Source: an uncultured Synergistales bacterium (GTDB lineage Bacteria > Synergistota > Synergistia > Synergistales > Aminobacteriaceae). From it: a stretch of DNA of 42,767 nucleotides. The notes beneath the pieces were generated by a model. It was not told the origin of the DNA and ran no database searches. It worked only from the letters and a program-made list of their open reading frames with translations. Positions 1-42,767 of the stretch are shown here, one piece after another. The stretch spans positions 1 to 42,767 of the forward strand of contig CAJOMU010000022.1 of NCBI GenBank assembly GCA_905235735.1, given 5' to 3'. The translations under genes and the position numbers were made by a program. Numbering within the stretch: position 1 is the stretch's first letter; each line of letters starts with the position of its first letter.

Positions 1-3
1 CAT
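1..3 (-). CDS. Third Nif11-type precursor gene (start codon only)
   Basis: The minus strand at the left edge reads GAGAGGTAAACAGTATG, matching the ribosome binding site and start codon of the precursor gene at 89-396 (GGGAGGTAAACAGTATG). The preceding ~95 bases also match the spacer before that gene. A third tandem copy therefore begins here and runs out of the window. Only its ATG is visible, so its core peptide and reading-frame status are unknown. The call is inferred from the repeat. Confidence 0.6.
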
Positions 4-34
4 ACTGTTTACCTCTCGATTTGTTTCCTGCTGG

Positions 35-66
35 AAAAAACTGCTGCCCCCGAAAGAGCAACAGTT
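35..66 (-). terminator. Intrinsic terminator behind precursor copy 1
   Basis: On the minus strand a 9-bp stem (58-66 with 39-47, AACTGTTGC with GCAGCAGTT, one G-T pair) closes a ten-base loop and is followed at once by a T run (bases 35-40). It lies about 20 bases after the precursor stop codon and just before the ribosome site of the next copy. The same structure follows copy 2. Confidence 0.75.
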
Positions 67-88
67 CAATACATTTCAGCTTACCATG

Positions 89-396
89 TTACAATGTCGA
101 AATTACGTCGGCACCTCCGCAATCGTAGGGCATAAGGTTGCCACACACCGACCGTCTGCCGCCTGCAACCGCTTTCATCTCTTCGGGGGAGATTTCTTCC
201 ATTTCACCGAGCTTCAGTCCGTGTGCCTCTGCTACCTTTGCCGCTGCATCAGTGAGTGCCTTCTGTGCTTCGTCCTTGAGGCCCTTCTCTGCTACTAATG
301 CCTTCAGTGCCTCAAGTCAAGTGATGCCTTCTCAAGTTCCGCCTGTACTGCCTTATTGCTTGCTACAAGTTCAAAAAACTTTTTGCTGTCTGACAT
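89..396 (-). pseudogene. Nif11-leader RiPP precursor, copy 1 (frameshifted)
   Basis: From ATG at 396 the frame reads MSDSKKFFELVASNKAVQ and then hits a stop at 304-306 after 30 residues. A 5-bp tandem duplication (CAAGT twice, 313-322), absent from copy 2, shifts the frame. Removing it gives about 100 residues: an Ala/Glu/Lys-rich helical leader, the segment MEEISPEEMKAVAGG with a double-glycine cleavage site, and a 22-residue core starting RRSVCGN and holding two Cys, two Ser and one Thr. This layout matches Nif11-like leader (NHLP) precursors of post-translationally modified peptides. The ribosome site GGGAGG is good. Leader and core downstream of the indel remain open, so the break looks recent. 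Modification type cannot be told because no maturation enzyme is in the window. Confidence 0.75.
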
Positions 397-427
397 ACTG
401 TTTACCTCCCGATTTGTTTCCTGTTGG

Positions 428-460
428 AAAAAAACTGCTGCCCCCGAAAGAGCAACAGTT
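428..460 (-). terminator. Intrinsic terminator behind precursor copy 2
   Basis: Same hairpin as at 35-66: stem 452-460 with 433-441 on the minus strand, then a run of about seven T. It sits between the copy 2 stop codon and the copy 1 start, so copy 1 and later copies would be transcribed only by read-through. The ~30 bases between it and the copy 1 ribosome site leave no room for another full promoter. Confidence 0.75.
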
Positions 461-474
461 CAATACATTTCAGC

Positions 475-761
475 TTACCATGTTACAATGTTGCATACAA
501 TATGCGATACTGCACCGGTACAATTATAAGTGCCGCCTGCAACCGCTTTCATCTCGTCAACGTCAAGCTCTTCCATTCCGCCGAGCTTGAGTCCGTGTGC
601 CTCTGCCACCTTTGCCGCTGCATCAGCGAGTACCTTCTGTGCTTCGTCCTTGAGGCCCTTCTCTGCTACTAATGCCTTCAGTGCCTCAAGTGATGCCTTC
701 TCAAGTTCCGCCTGTACTGCCTTATCGCTTGGAGTTCAAAAAACTTTTTGCTGTCTGACAT
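475..761 (-). pseudogene. Nif11-leader RiPP precursor, copy 2 (frameshifted)
   Basis: First gene after the promoter, with ribosome site AGGAGG at 771-776 and ATG at 761. It starts MSDSKKFFEL like copy 1, but four bases are missing right after this point (copy 1 reads CTTGTAGCAAGC, copy 2 CTCCAAGC). The frame ends after 27 residues at 678-680. Restoring the four bases gives about 96 residues: the same leader (ALKALVAEKGLKDEAQK, then KLGGMEELDVDEMKAVAGG) and an unrelated 18-residue core, TYNCTGAVSHIVCNIVTW, with two Cys. Leader identity to copy 1 is high while the core is entirely different, as expected for a RiPP family with hypervariable cores. An assembly error cannot be excluded. Confidence 0.75.
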
Positions 762-794
762 GTTTTGTTACCTCCTGAAAAAATCTTGTTATAT

Positions 795-822
795 ATTTTA
801 TCATTAATTTGATTGGTGTCAA
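795..822 (-). promoter_or_regulatory. Sigma-70 promoter of the RiPP precursor array
   Basis: The minus strand carries TTGACA (817-822), a 16-base spacer and TAAAAT (795-800), close to consensus, about 35 bases before the ATG of copy 2. It begins only eight bases after the arnT stop codon. The array can therefore be expressed independently of the arn operon, although no terminator separates them. Confidence 0.75.
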
Positions 823-829
823 TACTCAA

Positions 830-2434
830 TCAATAATTCGCTATAACTATATCTGAACTCGTCTGCCATTCACGTTTTGCTCCTGGAAAACATGAATGCA
901 CATAGTCGCTGTTCTTGTTCCGTGAGGTCAGTATTATATGACGCTCTGAGTTCCATAGTTCCTGTGCTCTCTTCGTATCTATGAACCATTTATCACGCTC
1001 GTTATCCTGTTCTGCTCCGAATTCCAGTTCATCTATTATGTCTGCGGTTATCGTCCGGCGTTCAAGATAGTAATTCATTCCCTGCATTAACTTCTGAAAG
1101 ACTATCACGTCTTCAGGGCTTTCATTCCTGATGATTTCGGCGGCCTCTTTATGGGATAATAACTTTCCTTCAACTATAAATGCTCCTGATGCTGAATACA
1201 TGCACAGCACTCCGATCATGCACATCATGACTGATAAGTTCTTTCGGGGAAGAATGAAGGTTACTATCGTGAAGATGAAAAGCGTAACTGAAAGCATTAA
1301 CGCAGGAATTCTCATAGCAATTACATCAGTGTCATTCGTGTACATCGGCCAGATTATTCCCGTCAATGCCAATGGGATTAAGATTATCGCATTCAGTATG
1401 ATAAACGTCCTGAACTCTTTACCCTCGTATGATTGAAGTATCCCTCCGAATAATACTGCTAACGGCGGGTAACACGGAAGAATATACGTTACGAGTTTCG
1501 AATCAGAGAATGAGAAGAATATGAACGTCATGAAAAACCATAAACCTAAAAATATTCCGTCGGACTTCGCAATTAATCTGCACTTTCCAAGCATGGCCTT
1601 CATTGAATCCCATAGTAAGCCCGTGTATGGAACTAATCCGGCTATCAGTATCGGAATGAACCAGTATACAGGCTGATAACGATCGTGAATCGTCGTCGTG
1701 TATCGCAGGAAATGTTCACGTATGAAGAAGAAGTAAAAGAAGTCAGGATTTGCTATGCACACTGGAATGAACCAGATGCAATTTACGATGAAGAAGATTA
1801 TTATTGCTGAAGGTGAGAATATCCGCGTGAGTATGCGTTTGGCCTGGCCTGTCATTATTGCATATATCACAGCTATTCCTCCAGGCAGAACTACTCCGAT
1901 TAATCCCTTCGTCAGTACTGAGAGTGCCATTGAGACATAGAACATAATCAGCCAGAATTTTTTACTCACATCATCAACCCACATTCGGAAACAGAACAGC
2001 GATAATGTGAAAAAGAATGTTAATGCCATATCCGTTATGTTTATGTGCGATATTCCGAACCATAATGTACATGAGGCCAATATAATCCCTGACATGAATG
2101 AGGCCCGTTTATCCTTCGTGATTTTGTACGCCAGAAGTGATGTTACTGCACATCCCAAGAGGCCAAGCAGAACAGGCGTAAATCGTCCGGCAAATTCATT
2201 CTGTCCGAACACCTTGAATGATGCAGCCGTGAACCAGTAATGCAGTATTGGCTTCTCGAAATATTTCACGTAATTCAGTTTCGGTGTTATGTAGTCTCCC
2301 GATTCAATCATCTCACGCGGTATCTCCGAATAACGGCCTTCATCCGGGTCAAGGAATCCGTAATCACCCAATCCCGAAAAATATACATACACCACAAGCA
2401 GAACTGCTAATACACAGAATATCTTCTTAGTCAT
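830..2434 (-). CDS. arnT: ArnT: aminoarabinose transferase to lipid A
   Basis: Membrane glycosyltransferase (GT83/PMT family) that moves 4-amino-4-deoxy-L-arabinose from undecaprenyl phosphate to lipid A on the periplasmic face, lowering negative charge and giving resistance to polymyxin and other cationic peptides. The 534 residues compare with about 550 in E. coli. After the first membrane helix comes the family motif DPDEGRYSEIPREM, then YFEKPILHYW, and many hydrophobic helices up to about residue 410, with a soluble C-terminal part. The start overlaps the upstream decarboxylase gene by eight bases (ATGACTAA), so translation is probably coupled. It is the last arn gene. No arnE/arnF flippase genes follow; the RiPP array comes next. 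Confidence 0.9.
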   Translation of the reverse strand: MTKKIFCVLAVLLVVYVYFSGLGDYGFLDPDEGRYSEIPREMIESGDYITPKLNYVKYFEKPILHYWFTAASFKVFGQNEFAGRFTPVLLGLLGCAVTSLLAYKITKDKRASFMSGIILASCTLWFGISHINITDMALTFFFTLSLFCFRMWVDDVSKKFWLIMFYVSMALSVLTKGLIGVVLPGGIAVIYAIMTGQAKRILTRIFSPSAIIIFFIVNCIWFIPVCIANPDFFYFFFIREHFLRYTTTIHDRYQPVYWFIPILIAGLVPYTGLLWDSMKAMLGKCRLIAKSDGIFLGLWFFMTFIFFSFSDSKLVTYILPCYPPLAVLFGGILQSYEGKEFRTFIILNAIILIPLALTGIIWPMYTNDTDVIAMRIPALMLSVTLFIFTIVTFILPRKNLSVMMCMIGVLCMYSASGAFIVEGKLLSHKEAAEIIRNESPEDVIVFQKLMQGMNYYLERRTITADIIDELEFGAEQDNERDKWFIDTKRAQELWNSERHIILTSRNKNSDYVHSCFPGAKREWQTSSDIVIANY

Positions 2435-3437
2435 GATATGCTCCTAATGTCTTTCTCACTGCCTCACGCAATGTTACTTTTGGCTGCCAGCCTAAACTCA
2501 TTATGTTGTTGATTGAGGGTACACGGTTCTTCGTGTCATCGTAACCGTTCGAGTAATAGCTCTCTGGTGAAATCGTTACAACTTTCACGCTCTCTGCATT
2601 ACGTCTGAATGATGAGAATGATTTCATTTCATCTATGATTATCTCTGTGAGTTCGCGAATCGAATAGTTGTTGTTCGGATTGCCTATGTTGAATATTCTG
2701 CTGTCTGCACGATTGCCTTCGTTCCTGAGAATTAACATCAATGCATCTGTTCCGTCGCCTATCCATGTAAAACTGCGTCTCTGTTCTCCGCCTCCGACAA
2801 GTTTCACCTCTCCGCGATTCAGAATGTCGTAGATTATCTGCGTTAATGAACGTGCACGATGTTCTTTCGCGTCATTCATCGTGTCCAGTCCCGGCCCAAT
2901 CCAGTTGAACGGTCTGAACAATGTGTACTGCAATCCCTTTTCCTGTCCGTAGGCCGTGATTACACGATCTATCATCTGCTTGGAACAGCTGTATATCCAT
3001 CGCATTTTATTCACCGGGCCAAGTACTAACGAGCTGGTCTCTTCATCAAGATTCGATGAGCCGTCTGACATTCCATAGACTTCTGATGTTGAAGGGAAGA
3101 TTACACGCTTTCCATACTCTACACACATTCGGATAACTTTCAGGTTCTGCTCGAAGTCAAGTTCAAATGTCCAGAGTGGATGTGTGAGATAGTATGAAGG
3201 CATTGCTACTCCTGCAAAAGGTAATACTACATCACTGATTTTCACCTGCTCACGAATATATTCCGTCTCAGTGAATATATCCCCCTTGTAACATGTGAAT
3301 CGCTTATGCCCTGAAAATTTCTCAAGTCTGCTCGTGTTGATGTCAAATGCACTTACTTCATAATCTGTCGTGTTCAGAAGTTTTTCAGTTAAATGCGTGC
3401 CTATGAAACCGCCTGCTCCTAAGATAAATACTCTCAA
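2427..3437 (-). CDS. arnA: UDP-glucuronate C4 decarboxylase (ArnA C-terminal half)
   Basis: Stand-alone version of the dehydrogenase/decarboxylase half of ArnA. It oxidises and decarboxylates UDP-glucuronate to the UDP-4-keto-pentose. The 336 residues form an extended short-chain dehydrogenase with the N-terminal NAD motif GAGGFIG (7-13), the catalytic region PSTSEVYG, and YSCSKQ with Tyr and Lys. VVLPFAGVAMP, FELDFEQNL and LFRPFNWIGPGLD follow the E. coli ArnA sequence closely, which separates it from generic epimerases. In enterobacteria this domain is fused behind the formyltransferase; here the two are separate genes with arnD and arnB between them. It overlaps arnB by four bases (ATGA). 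Confidence 0.9.
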   Translation of the reverse strand: MRVFILGAGGFIGTHLTEKLLNTTDYEVSAFDINTSRLEKFSGHKRFTCYKGDIFTETEYIREQVKISDVVLPFAGVAMPSYYLTHPLWTFELDFEQNLKVIRMCVEYGKRVIFPSTSEVYGMSDGSSNLDEETSSLVLGPVNKMRWIYSCSKQMIDRVITAYGQEKGLQYTLFRPFNWIGPGLDTMNDAKEHRARSLTQIIYDILNRGEVKLVGGGEQRRSFTWIGDGTDALMLILRNEGNRADSRIFNIGNPNNNYSIRELTEIIIDEMKSFSSFRRNAESVKVVTISPESYYSNGYDDTKNRVPSINNIMSLGWQPKVTLREAVRKTLGAYHD

Positions 3438-4504
3438 CTGTTATTTTTCCTCCTCATGAATTCCTTGATAGTCTCTGCTACCCTCTTCACATCTTCATCT
3501 TTCATCATTGGGTATAACGGTAACGATATTTCCTGCTCATAATACTTTTCAGCCTCCGGGAAATCTCCGTCATGATAGCCGTAATGCTCACGATAATATT
3601 TATGCAATGGAACGGGCTTATAGTGTGTCGTGGGGTTGATGTCATGTTCACGAAGATACTCTGATAGTTCATCGCGTAGATTATTCGTTACCTGAAGTGC
3701 GTAGATGTGCCACAGATGATTTTCATGTTCCGGCGGAAGTATTACGTTCTCAACTCCCGATAACTGTTTCTGATACATCGCGGCTAATTCCCTGCGTCTG
3801 GCTATGAATTCATCAAGCCGATTCATCTGGCTCAACCCTAATGCACAATGTATCTCTGATAGTCTGTAGTTGTAACCGAGTTCAATCATCTCTTTCTGAT
3901 ACATTCCGTGATTCCTGAAACGCAATAACCTCTCTGCATATTCGTCATTGTTCGTGAGGACTGCACCGCCTTCACCTGTCGTTATGTGTTTCACAGGGTG
4001 AAAGCTGAGTGTCATCATGTCTGCAAATTCTTTCCTGTCATGGCCTAATGCATGACTTGCATCTTCAATCAGTATCGCTTCTGGTGCAATTGCCCTGTAT
4101 GCTTTGATGTCCAATGGATAACCCGCAAAACTCACCGGCACTATTGCCCGTACTGGTTTCGTGATTCGTGTCTTAGTGTTCAGGCATAATGTCTTTGGGT
4201 CTATGTCCGCAAAAATGGGAGTTGCTCCTGTGTAGATTATGCTGTTTGATGTTGCAGCGAATGTCAGTGCCGTTGTCAGTGCGTAATCCCCTTCTTGAAG
4301 TCCTGCTGCATTCATCGCTCCGTGCAACGCCGATGTCCCTGATGAGAATGTTATTGCATGTTTCATTCCTACGTATTCGGCTAACTTCTTCTCGAATGCT
4401 TCAACTGTAGGCCCCATTGTAAGCCAATCACCGCGCAATATTCTCACTACTTCTGCTATGTCGTCATCATTTATCCATTGACGGCCATATGATAACTTCT
4501 TCAT
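3434..4504 (-). CDS. arnB: ArnB: UDP-4-keto-pentose aminotransferase
   Basis: PLP enzyme of the DegT/DnrJ/EryC1 family that transfers the amino group of glutamate to UDP-4-keto-pentose, giving UDP-L-Ara4N. It has 356 residues, near the family's usual length. Visible motifs: DWLTMGPTVEAFE near the N-terminus, SSGTSALHGAM for phosphate binding, LIEDASHALG with the cofactor Asp, and SFHPVKHITTGEGG with the Schiff-base Lys. The set is diagnostic for sugar aminotransferases, and the place in the arn operon fixes the substrate. It overlaps the downstream decarboxylase by four bases and follows arnD after 19 bases. Confidence 0.9.
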   Translation of the reverse strand: MKKLSYGRQWINDDDIAEVVRILRGDWLTMGPTVEAFEKKLAEYVGMKHAITFSSGTSALHGAMNAAGLQEGDYALTTALTFAATSNSIIYTGATPIFADIDPKTLCLNTKTRITKPVRAIVPVSFAGYPLDIKAYRAIAPEAILIEDASHALGHDRKEFADMMTLSFHPVKHITTGEGGAVLTNNDEYAERLLRFRNHGMYQKEMIELGYNYRLSEIHCALGLSQMNRLDEFIARRRELAAMYQKQLSGVENVILPPEHENHLWHIYALQVTNNLRDELSEYLREHDINPTTHYKPVPLHKYYREHYGYHDGDFPEAEKYYEQEISLPLYPMMKDEDVKRVAETIKEFMRRKNNS

Positions 4505-4523
4505 GTTCTAATTCTAAGTCTCC

Positions 4524-5402
4524 TTACTGCTGTACCGCTAATGTTCCTGCTCTGCCTTTGAGAGTTCCCATTGTGATTCGCGAATGCACAAGCTCTGAAT
4601 TTCTCAATGCATCTCTCAACGTCAGAAATTCTATATCATTATCACTGCATTTACGCAGAAATTCTCTGAATGTATCATACATCATTCCGCCTTCCATCTC
4701 CGTATGTATCGTATGAACGTTCAGACCTTCGTGTAAAAGTTTCATGTAATAATCATTGAGCATATCTGACGGAACATATACGAGTGCTTCGTCCATTGTG
4801 GGAAGTGTTGAAGGTATCTGCGGAGTCCTGAATGATACGCCGTCTATCTCTGATATGAAGGGTGAATAGCCACGTACATCACTGCAATAGTCGAAATCTA
4901 ATTCGTCCTGCACATATAAACTGTCCTTTGTTACCTGCCAGCCTGGAGCAGCACATGATCTCGCACGTTCTCCTGAAATCTTCTCGTAGAGTTCCAATGC
5001 CTTGTTGAATTCCGCAAGTATATTTTCTCGTGTCAGCTTGGGCAAATTATCCTGCCAGTAAACATGATCCCATGAATGTATCCCGCAGTCATGGCCTTCA
5101 TATAATGCCCTGCGAATCAAATCAGGGTTCGATTCCGCTATCATTGGGGCTGGAAGTAATGTGCCGTATAACATCGTCTTTAATCCGTAGGCTGTCGTGG
5201 CTTTCGTCTTGAACATCTTCGTTATGAATCCTTTTCGGAATATTCGCCGTATTGCCTTGCCGGAGTTGTCAGGCCCCATTGAGAAAAATATCGATGCTTT
5301 AACTTTATGTTCATTCAGTGCGTCTAAGAGCTTAGGCAATCCTTCGGTGTAACCTCTCAGAGTATCAATGTCTATCTTTATCGCTAATTTAATTCTTCCC
5401 AT
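4524..5402 (-). CDS. arnD: ArnD: deformylase of undecaprenyl-phosphate-Ara4FN
   Basis: NodB-type polysaccharide deacetylase that removes the formyl group from lipid-linked Ara4FN at the membrane, making the sugar ready for transfer. 292 residues, usual size. It starts KLAIKIDIDTLRGYTEGLPK with the metal-binding Asp pair, then KASIFFSMGPDN and GIHSWDHVYWQ with the metal-binding His residues, all matching E. coli ArnD. Later PSTLPTMDEAL and VHTIHTEMEGG also match. The start ATG at 5402 lies 19 bases inside the upstream formyltransferase gene. Confidence 0.9.
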   Translation of the reverse strand: MGRIKLAIKIDIDTLRGYTEGLPKLLDALNEHKVKASIFFSMGPDNSGKAIRRIFRKGFITKMFKTKATTAYGLKTMLYGTLLPAPMIAESNPDLIRRALYEGHDCGIHSWDHVYWQDNLPKLTRENILAEFNKALELYEKISGERARSCAAPGWQVTKDSLYVQDELDFDYCSDVRGYSPFISEIDGVSFRTPQIPSTLPTMDEALVYVPSDMLNDYYMKLLHEGLNVHTIHTEMEGGMMYDTFREFLRKCSDNDIEFLTLRDALRNSELVHSRITMGTLKGRAGTLAVQQ

Positions 5403-6163
5403 TCAAGCACCTCAAGCTGTCCGTCTTTTATGCAAGTCTTCCATACCATAACCTTTTTACCGTTACGATAGAAAAATGCTCCCGGAAATGGTTTAGCTAC
5501 TGCCCTCACTAAATTATGAATCTCTCTTGCGCTCTTTGACCAGTCAATTAATCCGTCCTCTGGTCTTCGTCTTCCGAATTTCGTTGCTTTTGATTCATCC
5601 TGAGGAGTTCCTTCCGCATTTCCAGCTAGAATATCATTCAGTGAACGTGATAATACGCGTCCTGCCGCAGGAATTATCTTCATGAATACGTCATGTGATG
5701 TCTCATTCTCACCGATTGATACTGCTTCCTGATTCACTATGTTTCCTCTGTCCGCGTATTTCGTCATGTGATGCAAGGTTACTCCCGTTTCAGTCTCTCC
5801 GTTCAGGACTGCCCAGTTCACACATGCACGGCCTCTGTATTTCGGCAGTAACGAACCATGCATGTTGAATGCTCCCAAAGGTGCAAGGTCTAAAATCTTC
5901 ATGTCAATCATCGAACGGTAATAGAATGAGAATATCACGTCAGGTTTTGCTGCTTTCACTGTCTCATAATCTGGTTCACTCGTGAGAACATTTAGTAGAT
6001 TGTTCTTCTTCGAGAGTTCATACACTGAATCGAACCAGTGTTCTTCATTTGGGTCATCTTCATGCGTGTATACGAGCGTTATCTTTACGTCAGGGTGAGA
6101 AAGCAATACCTTCATGCATTCACAGCCTACGGAACTATATGCAAATACTACAGCATTCTTCAT
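5384..6163 (-). CDS. arnA: UDP-Ara4N formyltransferase (ArnA N-terminal half)
   Basis: Stand-alone formyltransferase half of ArnA, which transfers a formyl group from 10-formyl-tetrahydrofolate to UDP-L-Ara4N so the sugar can be loaded onto undecaprenyl phosphate. 259 residues. FNMHGSLLPKYRGRA carries the catalytic Asn and His; NGETETGVTLH and ADRGNIV (catalytic Asp) follow, then KFGRRRPEDGLIDW as in ArnA. The C-terminal OB-like part is shorter than in E. coli and ends near residue 259 without the linker to the decarboxylase. ATG at 6163 follows the arnC stop by four bases, and its ribosome site AAGGAGA lies in the last codons of arnC. Confidence 0.9.
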   Translation of the reverse strand: MKNAVVFAYSSVGCECMKVLLSHPDVKITLVYTHEDDPNEEHWFDSVYELSKKNNLLNVLTSEPDYETVKAAKPDVIFSFYYRSMIDMKILDLAPLGAFNMHGSLLPKYRGRACVNWAVLNGETETGVTLHHMTKYADRGNIVNQEAVSIGENETSHDVFMKIIPAAGRVLSRSLNDILAGNAEGTPQDESKATKFGRRRPEDGLIDWSKSAREIHNLVRAVAKPFPGAFFYRNGKKVMVWKTCIKDGQLEVLEWEELN

Positions 6164-6167
6164 GTAA

Positions 6168-6833
6168 TCATCTCCTTATCATGTATGCAGTTTTCATCAG
6201 GCTCATGAATAATCGTATCAGCTTCAGAAAACTATATTTTGATTCTCCGTATTCGCGTTCACTGTGGGATATTTCTATTTCAACTGGATTATGTGAAAAT
6301 TTCTGTGCAAGTGCTGGAATGAATATATCATTGCGTTTAACCTTCAGCATTCTTTCGACAACTTCCCTTGAATATCCCCGTAACATGCAGCCGTAATCGC
6401 TTATCTGAAATCCCGTTATGAGATTAGTGATTCTGTTCACTATGCGTGAGGCATAACGCCGGAAGAAAGTATCTTTTCGCTTCATTCTGACAGTGCCTAT
6501 TGCATCATGGCCAAGTCTGAACTGTTCAATCAGTCTGGGGATTTCTTCAGGTGGATTCTGTAAATCTGCGTCCATTGTGATAATCAGTGAGCCTTTTGCA
6601 TTCTCAAAGCCTTTCATGATTGCCTCATGCTGTCCGAAATTCCCTCCCATATCTATCACATGAACACATGAATTCTTTTCTTGTTCCCGTAGCATTGAGA
6701 GTGATTCGTCTTTGCTTCCGTCATTGATGAAAATGATTTCGTGATTGTAATCTTTCATGACTGGTATTAATCTTGAGAATAGTGAAGGCAGTGATTGTTC
6801 CTCATTGTATACAGGGATTACTATGCTTATCAT
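6168..6833 (-). CDS. arnC: ArnC-like glycosyltransferase lacking membrane segment
   Basis: Family 2 glycosyltransferase expected to join Ara4FN from the UDP sugar to undecaprenyl phosphate. VIPVYNEEQSLPSL opens the GT-A fold, INDGSKDES follows, and MDADLQNPPEEIPRL holds the metal-binding DAD motif and matches ArnC almost word for word. SDYGCMLRGYSREVV and EREYGESKYSFLKLIRL are further ArnC signatures. It has only 221 residues against about 320 in E. coli: the C-terminal transmembrane helices are missing. This looks native rather than truncated, because the final codons form the ribosome site of the next gene. It is the first gene of the operon; its own ribosome site is weak. Confidence 0.85.
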   Translation of the reverse strand: MISIVIPVYNEEQSLPSLFSRLIPVMKDYNHEIIFINDGSKDESLSMLREQEKNSCVHVIDMGGNFGQHEAIMKGFENAKGSLIITMDADLQNPPEEIPRLIEQFRLGHDAIGTVRMKRKDTFFRRYASRIVNRITNLITGFQISDYGCMLRGYSREVVERMLKVKRNDIFIPALAQKFSHNPVEIEISHSEREYGESKYSFLKLIRLFMSLMKTAYMIRR

Positions 6834-6905
6834 TTGCTACCGGCTTTCAACATTTTTTGCAAGTATTCTATCATCACAATATTAGAATTTAACATAATCG
6901 TGCAA

Positions 6906-7154
6906 GAAGTCTCCCGCCTCTATAGGCAGCGAGATGAATTGTGCTTGCTTAGCTTAGTTTTTACGATATAATCTCAAATATTGGAACATAGTGCAGACTA
7001 CAAAAACTACATTTTCTGCATACTCCAGTCTACCGCAGGTGCTGCGGGAAGTAACGCCTTTGGAGAGGGTGTAAGACGTATTCAGCGTTTGAAGTTGGAG
7101 CGCAGTCCTCGTAGAATTAGGAAGCTGCCACTTCAATAAGTGGCGGTAGTTCAC
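6906..7154 (+). mobile_element. Internally deleted IS200/IS605-type element
   Basis: The interval lacks an intact gene but looks like two ends of a TnpB-type element joined together. The right end has a perfect 7-bp hairpin (7127-7133 with 7138-7144, loop CAAT) followed by GGTAGTTCAC, the layout of IS605 right ends and of the TnpB guide-RNA scaffold. Upstream, one frame reads STAGAAGSNAFGEGVRR, resembling TnpB tails. The left part has an imperfect palindrome (GCCT-CTAT-AGGC, 6916-6927) and a promoter-like TTGCTT-16-TATAAT (6945-6972). Most of the transposase is absent. The left boundary is approximate, and the family call rests on end structure and the tail. Confidence 0.55.
6981..7139 (+). 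pseudogene. TnpB C-terminal remnant
   Basis: An open frame from TTG 6981 to the TAA at 7137-7139 encodes about 52 residues and ends in a tail of the form AG-x-x-G-x-x-A-x-G followed by a basic stretch (RIQRLKLERSPRRIRKLPLQ). TnpB proteins of IS605/IS1341 elements commonly end this way, after their zinc finger. No RuvC-like or zinc-finger motif is present, so it cannot be active. The stop codon lies in the loop of the right-end hairpin, as in compact TnpB elements where the guide RNA overlaps the gene end. Identification is by recalled resemblance only. Confidence 0.45.
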
Positions 7155-7157
7155 CAG

Positions 7158-7163
7158 TATAAT
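7158..7163 (+). promoter_or_regulatory. Probable -10 box of ald
   Basis: TATAAT lies 34 bases before the ald start and four bases outside the right end of the IS remnant. No good -35 box stands at the usual distance; that position falls within the element's hairpin. The ald promoter may therefore be a hybrid of chromosome and element. A ribosome site AAGAAGG follows at about 7180-7187. Confidence 0.4.
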
Positions 7164-7196
7164 ATCATCATTCCATAACAAAGAAGGTGTACCACG

Positions 7197-8309
7197 ATGA
7201 AAATCGGTTGCGCAAAGGAAATCAAAAACAACGAATTCCGCGTAGGTCTTACCCCTGATAACGTGAAGGCATATGTCGCTCATGGTCATGATGTCTTCAT
7301 TGAAACTGGGGCAGGTGTTGGCTCAGGTTTCAGCGACAAGGAATATGCTGAAGCAGGCGCAAAGATAATTGATTCTGCGTCTGAAGTCTGGAAGCTCTCC
7401 GACATGATGGTAAAGGTGAAAGAACCTCTCGAACCTGAATATAAATTCTTTCATGAAGGCTTAATCCTGTACACGTATCTTCATCTTGCGAATGATCAGG
7501 CTCAAACTGACGCTCTCCTTTCTGGAAAAGTCAGCGGAGTTGCATACGAAACGATACAGGAGGACGGAAGATATTTGCCACTTCTTGCACCAATGAGCCA
7601 GATTGCAGGAAGGCTTTCAATTCAGGAAGGCGCAAAGTATCTCGAAAAGAAGTTCGGCGGAGAAGGTGTACTGCTTGCAGGTGTACCAGGAACACCGAAG
7701 GCTAATGTCGTTGTCTTAGGCGGCGGTACTGTTGGAGCAAATGCGTGCAAAATCGCTATAGGAATGGGAGCAAATGTAACTGTCTTCGATGTGAACCTGA
7801 AACGTCTTGAATACCTCGATGAAATTTTCGGTGCACGTCTTCAGACAATGGTCTCAACAGATGCGAACATTGAACGTGCGGTTAAAGATGCGGATTTGGT
7901 GATAGGTTCAGCGTTGATACCCGGAGCATTGACACCAAAACTCTTCAAGAAGAAATATCTTGCTGAGATGAAAACGGGATCAGTGTTCGTGGATGTAGCG
8001 ATAGATCAGGGAGGATGCGGTGAGAGTTCACACATGACGACTCATGATGACCCGACATATATCCTTGACGGTGTTGTACATTACTGCGTCGGCAACATGC
8101 CCGGTGCAGTGCCTCGAACAAGCACGATTGCGCTCACGAATGCGACATTGCGTTACGGTCTTCAGATTGCGGACATAGGACTTGAGGAAGCGTGCCGTAA
8201 GAACAGTGCGATATATCGGGGAGTGAACACGTACAAAGGCAAATTGACGTTCAAGGGTGTGGCTGAGGCGTTCAATTACGAGTACACGGAACTGAATACG
8301 ATGTTATAG
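7197..8309 (+). CDS. ald: Alanine dehydrogenase
   Basis: NAD-dependent enzyme that converts L-alanine to pyruvate and ammonia, or the reverse, linking amino acid fermentation to central metabolism. 370 residues, the family length. The N-terminus MKIGCAKEIKNNEFRVGLTP holds the pyruvate-binding Arg, MVKVKEPLEPEY the catalytic Lys, and YLHLAND the active-site His. VVVLGGGTVGANACKIA (about 171-187) is the NAD-binding glycine loop, and DVAIDQGGCGESS the conserved Asp region. It is a single-gene unit with its own terminator, divergent from arn and convergent with flgL. Confidence 0.95.
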   Translation: MKIGCAKEIKNNEFRVGLTPDNVKAYVAHGHDVFIETGAGVGSGFSDKEYAEAGAKIIDSASEVWKLSDMMVKVKEPLEPEYKFFHEGLILYTYLHLANDQAQTDALLSGKVSGVAYETIQEDGRYLPLLAPMSQIAGRLSIQEGAKYLEKKFGGEGVLLAGVPGTPKANVVVLGGGTVGANACKIAIGMGANVTVFDVNLKRLEYLDEIFGARLQTMVSTDANIERAVKDADLVIGSALIPGALTPKLFKKKYLAEMKTGSVFVDVAIDQGGCGESSHMTTHDDPTYILDGVVHYCVGNMPGAVPRTSTIALTNATLRYGLQIADIGLEEACRKNSAIYRGVNTYKGKLTFKGVAEAFNYEYTELNTML

Positions 8310-8327
8310 CATAGGGACATAACGAAA

Positions 8328-8358
8328 CCCTCCTGATTGATTTCGGGAGGGCTTTTTT
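8328..8358 (+). terminator. Intrinsic terminator of ald
   Basis: CCCTCC (8328-8333) pairs with GGGAGGG (8345-8351) around an 11-base loop, followed by C and six T. It lies 18 bases after the ald stop codon. Confidence 0.85.
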
Positions 8359-8479
8359 GTTGGTTTAGAAAAACTTAATCCGAGCGGCAAGATTTTAGCA
8401 TTTTCAGATAAGTTATTTCGCGAACTTATTTTATCTCACTTTTTGCACTTTTCATGATTGTTTGACATTCTCAAACTCT

Positions 8480-11400
8480 CTAGTTGAGGAAGTCCAAGAG
8501 GCTTGGCTGAATCAATCTCGATATTACTGCGAGATTTGCCTGATACATATAATCCGCAATCATGAGCTTTGAGATTGCTTCTGCTGGATCAATCTTCGCA
8601 ACGTTATCATATTCCTCATCCATTATTGCATTTTCTGTAATCAGTCTCTCAGTGTTGTAGTCATATCTTGCCTGCAATGCTCCATTCTCGGACATCACGC
8701 GTAAGATATTGTTGATGAATGAATCTATTTTCGGAAGTGCCTTATCGCTCAAATCATCAAGGTTACCTGAGTTCACCATTGAGATTACATCATTGATTAC
8801 ACCGAAGCCATTCTGACGCATTGTATTTGCTCCGCTTCTGATTGTTGCGTTCTGTACGTGCATACCTGTTGAGTACATATTGCTATCAATGCCTCTGGTA
8901 TTCGCATCACCCTCAAGGTCATATCCACCTCTGTAGTATGTCCTTACACTATTATCATTTCCAATCTTGAGGCTCAGAGAATAACCTCTCAATGACCATA
9001 GCATAAGCTCATTGTTCTGATTGACTTCAGCACGAACATCATAATCCTGCATTCTTGCGTTGATGAATTCAGCGACATCATATTCATCAATCACATTATC
9101 AGCAGTAACATCGCGTATTTCAGTGAGGTCAATGGTATGTGAGTAGCCTGCAACGGTAATAGAGAGACTGTCAGCGGAGGAATTAAATTGAGTTTGAACG
9201 CTCGTAGATAATCCAAGTGCTTCTTCTGCGATATGGCCTTTAACATCGAGGACATTAACAGCACTTCCGTCAATGCTTGAGATTGAGATTAACGGATAAT
9301 CGCCTGTATTTCGAGTATCAACTTGGCCCATATGAGTATCATAGTAATTCACGTACAGCCAATCGCCCGCCTGAGTTCTGAGACGGTCAATGACATCTTT
9401 GACGGTATCTTCAGCTGAAATATCAATTTCAACGGAATGTGCGAGATTTGAGAAACGTACTGTACCTTCACTGAATGTTACACCTGCATCTGAATATGCA
9501 TCCTCGAATGTTGCATTATCTTTCATTGCTACAGTTGTATTCTTCAGGTTTGATGTTACTCCTCCATTAATGCCCATTTGTGCCGCAATACCGCTTGAAT
9601 AATCGTTCCATTCAGGATCTGTGAAGGGCATATCTACGACAGTGAAAGCCTCGCCGGAAAGGAAATATATCGATGAAGAATCTTTCATCTCTTTTCCGTA
9701 TGAATCAACATGAACTGTATATCCCATAATTGCATGGCCTTCCTGCTCATTGACCTGGTCAGCTATCGACTTCATTACTTTATTTCTGTCAACGAAACCT
9801 GTCTTTGAATCAATGACTTCTGCCCTCTTGATATTCACATCGTAATACATACCGCAGTTCATTTGTACACGCATGGGTACGCCTATATTGTCATCAACGC
9901 AGGGAGCAGAGGGGAAGTTCACGCATTTAGTTCCTGTACCCGTGTAGGTGCTGGTGTATCCGTCAGTGCGAAGTGATGTATCGAGGCCAAGCTGAGCGGC
10001 ATAATTGCATTCGTTCATGTCGAGGAATATAACCTGTTCACCGTTGAACCCGCGAATCACTAATCTCTGAGTTGCTTCTTCAGCATCATCAGTGCCTCTA
10101 ACGCTATTCTCTGCTTTGTCCTCCTCAACTGTAACTTCAAGCCAACCTGCACCAGCATTCTTTAGCCTGTCTGCAAGTTCCTGAAGTGTATACTCACCGG
10201 AATTCAGCTTTATATCTGCCGTATGACCTCCTGATGTAACTCTCCAGTGAAGTTGTGTACCTGATTCAACTTTGAGTGTCTCACTTGGTGCAACTTCTCT
10301 GCTTTTCATGGCCGTTTCCATTCCTAGAACATCGAATACGTCCATATGTGAATGATCAAGAGTTCTTGTAGTGTACTTAGCCTTAATGTAACCTTCATCA
10401 CTGAGATTATCGAACATTTCTACCGCTCCGCCCTCTGCCTTTATCGTCAGTGAGGGATAATGCAGAGCCTCTTTTGATTCATCAATGTTCAGCCTGTCAG
10501 ATTGAGTATCACCTGTTCTCTGTGCCATTACGATGAAAGTATCTCCGTCTGCAGTTGTCCGTGAATACACTCCGTTGATTGAGTTGATTCGTTCTGCTAC
10601 ATCAGAAAGTGTATCTTCATCATTGATGAATATCTTTGTATATTTGCTCACGTCATCTCCGACCGTGATGTTCAGTGATGATGATGTGCTTGATATTGAT
10701 GTTCTGCCAAAGAGTTCATTCATATCAGTGGAATTCCCTGTACTGGAATTCTCTTTAACTGTTATGCTGCTTCCATTAGTTGACTGCAATACTAATCTGC
10801 CGGTTAAATCTCCTGATGTGAGAGATGCAAAAGGAGTGCCGTCTTCATTTCCGGGAACAGTTGAGTTAATCTTTTCAACAAGTTTTGTGATTGAATTTAC
10901 GCTCGTTAAATCTATCGTGTAGCTCTTACTGTCTACGGTTATATCTATGCTTCCATTACCGCCGCTCCAGTTCAGGAGGTTATCCTTTCCCATTAACCCC
11001 TCAGTGCCTCCTGAACCTGTTTTCCAATTCACACCGCTTGAATTGCTTAAATCTTTGCTTGTGATTGTAGCCGCAACCGGCATATAATCCGTATCAGGCC
11101 ACCCAGTTATGCCGACCTTCTCACCCGTATTGCTCTTCAGGATTAACTGTTGTCTTGAATTCTCATCATCAGTTTCAATGTACGCCTTAACGAGCATATC
11201 AGCACCTTGTTCTTCGAGAGACTGATTCACGATTGATGCCAAATCGGACAGGCTTATTCCGTGAACTTCATTAGGGTCTCTGTACCCGTTGTTGTCAGAG
11301 TAATTCACTTCTTCGGTATTGGTTTTATTGTAATCGTTATCCTCCCAGTCTTCAGGAATGAATACGCTCAACGTTCGATTTCCGACCGTAATCTGAACTT

Positions 11401-12028
11401 TCTCCTCACGTCCTGTCCACTGCCAGTCCATTGGAACATAATGCGAGCATATAAAATAGCTGTCATCATTTTCAGGGACAATATCACTTCCTGCAAATGA
11501 AATATCACCTAAGAGGCTTTCATTCAATGCATATGTTATTCTGCTATCCGCACCTTGATACGCTATGCTTCCGTCTGAGAGTTCAACGAATGGTCTTGTT
11601 GATGTGTCAGTTCCTCCGAAGATATATTGACCTGCTACACGGGTATTCAGATTATCGAGCATAATTTTCTTGTTGGCTTCTATCTGTGCGCTTACGTCAG
11701 AGAGTTCACTTGCAGTTAATGCTCCGTCTCCTGCCTGAACTATCAGTGTGCGTATTGTTTCTGCCGCATTGAGTACGTTATTCAATGCGCTTTCCGAATA
11801 TCGGAGCATAGTAACAGCATTCTTAGTATTCTCCTGGTATCTGTCATTTGCATTGAGAGTCGCCTGAAGCTGAAGTGAACGTGCAATTGCCGCAGGATTT
11901 TCTGAGAGATCCATATACTTATTACCTGAAGCAATTTGTCTCTGCAAGTCCTGAATATTTCTCTGACTTGCCTGAAGTGATTGCATCAATGAACCGTACA
12001 TTGTTGCTGTCGTCAATCGATTATACAT
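8480..12028 (-). CDS. flgL: FlgL: hook-filament junction protein, giant form
   Basis: Second junction protein (HAP3) between hook and flagellin filament, exported by the flagellar type III system. The first ~150 residues are typical (RLTTATMYGSLMQSLQASQ, QRQIASGNKYMDLSENPA, NTRVAGQYIFGGT), as is the last ~100 (KIDSFINNILRVMSENGALQAR to the helical end LAVISRLIQPSLLDFLN). Between them lie about 900 inserted residues, giving 1182 against about 300-500 in most bacteria. The insert is acidic and beta-rich, with hook IN-like stretches such as NSITKLVEKINST and DTLSDVAERINSING. Five Cys are visible (about 194, 674, 702, 710, 725), unusual for an exposed flagellar protein. It is last in the flgMNKL operon, 84 bases after flgK. 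Confidence 0.9.
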   Translation of the reverse strand: MYNRLTTATMYGSLMQSLQASQRNIQDLQRQIASGNKYMDLSENPAAIARSLQLQATLNANDRYQENTKNAVTMLRYSESALNNVLNAAETIRTLIVQAGDGALTASELSDVSAQIEANKKIMLDNLNTRVAGQYIFGGTDTSTRPFVELSDGSIAYQGADSRITYALNESLLGDISFAGSDIVPENDDSYFICSHYVPMDWQWTGREEKVQITVGNRTLSVFIPEDWEDNDYNKTNTEEVNYSDNNGYRDPNEVHGISLSDLASIVNQSLEEQGADMLVKAYIETDDENSRQQLILKSNTGEKVGITGWPDTDYMPVAATITSKDLSNSSGVNWKTGSGGTEGLMGKDNLLNWSGGNGSIDITVDSKSYTIDLTSVNSITKLVEKINSTVPGNEDGTPFASLTSGDLTGRLVLQSTNGSSITVKENSSTGNSTDMNELFGRTSISSTSSSLNITVGDDVSKYTKIFINDEDTLSDVAERINSINGVYSRTTADGDTFIVMAQRTGDTQSDRLNIDESKEALHYPSLTIKAEGGAVEMFDNLSDEGYIKAKYTTRTLDHSHMDVFDVLGMETAMKSREVAPSETLKVESGTQLHWRVTSGGHTADIKLNSGEYTLQELADRLKNAGAGWLEVTVEEDKAENSVRGTDDAEEATQRLVIRGFNGEQVIFLDMNECNYAAQLGLDTSLRTDGYTSTYTGTGTKCVNFPSAPCVDDNIGVPMRVQMNCGMYYDVNIKRAEVIDSKTGFVDRNKVMKSIADQVNEQEGHAIMGYTVHVDSYGKEMKDSSSIYFLSGEAFTVVDMPFTDPEWNDYSSGIAAQMGINGGVTSNLKNTTVAMKDNATFEDAYSDAGVTFSEGTVRFSNLAHSVEIDISAEDTVKDVIDRLRTQAGDWLYVNYYDTHMGQVDTRNTGDYPLISISSIDGSAVNVLDVKGHIAEEALGLSTSVQTQFNSSADSLSITVAGYSHTIDLTEIRDVTADNVIDEYDVAEFINARMQDYDVRAEVNQNNELMLWSLRGYSLSLKIGNDNSVRTYYRGGYDLEGDANTRGIDSNMYSTGMHVQNATIRSGANTMRQNGFGVINDVISMVNSGNLDDLSDKALPKIDSFINNILRVMSENGALQARYDYNTERLITENAIMDEEYDNVAKIDPAEAISKLMIADYMYQANLAVISRLIQPSLLDFLN

Positions 12029-12053
12029 ATCATCATCGTCTCCTTCCTCCTAT

Positions 12054-12087
12054 AAAAAATTCCCCCCGTGAACTTGCAGAGGGAATT
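12054..12087 (-). terminator. Hairpin with T-run between flgK and flgL
   Basis: On the minus strand AATTCCCTC (12079-12087) pairs with GGGGGAATT (12058-12066), a 9-bp stem with one G-T pair, and is followed by TTTTAT. It has the form of an intrinsic terminator but lies inside the operon, just before the flgL ribosome site (GGAGGAAGGAG). It may lower flgL transcription relative to flgK or protect the upstream message end. Confidence 0.6.
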
Positions 12088-12112
12088 ATAATCTTTCATC
12101 GGGTCATGTAAA

Positions 12113-15100
12113 TTATCGGCCTACAAGACCCATGCCGTTAATGATTGTGTTCAGCATCTCATCCATTGTAGTGATATATCTCGACATTGCACCGAACGCT
12201 CTGTTGAGAATAATAATGTCCATAAGTTCCTCATCGAGATTTACTCCTGAGACTGCCTGACGCTGTGAATTAATCTGATCATTCACCGTCTGCATAGTCG
12301 TATATTGGAGCTTTGCATGTCCTGCCTTAGTGCCTATTTCGGTGAGCATTGCATCATATATATCACTGATAGTCATTGTTCCGTTCTCAAGGACTTTTTC
12401 AAAATTCAGGTTCATCATTCTCGCCGCATTAGTACCGTCTCCTGAACCTCCGCTTACACCAGAAACCGCAAGACCGTTTTCATCTTTTGCACCCATAGCC
12501 GCACCGATGAGCGATATGTTATACGCGACACGTTCATTCACGCTCAATCTGTCAGACGCTCCTGACTTCATGCCCAATGGATTGAAGAATGCAACTCCTG
12601 TTGTTGTGAGTTCATCTGACACACCATATCCTGAATAGTTATATGCGTTCATGTTCTTGACCAGACCGTAAGCCATTTCATCGAGTGATGCTTTAAGGTT
12701 GGGTATCATTTCGTCTCGTGTTTCTTCGAGCCCTTTAATCGAACCGTCTCTTATGTGATGACGGACATTAATTATTGTTGAACCTGCATTCTTGAGATTG
12801 AGCCACATTCCTTCTGTGATTTCGCTTAATGTCTCTGCACTGTATCTCTGCGATGGATCTCCTGAAGTTGCCGGTATTCTTCTCGCCATGTTGAATTTGT
12901 TATCACTTGAGAGCCAGTGTACACCGTTCAGACTGAATGACGCATCACTTGCTATGCCATTATCTGGAATGTATGCAACTTCACGGTAACTGAGGAGTTT
13001 ATTTCCGTTTTCATCAGTTACATCTGAAGTGATGAGCTGATTCTGTGTGAGGCCAAGTCTGCGAAGTACCTGCATGTTTCCGTCTTCAGAACCCATGAGA
13101 GTAATGCGTTGTGCTTCACCTGCGACATTTGCACTAATCTCAAGATAACCGTTATCTACGCTTGCATGTACCCATTGTTCCGGCTGAGTTAAACCGAATT
13201 CTGCCTGATACTTTTCGTTAATCTTGTTGCGAATGGTGATGAGGCTGTCAGAACTCTCAACGTCAATCGTGATTACGGGATTATCATTCACAATTCCTAA
13301 TTTCGATGCTAAATCTCCTTCGACATCTGAAATGCTGAGGAGGTGATAGTCTTTGCTCTCAATGTAGAACTGAGTCATAATTCCTGATGATGATTTTCCC
13401 GTTGTTACGTTCAGATTTGAGAGTGATGAATTATCTGACCCTGAAGCATATATTACGGTCTCATTTATGAATTCTGCGAGGTCTTTCACTGTTAAAGTTT
13501 CACCTGCTGTTTTATTCGTTCCCAAGTCCGAACTGAGCACCCATTTTCCTGCACTTTCATTCCATGAGACTGAAATATCAGCCTGATCTGATGATACGCC
13601 TATTCTGAACGTGTACTTATCGCCTGCTTCACCTGCAAGGAGTATCTCGCCTTCCTTGAGGCTTTTTGAGGGAGTTTCACGGAAATTATTTGATGTTACG
13701 CGTGTACCCTGAGTACCTACCTGAATCCTGAATGAACCTGAGATGTTCAATGCATCAGTGAGATTTGCCGGTTCAGTTCTCATGTCTACGTCCAGAAGTT
13801 CCTGTTTTGCTTCGGAGATAATGCCCAACATTCCGCTGTAGTCAGTAAATTCAAGCTGTTTACGCCCGTCAGTCCAGAAGTTCAGGATCCCGTCATCATC
13901 GCGTGCATTGAGATTAAGGATTTTGCTGTTCAGGACTTGGCCGGTAATTTCAGGATTAAGACCGTTTGCGATTTCTACAGCTTCGTTCACGAACTTTTCT
14001 ATATCCGCAGTGGTGAGATTGCCGCCGATTGTGATTGCTCTGTACACAGAATTTCCGTCCGAATCCTTGAGTTCCTCACCATCAAGTTCTGCCCTGAGTT
14101 GCCAGCCTCCCGCTATTTTGTCGATCTTCACCGTTAGGATTGTGGGGTTTTCGTCATCGTCAAGACTTCTGAACTGCAATTTATAGGGTATGTCCTCCGA
14201 TGAAGAGTTTAGGATTTCTCCGCGTTCGTTGACATTGGAGACACTTCGAGTTCCGCCTGTAGTAGTCTCTGTCTTTGTGAGGCCGAGCCTGCGCAAAATT
14301 TCAGCTCCCATTGCATCGCCGCTGGGGCTTGGTGTGAAGGTCATAACATCGCCGCCTGCTGACGTAATTGTGAGATAACCTTTTGCTGTTGAAGCAGTCA
14401 GTCCTGCGCCCGGTAATATGTTAATCTGGTTGCGTATATCATCAATAGTATCGATATCCGCAACATTAATAGTGTACCGTGTAGATGTTGCAGCGAACAG
14501 CCCTACGGCCAAGCCAGATGTATCCGCATCAGTAATTGACAGCGTACCGTTATTGCCTGCCTTGATCTCGAATGTATCATTTACACCGTCGTTGTCAGTG
14601 TCGGACGCAACAGCAATAAGGTTCTTCATGCCAGTGCTTTGAGGAGCATAGCTGAATGTTTCGTTGAGAAATTCTGTAAGCTCATCGACTGTTGGAGGAT
14701 TTGATACAGTCTTAACGTTGCCTAAATCACTGCTCAACGTTCCGCCGTTAATCGTTATATCTACTTCGCTTGTCATGTCAGGGCCGGTAAACGATACCCT
14801 GAATGTTCCATTACCTGCCGTGATATTTCCGCCTGGAAGAAATGTGTTTGATGTTGCTGTATTCCCCTGATTGCCCAGATATATATCAAACGCTCCTGCA
14901 ACGCCCGGCCCCTTCGTCTCCGTTAGAGTGCCTAACAGTTTATCGCTGTAGACAACCTTCACCGAAGCGGGAGGAGTACTCGGCTCAAATTTTATTGTGT
15001 TAGTAGTAGTGTCAGCCGAGACGGTTACGTCTGTGTGATTGCCGTTGATGAAGTTCGCCAAATCTACCGCCGTAAGGTTGCTACTGTTCGTTGTGAAATC

Positions 15101-16342
15101 CGTGTCAAAAGTGTTGCCCTTTTCGTCGGAAAGATGCCATATATCGTTGTCGCTAGTATCCTTTGCGCGGGTTATCGTTATCTTGATGTTCTCCAGCTTC
15201 GTCCCGTTCGCGTCAGTTACCGTTAAGGCGATCGTGTGAGTTCCGCTGTCGGCTGCTGTCAGAACGTTTCCACCCGTCAGAACGTTTCCACCCGAAAAAC
15301 TCGAAGTTGTGGCAGAGAACGTCATCAAATCGTCATCTCCGCCTCCAGCTATAATAGTGTCATCAAATGATGAGGTTTTCACCGCATAGGTCTCCAAGCA
15401 ATGTGCATTTCCTCCGCCTGCTGTCCATTCAACTCCGTTAGCTATTCTGTCTACCACAAGCTGATATGTTCCGTCTGGGCCTGTTGCTAGTGCCTCTGTT
15501 ATATTTGGGTCTTCTACGATGTCGAATTCATTCTCCGCAACCTGAACATCATAGTACACCTGATTATCCCACATGAACGGATGCGCTTTGAGTTCCCTGA
15601 CATGTTCACCCTGAACTAACACTCTCCCATTAACCGACAGAAAGAATTCGCCTTTTACACCGTTATATTCTTTAGGTTCATTGTATTCTATGTCCATCAT
15701 CTTTGAGAGTTTATCTATTAACACGTCTCTCTGATCTCTTAAATCATTTGCATTCTGGTCGAGAGCTTCTGCCTGTGCAATCTGCTTATTCAGTGAGGCA
15801 ATTCCGTAAAGCATTCCGTTTGCATCTTCTACCGCGTTCTTTATGCTTATGTTTACGGCCTCATTGTACGTGTTGAAACTATCAATCAGATTAGACATCA
15901 TCATTCCGAGTGAATTTGCACTTTCAACTAGTGCTCTTCTCGCGGCTACATCTTCGGGTGTCTGCTGTAACGTCTGTACATTCGTGAAGAACGTATCCAT
16001 TGCTGAACGTATTCCTGATGATGCAGGCTCTGATATGTAATTCTGAATCGAATCGTATAAGTCATTAATCTTCTCCCAGTAACCTAAACTCGACTGATTA
16101 TCGCGATACTGGAAATCAAGAAATTCATCTCGTATCCTGACTATGTCATCAGCATACATACCTTGTCCGAGCTGACCTACATGCGGAATGTCTTCGGGCG
16201 TTACTGTCCTGAAGTTCACACGCTGACGTGTATAGCCCTCAGTGTTCATGTTGGATATGTTATGTCCGACAGTCTGCATTCCTAATCTGAATGCATTCAG
16301 CGCAGATTTTCCCATCTCCAATGAACCGAATGAACTGCTCAT
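12113..16342 (-). CDS. flgK: FlgK: hook-filament junction protein, giant form
   Basis: First junction protein (HAP1) at the distal end of the flagellar hook. 1409 residues against about 550 in E. coli. Residues 1-275 are the conserved N-terminal part (ALNAFRLGMQTVGHNISNMN, TEGYTRQRVNF, DQRDVLIDKLS); residues ~1195-1409 are the conserved C-terminal part (DEMAYGLVKNMN, SGVNLDEELMDIIILNRAF, MDEMLNTIINGMGLVGR). About 900 residues between them form a variable exposed region built from a duplicated block. Copy 1 is roughly 330-700 and copy 2 roughly 715-1105; IYLGNQGNTATSNTF in copy 1 matches IQVGTQGTRVTSNNF in copy 2, and both end in LRRLGLT. Export needs FlgN, encoded just upstream. Confidence 0.9.
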   Translation of the reverse strand: MSSSFGSLEMGKSALNAFRLGMQTVGHNISNMNTEGYTRQRVNFRTVTPEDIPHVGQLGQGMYADDIVRIRDEFLDFQYRDNQSSLGYWEKINDLYDSIQNYISEPASSGIRSAMDTFFTNVQTLQQTPEDVAARRALVESANSLGMMMSNLIDSFNTYNEAVNISIKNAVEDANGMLYGIASLNKQIAQAEALDQNANDLRDQRDVLIDKLSKMMDIEYNEPKEYNGVKGEFFLSVNGRVLVQGEHVRELKAHPFMWDNQVYYDVQVAENEFDIVEDPNITEALATGPDGTYQLVVDRIANGVEWTAGGGNAHCLETYAVKTSSFDDTIIAGGGDDDLMTFSATTSSFSGGNVLTGGNVLTAADSGTHTIALTVTDANGTKLENIKITITRAKDTSDNDIWHLSDEKGNTFDTDFTTNSSNLTAVDLANFINGNHTDVTVSADTTTNTIKFEPSTPPASVKVVYSDKLLGTLTETKGPGVAGAFDIYLGNQGNTATSNTFLPGGNITAGNGTFRVSFTGPDMTSEVDITINGGTLSSDLGNVKTVSNPPTVDELTEFLNETFSYAPQSTGMKNLIAVASDTDNDGVNDTFEIKAGNNGTLSITDADTSGLAVGLFAATSTRYTINVADIDTIDDIRNQINILPGAGLTASTAKGYLTITSAGGDVMTFTPSPSGDAMGAEILRRLGLTKTETTTGGTRSVSNVNERGEILNSSSEDIPYKLQFRSLDDDENPTILTVKIDKIAGGWQLRAELDGEELKDSDGNSVYRAITIGGNLTTADIEKFVNEAVEIANGLNPEITGQVLNSKILNLNARDDDGILNFWTDGRKQLEFTDYSGMLGIISEAKQELLDVDMRTEPANLTDALNISGSFRIQVGTQGTRVTSNNFRETPSKSLKEGEILLAGEAGDKYTFRIGVSSDQADISVSWNESAGKWVLSSDLGTNKTAGETLTVKDLAEFINETVIYASGSDNSSLSNLNVTTGKSSSGIMTQFYIESKDYHLLSISDVEGDLASKLGIVNDNPVITIDVESSDSLITIRNKINEKYQAEFGLTQPEQWVHASVDNGYLEISANVAGEAQRITLMGSEDGNMQVLRRLGLTQNQLITSDVTDENGNKLLSYREVAYIPDNGIASDASFSLNGVHWLSSDNKFNMARRIPATSGDPSQRYSAETLSEITEGMWLNLKNAGSTIINVRHHIRDGSIKGLEETRDEMIPNLKASLDEMAYGLVKNMNAYNYSGYGVSDELTTTGVAFFNPLGMKSGASDRLSVNERVAYNISLIGAAMGAKDENGLAVSGVSGGSGDGTNAARMMNLNFEKVLENGTMTISDIYDAMLTEIGTKAGHAKLQYTTMQTVNDQINSQRQAVSGVNLDEELMDIIILNRAFGAMSRYITTMDEMLNTIINGMGLVGR
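13043..13744 (-). repeat. FlgK module, second copy (residues ~867-1100)
   Basis: Encodes SGSFRIQVGTQGTRVTSNNF at its start, TVKDLAEFINETV in the middle and VLRRLGLTQ at its end, in the same order as the segment at 14273-14899. The copies are similar in protein but clearly diverged in DNA, so the duplication is old, or one copy was replaced. Confidence 0.75.
14273..14899 (-). repeat. FlgK module, first copy (residues ~482-690)
   Basis: Encodes AGAFDIYLGNQGNTATSNTF, then TVDELTEFLNETF, then ILRRLGLTK, parallel to the module at 13043-13744. Related flanking stretches also recur: LTAVDLANFING near residue 424 and TTADIEKFVNEAVE near residue 777. The repeated unit is therefore about 385 residues long. 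Confidence 0.75.
15258..15293 (-). repeat. Perfect 18-bp tandem repeat inside flgK
   Basis: The 18-base unit GTCAGAACGTTTCCACCC (plus strand) occurs twice without mismatch. It encodes GGNVLT twice (residues ~351-362) near the start of the inserted region. The repeat keeps frame, so gain or loss of a unit would change length without breaking the gene. Confidence 0.95.
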
Positions 16343-16366
16343 CTTCTATTCACCTGTCCTTTGCAC

Positions 16367-16831
16367 CTATCCTCTGAAATCTGCCCCGCCAGACTGAGAA
16401 ATCCTGTGCCCGTTCTCACCGCTTAGTCTCTGGAACTCGGATAATAACATTGACGTATATTTTTCGTTCTGGTCAATGAGGCCGGTTAAAATTATCATTT
16501 CACTCTTTAATACAAAAATGGACTGCGTTAATCTGTCTACAGTCCCGTTGAATATCATTCTCTCATCTTCCTGCATCTTTTCGGCAAGTGAACTCGCTTT
16601 CGGTTCACACATGAACTGAGCCGCAAGACGTTTGCATAAATCTTTGCGTTCATTGTCTGCTGTCTGAGCGTCAAAGAATATATCGCGAGTTTCATTCATG
16701 ATTTCATTTACGCTTTCAGTGTCGCGTTCTCTCATTGCCTCGCGCTGATCTCTCATTGCGTCAATCAGTTCATCTATGCAGTCAGATTCATCATTTATTG
16801 AATCAATCAGTGCTTGTACTTCACTGCGCAT
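16367..16831 (-). CDS. flgN: FlgN-like export chaperone for FlgK and FlgL
   Basis: Small cytosolic helical protein (154 residues) that binds the C-termini of FlgK and FlgL and brings them to the flagellar export gate. The sequence is almost wholly helical and charged: DESDCIDELIDAMRDQREAM near the N-terminus and a later coiled-coil stretch (TQSIFVLKSEMIILTGLIDQN), then a polar tail. Similarity to named FlgN proteins is weak, as usual. The call rests on length, helical pattern and the position between flgM and flgK. Its ATG shares the A of the flgM stop (TAATG), so the two are coupled. Confidence 0.8.
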   Translation of the reverse strand: MRSEVQALIDSINDESDCIDELIDAMRDQREAMRERDTESVNEIMNETRDIFFDAQTADNERKDLCKRLAAQFMCEPKASSLAEKMQEDERMIFNGTVDRLTQSIFVLKSEMIILTGLIDQNEKYTSMLLSEFQRLSGENGHRISQSGGADFRG

Positions 16832-17130
16832 TATTCTTCTGTGAGGTCTAACATACCAGCGATATATAATCTGTCAGCAAGTTTATCTAGTGGTGGATTA
16901 TATGTTCCTGCATTAATCTGTGTCCTGAGATCCACAACTAAATTTTCGCGGACTTCTGGAATATTTTTCATTTCAGCACTCACTTTCGACAGCAGTGCAC
17001 CGAATGAGCTTATGTTCGCATTGTCTGATTCATTGAATGAGCCTGCATTGTAATTTACACTCTGCCTGTTCTTTTTTCTGTTCAAGGCATCGAGATTATA
17101 CTGACCTATATTTGATATTCTGCTTGTCAT
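16831..17130 (-). CDS. flgM: FlgM: anti-sigma-28 factor
   Basis: 99-residue regulator that binds the flagellar sigma factor and is secreted once the hook is finished, releasing late gene expression. The first half is polar and probably disordered. The second half carries the FlgM pattern: VRENLVVDLRTQINAGTYNPP followed by LDKLADRLYIAGMLD, a helix-turn-helix pair seen in family members. It heads the flgMNKL operon behind a sigma-28-like promoter, which gives the usual feedback loop. The ribosome site GAAGGAGGAG precedes the ATG. Confidence 0.85.
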   Translation of the reverse strand: MTSRISNIGQYNLDALNRKKNRQSVNYNAGSFNESDNANISSFGALLSKVSAEMKNIPEVRENLVVDLRTQINAGTYNPPLDKLADRLYIAGMLDLTEE

Positions 17131-17181
17131 ACTTCACTCCTCCTTCTTGAAATAATTTTTATTCTTTGCAATTTGTGTTAA

Positions 17182-17209
17182 TTCTCGGTATTTCGCGCGA
17201 TTATCTTTA
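17182..17209 (-). promoter_or_regulatory. Sigma-28 type promoter of flgM operon
   Basis: The minus strand reads TAAAGATA (17202-17209), 12 bases, then ACCGAGAA (17182-17189). The flagellar sigma (FliA/SigD) consensus is TAAA, 14-16 bases, GCCGATAA; here the spacing from TAAA is 16 and the -10 element matches six of eight. It lies about 50 bases before the flgM start. Confidence 0.55.
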
Positions 17210-17252
17210 ATGTACAATAGTCATAATAAAAAATTAGGAGGTAATGTGTATC

Positions 17253-18329
17253 ATGAAGATGACTTTTCGATGGTACGGAAGCAAAGCAGACCCAATTCCA
17301 TTAAAGTATGTGAAGCAGATTGCAGGCATGACAGGCTTAATGGGATTGCTCGACAAACCCGCAGGTGTTGTATGGGAAGACGCAGAGATAGCTGCACTCG
17401 TAAATGAAGTTCATGAAGCAGGACTCGAACTTGAAGTTATCGAGAGTGTGAATGTTCATGAAGACATCAAAATGGGACTTCCTTCACGCGAGGAATATAT
17501 CACGAATTACATTGAGAGCATAAAGAACTTAGCACGTCATGGTGTGAAGGTCATCATCTATAACTTCATGCCCGTGTTCGACTGGTTACGCACTGACCTC
17601 GCAAGAGTGATTCCTGAAGACGGAAGCAACTCGCTATATTTCGATGAAAAAGAACTCGGTGATATGGGGCCTCTTGAAATCGTTCGGAAAACAGCTGAAG
17701 ATTCACAGGGCTTCACGTTACCTGGCTGGGAACCTGAGAGATTAGCATTACTTGAGACCACACTGAAACAGTATGAGGGAATGACACCTGATATGCTCCG
17801 TGTGAACTATAAGTACTTCCTTGACGCAGTGATTCCTGTCTGCGAAGAACTCGGTGTGAAAATGGCATGTCATCCAGACGATCCAGCTTGGCCTATCTTC
17901 GGACTTCCGAGAATTGCGCACTCACAATCGGATTATGACAAGATAGTACAGCTTCATGATTCACCGGCTAATACTGTCTGCTTATGCACAGGTTCGTTAG
18001 GCTCGAATCCCGACAACGATATTCCGGCAATAATCCGGCATTTCGGAAGCATGAATCGAATCGGAGCAATGCATGTGCGTAACGTGAAGTATCTCGGACA
18101 TCATAAGTTCCGTGAAGCCGCTCACCTCTCATGCACTGGAGACCTCGATATGTACGAGATCATGAAGGCAATATATGAGACATGCCCTGATACGTATGTG
18201 AGACCAGATCACGGCCGCATGATTTGGGATGAGAAAGGCAGACCTGGTTACGGACTTTATGACCGTGCACTTGGTGCTGAATATCTTCTTGGCCTTTGGG
18301 AAGCAATCGACAAGAACGCGAAAAAGTAA
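17253..18329 (+). CDS. uxuA: Mannonate dehydratase
   Basis: Removes water from D-mannonate to give 2-keto-3-deoxy-gluconate in glucuronate breakdown. The N-terminus [17 protein letters not shown] matches UxuA (FRWYG motif), followed by [50 protein letters not shown] with metal-binding Cys and His, and [13 protein letters not shown] near the C-terminus. An earlier in-frame ATG at 17244 lies only two bases after AGGAGG (17236-17241); the ATG at 17253, eleven bases after it, matches family N-termini and is chosen, giving 358 residues. It stands alone, without uxaC or kdgK nearby, and is divergent from flgM. Confidence 0.92.
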
Positions 18330-18331
18330 CG

Positions 18332-18340
18332 TGATATAAT
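18332..18340 (+). promoter_or_regulatory. Extended -10 promoter for zinc-ribbon gene
   Basis: TGATATAAT fits the extended -10 consensus TGnTATAAT exactly and lies three bases after the uxuA stop codon, about 40 bases before the next start. No -35 box is evident, which extended -10 promoters tolerate. Confidence 0.5.
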
Positions 18341-18378
18341 TGCGTGAAATTTTTGTTACGAAAGGCGGAATTATTGAA

Positions 18379-18636
18379 ATGTCAGATACTAAAATCTGTC
18401 CTGTATGCAATAAGGCAATGAAGCTCAAAGAAGCAGGCTATCCTATGGGCAGTGCTCTTCTGAAAGCAGACAGAGTTCATGTTGATATTTACACGTGTGA
18501 GAACTGCGGAAAGGTTGAACTGTTCGAGGCCAAAAGTGATTTGGTGAAATGCCCTGTATGCGGAACAATGCATAGTGCAAAAGAAGCATGTGCAATATGT
18601 GCATTGAACAAAGGATTAGATGCCGCTAACCATTAA
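18379..18636 (+). CDS. Small zinc-ribbon protein, four CxxC motifs
   Basis: 85-residue cytosolic protein with CPVC (about 6-9), CENC (about 40-43), CPVC (about 60-63) and CAIC (about 73-76). The spacing suggests two four-Cys zinc sites. Such ribbons occur in nucleic-acid-binding or regulatory proteins, but no specific family is recognised. An upstream in-frame TTG at 18340 is possible, but the ATG at 18379 follows AAAGGCGG (18361-18368) at a good distance and gives the natural start MSDTKICPVC. It ends before a shared terminator. Confidence 0.8.
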   Translation: MSDTKICPVCNKAMKLKEAGYPMGSALLKADRVHVDIYTCENCGKVELFEAKSDLVKCPVCGTMHSAKEACAICALNKGLDAANH

Positions 18637-18649
18637 GAGAATATTAATC

Positions 18650-18682
18650 CCCCCAGTTTGAATGCTGAGGGGAATTTTTTTT
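18650..18682 (+). terminator. Intrinsic terminator after zinc-ribbon gene
   Basis: CCCCCAG pairs with CTGAGGGG (one bulged A) around an eight-base loop, followed by a run of eight T (18675-18682). The T run reaches into the stop codon of the convergent aminotransferase gene. The hairpin may also stop transcripts from the other side, though it has no T run there. Confidence 0.8.
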
Positions 18683-19889
18683 ATGCCTTTATCGCTTCAA
18701 GTCTTCCGGGATATGCTTCTAATGCATGTTTCAGAATGTTCAATGCCTTCTTTAAGTCTTCACTTTTAAGTACATATGCCATTCTTACCTCATCAACGCC
18801 TAATCCGGGCTGTGCATAGAAACCTGATCCGGGAGCTGCCATAGTAGTCTCACCGTTGATGTCGAAATTCTGAAGCAACCAGATTATGAACTTCTCTGAA
18901 TCATCAACAGGTAACTTCACCATAGTATAGAAAGCTCCTTTAGGTTCATGACATACTACGCCGTCAATCTCTTTAAGGCCATGATAAAGAACATCACGGC
19001 GCATTTTGTATTCCTTGTTGACTTCCTGAAGATAACTCTTAGGTGTACGATACAATGCCGCCGCACCCACCTGTTCGATTGCAGATACGCTCAATCTTCC
19101 CTGACATAACTTCATGACTTCCGCAAGAAATTCTTTGTTCTTCATTGCAATGCACCCTATACGTGCTCCGCATGCACTGAATCTCTTCGATACACTATCG
19201 ACCATGATAACGCGGTCTAATGCATCTTTTGCATCACAAAAGCTCATGAATGTACCAGACTCGTAGATGAACTCACGGTACACTTCATCTGCAATGATAT
19301 AGAGGTCATGTTTCTTTGCGAGACGTACAAGCATTCCAATTTCATCAGGCGTATAGGCTACTCCCGTTGGGTTGCACGGATGCGACATCCAGAATGCACG
19401 TGTCTTTGATGTGATGAGTTTCTCGATTGTCGATTCACTTGGAAGATGAAAACCTGTCTCTGCCTTCGTTGGAATCGGAACAAGTTTAGCAAGTGCGAGT
19501 TTAGCGAAGGTGTTGTAGTTTGCATAGAAAGGTTCAGGTACAAGAATCTCATCGCCTGGATCGCATATTATCATCACAACGAACTGTAACGCTTCACTTC
19601 CTCCGCACGTAACATAGACTTCATTCGGTTCATAGTTCACGTTCATGGCCTTATAGTAATTGCTTATTGCCTCGCGTAACTCAATGATACCCTGTGAAGG
19701 CTGATATGCTATCGTCGCAGGGTGAAAGTTCCTGACTGCCTCAAAATATTCTTCAGGTGTCTTAATGTCAGGCTGTCCGATGTTCAGATGATACACTTTC
19801 TTTCCGTGTGCTTTTGCCTCATCAGCATACGGGATTAGCCTTCGTATAGGTGAGATCTTTAACGCCTTGATTCTTTCGGATAGATGCAT
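18681..19889 (-). CDS. Class I/II PLP aminotransferase (AspC-like)
   Basis: Fold-type I aminotransferase, probably using aspartate or a related amino acid and 2-oxoglutarate. Motifs: YHLNIGQPDIKTPEEY near the N-terminus, TCGGSEALQFVV in the PLP-phosphate region, SHPCNPTGVAYT, DEVYREFIY with the cofactor Asp and Tyr, and DSVSKRFSACGARIG with the Schiff-base Lys. The GTG at 19898 is possible, but the ATG at 19889 lies six bases after AGGTGA and gives the typical N-terminus MHLSERIKALK, so 402 residues are chosen. It follows gpmA by nine bases. Exact substrate is not determined. Confidence 0.88.
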   Translation of the reverse strand: MHLSERIKALKISPIRRLIPYADEAKAHGKKVYHLNIGQPDIKTPEEYFEAVRNFHPATIAYQPSQGIIELREAISNYYKAMNVNYEPNEVYVTCGGSEALQFVVMIICDPGDEILVPEPFYANYNTFAKLALAKLVPIPTKAETGFHLPSESTIEKLITSKTRAFWMSHPCNPTGVAYTPDEIGMLVRLAKKHDLYIIADEVYREFIYESGTFMSFCDAKDALDRVIMVDSVSKRFSACGARIGCIAMKNKEFLAEVMKLCQGRLSVSAIEQVGAAALYRTPKSYLQEVNKEYKMRRDVLYHGLKEIDGVVCHEPKGAFYTMVKLPVDDSEKFIIWLLQNFDINGETTMAAPGSGFYAQPGLGVDEVRMAYVLKSEDLKKALNILKHALEAYPGRLEAIKA

Positions 19890-19898
19890 GATGTTCAC

Positions 19899-20645
19899 CT
19901 ACTTTGCTTTTCCTTGTGATGCTACTGCTGCCTGTGCCTTTGCAATTGCTTCTGCGTCTCCAAGATAACGATGTGATTTCGGGGTCATATCGTCATTGAG
20001 TTCATATACCAGAGGAACACCTGTAGGGATATTGAGTTCGAGAATGTCCTTGTCTGATACATTATCGAGATACTTCACCAATGCTCGCAGTGAATTCCCA
20101 TGTGCTGCAATGATAATTTTCTTTCCCGATTGTATCGCTGGCACAATGGTTTCCTTCCAGTACGGAACAACACGCGCTACTGTATCAGCAAGGCATTCTG
20201 TCAACGGAAGCTCACTCTCAGTGAGACCTGTATATCTCGGATCATGTCCCGGATAACGTTCGTCATCTTTCGTGAGCACTGGAGGCTGAATATCATAGCT
20301 TCGTCGCCATATCTTCACCTGTGCATCTCCGAACTTCGCTGCTGTGTCTGCCTTATTGAGTCCCTGAAGAGCACCGTAATGTCTCTCATTGAGTTTCCAT
20401 GAATGCTGAATCGGAATCCACATTCTATCCATCTCTTCGAGGACGAGCCATAATGTTTTGATTGCGCGTTTCAATACGCTTGTGAATGCATAATCAAACG
20501 CATAGCCTTCCGCTTTAAGAAGTTTACCTGCACTTCTTGCTTCCTCAATGCCCTTCTCAGACAGTGGTACGTCTGTCCAGCCTGTAAATCTGTTCTCTTT
20601 GTTCCACGCTGATTCACCATGACGGATTAATACGATTTCATACAT
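19899..20645 (-). CDS. gpmA: 2,3-bisphosphoglycerate-dependent phosphoglycerate mutase
   Basis: Interconverts 3- and 2-phosphoglycerate in glycolysis and gluconeogenesis. 248 residues, the usual length. [18 protein letters not shown] carries the phosphorylated His and binding Arg, KRAIKTLW and [12 protein letters not shown] the next active-site Arg and Glu residues, and [16 protein letters not shown] the second catalytic His. [12 protein letters not shown] near the end is also characteristic. It is first in a two-gene unit with the aminotransferase. Confidence 0.95.
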
Positions 20646-20764
20646 GAATGAATTTCTCCCTTCTGAATTTTTCAGGAAAGATTATCAGAAAATTCACATT
20701 TTATAAAGTGCACGAGGCTATAATAGCGGCAACAAAAATTTCACGAAAGAAGGTTTGAATCATA

Positions 20765-21358
20765 ATGCGAAGATTTTTCATGCTCATCATGTTTATCATC
20801 GTGCTGGCATCAGTTGCACATGCTGACCAAAAGATTGAGTTCAACGTCTACAAGTGCAAAGTGTGCGGAAAGGAATTCAGGAGCTTTCGGGGAGATGAAC
20901 TTGACGACAGGAAATTTCATAACGGAAGCGAACAGATAAAATATATCTTTCAGTTCTGGAAGTATGATAAGAATTTTCCTGAGTGCAAAGGCGGAAGCAA
21001 ATGGCATCATTTCGAGAAGAAGACTACGAACTCAATGCAGGTCAGTAATCTATCAATGTCAAATGTATCTGAATATATTGCGGCAGTGAAGGACGGAAAA
21101 ACTCTTAACGGCATAAAGATAGTCGAATGGGAATGCGTGTACTGCAAGAAAAATTTTTATTTCTTCAATGACGACATACCCAATATACGAGACTGGGAAC
21201 AACAGCAGGATAAAATCTTCAATCTGAAAGGCAGAGCTATTACGAAATGTCCAGAACCGAAAGTTTACGGTCATATCTTCGCGAAGAAGAGAACGAATGA
21301 CGCAAAATCTTTTGACCTTTCAAAGAATGCTGAAAAACTTTACTGGGTCAAGAATTAA
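20765..21358 (+). CDS. Secreted protein with CxxC pairs, paralog A
   Basis: 197 residues with a clear signal peptide (MRRFFMLIMFIIVLASVAHA, cleavage after AHA). The mature part has YKCKVCGKEF near its start and WECVYCKKNFYFF in the second half, each a CxxC pair, plus further Cys residues (PECKGG, TKCPEP) that could complete metal sites. Not recognised as a named family. It is clearly related to the next gene: shared YxCxxC opening, GDEL/GDDL, RDWEQQxDKI, and the ending YWVKN/YYVKN. It opens the ten-gene plus-strand run; a TATAAT at 20719-20724 may be its -10 box. Zinc or disulphide roles are inference only. Confidence 0.75.
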   Translation: MRRFFMLIMFIIVLASVAHADQKIEFNVYKCKVCGKEFRSFRGDELDDRKFHNGSEQIKYIFQFWKYDKNFPECKGGSKWHHFEKKTTNSMQVSNLSMSNVSEYIAAVKDGKTLNGIKIVEWECVYCKKNFYFFNDDIPNIRDWEQQQDKIFNLKGRAITKCPEPKVYGHIFAKKRTNDAKSFDLSKNAEKLYWVKN

Positions 21359-21373
21359 GGAGGTCGAATCATA

Positions 21374-21982
21374 ATGAAAAAATTCATGATGTCAGTCGCG
21401 TTTATGCTTATCTGTGTTGTGAGTGCATACGCGGAGATTAAACTTCCAATAAGGTCGTATCGCTGTGATGACTGCGATAAATATTTCTACAGCATAGACG
21501 GAGATGATCTCTCACAACTTGATTTCCTTGTTCCCTCCAATCAGATTAACAGGATATTCAAGCTCAGTAACTATCAGGCGAATCTTGAACCGTGCAAAGG
21601 GAAGATGATACATAATTTTGAATACAACATGACTCGTGATTTGCCCATAAGTGAAGTGCTCAAACATTCATCAAGAATCGCAGTGATAAAAGACGGAGCA
21701 AGATTAAACTGTCTTGCAACTTCATCATGGTGGTGTGTAAATCCAGGCTGTAATGACCCGTTCATAATCTACTCACTTCAAAATGACAGCTTCATTCTAA
21801 GAGACTGGGAACAGCAGCCCGATAAAATCATCAACATGAAGACATTGAAGGGTATCGTGAAATGTAATATGCCGTACAGTTTCGGCCATGCATTCAAATA
21901 CGATTCAGGAACTCATGATACACCTGTGAGTTCGTATAGTTTTGCGAAAAGCCTTGAGGATTATTATTACGTCAAAAATTAA
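21374..21982 (+). CDS. Secreted protein with CxxC pairs, paralog B
   Basis: 202 residues; signal peptide MKKFMMSVAFMLICVVSAYA, then YRCDDCDKYFYSIDGDDL. Later WWCVNPGCNDPFI replaces the second CxxC with a Cys-x4-Cys pair, and EPCKGK and VKCNMP retain the other Cys positions of paralog A. RDWEQQPDKIINMK and the C-terminus YYYVKN are shared. It follows its paralog after 15 bases with a ribosome site (AAGGAGG) at the previous stop codon, so the pair looks like a tandem duplication within one operon. Family and function not recognised. Confidence 0.75.
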   Translation: MKKFMMSVAFMLICVVSAYAEIKLPIRSYRCDDCDKYFYSIDGDDLSQLDFLVPSNQINRIFKLSNYQANLEPCKGKMIHNFEYNMTRDLPISEVLKHSSRIAVIKDGARLNCLATSSWWCVNPGCNDPFIIYSLQNDSFILRDWEQQPDKIINMKTLKGIVKCNMPYSFGHAFKYDSGTHDTPVSSYSFAKSLEDYYYVKN

Positions 21983-21994
21983 GGAGGAATTCTC

Positions 21995-22687
21995 ATGAAG
22001 AAAGTTTTATTAGCAGTATTGTTATTCGTGTTGTCAGCCGCAAGTGTAGTTCATGCCGAATTGCCGAAGACCTATAAGGAATTCAAGGAACGTTACCAGA
22101 CAGAAGGCACTACACCAGAAGGAGCAGTGAAGTTGTACTTTGAGGGAGTATTTGCGTACATGAATGCTGAGACACGCAAGGAAGGTGCGAAAATGCTTCG
22201 TTATGCTCTTCATTCAGACCGTCCGATTGAACGTTCAACACATTATGCTACGTTCGTGGAACGCATGAAAGACCCCGATTACAATTACTCATTCAGGAGT
22301 TTCGTGAGGGGATCATCACCAGAGAATAATTATGCAATGAATCCCGATCACTTCAGAATTATGTACGCTGGGAAATTCACTAGAGATCCGGGCGGTTATC
22401 TCAAAGTTCCGCTGAGGAGTTCAGGTGCAGACAGCCCCCGCATAATCTGGGTGAAGGAATATGAAGACGGTCTGTGGTATGTAATCAATAATGCCGCAAC
22501 ATATGTTCAGGTGCAAATCCCAAAAGCTGAAGCAATACGCCGCAGTCATGCACATGATTCAGATTATGATGAAGAAGATGAAGATGAAAAACCTGCACAG
22601 CAATCAAATACAGAGCAGACGCAAAACTCTTCGACTAAAACGACAGATAATAATGATGAAGAGTACGATCATGACTTCTTCAAATAA
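21995..22687 (+). CDS. Secreted protein with acidic, polar C-terminal tail
   Basis: 230 residues with signal peptide (MKKVLLAVLLFVLSAASVVHA). The mature domain (about 22-175) begins LPKTYKEFKERYQTEGTTPEG and includes GAVKLYFEGVFAYMN and WVKEYEDGLWYVINNAATYV. The last ~50 residues are low in complexity, with HDSDYDEEDEDEKP, Gln/Asn/Thr-rich stretches and the end DEEYDHDFFK. No Cys is seen in the mature part, unlike the two genes before it. Ribosome site AAGGAGG; 12 bases after the preceding gene. I do not recognise the family. A periplasmic location is inferred from the signal peptide. Confidence 0.7.
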   Translation: MKKVLLAVLLFVLSAASVVHAELPKTYKEFKERYQTEGTTPEGAVKLYFEGVFAYMNAETRKEGAKMLRYALHSDRPIERSTHYATFVERMKDPDYNYSFRSFVRGSSPENNYAMNPDHFRIMYAGKFTRDPGGYLKVPLRSSGADSPRIIWVKEYEDGLWYVINNAATYVQVQIPKAEAIRRSHAHDSDYDEEDEDEKPAQQSNTEQTQNSSTKTTDNNDEEYDHDFFK

Positions 22688-22711
22688 ACATTAAGGATGT
22701 GAATGTGATAC

Positions 22712-23266
22712 ATGGCCTCACAGAATAATTTTCTCGGCTACATGATGATTGAAGGCACAGATAGTTCATTGCGGGGTGTTGCACTCATCACTGATACACG
22801 AGGAATACCGAAAGAATTTGTCCGCACTGACCCGTTAAGACCCGAAGCATTAGACCGAATTCTTTACGGTGAATCATTCGGTGCGTATGCGAAACAGAGT
22901 TTAATCCTCGAAAATCTTCTTGATGCTGTGAGCAATGACCCGCAGATATGGATATGCAATGACGAAGAAATTCTTGAACCCTTAAAGACGGTCAGCAGAA
23001 TCAAATCCGTAATGCTCGAAGAAAGTCCGCATGTGCCTCTTGATGCTCCAGGTCATATTGAGACATCAGCAGAACCTAATGTATATCTCATTCAGGCATA
23101 TGTGAACGGTGCACCATTGAGAGCAGAATTCCCGGAAGGAACGCGATCAGATGAAGTTGAACAGTCAGCAGGAATTCTCACTGAAGCAGGAAAGAGCATG
23201 AATGTACTTGAACCTTTCAACAGACTTCAGAAGTCATTATCATATCTTGCAACAGGAAGAGCATAA
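22712..23266 (+). CDS. Hypothetical cytosolic protein
   Basis: 184 residues, no signal peptide or membrane segment. It begins MASQNNFLGYMMIEGTDSSLRGVALI and reads as mixed alpha/beta, including LRPEALDRILYGESFGAYAKQS and an ending LQKSLSYLATGRA. No motif lets me assign a function. It lies 24 bases after the secreted-protein gene, and its stop codon directly precedes the ATG of the next gene (TAAATG), so these two are probably translated together and may form a pair. Confidence 0.65.
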   Translation: MASQNNFLGYMMIEGTDSSLRGVALITDTRGIPKEFVRTDPLRPEALDRILYGESFGAYAKQSLILENLLDAVSNDPQIWICNDEEILEPLKTVSRIKSVMLEESPHVPLDAPGHIETSAEPNVYLIQAYVNGAPLRAEFPEGTRSDEVEQSAGILTEAGKSMNVLEPFNRLQKSLSYLATGRA

Positions 23267-23842
23267 ATGAGTATACGTTCGTACTTCGCAAGGCATATCA
23301 GGAAACATATTGATGTCTATAGAATTGATGACTTCAGTCTTGAGCCTCCAGAGATACATACACTTGAACATGAAGTGAATGTTACGAGGATTGAGCCTTC
23401 TATGACTGTGAACGTAACATCATGGACATCATCACTGAACATGAAGTGCAAAGCCGTGAGTAAAGTATTCAAGGAGTACGGGGTTAATGCGAAAAGTTAT
23501 CTTGTGAAGAGATATGTGAAACAGAACGTGAAAGCATACAGTCATGAAGTGAAAAGCAGAATCAAAGTTCATGATGCATTGAAATTGATTCGTGATATGC
23601 CGCTGGAATTATCTGATATGCTTAAATATCAATCAGTGAAGCCCAAACTGCTCAATAGTGAGATACTGCTTGCATGGTATGGGCCAATCGTTGAGGGTGC
23701 CGTGATAAAATTAATTTGGAACAAACAGCGCGGAACTCTCTTAGTCTGGTATAACCCTCAAAGCAGGCAGTACAAGGCAAAAGGTGTATATCTGATTCGG
23801 AGACTGGGCTTCGGGGAAAAACCTGAATGGCGTTGGATGTAA
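23267..23842 (+). CDS. Hypothetical basic protein
   Basis: 191 residues, Lys/Arg-rich (KAVSKVFKEYGVNAKSYLVKRYVKQNVKA), without signal peptide or Cys pairs. The C-terminal half has LLAWYGPIVEGAVIKLIWNKQRGTLLVWYNPQSRQYKAKG, an aromatic-rich stretch ending in GFGEKPEWRWM. The basic character could mean nucleic-acid or membrane-surface binding, but that is speculation; I do not recognise it. Its ATG follows the upstream stop codon without a gap, and an S1 RNA-binding protein follows 31 bases later. Confidence 0.65.
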   Translation: MSIRSYFARHIRKHIDVYRIDDFSLEPPEIHTLEHEVNVTRIEPSMTVNVTSWTSSLNMKCKAVSKVFKEYGVNAKSYLVKRYVKQNVKAYSHEVKSRIKVHDALKLIRDMPLELSDMLKYQSVKPKLLNSEILLAWYGPIVEGAVIKLIWNKQRGTLLVWYNPQSRQYKAKGVYLIRRLGFGEKPEWRWM

Positions 23843-23873
23843 CAAAAATTTTTTTCTTTCAAGGAGCTATATC

Positions 23874-24431
23874 ATGTCAGAGGCTAGGACAACAGACCTC
23901 ACTGTACAGGACGATTTGCATGAAGGCGAAATAGTAGAATGCACCGTAGAACAGATTATGCCTTACGGAGCGTTTGTACGAATGACGAAGAACGGCAAGA
24001 AGGGAATGATACATATATCTGAACTGTCGTATTCATTCGTGAAGAACATCGGCGACATTCTGAAGATAAACGATAAGATACAGGCAAAAATCATCAGGAT
24101 AGATGAACGAGGGAGAATAGATTTATCCCTCAAGCAGACAATGGAACCTCCTCAGCAGCAAACAAAACCTTCATACCCGAAACGAGATATGAGACCTCCA
24201 AGACCATCAAGACCTCAGAGAGAATTCCATGAAACGCATGACTATCACGAGATGAGAGAGAGCATGAACATTCCGCCGGCAGGGAGCAATGAGAGCTTTG
24301 AACAGAAGATGAGTGCATTCCTGAAGACGAGTGAGGCCAAGATAACGGACTTGAACACAAGAAATTCATCAAGGTCATCATCACGTTCATCAAGGAGTTC
24401 AAAGGGACGCAGGAACAGCCGCGACTATTAG
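23874..24431 (+). CDS. S1-domain RNA-binding protein with Ser/Arg-rich tail
   Basis: 185 residues. Positions ~17-88 form one S1 domain of the OB fold: EGEIVECTVEQIMPYGAFVRM, KGMIHISELSYSFVKNI and IDERGRIDLSLKQTM are standard S1 motifs. After it comes a Pro/Arg linker and, at the C-terminus, a low-complexity Ser/Arg tail (SSRSSSRSSRSSKGRR). The layout resembles YabR-type single-S1 proteins that bind RNA or ribosomes. The basic tail probably adds nonspecific RNA contact. Ribosome site AAGGAG. It shares the co-directional run with envelope genes, without an obvious functional link. Confidence 0.85.
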   Translation: MSEARTTDLTVQDDLHEGEIVECTVEQIMPYGAFVRMTKNGKKGMIHISELSYSFVKNIGDILKINDKIQAKIIRIDERGRIDLSLKQTMEPPQQQTKPSYPKRDMRPPRPSRPQREFHETHDYHEMRESMNIPPAGSNESFEQKMSAFLKTSEAKITDLNTRNSSRSSSRSSRSSKGRRNSRDY

Positions 24432-24441
24432 AGAATAGAGA

Positions 24442-24975
24442 ATGCGGTTTGATTCGGAAATAGTATCAGGGTGTGTCAGACGATGCCGGTTCGGAAACGT
24501 TCAGGTAATCGTCTGCAAGCCCATATCACCCAAAGGAAGATTATTCCCCACAACATTCTGGCTGATGTGTCCGCATTTAATTCATCGTGCAGGCATGATT
24601 GAATCACATCAGGGAGTTCATGAACTCGAAGACTGGATGACGAAACGAAAACTCTTTCATCAATGGAGAAATTACAACATAGCTCATCAGTCATTGAGGC
24701 TTTCAGAAATTAATACACATCAACTATCATTCATAAGGAAATATCACAGAGGCATATTCAAACATTTAATCGGAACAGGAATAGGCGGAATGAAATATAC
24801 GGACATCATCACCGTTAAGTGTCTTCACCTTCAGACTGCTTCGTATCTTGCAATGCGTTATCATCCTGCTGAAGAATGGCTGAAGTCTAAAGGCTTATGC
24901 GGAGAATGCAAAACAGGTAATATCTTTCAGGAATGTTCACGCTCTAAAGTTCAGATTTGCATGTGCAATTCATAA
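24442..24975 (+). CDS. DUF501 family protein
   Basis: 177 residues. The pattern CRFGNVQVIVCKP, LFPTTFWLMCPHL, the GIGG turn (GTGIGGM) and ITVKCLHLQTASYLAMR fit the DUF501 family (PF04417), small proteins of unknown function often near cell-division or phosphatase genes in Gram-positive bacteria. The C-terminus adds a Cys cluster (CGECKTGNIFQECS, then ICMC) that may bind metal. No strong ribosome site is seen before the ATG at 24442, only ten bases after the S1 gene, so coupling to upstream translation is likely. Confidence 0.75.
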   Translation: MRFDSEIVSGCVRRCRFGNVQVIVCKPISPKGRLFPTTFWLMCPHLIHRAGMIESHQGVHELEDWMTKRKLFHQWRNYNIAHQSLRLSEINTHQLSFIRKYHRGIFKHLIGTGIGGMKYTDIITVKCLHLQTASYLAMRYHPAEEWLKSKGLCGECKTGNIFQECSRSKVQICMCNS

Positions 24976-25031
24976 AAGTATGTAATAATATCTTCACACA
25001 AAATTAAAATTAATAAGGAGGAAATTCAATC

Positions 25032-26555
25032 ATGAAAAGATTACTCGTATTATCAATCATGATTCTATGTCTCACAGTCAACCTCGCATACGCAGACATA
25101 CCAGAGATAACAGCCGTAGACTTTTACCCGAACGGCGCAAAATTCATATTCACACTTCGGACAGAAGACGGTACATTCAATGCGGAAATACCCGGAGCAT
25201 TTCAGGCAGGCAGTGTGAGAATGATTGACCCGAATAATTTCGATGACGTAAAGATATTCAGGCAATCACGCGAAGAATGGATACCTGAATCTCTTGAGGC
25301 TATGAAGAAGGAATTAGAATCGCACAAGCAAACACTAAGGGAATTCCGAACCAGACAATCTGCACTTGAACATACACTCACTCTCCTGAAGAATGCTGAG
25401 CCTCCGACAAGAACGGATGCTAAAGACATAATTGCATATATTCAAATGTCAGAGGCAATGAAGGAATCATCAGAGAATGAATTAGCCGAACTGAAGCTGA
25501 AGATAGATGAAGTATCAAAGCAGGCAGAGATATTGCAGTCAGAACTCGACAAACGAAAGCCGGTTAACTCTGACAGTTTCATTCAAATATCAGGACACAT
25601 AAAGTCCGGGAATGAAATTCAATTTGAAGCATTCACATCAAATGCAAAATGGAAACCCGAATACACAATGAATCTCGACAGTCATGAAGGAAGAATATCA
25701 ACACGAATTCAATCACGTGCATCACAGAATACAGGATTAGATTACACAGGAAATGTAACATTTCACACGAAGAGACCGAATGAAAATGTGAGTGCTCAGG
25801 AATTGAAGCCTCTGAAGGTGAGCATAAAGCAGAAGGAACGTTCAAGAGGAAATGTGATGTATGACGAAGCTGTACCTATGGTAATTGAAGAGAGGAATTA
25901 TTATGCAATGGACAGTGCTGCACCAAAGCGTGCACCAGAACCTCAAATGCAGGCTACACTGTCAGATCATGTGATAGCAGGGAGAGGCACACTCACAGGA
26001 GATAACATAGAGGCATTGTTCATGCATGGAGAACTTGAACTTAACGGCACGGTCATACTCGAACTGATACCCGAACACAGAAGCGATGCATATATACTCG
26101 TGAGCATGGACAATAAGAACACTGCATTGATACCAGGAGATGCAGAACTTCTTGTAGACGGAATGCCCGCAGGTAAAACATCAATCCCTGAGTATGGACT
26201 TTCACAGAAGAAAATTGTTTTTGGTTATGCGCCTCAGATAACGGTGAAGAAAGACCCGGTGATAAGCACAACAGGCAGTTCATGGTTCAGCGGAACGAAT
26301 TCCGGAGGCTTCACGCTGAAAGTAACGAACGGCACGAATGAACATAGACGTGTAACAGTCAGAGACATATTGCCCATACCGACGGACGAAAGAATAAAAC
26401 TTGAAGTTAAGCGCATAGACCCTGCACCTAAAGAACGAGACCGCGAGAATAAATTGACGTGGGAGATTGAACTTGATGCAGGTGAAACGAAAACAATTCT
26501 CGTGGATTACACATTGAGTTATCCTTCAAATGAAGAATTGCAGTTCAGCCGTTAA
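25032..26555 (+). CDS. MuiA-like secreted protein (DUF4140/DUF4139)
   Basis: 507 residues with signal peptide MKRLLVLSIMILCLTVNLAYA. The order is that of the mucoidy-inhibitor MuiA family: an N-terminal beta domain (ITAVDFYPNGAKFIFTL), a long coiled coil (about residues 85-180, rich in Glu, Lys and Leu), then a C-terminal DUF4139 beta region (WKPEYTMNLDSHEG, TGLDYTGNVTFHTKRP, RVTVRDILPIPTDERIKLEV, LTWEIELDAGETKTILVDY). Biochemical function is unknown; in other bacteria the family affects capsule or envelope properties. Strong ribosome site AAGGAGG. The SH3 protein gene follows after ten bases. Confidence 0.85.
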   Translation: MKRLLVLSIMILCLTVNLAYADIPEITAVDFYPNGAKFIFTLRTEDGTFNAEIPGAFQAGSVRMIDPNNFDDVKIFRQSREEWIPESLEAMKKELESHKQTLREFRTRQSALEHTLTLLKNAEPPTRTDAKDIIAYIQMSEAMKESSENELAELKLKIDEVSKQAEILQSELDKRKPVNSDSFIQISGHIKSGNEIQFEAFTSNAKWKPEYTMNLDSHEGRISTRIQSRASQNTGLDYTGNVTFHTKRPNENVSAQELKPLKVSIKQKERSRGNVMYDEAVPMVIEERNYYAMDSAAPKRAPEPQMQATLSDHVIAGRGTLTGDNIEALFMHGELELNGTVILELIPEHRSDAYILVSMDNKNTALIPGDAELLVDGMPAGKTSIPEYGLSQKKIVFGYAPQITVKKDPVISTTGSSWFSGTNSGGFTLKVTNGTNEHRRVTVRDILPIPTDERIKLEVKRIDPAPKERDRENKLTWEIELDAGETKTILVDYTLSYPSNEELQFSR

Positions 26556-26565
26556 AGGAGGAATT

Positions 26566-27264
26566 ATGATGAAGAAAATAATTTTTGCACTGATGTTTGT
26601 TATCGTGTGTACAGGTTCTGCGTCATGCACAGAATACCCTGCAATCGGAATATGTTCAGCCAATTATGTGAGATACAGGGATGAAGCCGGAACAGATTCA
26701 GAGATACTCGGACGCATTCATGAACATCAGAACGTAATAGTCTTATCTGAGGCACGTCATAAAGGCGAGAAATGGTACATGATAGAGAACCCGGTAGACG
26801 AAGGGGAAGCGTGGGTATCAGCTAAGTATATCTACATATACGAACCCGAAGACGCATTAAAAAAGCGATTATATGCTCTGAAGGTGAGTATCATGCAGAA
26901 CTTCGGAATCAGGCCAGAGAAGACGCGTGTATTGCTCGGTAAGCCTAAGCGTGTAAAGAAAGATAAATTTTACTTTGAGCCTGCAGAACAGAATATCAGA
27001 GAAGAGACATTGCAGTATGAAGGCTGCCGTCTGGTATACATTGAAGATGCACTGAGCACAGTTGAAGTTACGAATGAGGATTATGCGTTCGGAGATTTGC
27101 ATGTAGGAGATACCAGGCAGATTGTACTTGATACGCTCGGAACTCCTGAAGCTGATAATCCTGATTTATGGCTGTACCGTCTGAATGACCTTGAGATGAT
27201 AAATTTTGAATTCAATAAGGACGACAGGATAAAACAAATGACGCTTGAACATAATCTTGACTGA
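26566..27264 (+). CDS. Secreted SH3-domain protein
   Basis: About 232 residues. Start at ATG 26566 (or the adjacent ATG 26569, better spaced from AAGGAGG at 26555-26561); an upstream alternative start at 26530 would overlap the previous gene. Signal peptide (KKIIFALMFVIVCTGSASC, with a Cys near the cleavage region that could be a lipoprotein site). Then a bacterial SH3 domain: ANYVRYRDEAGTDSEILGRI and KWYMIENPVDEGEAWVSAKYI. The rest has two short repeats, RVLLGKPKRV and IVLDTLGTPEAD, that recall BamE-like small folds. It probably binds peptidoglycan or an envelope protein; this is inference. Confidence 0.8.
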   Translation: MMKKIIFALMFVIVCTGSASCTEYPAIGICSANYVRYRDEAGTDSEILGRIHEHQNVIVLSEARHKGEKWYMIENPVDEGEAWVSAKYIYIYEPEDALKKRLYALKVSIMQNFGIRPEKTRVLLGKPKRVKKDKFYFEPAEQNIREETLQYEGCRLVYIEDALSTVEVTNEDYAFGDLHVGDTRQIVLDTLGTPEADNPDLWLYRLNDLEMINFEFNKDDRIKQMTLEHNLD

Positions 27265-27277
27265 GGAGAGAAACTTA

Positions 27278-28003
27278 ATGCCGATAATAGACGTATACAA
27301 TCTGGTGAAGATATACAAGACAGGAGACATAGAATTACGTGCACTTGATGATGTAACGTGTTCAATCAACAAAGGCGAATTCGTGTGTATCATGGGGCCT
27401 TCAGGGTCAGGCAAGTCTACCATGATGAACATACTCGGATGTCTTGATGTTCTTACATCGGGGAAATACATGCTTGACGGAATAGATGTTAAAGACCAGA
27501 ACAAAGCAGGTCTCGCGGACATACGAAATCAAAAGATAGGTTTCGTGTTTCAAGGCTATAATCTTTTGCCCAGAGCTGACGCAATAGAGAACGTTGAACT
27601 CCCTTTGCTGTATCGCGGAATATCAGGATCAAAGCGCAGGAAAATGGCTTCAGAGGCATTAGACCGAGTAGGATTAGGCGACAGGATTCATCACAGGCCG
27701 AATCAAATGAGCGGAGGACAACAGCAGAGAGTAGCAATAGCCCGCGCAATTGTGGGGAAAGCACCAATCTTAATGGCAGATGAACCTACTGGAGCACTCG
27801 ATACGAAGACTACAGTTGAAATCATGAAGATATTCTCAAGCCTTCACGATGATGGAACAACTGTTATAGTCGTAACGCATGAGCCTGACATAGCGACATG
27901 GGGAGAACGTGTATTGAGATTCAGAGACGGTAAACTGATTGCGGATGAGAAAGCACCACAGAAAGTTACAGAGCATGAGGCGAAACCAGGAACAGAAGCA
28001 TAA
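27278..28003 (+). CDS. ABC transporter ATPase, MacB/LolD type
   Basis: 241-residue nucleotide-binding subunit. Walker A GPSGSGKS (about 40-47), Q-loop FQGYNLLP, signature MSGGQQQRVAIARA, Walker B ILMADEPTG, and switch His in VVVTHEPDI. GDIELRALDDVTCSINKGEF and the helix IENVELPLLYRG are typical of the MacB/LolD/FtsE group, which powers mechanotransmission or lipoprotein-release complexes. No FtsX/MacB-type permease is in the window, so the partner must be elsewhere. ATG 27278 is chosen because GAGGAG lies ten bases before it. Last gene of the run, followed by a terminator. Confidence 0.9.
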   Translation: MPIIDVYNLVKIYKTGDIELRALDDVTCSINKGEFVCIMGPSGSGKSTMMNILGCLDVLTSGKYMLDGIDVKDQNKAGLADIRNQKIGFVFQGYNLLPRADAIENVELPLLYRGISGSKRRKMASEALDRVGLGDRIHHRPNQMSGGQQQRVAIARAIVGKAPILMADEPTGALDTKTTVEIMKIFSSLHDDGTTVIVVTHEPDIATWGERVLRFRDGKLIADEKAPQKVTEHEAKPGTEA

Positions 28004-28026
28004 GATATAGATTCAGAAATAAGGCG

Positions 28027-28055
28027 CAGGAGAAAAAATCTTCTGGGTCTTTTTT
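28027..28055 (+). terminator. Intrinsic terminator after ABC ATPase
   Basis: CAGGAGA (28027-28033) pairs with TCTTCTG (28039-28045, one G-T pair) around a five-A loop, followed by GGTC and a six-T run. It separates the ten-gene run from ctsR. Confidence 0.7.
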
Positions 28056-28063
28056 GTTGCTGA

Positions 28064-28092
28064 TTTTCAAAAACGACAAAATAGGTTAAACT
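28064..28092 (+). promoter_or_regulatory. ctsR promoter with CtsR-like operator
   Basis: Two heptads in direct repeat, CGACAAA (28074-28080), three bases, GGTTAAA (28084-28090), fit the CtsR operator (A/GGTCAAA, three bases, A/GGTCAAA) at five and six of seven positions. They overlap a possible promoter, TTTTCA (28064-28069), 17 bases, TAAACT (28087-28092). Binding would block RNA polymerase and give autorepression of ctsR-clpC, released by heat. Confidence 0.6.
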
Positions 28093-28120
28093 TGCACATT
28101 GCAGAAGGAGGGTGTTCATT

Positions 28121-28603
28121 ATGCACGAAAATTTAACTAATAGTATAGAGCAGTACATACTCGAATTGCTTGAAGATGAGCAGGAAAACTTTATATCGTT
28201 ACGCCGCAAGGAATTGGCAGAAAGGTTTGAATGTGTACCCAGTCAGATAAATTATGTATTGAGGAGCAGGTTCACCCCTGAGCAAGGTTATCTGATTGAG
28301 AGCAGAAGAGGTGAGCATGGTTACATACGAATACTGAGAATCACATGTGAAAGTCCCGAAGAGAAACAGAATCACATAGATGAATTGATTGGCAGGGAGA
28401 TTTCGTTTCAGAAAGCGCATAAACTTCTGGCAATATTGCAGGAGAGGGATTTTATTACGGACAGGGAACGGTTACTGATTGAGATTTCACTTCGTTATAA
28501 TGAGGAAATTGCTGTGAACGAGTTCGATTTGCCTCCTAAACTTCGATGCAGAATGAATGCGGAGATGTTGAAACGAATGCTGAAGGGAATAATGCTGATA
28601 TAA
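28121..28603 (+). CDS. ctsR: CtsR: repressor of class III heat-shock genes
   Basis: 160-residue repressor of clp genes. The N-terminal winged-helix part has the hallmark RRKELAERFECVPSQINYVL, then RFTPEQGYLIESRRGEHGYIRI with the Gly-rich wing that senses heat in the family. The C-terminal helical domain, used for dimerisation, follows. Start ATG 28121 is chosen over GTG 28112 because AGAAGGAGGG (28103-28112) then stands at the right distance. In Firmicutes ctsR is normally followed by mcsA and mcsB; here clpC comes directly, 29 bases later. Confidence 0.93.
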   Translation: MHENLTNSIEQYILELLEDEQENFISLRRKELAERFECVPSQINYVLRSRFTPEQGYLIESRRGEHGYIRILRITCESPEEKQNHIDELIGREISFQKAHKLLAILQERDFITDRERLLIEISLRYNEEIAVNEFDLPPKLRCRMNAEMLKRMLKGIMLI

Positions 28604-28632
28604 AAGAGACATGAGAAGGGAGAAAAATATAT

Positions 28633-31104
28633 GTGGCAGTTCTTGAAAGAGGAAAGAGAGTAATTCAGTTAGCACATAATGAAGCGTTAAGTATGGGGCA
28701 TAACATGGTTGAACCTGAACATTTACTGCTAGGAGTGTTATCTGAAGGCGGAGGAGTAGCATGTCAGGCATTAACGGAACTTGGAGTTGACCCTGATAAC
28801 TTAGCGGCACACATACGAGACTTAATCGGAACATCACAGGATATAATTGCGAAGCCCGTTGATTTACCATTAAGCCCAAGAATGAAACGTGCATTAGACC
28901 TCTCAATGATAGAAGCACGTAAAATGGGAGTGAATTACGTTGACAGTGAACACATACTGCTTGGCATACTTGCTGATGATACAGGCTTAATCGTTCAGCA
29001 GTTCAGGTCGATGGGTATAACCCCTCAGGCAGTACTGAAACAGGTGAACGAAATCTTATCGAACGGAACAGGACGCACGCAGTCGAATCGCAAATACGAC
29101 AAATCAACGGCTTCAGACGGCAAGAGAAAAGTGAAAATGAAAACACCTACGCTTGATCATCTCGGAACGGATTTAACTGAACGTGCACGTAACGGAGAAC
29201 TTGACCCTGTGATAGGACGCGAAAAAGAAATTAAACGTGTCATGCAGGTCTTATGCCGAAGAACTAAAAGCAATCCTGTTCTTATTGGTGATCCAGGTGT
29301 GGGAAAGACCGCAGTAGTTGAAGGGTTAGCGAGACAGATAGCTTCAGGTACAGCACCCGAACCATTGCAGGAGAAACGAATCGTTCAGCTGAACATGGGA
29401 ACACTGGTAGCAGGCACGAAATATCGCGGTGAATTTGAAGAGAGACTGCGAAGAATCGTGAAGGAACTTACAGACAGCAAAGGTGATGTGATACTCTTCG
29501 TTGATGAAGTTCATACGATAATCGGTGCTGGCAATGCTGAAGGTGCAACTGATGCCGCAAATATCCTTAAACCTGAATTATCACGAGGAGCATTTCAGCT
29601 TATCGGTGCAACAACACAGGACGAATATCGGAAATACGTTGAGAAGGACAAAGCACTGGAGCGAAGATTTCAACCGATACAGGTAGATGAACCGAGCGTA
29701 GATGATACAGTGTTAATTCTTCATGGACTTCAGGACAAATACGAATCGCATCACAATGTAATGTTCACTGAAGATGCAATAGATGCCGCTGCAAAACTTT
29801 CATCACGTTACATTCAGGACAGATTTCTTCCGGATAAGGGAATAGATCTGATTGATGAAGCAGGTGCACGCACGAGACTTCTTGAATTTGAGCCGCCTGA
29901 ATACATAAATGACATTCAGAAGAAACTTGATGATGTTCGCAAGCAGAAAGAAGATGCCGTTATGTCAGAGCAGTATGAACTTGCAACACACCTTCGTGAT
30001 TCAGAACGGGAAATTTCATCTGAGCTGGACAATGCATTAAAGGACTGGCGTGATTTAAAGAAGAAAGAGAAACGGAAGATAACATCTGAGGATATAGCGG
30101 CAGTAGTAGCTGAACAAACTGGTGTACCCGTGAAGCAATTGACGGAAGCGGAGACTACACGCTTGCTGAAGATGGAGGAAGAAATCTCACGGAGATTAAT
30201 CGGTCAGGACGAAGCAGTAAGTGCAGTATCACGAGCAATCAGAAGAGCACGTACAGGACTTAGAGACCCTCGAAGGCCAATCGGGAGCTTTCTGTTCATG
30301 GGGCCTACTGGTGTGGGTAAAACTGAACTTGCGAGATGTCTTGCAAAATTCCTCTTCGGCAAAGAAGACTCAATGATTCGAATCGATATGAGCGAATTCA
30401 TGGAACGTCATGAAGTTTCAAAACTTGTCGGAGCACCTCCAGGTTACGTTGGACATGAGAGCGGCGGAAAATTAACTGAAATGGTGAGACGCAAACCCTA
30501 TAGCGTGATTCTGTTTGATGAAATCGAGAAGGCTCACCCTGAGATATTCAACATATTATTGCAGGTTCTTGATGACGGCAAGCTCACGGATGGACAAGGA
30601 AGAAAAGTAGACTTCAGGAACACGGTTATCATAATGACGAGCAATGTCGGAGCGAAGGAAGCACAGCAGGGTAACTCGCTAGGATTTGGAATGAGCGCAG
30701 ATAGCCAGACACAAAGAGACTGGGAACGTTCAAAGAAGATAATCCTTGAGGAAGCAAACAAACTCTTCAGGCCGGAATTCATGAACCGCATTGATGAGAT
30801 TGCAGTGTTCAAACCATTATCGAAGGATAACCTCATGAAGATTATCGATAACATGCTTGATGATTTATCCGTCAGACTTGATACTAAAGGCGTGAAACTC
30901 GAAGTGTCAGAGGACGTGAAAGCAAAGATACTCGAAAAGGGATTTAAGCCGAAATATGGTGCACGTCCATTGAAGAGAGCGATTCAGTCGATGCTTGAGG
31001 ATAAGATTGCGGACTTCATGCTGTCAGGAAAAATGAACGACAAAGATACGAAGATAAGCGTGAACCTCAAAGGCGAAGAACTTACATGCGAGCTGACAAA
31101 GTAA
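28633..31104 (+). CDS. clpC: ClpC: AAA+ unfoldase of the ClpCP protease
   Basis: 823-residue hexameric unfoldase that feeds proteins to ClpP. Order: Clp N-domain with two repeats (about 1-140; EPEHLLLGVLSEGGG, DSEHILLGILADD), AAA1 with Walker A GDPGVGKT (219-226) and DEVH Walker B, a UVR-type coiled middle domain (about 427-462), and AAA2 with Walker A GPTGVGKT (557-564) and the C-terminal KPKYGARPLKRAIQ. The middle domain marks ClpC rather than ClpA. It begins with GTG at 28633 (MAVLERGKRVIQLAHNEAL), lacking the usual FGRFTE opening. No mcsA or mcsB is present. The azlC start overlaps its end by 19 bases. Confidence 0.95.
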   Translation: MAVLERGKRVIQLAHNEALSMGHNMVEPEHLLLGVLSEGGGVACQALTELGVDPDNLAAHIRDLIGTSQDIIAKPVDLPLSPRMKRALDLSMIEARKMGVNYVDSEHILLGILADDTGLIVQQFRSMGITPQAVLKQVNEILSNGTGRTQSNRKYDKSTASDGKRKVKMKTPTLDHLGTDLTERARNGELDPVIGREKEIKRVMQVLCRRTKSNPVLIGDPGVGKTAVVEGLARQIASGTAPEPLQEKRIVQLNMGTLVAGTKYRGEFEERLRRIVKELTDSKGDVILFVDEVHTIIGAGNAEGATDAANILKPELSRGAFQLIGATTQDEYRKYVEKDKALERRFQPIQVDEPSVDDTVLILHGLQDKYESHHNVMFTEDAIDAAAKLSSRYIQDRFLPDKGIDLIDEAGARTRLLEFEPPEYINDIQKKLDDVRKQKEDAVMSEQYELATHLRDSEREISSELDNALKDWRDLKKKEKRKITSEDIAAVVAEQTGVPVKQLTEAETTRLLKMEEEISRRLIGQDEAVSAVSRAIRRARTGLRDPRRPIGSFLFMGPTGVGKTELARCLAKFLFGKEDSMIRIDMSEFMERHEVSKLVGAPPGYVGHESGGKLTEMVRRKPYSVILFDEIEKAHPEIFNILLQVLDDGKLTDGQGRKVDFRNTVIIMTSNVGAKEAQQGNSLGFGMSADSQTQRDWERSKKIILEEANKLFRPEFMNRIDEIAVFKPLSKDNLMKIIDNMLDDLSVRLDTKGVKLEVSEDVKAKILEKGFKPKYGARPLKRAIQSMLEDKIADFMLSGKMNDKDTKISVNLKGEELTCELTK

Positions 31105-31754
31105 TACGTGCATTCAGAGATACATTACCCGTAATGACAGGCTATGTAGTACTCGGATTAGGTTTCGGGATACTCATGGCCTCAAAGGGTTATGATGCAT
31201 TTCTCGTTCTCTCTGAGGGCATATTGATTTACTCAGGGACGATGCAGTTCGTTCTTGTTGATATGCTCTCAGGGGGCGTAACGTTAAGTGCATGTGCATT
31301 GACCGCATTAATGGTTAGTGCGAGGCATTTATTCTATGGTCTCTCAATGATTGAACGCTATCATGATATTCATGGCCTCAAAAAATTTTATGTGATTTAT
31401 GCCCTCACCGATGAGACATACTCACTAGTATGCGAATCAAATGATGCAGATTATTGCTTCATGGTCTCACTGTTCAATCAATCTTACTGGCTCATTGGTA
31501 CTCTTGCAGGTTCACTTGTCGGTCAGATACTGAAGTTTGATTCACGGGGAATAGACTTCTCATTGACGGCATTATTCGTGAGTATATGCGTTGAACAATG
31601 GCTGAATACTGAGGAGCACATTCCAGCTTTAACGGGATTGATTGCAAGTGTGTTATGCCTGATGATATTCGGAGCGGATAATTTTCTGATACCTTCAATG
31701 ATTGCGATTACATGTTCACTGTTCATATTCAGGAGGAAGATTGAGAATGTCTGA
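31086..31754 (+). CDS. azlC: AzlC: large subunit of branched-chain amino acid exporter
   Basis: 222-residue membrane protein that with AzlD exports branched-chain amino acids and toxic analogues. PVMTGYVVLGLGFGILMASKGY, SEGILIYSGTMQFVLVDML and MVSARHLFYGLSMI are characteristic AzlC segments, spread over about six or seven hydrophobic helices, followed by YALTDETYSLV. The start lies inside the end of clpC, so the pair may share the heat-shock transcript; no terminator is seen between them. The reason for joining an amino acid exporter to clpC is unclear. Confidence 0.9.
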   Translation: MRADKVIRAFRDTLPVMTGYVVLGLGFGILMASKGYDAFLVLSEGILIYSGTMQFVLVDMLSGGVTLSACALTALMVSARHLFYGLSMIERYHDIHGLKKFYVIYALTDETYSLVCESNDADYCFMVSLFNQSYWLIGTLAGSLVGQILKFDSRGIDFSLTALFVSICVEQWLNTEEHIPALTGLIASVLCLMIFGADNFLIPSMIAITCSLFIFRRKIENV

Positions 31755-32046
31755 TACATTGATGCTCATCATAATTGCTGGAGCTGTTACTGTCTTATTG
31801 AGATTCATTCCGTTCATTGCATTCAGAAAGCACATTCCGTCATTCATTCTGTATCTTGGAAGAGTGCTGCCTTATTCGGTCATGGCCATGCTTGTCGTAT
31901 ATTGTCTGAGGAATACGGGTTCATATTTTCTTCCTGAAGCATTATCTTGCGGTCTGGTGATTGCACTTCATGTATGGAAACGCAATACACTCTTGAGCAT
32001 TATTGCAGGTACAGCGTTATATATGTTTATGATTCAGTACGCATGA
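31747..32046 (+). CDS. azlD: AzlD: small subunit of branched-chain amino acid exporter
   Basis: 99-residue protein with three or four hydrophobic helices, the size of AzlD. LMLIIIAGAVTVLLRFIPF and YLGRVLPYSVMAMLVVYCL are typical of the family. ATG 31747 overlaps the azlC stop by eight bases and follows AGGAGG (31731-31736) at ten bases; an alternative start at 31702 would lie deep in azlC. A terminator follows. Confidence 0.88.
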   Translation: MSDTLMLIIIAGAVTVLLRFIPFIAFRKHIPSFILYLGRVLPYSVMAMLVVYCLRNTGSYFLPEALSCGLVIALHVWKRNTLLSIIAGTALYMFMIQYA

Positions 32047-32074
32047 AAAAAGCCCTCCTCACGAAAAGGGGGGC
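32046..32074. terminator. Bidirectional terminator, azlD / Rpn nuclease
   Basis: GCCCTCC (32052-32058) pairs with GGGGGGC (32068-32074, one G-T pair). On the minus strand the hairpin is followed directly by six T (bases 32046-32051), a strong terminator for the Rpn gene. On the plus strand the tail is AATAATTTATTTT, weaker but usable. Confidence 0.8.
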
Positions 32075-32092
32075 AATAATTTATTTTACCTT

Positions 32093-33010
32093 TTAAGACT
32101 GAAGGATAGAATTTCTGAAGATATTTATTTCCTCAGTGCTGATACCTTTTGACTTCAGGAGTTCCGTTGCTTTATTCAGAATATCATTACGTTCCATTTC
32201 CCTGCCGACTGCAATTCCTTCTTTGCGTCCTTCAGCTATTCCTTCAGCCCTGCCTTCAATGCGGCCTTCTTCACGCCCTTCATTCCTTCTCTCCCAGTCA
32301 TGCAATACTTGAATCATATAATTCCGCCTCCATTCCGAATTCTGTCTTTCTATTTTCATCTGAGCCTCTAATCTTTTGATGAAAGGATCATCCGCTGACT
32401 TCCCAAGCATTAAGTCAAGAAACACTTTCAGTTCCCCGTTAATGTCGTCAGCCTTTCCCTTTGCATTCAGGAATAACGTAACTGCTCCGTCATTAAGTTT
32501 CAGCCCATCAACCTCACTGCATGTATTACTGAACGTATAAATATGTCTGCCAGCACTGAACGGGTCGAACGTGCATATGAATATAACGAAAGCATCAGGA
32601 ATATCATTATATGTTCCTGATTTCTTCATGTATTCAGTGTTCAATGCCTCCAAGCCAAGCATAATATGATATGCTCTCGTTCGTCGGGGTAAATCCTTTT
32701 TGTCCGATGTCTGAATCTCGCAGTCGAAAATTTTTCTGTTGTCTGACTTCGCGAATACATCAAAGCGTACTCCCCTTGTATCGAACGAATACTTTTCGGA
32801 TTTCTGAGGCTGTACGAATTCAATTCTGCCAATGTCCATATCTGGAAGTATTCGACGAATCATTTCCGTACAGAGTTCAGGATTACGCATAACTTTACCG
32901 AACATGAAATCATTTGCAAGCGTCAGATTTTCCCAGCGTTGAGATTCAGGAAGTGTAAGCTCAAATTCTCTGAGAAATTTATCAAGTGCAGATGTCATTT
33001 CATTTGTCAT
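32093..33010 (-). CDS. Rpn-family PD-(D/E)xK nuclease (putative transposase)
   Basis: 305 residues. The N-terminal nuclease domain has NLTLANDFMFGKVMRNPE (hallmark), VRFDVFAKSD with catalytic Asp (~84), and FDCEIQ with the Glu-x-Gln pair (~98-100), as in the recombination-promoting nuclease/YhgA group. Around 244-270 is a repetitive stretch of EGR/EGI units (EGREEGRIEGRAEGIAEGR), typical of these proteins, where repeat number varies. Its ATG overlaps the HIT gene stop (ATGA). Members have been proposed to act as DNA endonucleases in phage defence or recombination; role here unknown. Confidence 0.85.
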   Translation of the reverse strand: MTNEMTSALDKFLREFELTLPESQRWENLTLANDFMFGKVMRNPELCTEMIRRILPDMDIGRIEFVQPQKSEKYSFDTRGVRFDVFAKSDNRKIFDCEIQTSDKKDLPRRTRAYHIMLGLEALNTEYMKKSGTYNDIPDAFVIFICTFDPFSAGRHIYTFSNTCSEVDGLKLNDGAVTLFLNAKGKADDINGELKVFLDLMLGKSADDPFIKRLEAQMKIERQNSEWRRNYMIQVLHDWERRNEGREEGRIEGRAEGIAEGRKEGIAVGREMERNDILNKATELLKSKGISTEEINIFRNSILQS

Positions 33011-33432
33011 TGCTGAAGTGCCGCTTTGATTCTCTCTATCATGAATGCATATTCCTGCTCCGATAAAAATTTCTTCTTCGGATTCATCTCAAATGTTCCA
33101 CCCCATTCAAAGCCGTCTTTGTACTTCGGCACAAGGTGAACGTGAAGATGACACCCAGTATCACCATAAGCACCATAATTGAGCTTGTCAGGATGAAACA
33201 CTGCATGAATCGCTTTTGCTGCCCTGTTCACATCATCAATGAATGCATGACGTTTTTCATCGCTAATGTTCACAATCTCACTCACATGGTCTTTGTAGGC
33301 AACGATACAACGACCTTCATGACTCTGTTCCTTGAAGAGAATCAGCGAACTCACACTCAAATCGCAGATGTAAATCCCAAATTGTTCAAGCAGTTCCCCT
33401 CGCATACAATAACCGCAGTTTGAATCTTTCAT
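33007..33432 (-). CDS. HIT-family hydrolase
   Basis: 141-residue histidine-triad protein, a family that cleaves nucleoside phosphoramidates, adenylates or dinucleotides. The triad is HLHVHLV (His about 95, 97, 99), after CIVAYKDHVSEI and KLNYGAYGDTG. NCGYCMRGE at the N-terminus gives a CxxC pair that could be part of a zinc site. Ribosome site AAAGGGG. It follows the secreted-protein gene after 28 bases and overlaps the Rpn nuclease by four, so the three probably form one operon. Natural substrate cannot be told. Confidence 0.9.
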   Translation of the reverse strand: MKDSNCGYCMRGELLEQFGIYICDLSVSSLILFKEQSHEGRCIVAYKDHVSEIVNISDEKRHAFIDDVNRAAKAIHAVFHPDKLNYGAYGDTGCHLHVHLVPKYKDGFEWGGTFEMNPKKKFLSEQEYAFMIERIKAALQQ

Positions 33433-33460
33433 AAATGTATTACCCCTTTCTGAAAATATA

Positions 33461-34183
33461 TTATTTCCTTCTTGATGATTTCGCTTCAGGCTGATTAAAC
33501 AGTTCCTTCATTGATGCCTTGATTATATTCTCTACAACAGCCATAACATCACCGCCCTGATACTCACGGTATATTTTATACACAACTACAGCTTTATAGT
33601 CCCCGTCATACTCATCAATGGAATACATTTCAGGCTGACACACAGTATATAGATACGTAATATCATGAGCAGGAATAATTTCTGTCTTCTCTTCCGGAAT
33701 CTTCACTACCTCGATTAATCTTCCACGACGGTCTCGTCTTTCAACCTCACGATACACAGTATACGTTCTCTCTTGTTCTGGTACATGTTCCGTCTTGAAC
33801 TCCTGCCATATTGATGTCCTTATGAATGCATCATATCCCATCTCTTTGGCATGTACGAAGAATTTTTCTGTCTTAGGGTCTGTATCACTGTAGATGAATC
33901 TCATATCGTTAATCAATTCATCAAGTGGCTTAATGATATTCGTTCCCCTTCGCTTTGTTCCAGAACGTACAGCATCAATCAGCCAATTCGTTATCTGTTT
34001 ATTCTGGCTTCTCGCTGGTGCTAAACTCTTCCCTGCATTTAAATCTGTCTCTGCAGGCATAACAAATATCTTCTTCTGTTCGTTCACTCTGAATGAAGGA
34101 TCATGCCACGTCTCAACATCACTTGCTGAGGCCATGCATACGAACATGAGTACGAAAATCACGGTTAATACTTTGAGTTTCAT
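33461..34183 (-). CDS. Secreted protein of unknown function
   Basis: 240 residues from ATG 34183 (MKLKVLTVIFVLMFVCMASAS, signal peptide). A start nine bases earlier (34192) abuts AAGGAG and is unlikely. The mature protein holds KKIFVMPAETDLNAGKS, an Arg-rich central stretch (VYREVERRDRRGRLIEVVKI) and the ending SSRRK. It reads as an alpha/beta periplasmic domain, with a TYLYTVCQPEMYSIDEYDGDYKAVVVYKIY segment. No family is recognised. First gene of a minus-strand operon with HIT and Rpn genes. Confidence 0.7.
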   Translation of the reverse strand: MKLKVLTVIFVLMFVCMASASDVETWHDPSFRVNEQKKIFVMPAETDLNAGKSLAPARSQNKQITNWLIDAVRSGTKRRGTNIIKPLDELINDMRFIYSDTDPKTEKFFVHAKEMGYDAFIRTSIWQEFKTEHVPEQERTYTVYREVERRDRRGRLIEVVKIPEEKTEIIPAHDITYLYTVCQPEMYSIDEYDGDYKAVVVYKIYREYQGGDVMAVVENIIKASMKELFNQPEAKSSRRK

Positions 34184-34212
34184 TGTTATCATCTCCTTTT
34201 GTCAATTATAAT
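34183..34212 (+). promoter_or_regulatory. Promoter of the 34246 operon
   Basis: TTGTTA (34183-34188), 18 bases, TATAAT (34207-34212), followed 34 bases later by the TTG start at 34246. It begins at the start codon of the divergent secreted-protein gene, so the two directions compete for little space. Confidence 0.5.
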
Positions 34213-34245
34213 ACTGTCATTATCTTATTACGGAGGAATTTTAAC

Positions 34246-35301
34246 TTGTCTCTCAGAAAAGGTTTAATCATATTTATACTGCTTGCATTCGGAGTTAATG
34301 CGTTCATCATCATAAAGAGTGTTGATGCTCATACAATACATTCATTGATACATGCGGATAAATTCAAACTGCTTCTTGCACTGTTTGTTGTGTTCGGAGC
34401 ATGGATATGTGATTCAGGAAGGTTCTGTGCATTGTCATATGCTGCCGGAGAAAAGGTTTCATTCTCACTCGGCATCGTCTTAACGTGGCTGAACTATTTC
34501 GGAAGTGCAGTTACACCTATGCAGTCTGGAGGAGGCCCGTTTCAGGTGTATGTTCTCTACAAGAAGGGTATTCCTGTAGGCAAGGGAATAGCAATAACAT
34601 TAATGCGTACAATGCTGACGATTTTAATTCTCACGCTTTCAGTTCCTGCTGCTTTACTCCTTGACCCTGAAATATTAGCCGGTTCACCATTCCTCAAGGG
34701 ATTAGTCTCATATGTCTTCGTTGTGATATTAGCGACGTGGGCATTCGTAGCATTCACGATAGCGAAACCTGAACTCATCAAGAGACTAGCACGAGTGATT
34801 GTGATGTGGCTTAGTAGATTCAAATTCATGAATTCAAAACGCAGAGTGATAAAAGTATTCCAATGGTTCGACCGTGAAGTTGATAATTACATCATGAACT
34901 TCAAGTTAGCATTCAATTCAGGCAAATTATGGCTGATACTCTCGGTTATACTCTCAGTGTTACATCTTCTCGCATTGTTCTCAGTTCTTCCTGTTCTCAT
35001 GTCGGCTGTAGGTCTGGAGTTCAGATATGTGCAGACTATTGCGGTTCAGGCAGTGTTCATGTTCATACTGTATTTCGTTCCTACACCAGGAGCAAGCGGA
35101 GTAGCTGAAGGCGGAGGTGCATTGCTGTACTCAATCTTAATGCCTCAGAACATGGCCGGTATCATGTCGATAATATGCAGGTTCTTCACGGATTATATTT
35201 CAATATTCATGGGAGTAATCGTAGTGATTCGTATGTTAGGCTGGGGAGTAACGGAGGACATTGCGCGAAACCAACGTGAAGGTGATATGAATGATGCGTA
35301 A
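34246..35301 (+). CDS. LPG synthase-like/flippase-like membrane protein (UPF0104)
   Basis: 351 residues, with about eight hydrophobic helices. TWLNYFGSAVTPMQSGGGPFQVYVLYKKGIP is the hallmark of the lysylphosphatidylglycerol synthase membrane domain family (PF03706), and FVPTPGASGVAEGGGALL recurs near the C-terminus. It lacks the soluble aminoacyl-transferase part of MprF, so it resembles stand-alone members proposed to flip or handle lipids. The TTG at 34246 lies nine bases after GGAGG (34232-34236); the longer frame upstream has no ribosome site. The next gene starts eleven bases before its end. Confidence 0.85.
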   Translation: MSLRKGLIIFILLAFGVNAFIIIKSVDAHTIHSLIHADKFKLLLALFVVFGAWICDSGRFCALSYAAGEKVSFSLGIVLTWLNYFGSAVTPMQSGGGPFQVYVLYKKGIPVGKGIAITLMRTMLTILILTLSVPAALLLDPEILAGSPFLKGLVSYVFVVILATWAFVAFTIAKPELIKRLARVIVMWLSRFKFMNSKRRVIKVFQWFDREVDNYIMNFKLAFNSGKLWLILSVILSVLHLLALFSVLPVLMSAVGLEFRYVQTIAVQAVFMFILYFVPTPGASGVAEGGGALLYSILMPQNMAGIMSIICRFFTDYISIFMGVIVVIRMLGWGVTEDIARNQREGDMNDA

Positions 35302-35854
35302 ATGGATGTTCAAGATGCGCGGAGGTTTATGGACATTGCTCTTCGTGTTCATGCTCATAATCTCTCGTGCTCCTTCATTCAGCCAAATAGTTTATGGTTT
35401 GGTGTTTATACTTGCTGGTCAGTTATGGCGTATCTGGTCAGCAGGTACAATCGGCTTATATCGCGGTGAGAACGTGAAAGCTCTGAAACTTTCAACGACA
35501 GGCCCATATGCATTAATGCGTAATCCTTTATACTTCGGGAATTTCATGATTGGATTCGGCTGGGCAGTTATTGCAGGATTGAATGCCGTGATAGTTTTCG
35601 TGATTTCGTTCATATTGATTTACGTCTATGCAATTATCCCACATGAAGAAGAATTTTTACGCGGCAAGTTCGGAAGTGAATACGAATCATACTGTGAGAG
35701 GGTAAAACGATTCTGGCCTGTGAGACTTAACACAAAGGATATTCATTCGAAGATCGATGTGAATGTGATAATGCGCAGTGAAATTCATACGGTCATATCT
35801 ACAGTTGCGGGAACTTGTATAATACTAGCTGTGAGTATATATAAAGGAGCGTGA
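35291..35854 (+). CDS. ICMT-like membrane methyltransferase
   Basis: 187 residues with several membrane helices. TTGPYALMRNPLYFGNFMIGFGW and IPHEEEFLRGKFGSEYESYCERVKRFWP are the two signature blocks of the isoprenylcysteine carboxyl methyltransferase/phospholipid methyltransferase family, whose bacterial members use S-adenosylmethionine, mostly on unknown substrates, often lipids. ATGATG at 35291 overlaps the previous gene by eleven bases. Next to a lipid flippase-like gene, a polar-lipid or isoprenoid substrate is plausible but unproven. Confidence 0.85.
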   Translation: MMRKWMFKMRGGLWTLLFVFMLIISRAPSFSQIVYGLVFILAGQLWRIWSAGTIGLYRGENVKALKLSTTGPYALMRNPLYFGNFMIGFGWAVIAGLNAVIVFVISFILIYVYAIIPHEEEFLRGKFGSEYESYCERVKRFWPVRLNTKDIHSKIDVNVIMRSEIHTVISTVAGTCIILAVSIYKGA

Positions 35855-35862
35855 GGAGATTA

Positions 35863-36492
35863 ATGTGCGAGGATAAGAAAACGGGCAATAAGAAAGACAA
35901 AATTAAGAAAGACAGAATTATGATAAGCGATATTCTCAATGCAATATCGGAATCAGAATACCCTGACTACATTATTGACGCAGTTGAACGTGTCCAGACA
36001 TGGATGAAAGAGATGATACGTCCCGAAGTAGAGAGAAATGATGAAGTTGAAATGCTGAGGGCATTATTTCAGTTCGAGGATGACGAAGAGGACAGCCTGG
36101 CCAGATTAATATCAAGTCTTGAAAGTTTGAAGGAATACGCAGATGTTATTCCTAATTCAGAGAAACCTGAAGGAAAACCTGATACGTTAATTGTGAGCAT
36201 AACGCCTCCAGATTACGAATCGGGATTACGTACAGCAATAGATTATGCTGGAATATTCAACAGGAATGTATGTAAACGAGTATGGATAATCAGCGACACA
36301 TTCATATTCGATGATGTAACTAAATACTCGCCGTATGTTGATGCATTGAGTGAACAGGGAATTACGATGAGATACATACTCGTAACGCCTTGGGGATGGG
36401 TTGAACTTCCATTAAGTGGAAACATGGCCTCAAAGCAAAGTTTTCTGTGGTGCAATGAAGAGACCAGCAAGCGTAGAAAGAGGAAATCATGA
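35863..36492 (+). CDS. Hypothetical protein
   Basis: 209 residues, cytosolic. The N-terminus is highly charged (KKTGNKKDKIKKDRIM), followed by an acidic helical part (EVEMLRALFQFEDDEEDSLARL) and a C-terminal domain with PDTLIVSITPPDYESGLRTAIDYAG and VWIISDTFIFDDVTKYSPYVDAL. The start is ATG 35863, just after the ribosome site GAGGAGA that overlaps the previous stop; 35851 would be too early. It overlaps gtrA by four bases. Not recognised. Confidence 0.65.
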   Translation: MCEDKKTGNKKDKIKKDRIMISDILNAISESEYPDYIIDAVERVQTWMKEMIRPEVERNDEVEMLRALFQFEDDEEDSLARLISSLESLKEYADVIPNSEKPEGKPDTLIVSITPPDYESGLRTAIDYAGIFNRNVCKRVWIISDTFIFDDVTKYSPYVDALSEQGITMRYILVTPWGWVELPLSGNMASKQSFLWCNEETSKRRKRKS

Positions 36493-36872
36493 AGCAATTA
36501 ATAGTCTATGGTATAGTAGGCGGCATTACTACTCTGATTGATATTATCGTCTACTGGCTCGTATCACGTTTTCTGTTTGTTCCTGTCGTACCTTCAACCA
36601 TAATCGCATGGATAGTTGCATTCCTCTTCGCATACTGGGCAAACCGAAAGTTCGTGTTTCAATCTCATAATCCAGTTCTGCCTGAAGCATTTCAATTTTT
36701 TCTGTGCAGAGTTTCAACAGGAATTCTAGACGTAGTTATCATGTACGTATTTGCTGATGTCTTAGGATTTTATGACGTGGCAGTGAAAATTACGGATAAC
36801 GTTTTAGTTATCATTCTGAACTATATAGCAAGCAAGTTATTTATCTTCAGGAACAAAGGAGAGCATGTATAA
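36489..36872 (+). CDS. GtrA-family membrane protein
   Basis: 127 residues with four hydrophobic helices. YGIVGGITTLIDIIVYWLVS, ARVAF-like AYWANRKFVFQS, and the end ILNYIASKLFIFRNK match the GtrA family (PF04138), small proteins that help flip undecaprenyl-phosphate-linked sugars. Possible partners here are lipid-linked sugar pathways such as the arn operon, but the genes are 30 kb apart, so the link is speculative. It begins within the previous stop (ATGA), and its own stop directly precedes the ade start. Confidence 0.9.
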   Translation: MKQLIVYGIVGGITTLIDIIVYWLVSRFLFVPVVPSTIIAWIVAFLFAYWANRKFVFQSHNPVLPEAFQFFLCRVSTGILDVVIMYVFADVLGFYDVAVKITDNVLVIILNYIASKLFIFRNKGEHV

Positions 36873-38588
36873 ATGAGAATAGCGGACATAGCACGCGGAG
36901 ATACACCTGCGGAACTTGTGATAAAGAACGCAAGAATAGCGAACATCTTCACGAATGAATATGAACTTTCAGACGTAGCAGTGTATTCGGGCAAGATTGC
37001 GGGCATTGGGAAATATGACGGTGATGTAGTCTACGATGCAGAAGGAAGAGTACTCATTCCCGGAATGATAGACGGCCATGTTCACATTGAAGATACAATG
37101 ATGACTCCCGGAGCATTCGCAGAGATTGCCGCCTTGCATGGAACATCAGCAGTAATGGCTGACCCTCACGAAATCTCAAATGCACTCGGAATGTCTGGAC
37201 TTCAGTACATGTTCAGGGCTTCGCAGGATTTACCCGTTGATGTGTTTTACGGTGCACCTTCATGCGTACCAGCAAGCGATTATGAATCAGCGTATGAGGA
37301 ACTCGATATGACAGCAATACACTCGATGTTCATGAAGGAATACACATGGCATCTTGCTGAAATGATGAATTATCCTGCGGTGATAAACGGAGATGCTTCA
37401 GTGTGGGGGAAAATTCTTGCAGCCGGAGATGTTCCATTAACAGGCCATGCTCCAAATGTTACAGGCTATGCTCTCAATGCGTATCTCTCAGCAGGGATAA
37501 GCTCAGACCATGAATGCAACGAATTGGACGAAGCACGAGAGAAGTTAAAGCGCGGAATGTGGATTATGATTCGAGAAGGTGCAAGTTTCCCAAATCTTAG
37601 AACATTACTTCCGTTGATACGCGAGAATGTCCTGAATGCTTCACGATGTATGATAGTGAGTGATGACATTACAGCGAGATATTTGCTTGAGCAGGGGCAT
37701 ATGGACGTGAAGATGAGAATCATGCTTGAGGAAGGGATTAATCCTTTCGTTGCTTTGAGAATGGTTACACTTTCACCAGCAGAATACTTCAGGCTTAGCG
37801 ACAGAGGCATAATCGCTCCTTCAAAACTTGCTGACTTCGCAATTCTCGATTCAGATGTCATTGATGAAAAATTCACGGTCAATGATGTATTCAAAAACGG
37901 AAGGCAGATTGTGAGAGACAAAGAAGTATTCTCGCCATACGAACAGGAACATATTGCGCCCGCCATAAAGACCAGAATAACAAAAATTCCGTCAGTTGAA
38001 GATATTCGGGTGAAGGCTGAAGGAAAAATCATAAATGCAATCGGTGTTACTAAAGGCACAGTTTTAACGAAGACACTTGAACTTGAAGCAAAAATTGAAA
38101 ACGGATACGCAGTAAGTGATTCAGAACATAACATCGCAAAGATAGTTGTGCTTGAACGTCATCGCAATACTGGAAGGTTCGCTGTAGGTTTCGTTCATGG
38201 CTTAGGCATTCATAGCGGTGCTGTAGGTTCGAGCGTTGCACATGATGCACATAATTTCGTTGTTGCAGGTTACGATGATGAATCAATAATCACTGCTCTT
38301 CATGAACTCGCTGATATGGGCGGAGGTCTCGTTGTCTCTAACGGAAAGAACGTAACGGAGAAATTCGCATTGCCTATCGGAGGTCTAATGAGCTATCTGA
38401 AACCTGAAGAAGTATCGCGTGAACTAACTATCATGGAAGATGCCGCAGTCAGAACAGGAATTCTTATTCCTCATCCGTTTATGGTCTTATCGTTCTTATG
38501 TCTCAGCGTAATTCCAGAACTGCGAATCACGGACAAAGGATATATAGACATAATGAAAGGCGGAATTCAAAAAGTTTTTGTGAGATAA
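36873..38588 (+). CDS. ade: Adenine deaminase
   Basis: Converts adenine to hypoxanthine and ammonia in purine salvage. 571 residues, the family length. The amidohydrolase motif PGMIDGHVHIEDTMMTPG supplies metal-binding His residues, VMADPHEISNALG follows, PLTGHAPNVTGY and GISSDHECN carry further ligands, and the C-terminal part (SSVAHDAHNFVVAGYDD, GGGLVVSNGK, LPIGGLMS) is typical of Ade. The start follows the gtrA stop with no gap. A purine permease gene follows after 36 bases, which supports the assignment. Confidence 0.95.
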   Translation: MRIADIARGDTPAELVIKNARIANIFTNEYELSDVAVYSGKIAGIGKYDGDVVYDAEGRVLIPGMIDGHVHIEDTMMTPGAFAEIAALHGTSAVMADPHEISNALGMSGLQYMFRASQDLPVDVFYGAPSCVPASDYESAYEELDMTAIHSMFMKEYTWHLAEMMNYPAVINGDASVWGKILAAGDVPLTGHAPNVTGYALNAYLSAGISSDHECNELDEAREKLKRGMWIMIREGASFPNLRTLLPLIRENVLNASRCMIVSDDITARYLLEQGHMDVKMRIMLEEGINPFVALRMVTLSPAEYFRLSDRGIIAPSKLADFAILDSDVIDEKFTVNDVFKNGRQIVRDKEVFSPYEQEHIAPAIKTRITKIPSVEDIRVKAEGKIINAIGVTKGTVLTKTLELEAKIENGYAVSDSEHNIAKIVVLERHRNTGRFAVGFVHGLGIHSGAVGSSVAHDAHNFVVAGYDDESIITALHELADMGGGLVVSNGKNVTEKFALPIGGLMSYLKPEEVSRELTIMEDAAVRTGILIPHPFMVLSFLCLSVIPELRITDKGYIDIMKGGIQKVFVR

Positions 38589-38624
38589 TATACACTCATT
38601 TTCATTTTTGGAGAGTGATTTAAC

Positions 38625-39929
38625 TTGTCATTATTCAATATGCGCGAGACCGGCACAAATTTTATCACCGAAGTCTTAGCAGGCATAACAACATTCGTAA
38701 CAATGTCGTATATCATCTTCGTGAACCCTGACATTCTCAGCAAAACAGGTATGGACTTTAACGCTCTTGTAGTCGTTACATGTCTTGCGTCTGCACTCGG
38801 AACATTCTGCATGGCATTCTTCGCGAATTACCCGATTGCTCTCGCACCTGGAATGGGATTGAACGCATTCTTTGCATTCGGAGTAGTACTGAACATGAAG
38901 ATTAACGGTGCACCAGTAACATGGCAAATGGCACTTGCGGCAGTGTTCATTGAAGGAGCAATCTTCGCAGTACTGACGATGACATCAATACGAGAGGCAA
39001 TAATGAATTCGATTCCCAAGACGCTAAAGATAGGAATCAGTGCAGGAATTGGTTTATTCATCGCGTTCATAGGTCTTCAGTCAGCAGGTATAGTTGTGAA
39101 TAACGATGCAACTCTTCTCGGTCTCGGAAGTATCCGCAATAATTTCCAGATGATGATGTCTTTGCTTGGTCTGTTCATCATGGCCGTACTCACAGCATGG
39201 AACATCAAAGGGGCATTGCTAATCGGTATAGTTGCAATAACAGGAATATCAATTGCATTAGGTCATACACAAATGCCTGAAACTTTTGTATCAACACCTC
39301 CGTCAATAATGCCTCTCGTAGGACAGTTAGACTTCTCACTGATTAAATCACCTGAATTCTGGATAGTGGTATTCACATTCTTCTTCGTGGACTTCTTCGA
39401 TACATTAGGAACTCTCGTAGGTGTATGTAACCGTTCAGGACTTCTCGATGAGAAAGGAAACTTACCGCGTGCTAAAGGTGCATTAATGGCCGATGCAGTT
39501 GCGACAATGGCAGGTGCGGTAATGGGAACATCAACGGTAACATCATATGTAGAATCATCATCAGGAGTAGCACAGGGAGGACGTACAGGTCTAACTGCAA
39601 TAGTAACTGCATTGCTGTTTGTCGGAGCGATATTCTTCACACCTCTCGTCAGAATCGTTCCAGGTTATGCAACAGCACCTGCGTTAATCATCGTGGGAAT
39701 ATACATGATGATGTCATTGCGGGATCTGAATTATGATGACTGGACGGAACTTATACCTTCATTGCTTGGTTTCTTCATGATGCCGTTAGCATACTCAATC
39801 GCAATAGGAATTGAATTTGCAATAGTGAGCTATGTATTTATAAAGATACTCACGGGAAAGTTCAAGGACATCTCATTCCTAATGGTAGTATTGAGTGTAC
39901 TGTTCATATTGAAAGAATTCTTAGCATAA
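38625..39929 (+). CDS. NCS2-family purine permease (AdeP/PbuG-like)
   Basis: 434-residue membrane protein with about 12-14 helices that imports adenine, hypoxanthine or guanine with protons. TEVLAGITTFVTMSYIIFVNP, NYPIALAPGMGLNAFFAFG and FFFVDFFDTLGTLVGV are AzgA-type NCS2 signatures, and TSTVTSYVESSSGVAQGGRTGLTA completes the substrate site. Start TTG at 38625, seven bases after GGAGAGTG. With ade it forms an import-and-deaminate pair. Terminator follows. Confidence 0.93.
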   Translation: MSLFNMRETGTNFITEVLAGITTFVTMSYIIFVNPDILSKTGMDFNALVVVTCLASALGTFCMAFFANYPIALAPGMGLNAFFAFGVVLNMKINGAPVTWQMALAAVFIEGAIFAVLTMTSIREAIMNSIPKTLKIGISAGIGLFIAFIGLQSAGIVVNNDATLLGLGSIRNNFQMMMSLLGLFIMAVLTAWNIKGALLIGIVAITGISIALGHTQMPETFVSTPPSIMPLVGQLDFSLIKSPEFWIVVFTFFFVDFFDTLGTLVGVCNRSGLLDEKGNLPRAKGALMADAVATMAGAVMGTSTVTSYVESSSGVAQGGRTGLTAIVTALLFVGAIFFTPLVRIVPGYATAPALIIVGIYMMMSLRDLNYDDWTELIPSLLGFFMMPLAYSIAIGIEFAIVSYVFIKILTGKFKDISFLMVVLSVLFILKEFLA

Positions 39930-39951
39930 ATTTCTTGCTGTTCAAACATGG

Positions 39952-39981
39952 CCTCCCGAAATAAAATCGGGGGGTCATTTT
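39952..39981 (+). terminator. Intrinsic terminator after purine permease
   Basis: CCTCCCGA (39952-39959) pairs with TCGGGGGG (39967-39974, one G-T pair) around a seven-base loop, followed by TCATTTTTG. It lies just before the glnN promoter. Confidence 0.85.
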
Positions 39982-39988
39982 TGTTGCG

Positions 39989-40017
39989 TTGACATAAAAA
40001 TATACATAAACTAGAAT
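39989..40017 (+). promoter_or_regulatory. glnN promoter
   Basis: TTGACA (39989-39994, perfect), 17-base spacer, TAGAAT (40012-40017, five of six). This is the strongest promoter on the plus strand of the window and lies 57 bases before the glnN ATG. Confidence 0.8.
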
Positions 40018-40031
40018 AAATTGCATATTAA

Positions 40032-40056
40032 GCAGAAAATTTAAAAATAAATCTGC
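40032..40056 (+). promoter_or_regulatory. Hairpin in the glnN 5' leader
   Basis: GCAG (40032-40035) pairs with CTGC (40053-40056); inside, after three unpaired A, ATTTA pairs with TAAAT around an AAAA loop. It falls between the transcription start and the ribosome site (AGGAAG, 40062-40067). No known riboswitch is recognised, and the stem is AT-rich and weak. Confidence 0.3.
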
Positions 40057-40074
40057 ATAACAGGAAGTGAAATA

Positions 40075-42198
40075 ATGCAAGATAAAGAAAATAAGAAAGA
40101 ATATCAACCTCAGCGTGAAATTTTTGGGACATTGACGTTTGATTTGAACGTGATGAAAGAGAAACTGAATCCAGAAATCTATACGCAGGTAGTAAATGCA
40201 ATGGAGGGACGAGAGAGATTAACTCCCGAATCACTCGACATAATTGCAGGTGCATTAAGAGACTGGGCAATCTCTAAAGGTGCAACGCATTGGTCTCATT
40301 GGTTCCAGCCTCTAACGGAATTGACTGCGGAGAAACATCAGAGCTTCACGTTAGACGGTCATGAAGTCTTCAGAGGAAAGAACCTCGCACAAGGTGAACC
40401 TGATGCGTCAAGTTTTCCAAGCGCAGGAAACAGGTCAACGTTCGAGGCACGCGGTTATTCTGCATGGGACATATCGAGTCCTGCATTCATAGTGAAATCT
40501 CCAAAAGGCGGAACTCTCTATATTCCTTCGGTCTTCTTATCGTATGACGGAACAAGTTTAGACCTCAAGACACCGTTATTGCGTTCACTTGAGGCATTAG
40601 AGACACGTGCATTTAAGTTGATGCGTACACTTGGCCAGCGTGGAGTGCGTTACGTGAAGATGACTGCAGGAGCTGAACAGGAATATTTTCTTTTGGACAG
40701 ACCACGTGCACAGCTCAGACCCGACATAAGACACTGCGGACGTACATTAATCGGAGCACAGCCAGCAAAGGCACAGAAGCTCGACCACCATTATATGGGA
40801 GCAATTCCTCCGAGAGTACTGCGTTACATGGAAGATGTTGAACGTGATTTATCGCGGTTAGGTGTTAGTGTTCTTGCGAGACATAATGAAGTTGCGAGAT
40901 GTCAGTTTGAGTTCGCACATTTATTCAGTGATGCAAACAGGGCATGCGACCAGAACCAGATACTAATGGAAACGATGAGGAAACTTGCACGTCAGCATGA
41001 ACTTAGATTGTTATTCCATGAGAAACCATTTGCAGGTATGAACGGTTCAGGCAAGCACACGAACATATCACTTATGGACAGTGAAGGAAGAAATTTGCTC
41101 AAGCCGTCAAACTCTCACAGAAGGAACGTAATCTTTCTTGCGTTCATGTCAGCAGTAGTTCTCGGACTGTCGAAGTATCATTCACTCCTTCAGGCGAGTG
41201 TTGCGACATACGGAAACTTCTTCAGATTAGGAGGCCATGAAGCACCGCCGTCAATAATGAGCGTGTATTTAGGGTCTGCATTGACAGATTTGATTCGCAG
41301 ACTGAATGAATACGGAGATGCGAGCCTTCCTGAAAAGGGTACAATGGATTTGGGTCTCTCGAAACTTCCAGACATAATACCGTTTGATTCGGACAGGAAC
41401 AGGACATCACCAGTTGCGTTTACGGGAGATAAATTTGAATTCCGTGCACCTGGTTCATCACAGAGTATTGCATTGCCTGTAACGATGTTTGCGTCAATCT
41501 GGGCATATGGAATTGATGAATTGATTCGGCGAACGGAAGAAGGAATTTCGCGAGGGCTTGAACCGATTGATGCGGCGATTGAGGCTTCACGTTCAGCGTT
41601 CAATGAGGGGAAGAACATTCTGTTTGAGGGTGATGCATACAGTTCAGAATGGCGTGATGAAGCGAAGAGAAGAGGTCTTATTGAGGCTGAGAGCATACCA
41701 GACAGAATAGAATTGTTCCTGAAGCCAGAGAATAAATCATTGCTTGAAAGTCTCGGAGTGTACAAATCACATGAACTCGAAAATCTTCGTGATATTCGCA
41801 TGGAAAGTTTTGCGACTGGTCTTGAGGTTGAAGCAGCAGTACTCTATGACATGCTTTATGAGGGAGTATTACCGGCAATATCGAAACAGCTTACTCTTGA
41901 GCGAAATTCGATGCTCTACTTTGACGATGTTGATTTCGGAGACATGACCCCATGGAGAGATTATGTTACAGGATTAGGGAAGGCCAAGAATGCATTGATT
42001 CATGATGCGGATATGCTTTACGGACTTCGTGAAAATCTTTCAGGAATGAATGCACGTGAACGTTCTGATAGTCTTGTGAACGACATTGTGCCATTGATGG
42101 AACAGATACGTGCGAGGTGTGATGCGGCAGAACTGGTTACGAGTGCGGATATATGGCCGTATCCGATATATAGAAATCTGCTGTCATTGAGTGCATAA
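40075..42198 (+). CDS. glnN: Type III glutamine synthetase
   Basis: ATP-dependent ligase making glutamine from glutamate and ammonia, of the large GSIII type (707 residues; GSI has about 450). FGTLTFDLNVMKEKLNPE opens the GSIII N-domain. THWSHWFQPLTELTAEKHQ, GAEQEYFLLD (metal-binding Glu), ARHNEVARCQFEFAHLF and EKPFAGMNGSGKHTNISL (substrate loop) are signature blocks, with DRNRTSPVAFTGDKFEFR toward the C-terminus. A strong ribosome site AGGAAGTG precedes the ATG. It is a single-gene unit with its own promoter and terminator. Confidence 0.96.
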   Translation: MQDKENKKEYQPQREIFGTLTFDLNVMKEKLNPEIYTQVVNAMEGRERLTPESLDIIAGALRDWAISKGATHWSHWFQPLTELTAEKHQSFTLDGHEVFRGKNLAQGEPDASSFPSAGNRSTFEARGYSAWDISSPAFIVKSPKGGTLYIPSVFLSYDGTSLDLKTPLLRSLEALETRAFKLMRTLGQRGVRYVKMTAGAEQEYFLLDRPRAQLRPDIRHCGRTLIGAQPAKAQKLDHHYMGAIPPRVLRYMEDVERDLSRLGVSVLARHNEVARCQFEFAHLFSDANRACDQNQILMETMRKLARQHELRLLFHEKPFAGMNGSGKHTNISLMDSEGRNLLKPSNSHRRNVIFLAFMSAVVLGLSKYHSLLQASVATYGNFFRLGGHEAPPSIMSVYLGSALTDLIRRLNEYGDASLPEKGTMDLGLSKLPDIIPFDSDRNRTSPVAFTGDKFEFRAPGSSQSIALPVTMFASIWAYGIDELIRRTEEGISRGLEPIDAAIEASRSAFNEGKNILFEGDAYSSEWRDEAKRRGLIEAESIPDRIELFLKPENKSLLESLGVYKSHELENLRDIRMESFATGLEVEAAVLYDMLYEGVLPAISKQLTLERNSMLYFDDVDFGDMTPWRDYVTGLGKAKNALIHDADMLYGLRENLSGMNARERSDSLVNDIVPLMEQIRARCDAAELVTSADIWPYPIYRNLLSLSA

Positions 42199-42216
42199 GT
42201 GCATAAATTAAAATTG

Positions 42217-42245
42217 CCCCCCCGTTGTTATGCGGGGGGTATTTT
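42217..42245 (+). terminator. Terminator between glnN and the right-edge gene
   Basis: CCCCCCG pairs with CGGGGGG (42233-42239) around an eight-base loop, followed by TATTTTG. It lies between convergent genes; on the minus strand the hairpin is followed by CAATTTTAATTT, so it may work in both directions. Confidence 0.75.
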
Positions 42246-42246
42246 G

Positions 42247-42767
42247 TTACTCTGTCAGTTCCGTGAATTTTATCGTAATATCTGAAGCATAATACTTCAG
42301 TCCGTCTCCAGAAAAACGAATCGATTTCACTTTTCCAGTACTCATATCGCCGTTCATGAATGAAGCAAAATTTTTGTCATCAAGAATCAGGTGTGAGATT
42401 ATCGTATCATTATTCAGGACTTCAGGCAGAACTCTTTTTGTGATTAATCTTCCGTCATCAAATTCTGCGGTCATTAATACAGCAGGTATTTTGTAGATGA
42501 GTTTCATGAATTTTCCCATGAGATTTAATTTCATGTCTGCATTCATAATGCACAATCTTTCTCTCGTCGGAATATCTATTACATCATCACGTGAATATAT
42601 CTGCGTGATCTTATTATGCGATTCGAGTTTACGTTCTTCTCTGCGTTCAAGAAGGAATAAATGTTTATCCATGTCATGAAGTCTTATTGCGTAACGTCTG
42701 AATATCTCAAGCCAAGACTGCGGGCACTCAATCAACGGAAATCTTGCGTCTATTGCGTCTGTATTGA
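42247..42767 (-). CDS. C-terminal part of an unrecognised protein (cut by edge)
   Basis: The frame stays open to the last base of the window, so at least 172 residues are seen and the true start is outside; the TTG at 42735 is not a convincing start. Visible: DARFPLIECPQSWLEIFRRY, then HLFLLERREERKLESHNK, then a beta-rich end (PAVLMTAEFDDGRLITKRVL, GLKYYASDITIKFTELTE). The first segment faintly recalls the soluble end of membrane glycosyltransferases, but I cannot support a family. It is convergent with glnN. Confidence 0.6.
   Translation of the reverse strand, partial: NTDAIDARFPLIECPQSWLEIFRRYAIRLHDMDKHLFLLERREERKLESHNKITQIYSRDDVIDIPTRERLCIMNADMKLNLMGKFMKLIYKIPAVLMTAEFDDGRLITKRVLPEVLNNDTIISHLILDDKNFASFMNGDMSTGKVKSIRFSGDGLKYYASDITIKFTELTE

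Follow-up and report, generated by a model that had tools for sequence, protein, structure and literature searches.

The stretch of DNA analyzed here (the window) comprises 42,767 nucleotides (nt) from an uncultured Synergistales bacterium. Within its positions 1 to 761, the minus strand encodes two RiPP precursors in tandem and, as a further start codon, the beginning of a third. Unit 1 is the first to be transcribed (ATG at positions 759 to 761) and is followed by unit 2 (ATG at positions 394 to 396). The features of the array and of the enzyme gene behind it are as follows:

795-822, minus strand: candidate sigma-70-like promoter, TTGACA-N16-TAAAAT, in which TG precedes the second hexamer (consensus scan, 11/12, best of 5 sites)
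759-776, minus strand: ribosome-binding site AGGAGGT and ATG of precursor unit 1 (from the sequence)
475-761, minus strand: precursor unit 1, made up of leader, YNC-type core, and stop; 4 nt are deleted near 731
475-531, minus strand: core of unit 1, TYNCTGAVSHIVCNIVTW, and stop
426-461, minus strand: hairpin CUGUUGCUC-UUUCGG-GGGCAGCAG, then a U run, in the interval separating unit 1 from unit 2 (fold z −3.3)
89-396, minus strand: precursor unit 2, made up of leader, RRSVC core, and stop; 5 nt are duplicated in tandem within 310-324
89-157, minus strand: core of unit 2, RRSVCGNLMPYDCGGADVISTL, and stop
31-67, minus strand: the hairpin again, downstream of unit 2 (fold and sequence)
1-3, minus strand: start codon of the third unit (CAT, the first three bases of the window; from the sequence)
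L036:17564-18979, on contig C17: radical SAM/SPASM enzyme of 471 amino acids, directly after the precursors

The window begins at a contig end inside a repeat, and the end of contig C17 of the same genome lies within this repeat as well, in matching orientation. C17 carries two more precursors, DSWWDYYKCLLGNFGF (5′-truncated) and ESWWEIYKRLLESLGA, with the radical SAM enzyme directly after them. In the sister genome G038, a Synergistales genome from reindeer, contig C21 (CAJOLN010000021.1) matches positions 158 to 4922 of the window on one side and L036:12956-19601 of C17 on the other, and holds between them the enzyme (L057:4812-6227) and an array of two genes, both with intact frames (L057:4149-4436 and 4520-4819). 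Because a single G038 contig spans both sides, the window contig (C22) adjoins C17, and because the window array continues there, this genome has at least four units compared with two in G038. The body of the third unit is probably the 5′-truncated precursor at the C17 end (L036:19354-19599), as judged by synteny with G038. The last precursor gene (ESWW, no Cys) abuts or overlaps the start of the enzyme gene (L036:18979-19000 and L057:4812-4822) and holds its likely ribosome-binding site, which suggests translational coupling, a role that the gene might have in place of supplying a substrate.

An initial annotation of the window had proposed a tandem RiPP precursor array in a probable Synergistota-like host. 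The array was confirmed, with two units and a third start codon in the window and further units on C17, and the nearest relatives were indeed Synergistaceae and Synergistales genomes from ruminants. The annotation had seen the copies correctly (its copy 1 is unit 2 here), but both are frameshifted and the array extends past the window. It had also suggested looking leftward for more copies, for LanM, radical SAM or YcaO enzymes and for a C39 exporter: more copies, a radical SAM enzyme and a C39 exporter were found, whereas the single LanM belongs to another array and this genome has no YcaO, which leaves neither as the array enzyme.

As assembled, neither window copy is a full open reading frame, since each carries one indel in its leader: the deletion near position 731 breaks the frame of unit 1 and the duplication within positions 310 to 324 that of unit 2. 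We left these copies unmended and used intact orthologues in their place; that of unit 1 lies at L057:4149-4436 in G038. Both frameshifts might be genuine, in which case the window units would be decaying pseudogenes and only the C17 copies would be made and modified; broken precursors in other genomes (e.g., G030 C2 and G022 C85) fit this explanation. However, the core and the C-terminal leader are still open in both copies, and the core of unit 1, of a type kept in three more loci of two genomes (L057; L058 and L059), has a nearly identical counterpart in the intact G038 orthologue. Moreover, C17 breaks off within the shared repeat exactly at the site of the 4-nt deletion, so that an assembly fault there is plausible, if unproven. 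We therefore regard decay of the window units as a serious but doubtful possibility, and one compatible with the reading of the family given below; in the living strain, the window copies may be intact or broken.

The leaders of units 1 and 2 share 92.1% DNA identity over 189 nt, which, by sequence comparison, far exceeds chance over such a length, and the 63 nt downstream of both cores are 100% identical. The cores themselves are unrelated, with an alignment score of 19 that 22 of 1,000 shuffles also reached, and the small excess fits the common 3′ DNA end of both cores. This common end, ACATTGTAACATGGTAA, is read in unit 1 as the end of the core (IVTW, then the stop) and in unit 2 in another frame with an earlier stop, so that the end of the unit 2 core, ACATTGTAA..., and that of the unit 1 core stem from the same DNA in two frames. 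Between the GG codons and the common end, the unit 2 core departs from that of unit 1. As far as sequence can tell, such a pattern would be expected from the replacement of an internal segment and not from gradual divergence. The two leaders are 92% alike within the genome, compared with 87% between unit 1 and its G038 orthologue, with hardly any change in the YNC core between the two genomes. The proposal of the initial annotation that exchangeable cores lie between conserved flanks, with near-identical DNA after each core, thus held true, as alike leaders precede unrelated cores and the same hairpin follows each of them.

The exchange of cores could alternatively be a chimeric artifact in which assembly joined different strains or array copies, given that the contig ends in a repeat with two indels nearby and that the RRSVC core was found in no other genome of the genus; a 27-nt piece of it had no further occurrence in 43 genomes, and no donor was found. 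However, alike leaders with unrelated tandem cores were also observed inside contigs elsewhere (L057, L061, L064, and L084), and we consider a chimera unlikely. Leader and core identities within arrays amounted to 82% and 18% in L061, 81% and 28% in L057, and 83% and 23% in the C21 array; across arrays, leaders were 75 to 96% and cores 18 to 73% identical. Such arrays would evolve by tandem duplication and local recombination, which would keep leaders and hairpins alike within a genome while new cores replace old ones in the interval from the GG codons to the hairpin, and broken copies build up.

The hairpin consists of a 12-bp stem with a short loop and is trailed by a U run. In 8 copies, 96.9% of the cells were paired and 4 cells had two-sided changes, which was better than in slid controls. 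In L058, L059, and L061, the hairpin is also found immediately ahead of the enzyme gene. A terminator scan of positions 1 to 900 of the window reported none, probably because some of the U residues are taken up by the stem; as folding and comparative pair counts support the hairpin, we did not count this result as negative. The hairpin is probably a terminator or attenuator. Upstream of its first precursor, the G038 contig carries TTGACA-N16-TATAAT, and the candidate promoter at positions 795 to 822 would drive at least four tandem precursors (TYNC... and RRSVC..., then DSWW... and ESWW... on C17), followed by the enzyme. If many transcripts stop early at the hairpin and U run, more precursor than enzyme would be made.

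While the initial annotation saw no modification enzyme in view, the adjoining contig C17 encodes a protein with a Radical_SAM domain (PF04055, 67 bits). Its cluster cysteines (105, 109, and 112) and the cysteines at SPASM positions (359, 406, 409, 415, 419, and 439) are invariant in 30 homologues; the Pfam SPASM model itself had no match in this protein. The domain, together with the cluster and C-terminal SPASM-type cysteines, identifies the protein as a radical SAM/SPASM peptide maturase. The solved structures closest to its AlphaFold model (pLDDT of 89) are those of peptide-modifying radical SAM enzymes such as SkfB, SuiB, anSME, ChlB, and CteB; residues 3 to 442 of the model align with residues 2 to 439 of SuiB (Z of 24.4), and SkfB likewise covers most of the model. 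When the first 90 residues were used alone, the top matches were leader-bound lasso B1 proteins and SuiB, followed by MccB, a heterocyclase, CteB, and TigE. The RRE matches of this segment, singly weak with E values of 0.015 and above, were together scored as an RRE, and the segment is accordingly modeled as a predicted leader-binding RRE domain, a feature typical of radical SAM/SPASM peptide maturases though absent from some. Among named NCBIfam maturases (TIGR04064, TIGR04103, StsB, ScmE, PapB, and others), no cutoff was approached, the best score being 99 bits against 525. In PHROGs and PADLOC, the protein had just generic radical SAM and viperin matches; a viperin function was rejected because the precursor linkage, the RRE-like domain, and the SPASM cysteines point to peptide maturation.

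A scan of genome contigs revealed 36 related enzyme loci, most of them metagenome assembled and mostly from ruminant or gut sources; no enzyme homologue was found in the plasmid collection at an E value of 1e-50. The hosts comprise Synergistaceae, Clostridia, Selenomonas, a Mailhella genome, Butyrivibrio VCB2006, and Bullifex porci; for Mailhella, a binning error is possible, since the contig is short and carries a precursor that barely differs from that of Butyrivibrio VCB2006. An iterated precursor profile matched beside the enzyme in most of the 36 loci; no match beside the enzyme was obtained in L067, L069, L075, L089, and L090, some of which are truncated or broken. Related loci often have several GG-leader precursors with alike leaders and divergent cores. 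Within the genus, 13 of 43 genomes carry both enzyme and precursor and 29 carry neither, with a weak precursor match alone in the remaining one (Fisher p = 4e-10). In the enzyme tree, where the analyst assigned core-type labels on the basis of core sequence to all but ten rows, YNC-type loci and Gly-rich CxC loci each fell on one side of a branch among the labeled rows, so that enzyme lineage and core type go together. The Gly-rich cores have up to three CxC motifs (CACPVVGGGTGTGKQCGC...), as in L016:9281-11922 and L064:5071-8249, and this type is common to Clostridia, Bullifex, and others.

The leaders are about 80 residues long, and their double glycine (G77 and G78) is invariant in 36 precursors, which places these peptides among the double-glycine-leader RiPP precursors. 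As 25 of 36 precursors touch the Pfam model Bacteriocin_IIc (E up to 0.1), they could be taken for unmodified class II bacteriocins with an unrelated radical SAM gene nearby. Both the leader length and the presence of an enzyme with an RRE-like domain beside the precursors in most loci, with the significant co-occurrence given above, argue against it and make this explanation highly improbable.

The precursors had further been assigned Nif11 leaders (TIGR03798), an assignment that fails by score for the window clade: the window peptides had no match to this model, and the nearest intact orthologues reached 9.8 to 18.8 bits against a cutoff of 32.3. Distant precursors linked to the same enzyme family attain 34 to 51 bits, and because of this divide we use "Nif11-like" only loosely. 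The initial annotation had named the lack of a Nif11 match, combined with a lack of modification and C39 export genes in the genome, as evidence against its proposal; the match is lacking, but both kinds of genes exist.

Two other contig ends of this genome, C21 (L012:8708-9990) and C19 (L014:5634-10085), carry at least five Nif11 precursors, a LanM (TIGR03897, 426 bits), and another radical SAM/SPASM enzyme. These ends probably join and form a prochlorosin-like lanthipeptide array in Synergistota. The window precursors might then be lanthipeptide precursors on which this LanM, encoded on C19, acts in trans. Its own array, however, has a distinct leader type, with profiles that align to the window clade over 19 columns only, around the GG, whereas the window array has its own enzyme immediately behind it, in a pairing conserved across species. 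An action of LanM on the window precursors therefore appears very unlikely.

As anticipated by the initial annotation, the genome has a C39 peptidase; this single copy belongs to an NHLM-type ABC gene pair on contig C25, not to the array cluster. Its best matches score just under the cutoffs (TIGR03796, 845.9 of 853.3; TIGR03797, 679.6 of 709.4), and the relatives L090 and L068 pass an NHLM cutoff with one subunit each. NHLM-type ABC genes lie within the fetched flanks of 13 of the 36 loci, including L059 with its YNC-type core. In L059, the NHLM-type genes come first, MacB, outer-membrane efflux, HlyD, and ABC ATPase genes come next, and the array comes last. Downstream of the array and enzyme, L059 encodes a D-Ala-D-Ala dipeptidase-type protein (Peptidase_M15; L059:10905-11582) that could serve in self-protection.

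With its observed array, adjacent enzyme, family-wide linkage, and paired hairpin, and with an RRE-radical SAM-SPASM architecture predicted by sequence and model, the region quite probably represents the 5′ part of an operon for a small library of ribosomal peptides that undergo leader-guided radical SAM maturation and C39 export. The N-terminal RRE would grip the common leader and present any attached core to the same active site, where the enzyme would install radical cross-links, most likely Cys thioethers to an alpha or a non-alpha carbon, of the sactionine or ranthionine type, on cores with two Cys. The NHLM-type C39 exporter on C25 would then cut after the GG and export the product, which would probably act as a bacteriocin or a signal between gut bacteria. 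Cys is absent from some cores (ESWW...), so that thioether formation cannot account for every outcome. Tentatively, and with a likelihood not far short of even, we propose that one leader-guided radical SAM enzyme accepts unrelated cores with and without Cys and forms more than one kind of cross-link, as a radical counterpart of ProcM in gut anaerobes of several phyla.

The array itself is best read as the radical SAM counterpart of prochlorosin-type arrays. The lah cluster of Lachnospiraceae C6A11 is a lanthipeptide cluster. The part of its description covered here reports nine Nif11 precursors (LahA1 to LahA9) with diverse cores and a C39 transporter-protease, LahT, that cuts after the GG, and makes no mention of a radical SAM enzyme of this family (PMC6363468). 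Prochlorosins (ProcA/ProcM) likewise combine many precursors, a conserved long GG leader, and hypervariable cores with one promiscuous enzyme (PMC10783134). However, that dedicated enzyme is a LanM, whereas a radical SAM/SPASM enzyme with an RRE-like domain follows the array here, the hosts are gut anaerobes, and the window-clade leaders fall under the TIGR03798 cutoff. Haft, Basu and Mitchell defined the TIGR03798 leaders in 2010, tied them to NHLM ABC exporters, and described hypervariable cores behind one enzyme set; the N11P/NHLP systems in the covered part of that paper involve cyclodehydratases or LanM, with no mention of such radical SAM maturation (PMC2887384). Hypervariable cores behind Nif11 leaders have thus been known since 2010, with prochlorosins and the lah cluster as later instances that use LanM enzymes, and it is the pairing with this radical SAM enzyme that is absent from the libraries and open papers searched, subscription papers and preprints being outside this scope; the earlier suggestion of an undescribed family holds to that extent and goes no further.

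SuiB, SkfB, and CteB share the fold and domain order of the C17 enzyme at just 14 to 18% identity; to our knowledge, maturases of this type have one or few precursors each. The nif11-class radical SAM maturases (TIGR04064 and TIGR04103; PlpX spliceases) are likewise radical SAM/SPASM enzymes paired with Nif11-type precursors, but TIGR04103 aligns to the radical SAM core of the C17 enzyme with 80.7 bits against a cutoff of 725, which makes the latter a nonmember. Substrate-tolerant leader-guided enzymes are wanted as tools for cyclic peptide libraries, and LanM examples are known. If our reading is correct, a radical SAM/SPASM enzyme with naturally unrelated cores would offer different cross-links, with the natural arrays as ready-made substrates. 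The arrays also display, at the DNA level, the exchange of cores between fixed flanks.

Two further loci were noted. On contig C34 of this genome (L013:5687-7580), a Nif11-type precursor overlaps a different radical SAM gene, nearest to the TIGR04463 and Clo7bot types but under their cutoffs. Finally, L084:82-2314 carries five tandem precursors with large Trp/Tyr/Cys-rich cores that have APDGHE...C in common and apparently constitute a distinct peptide family.
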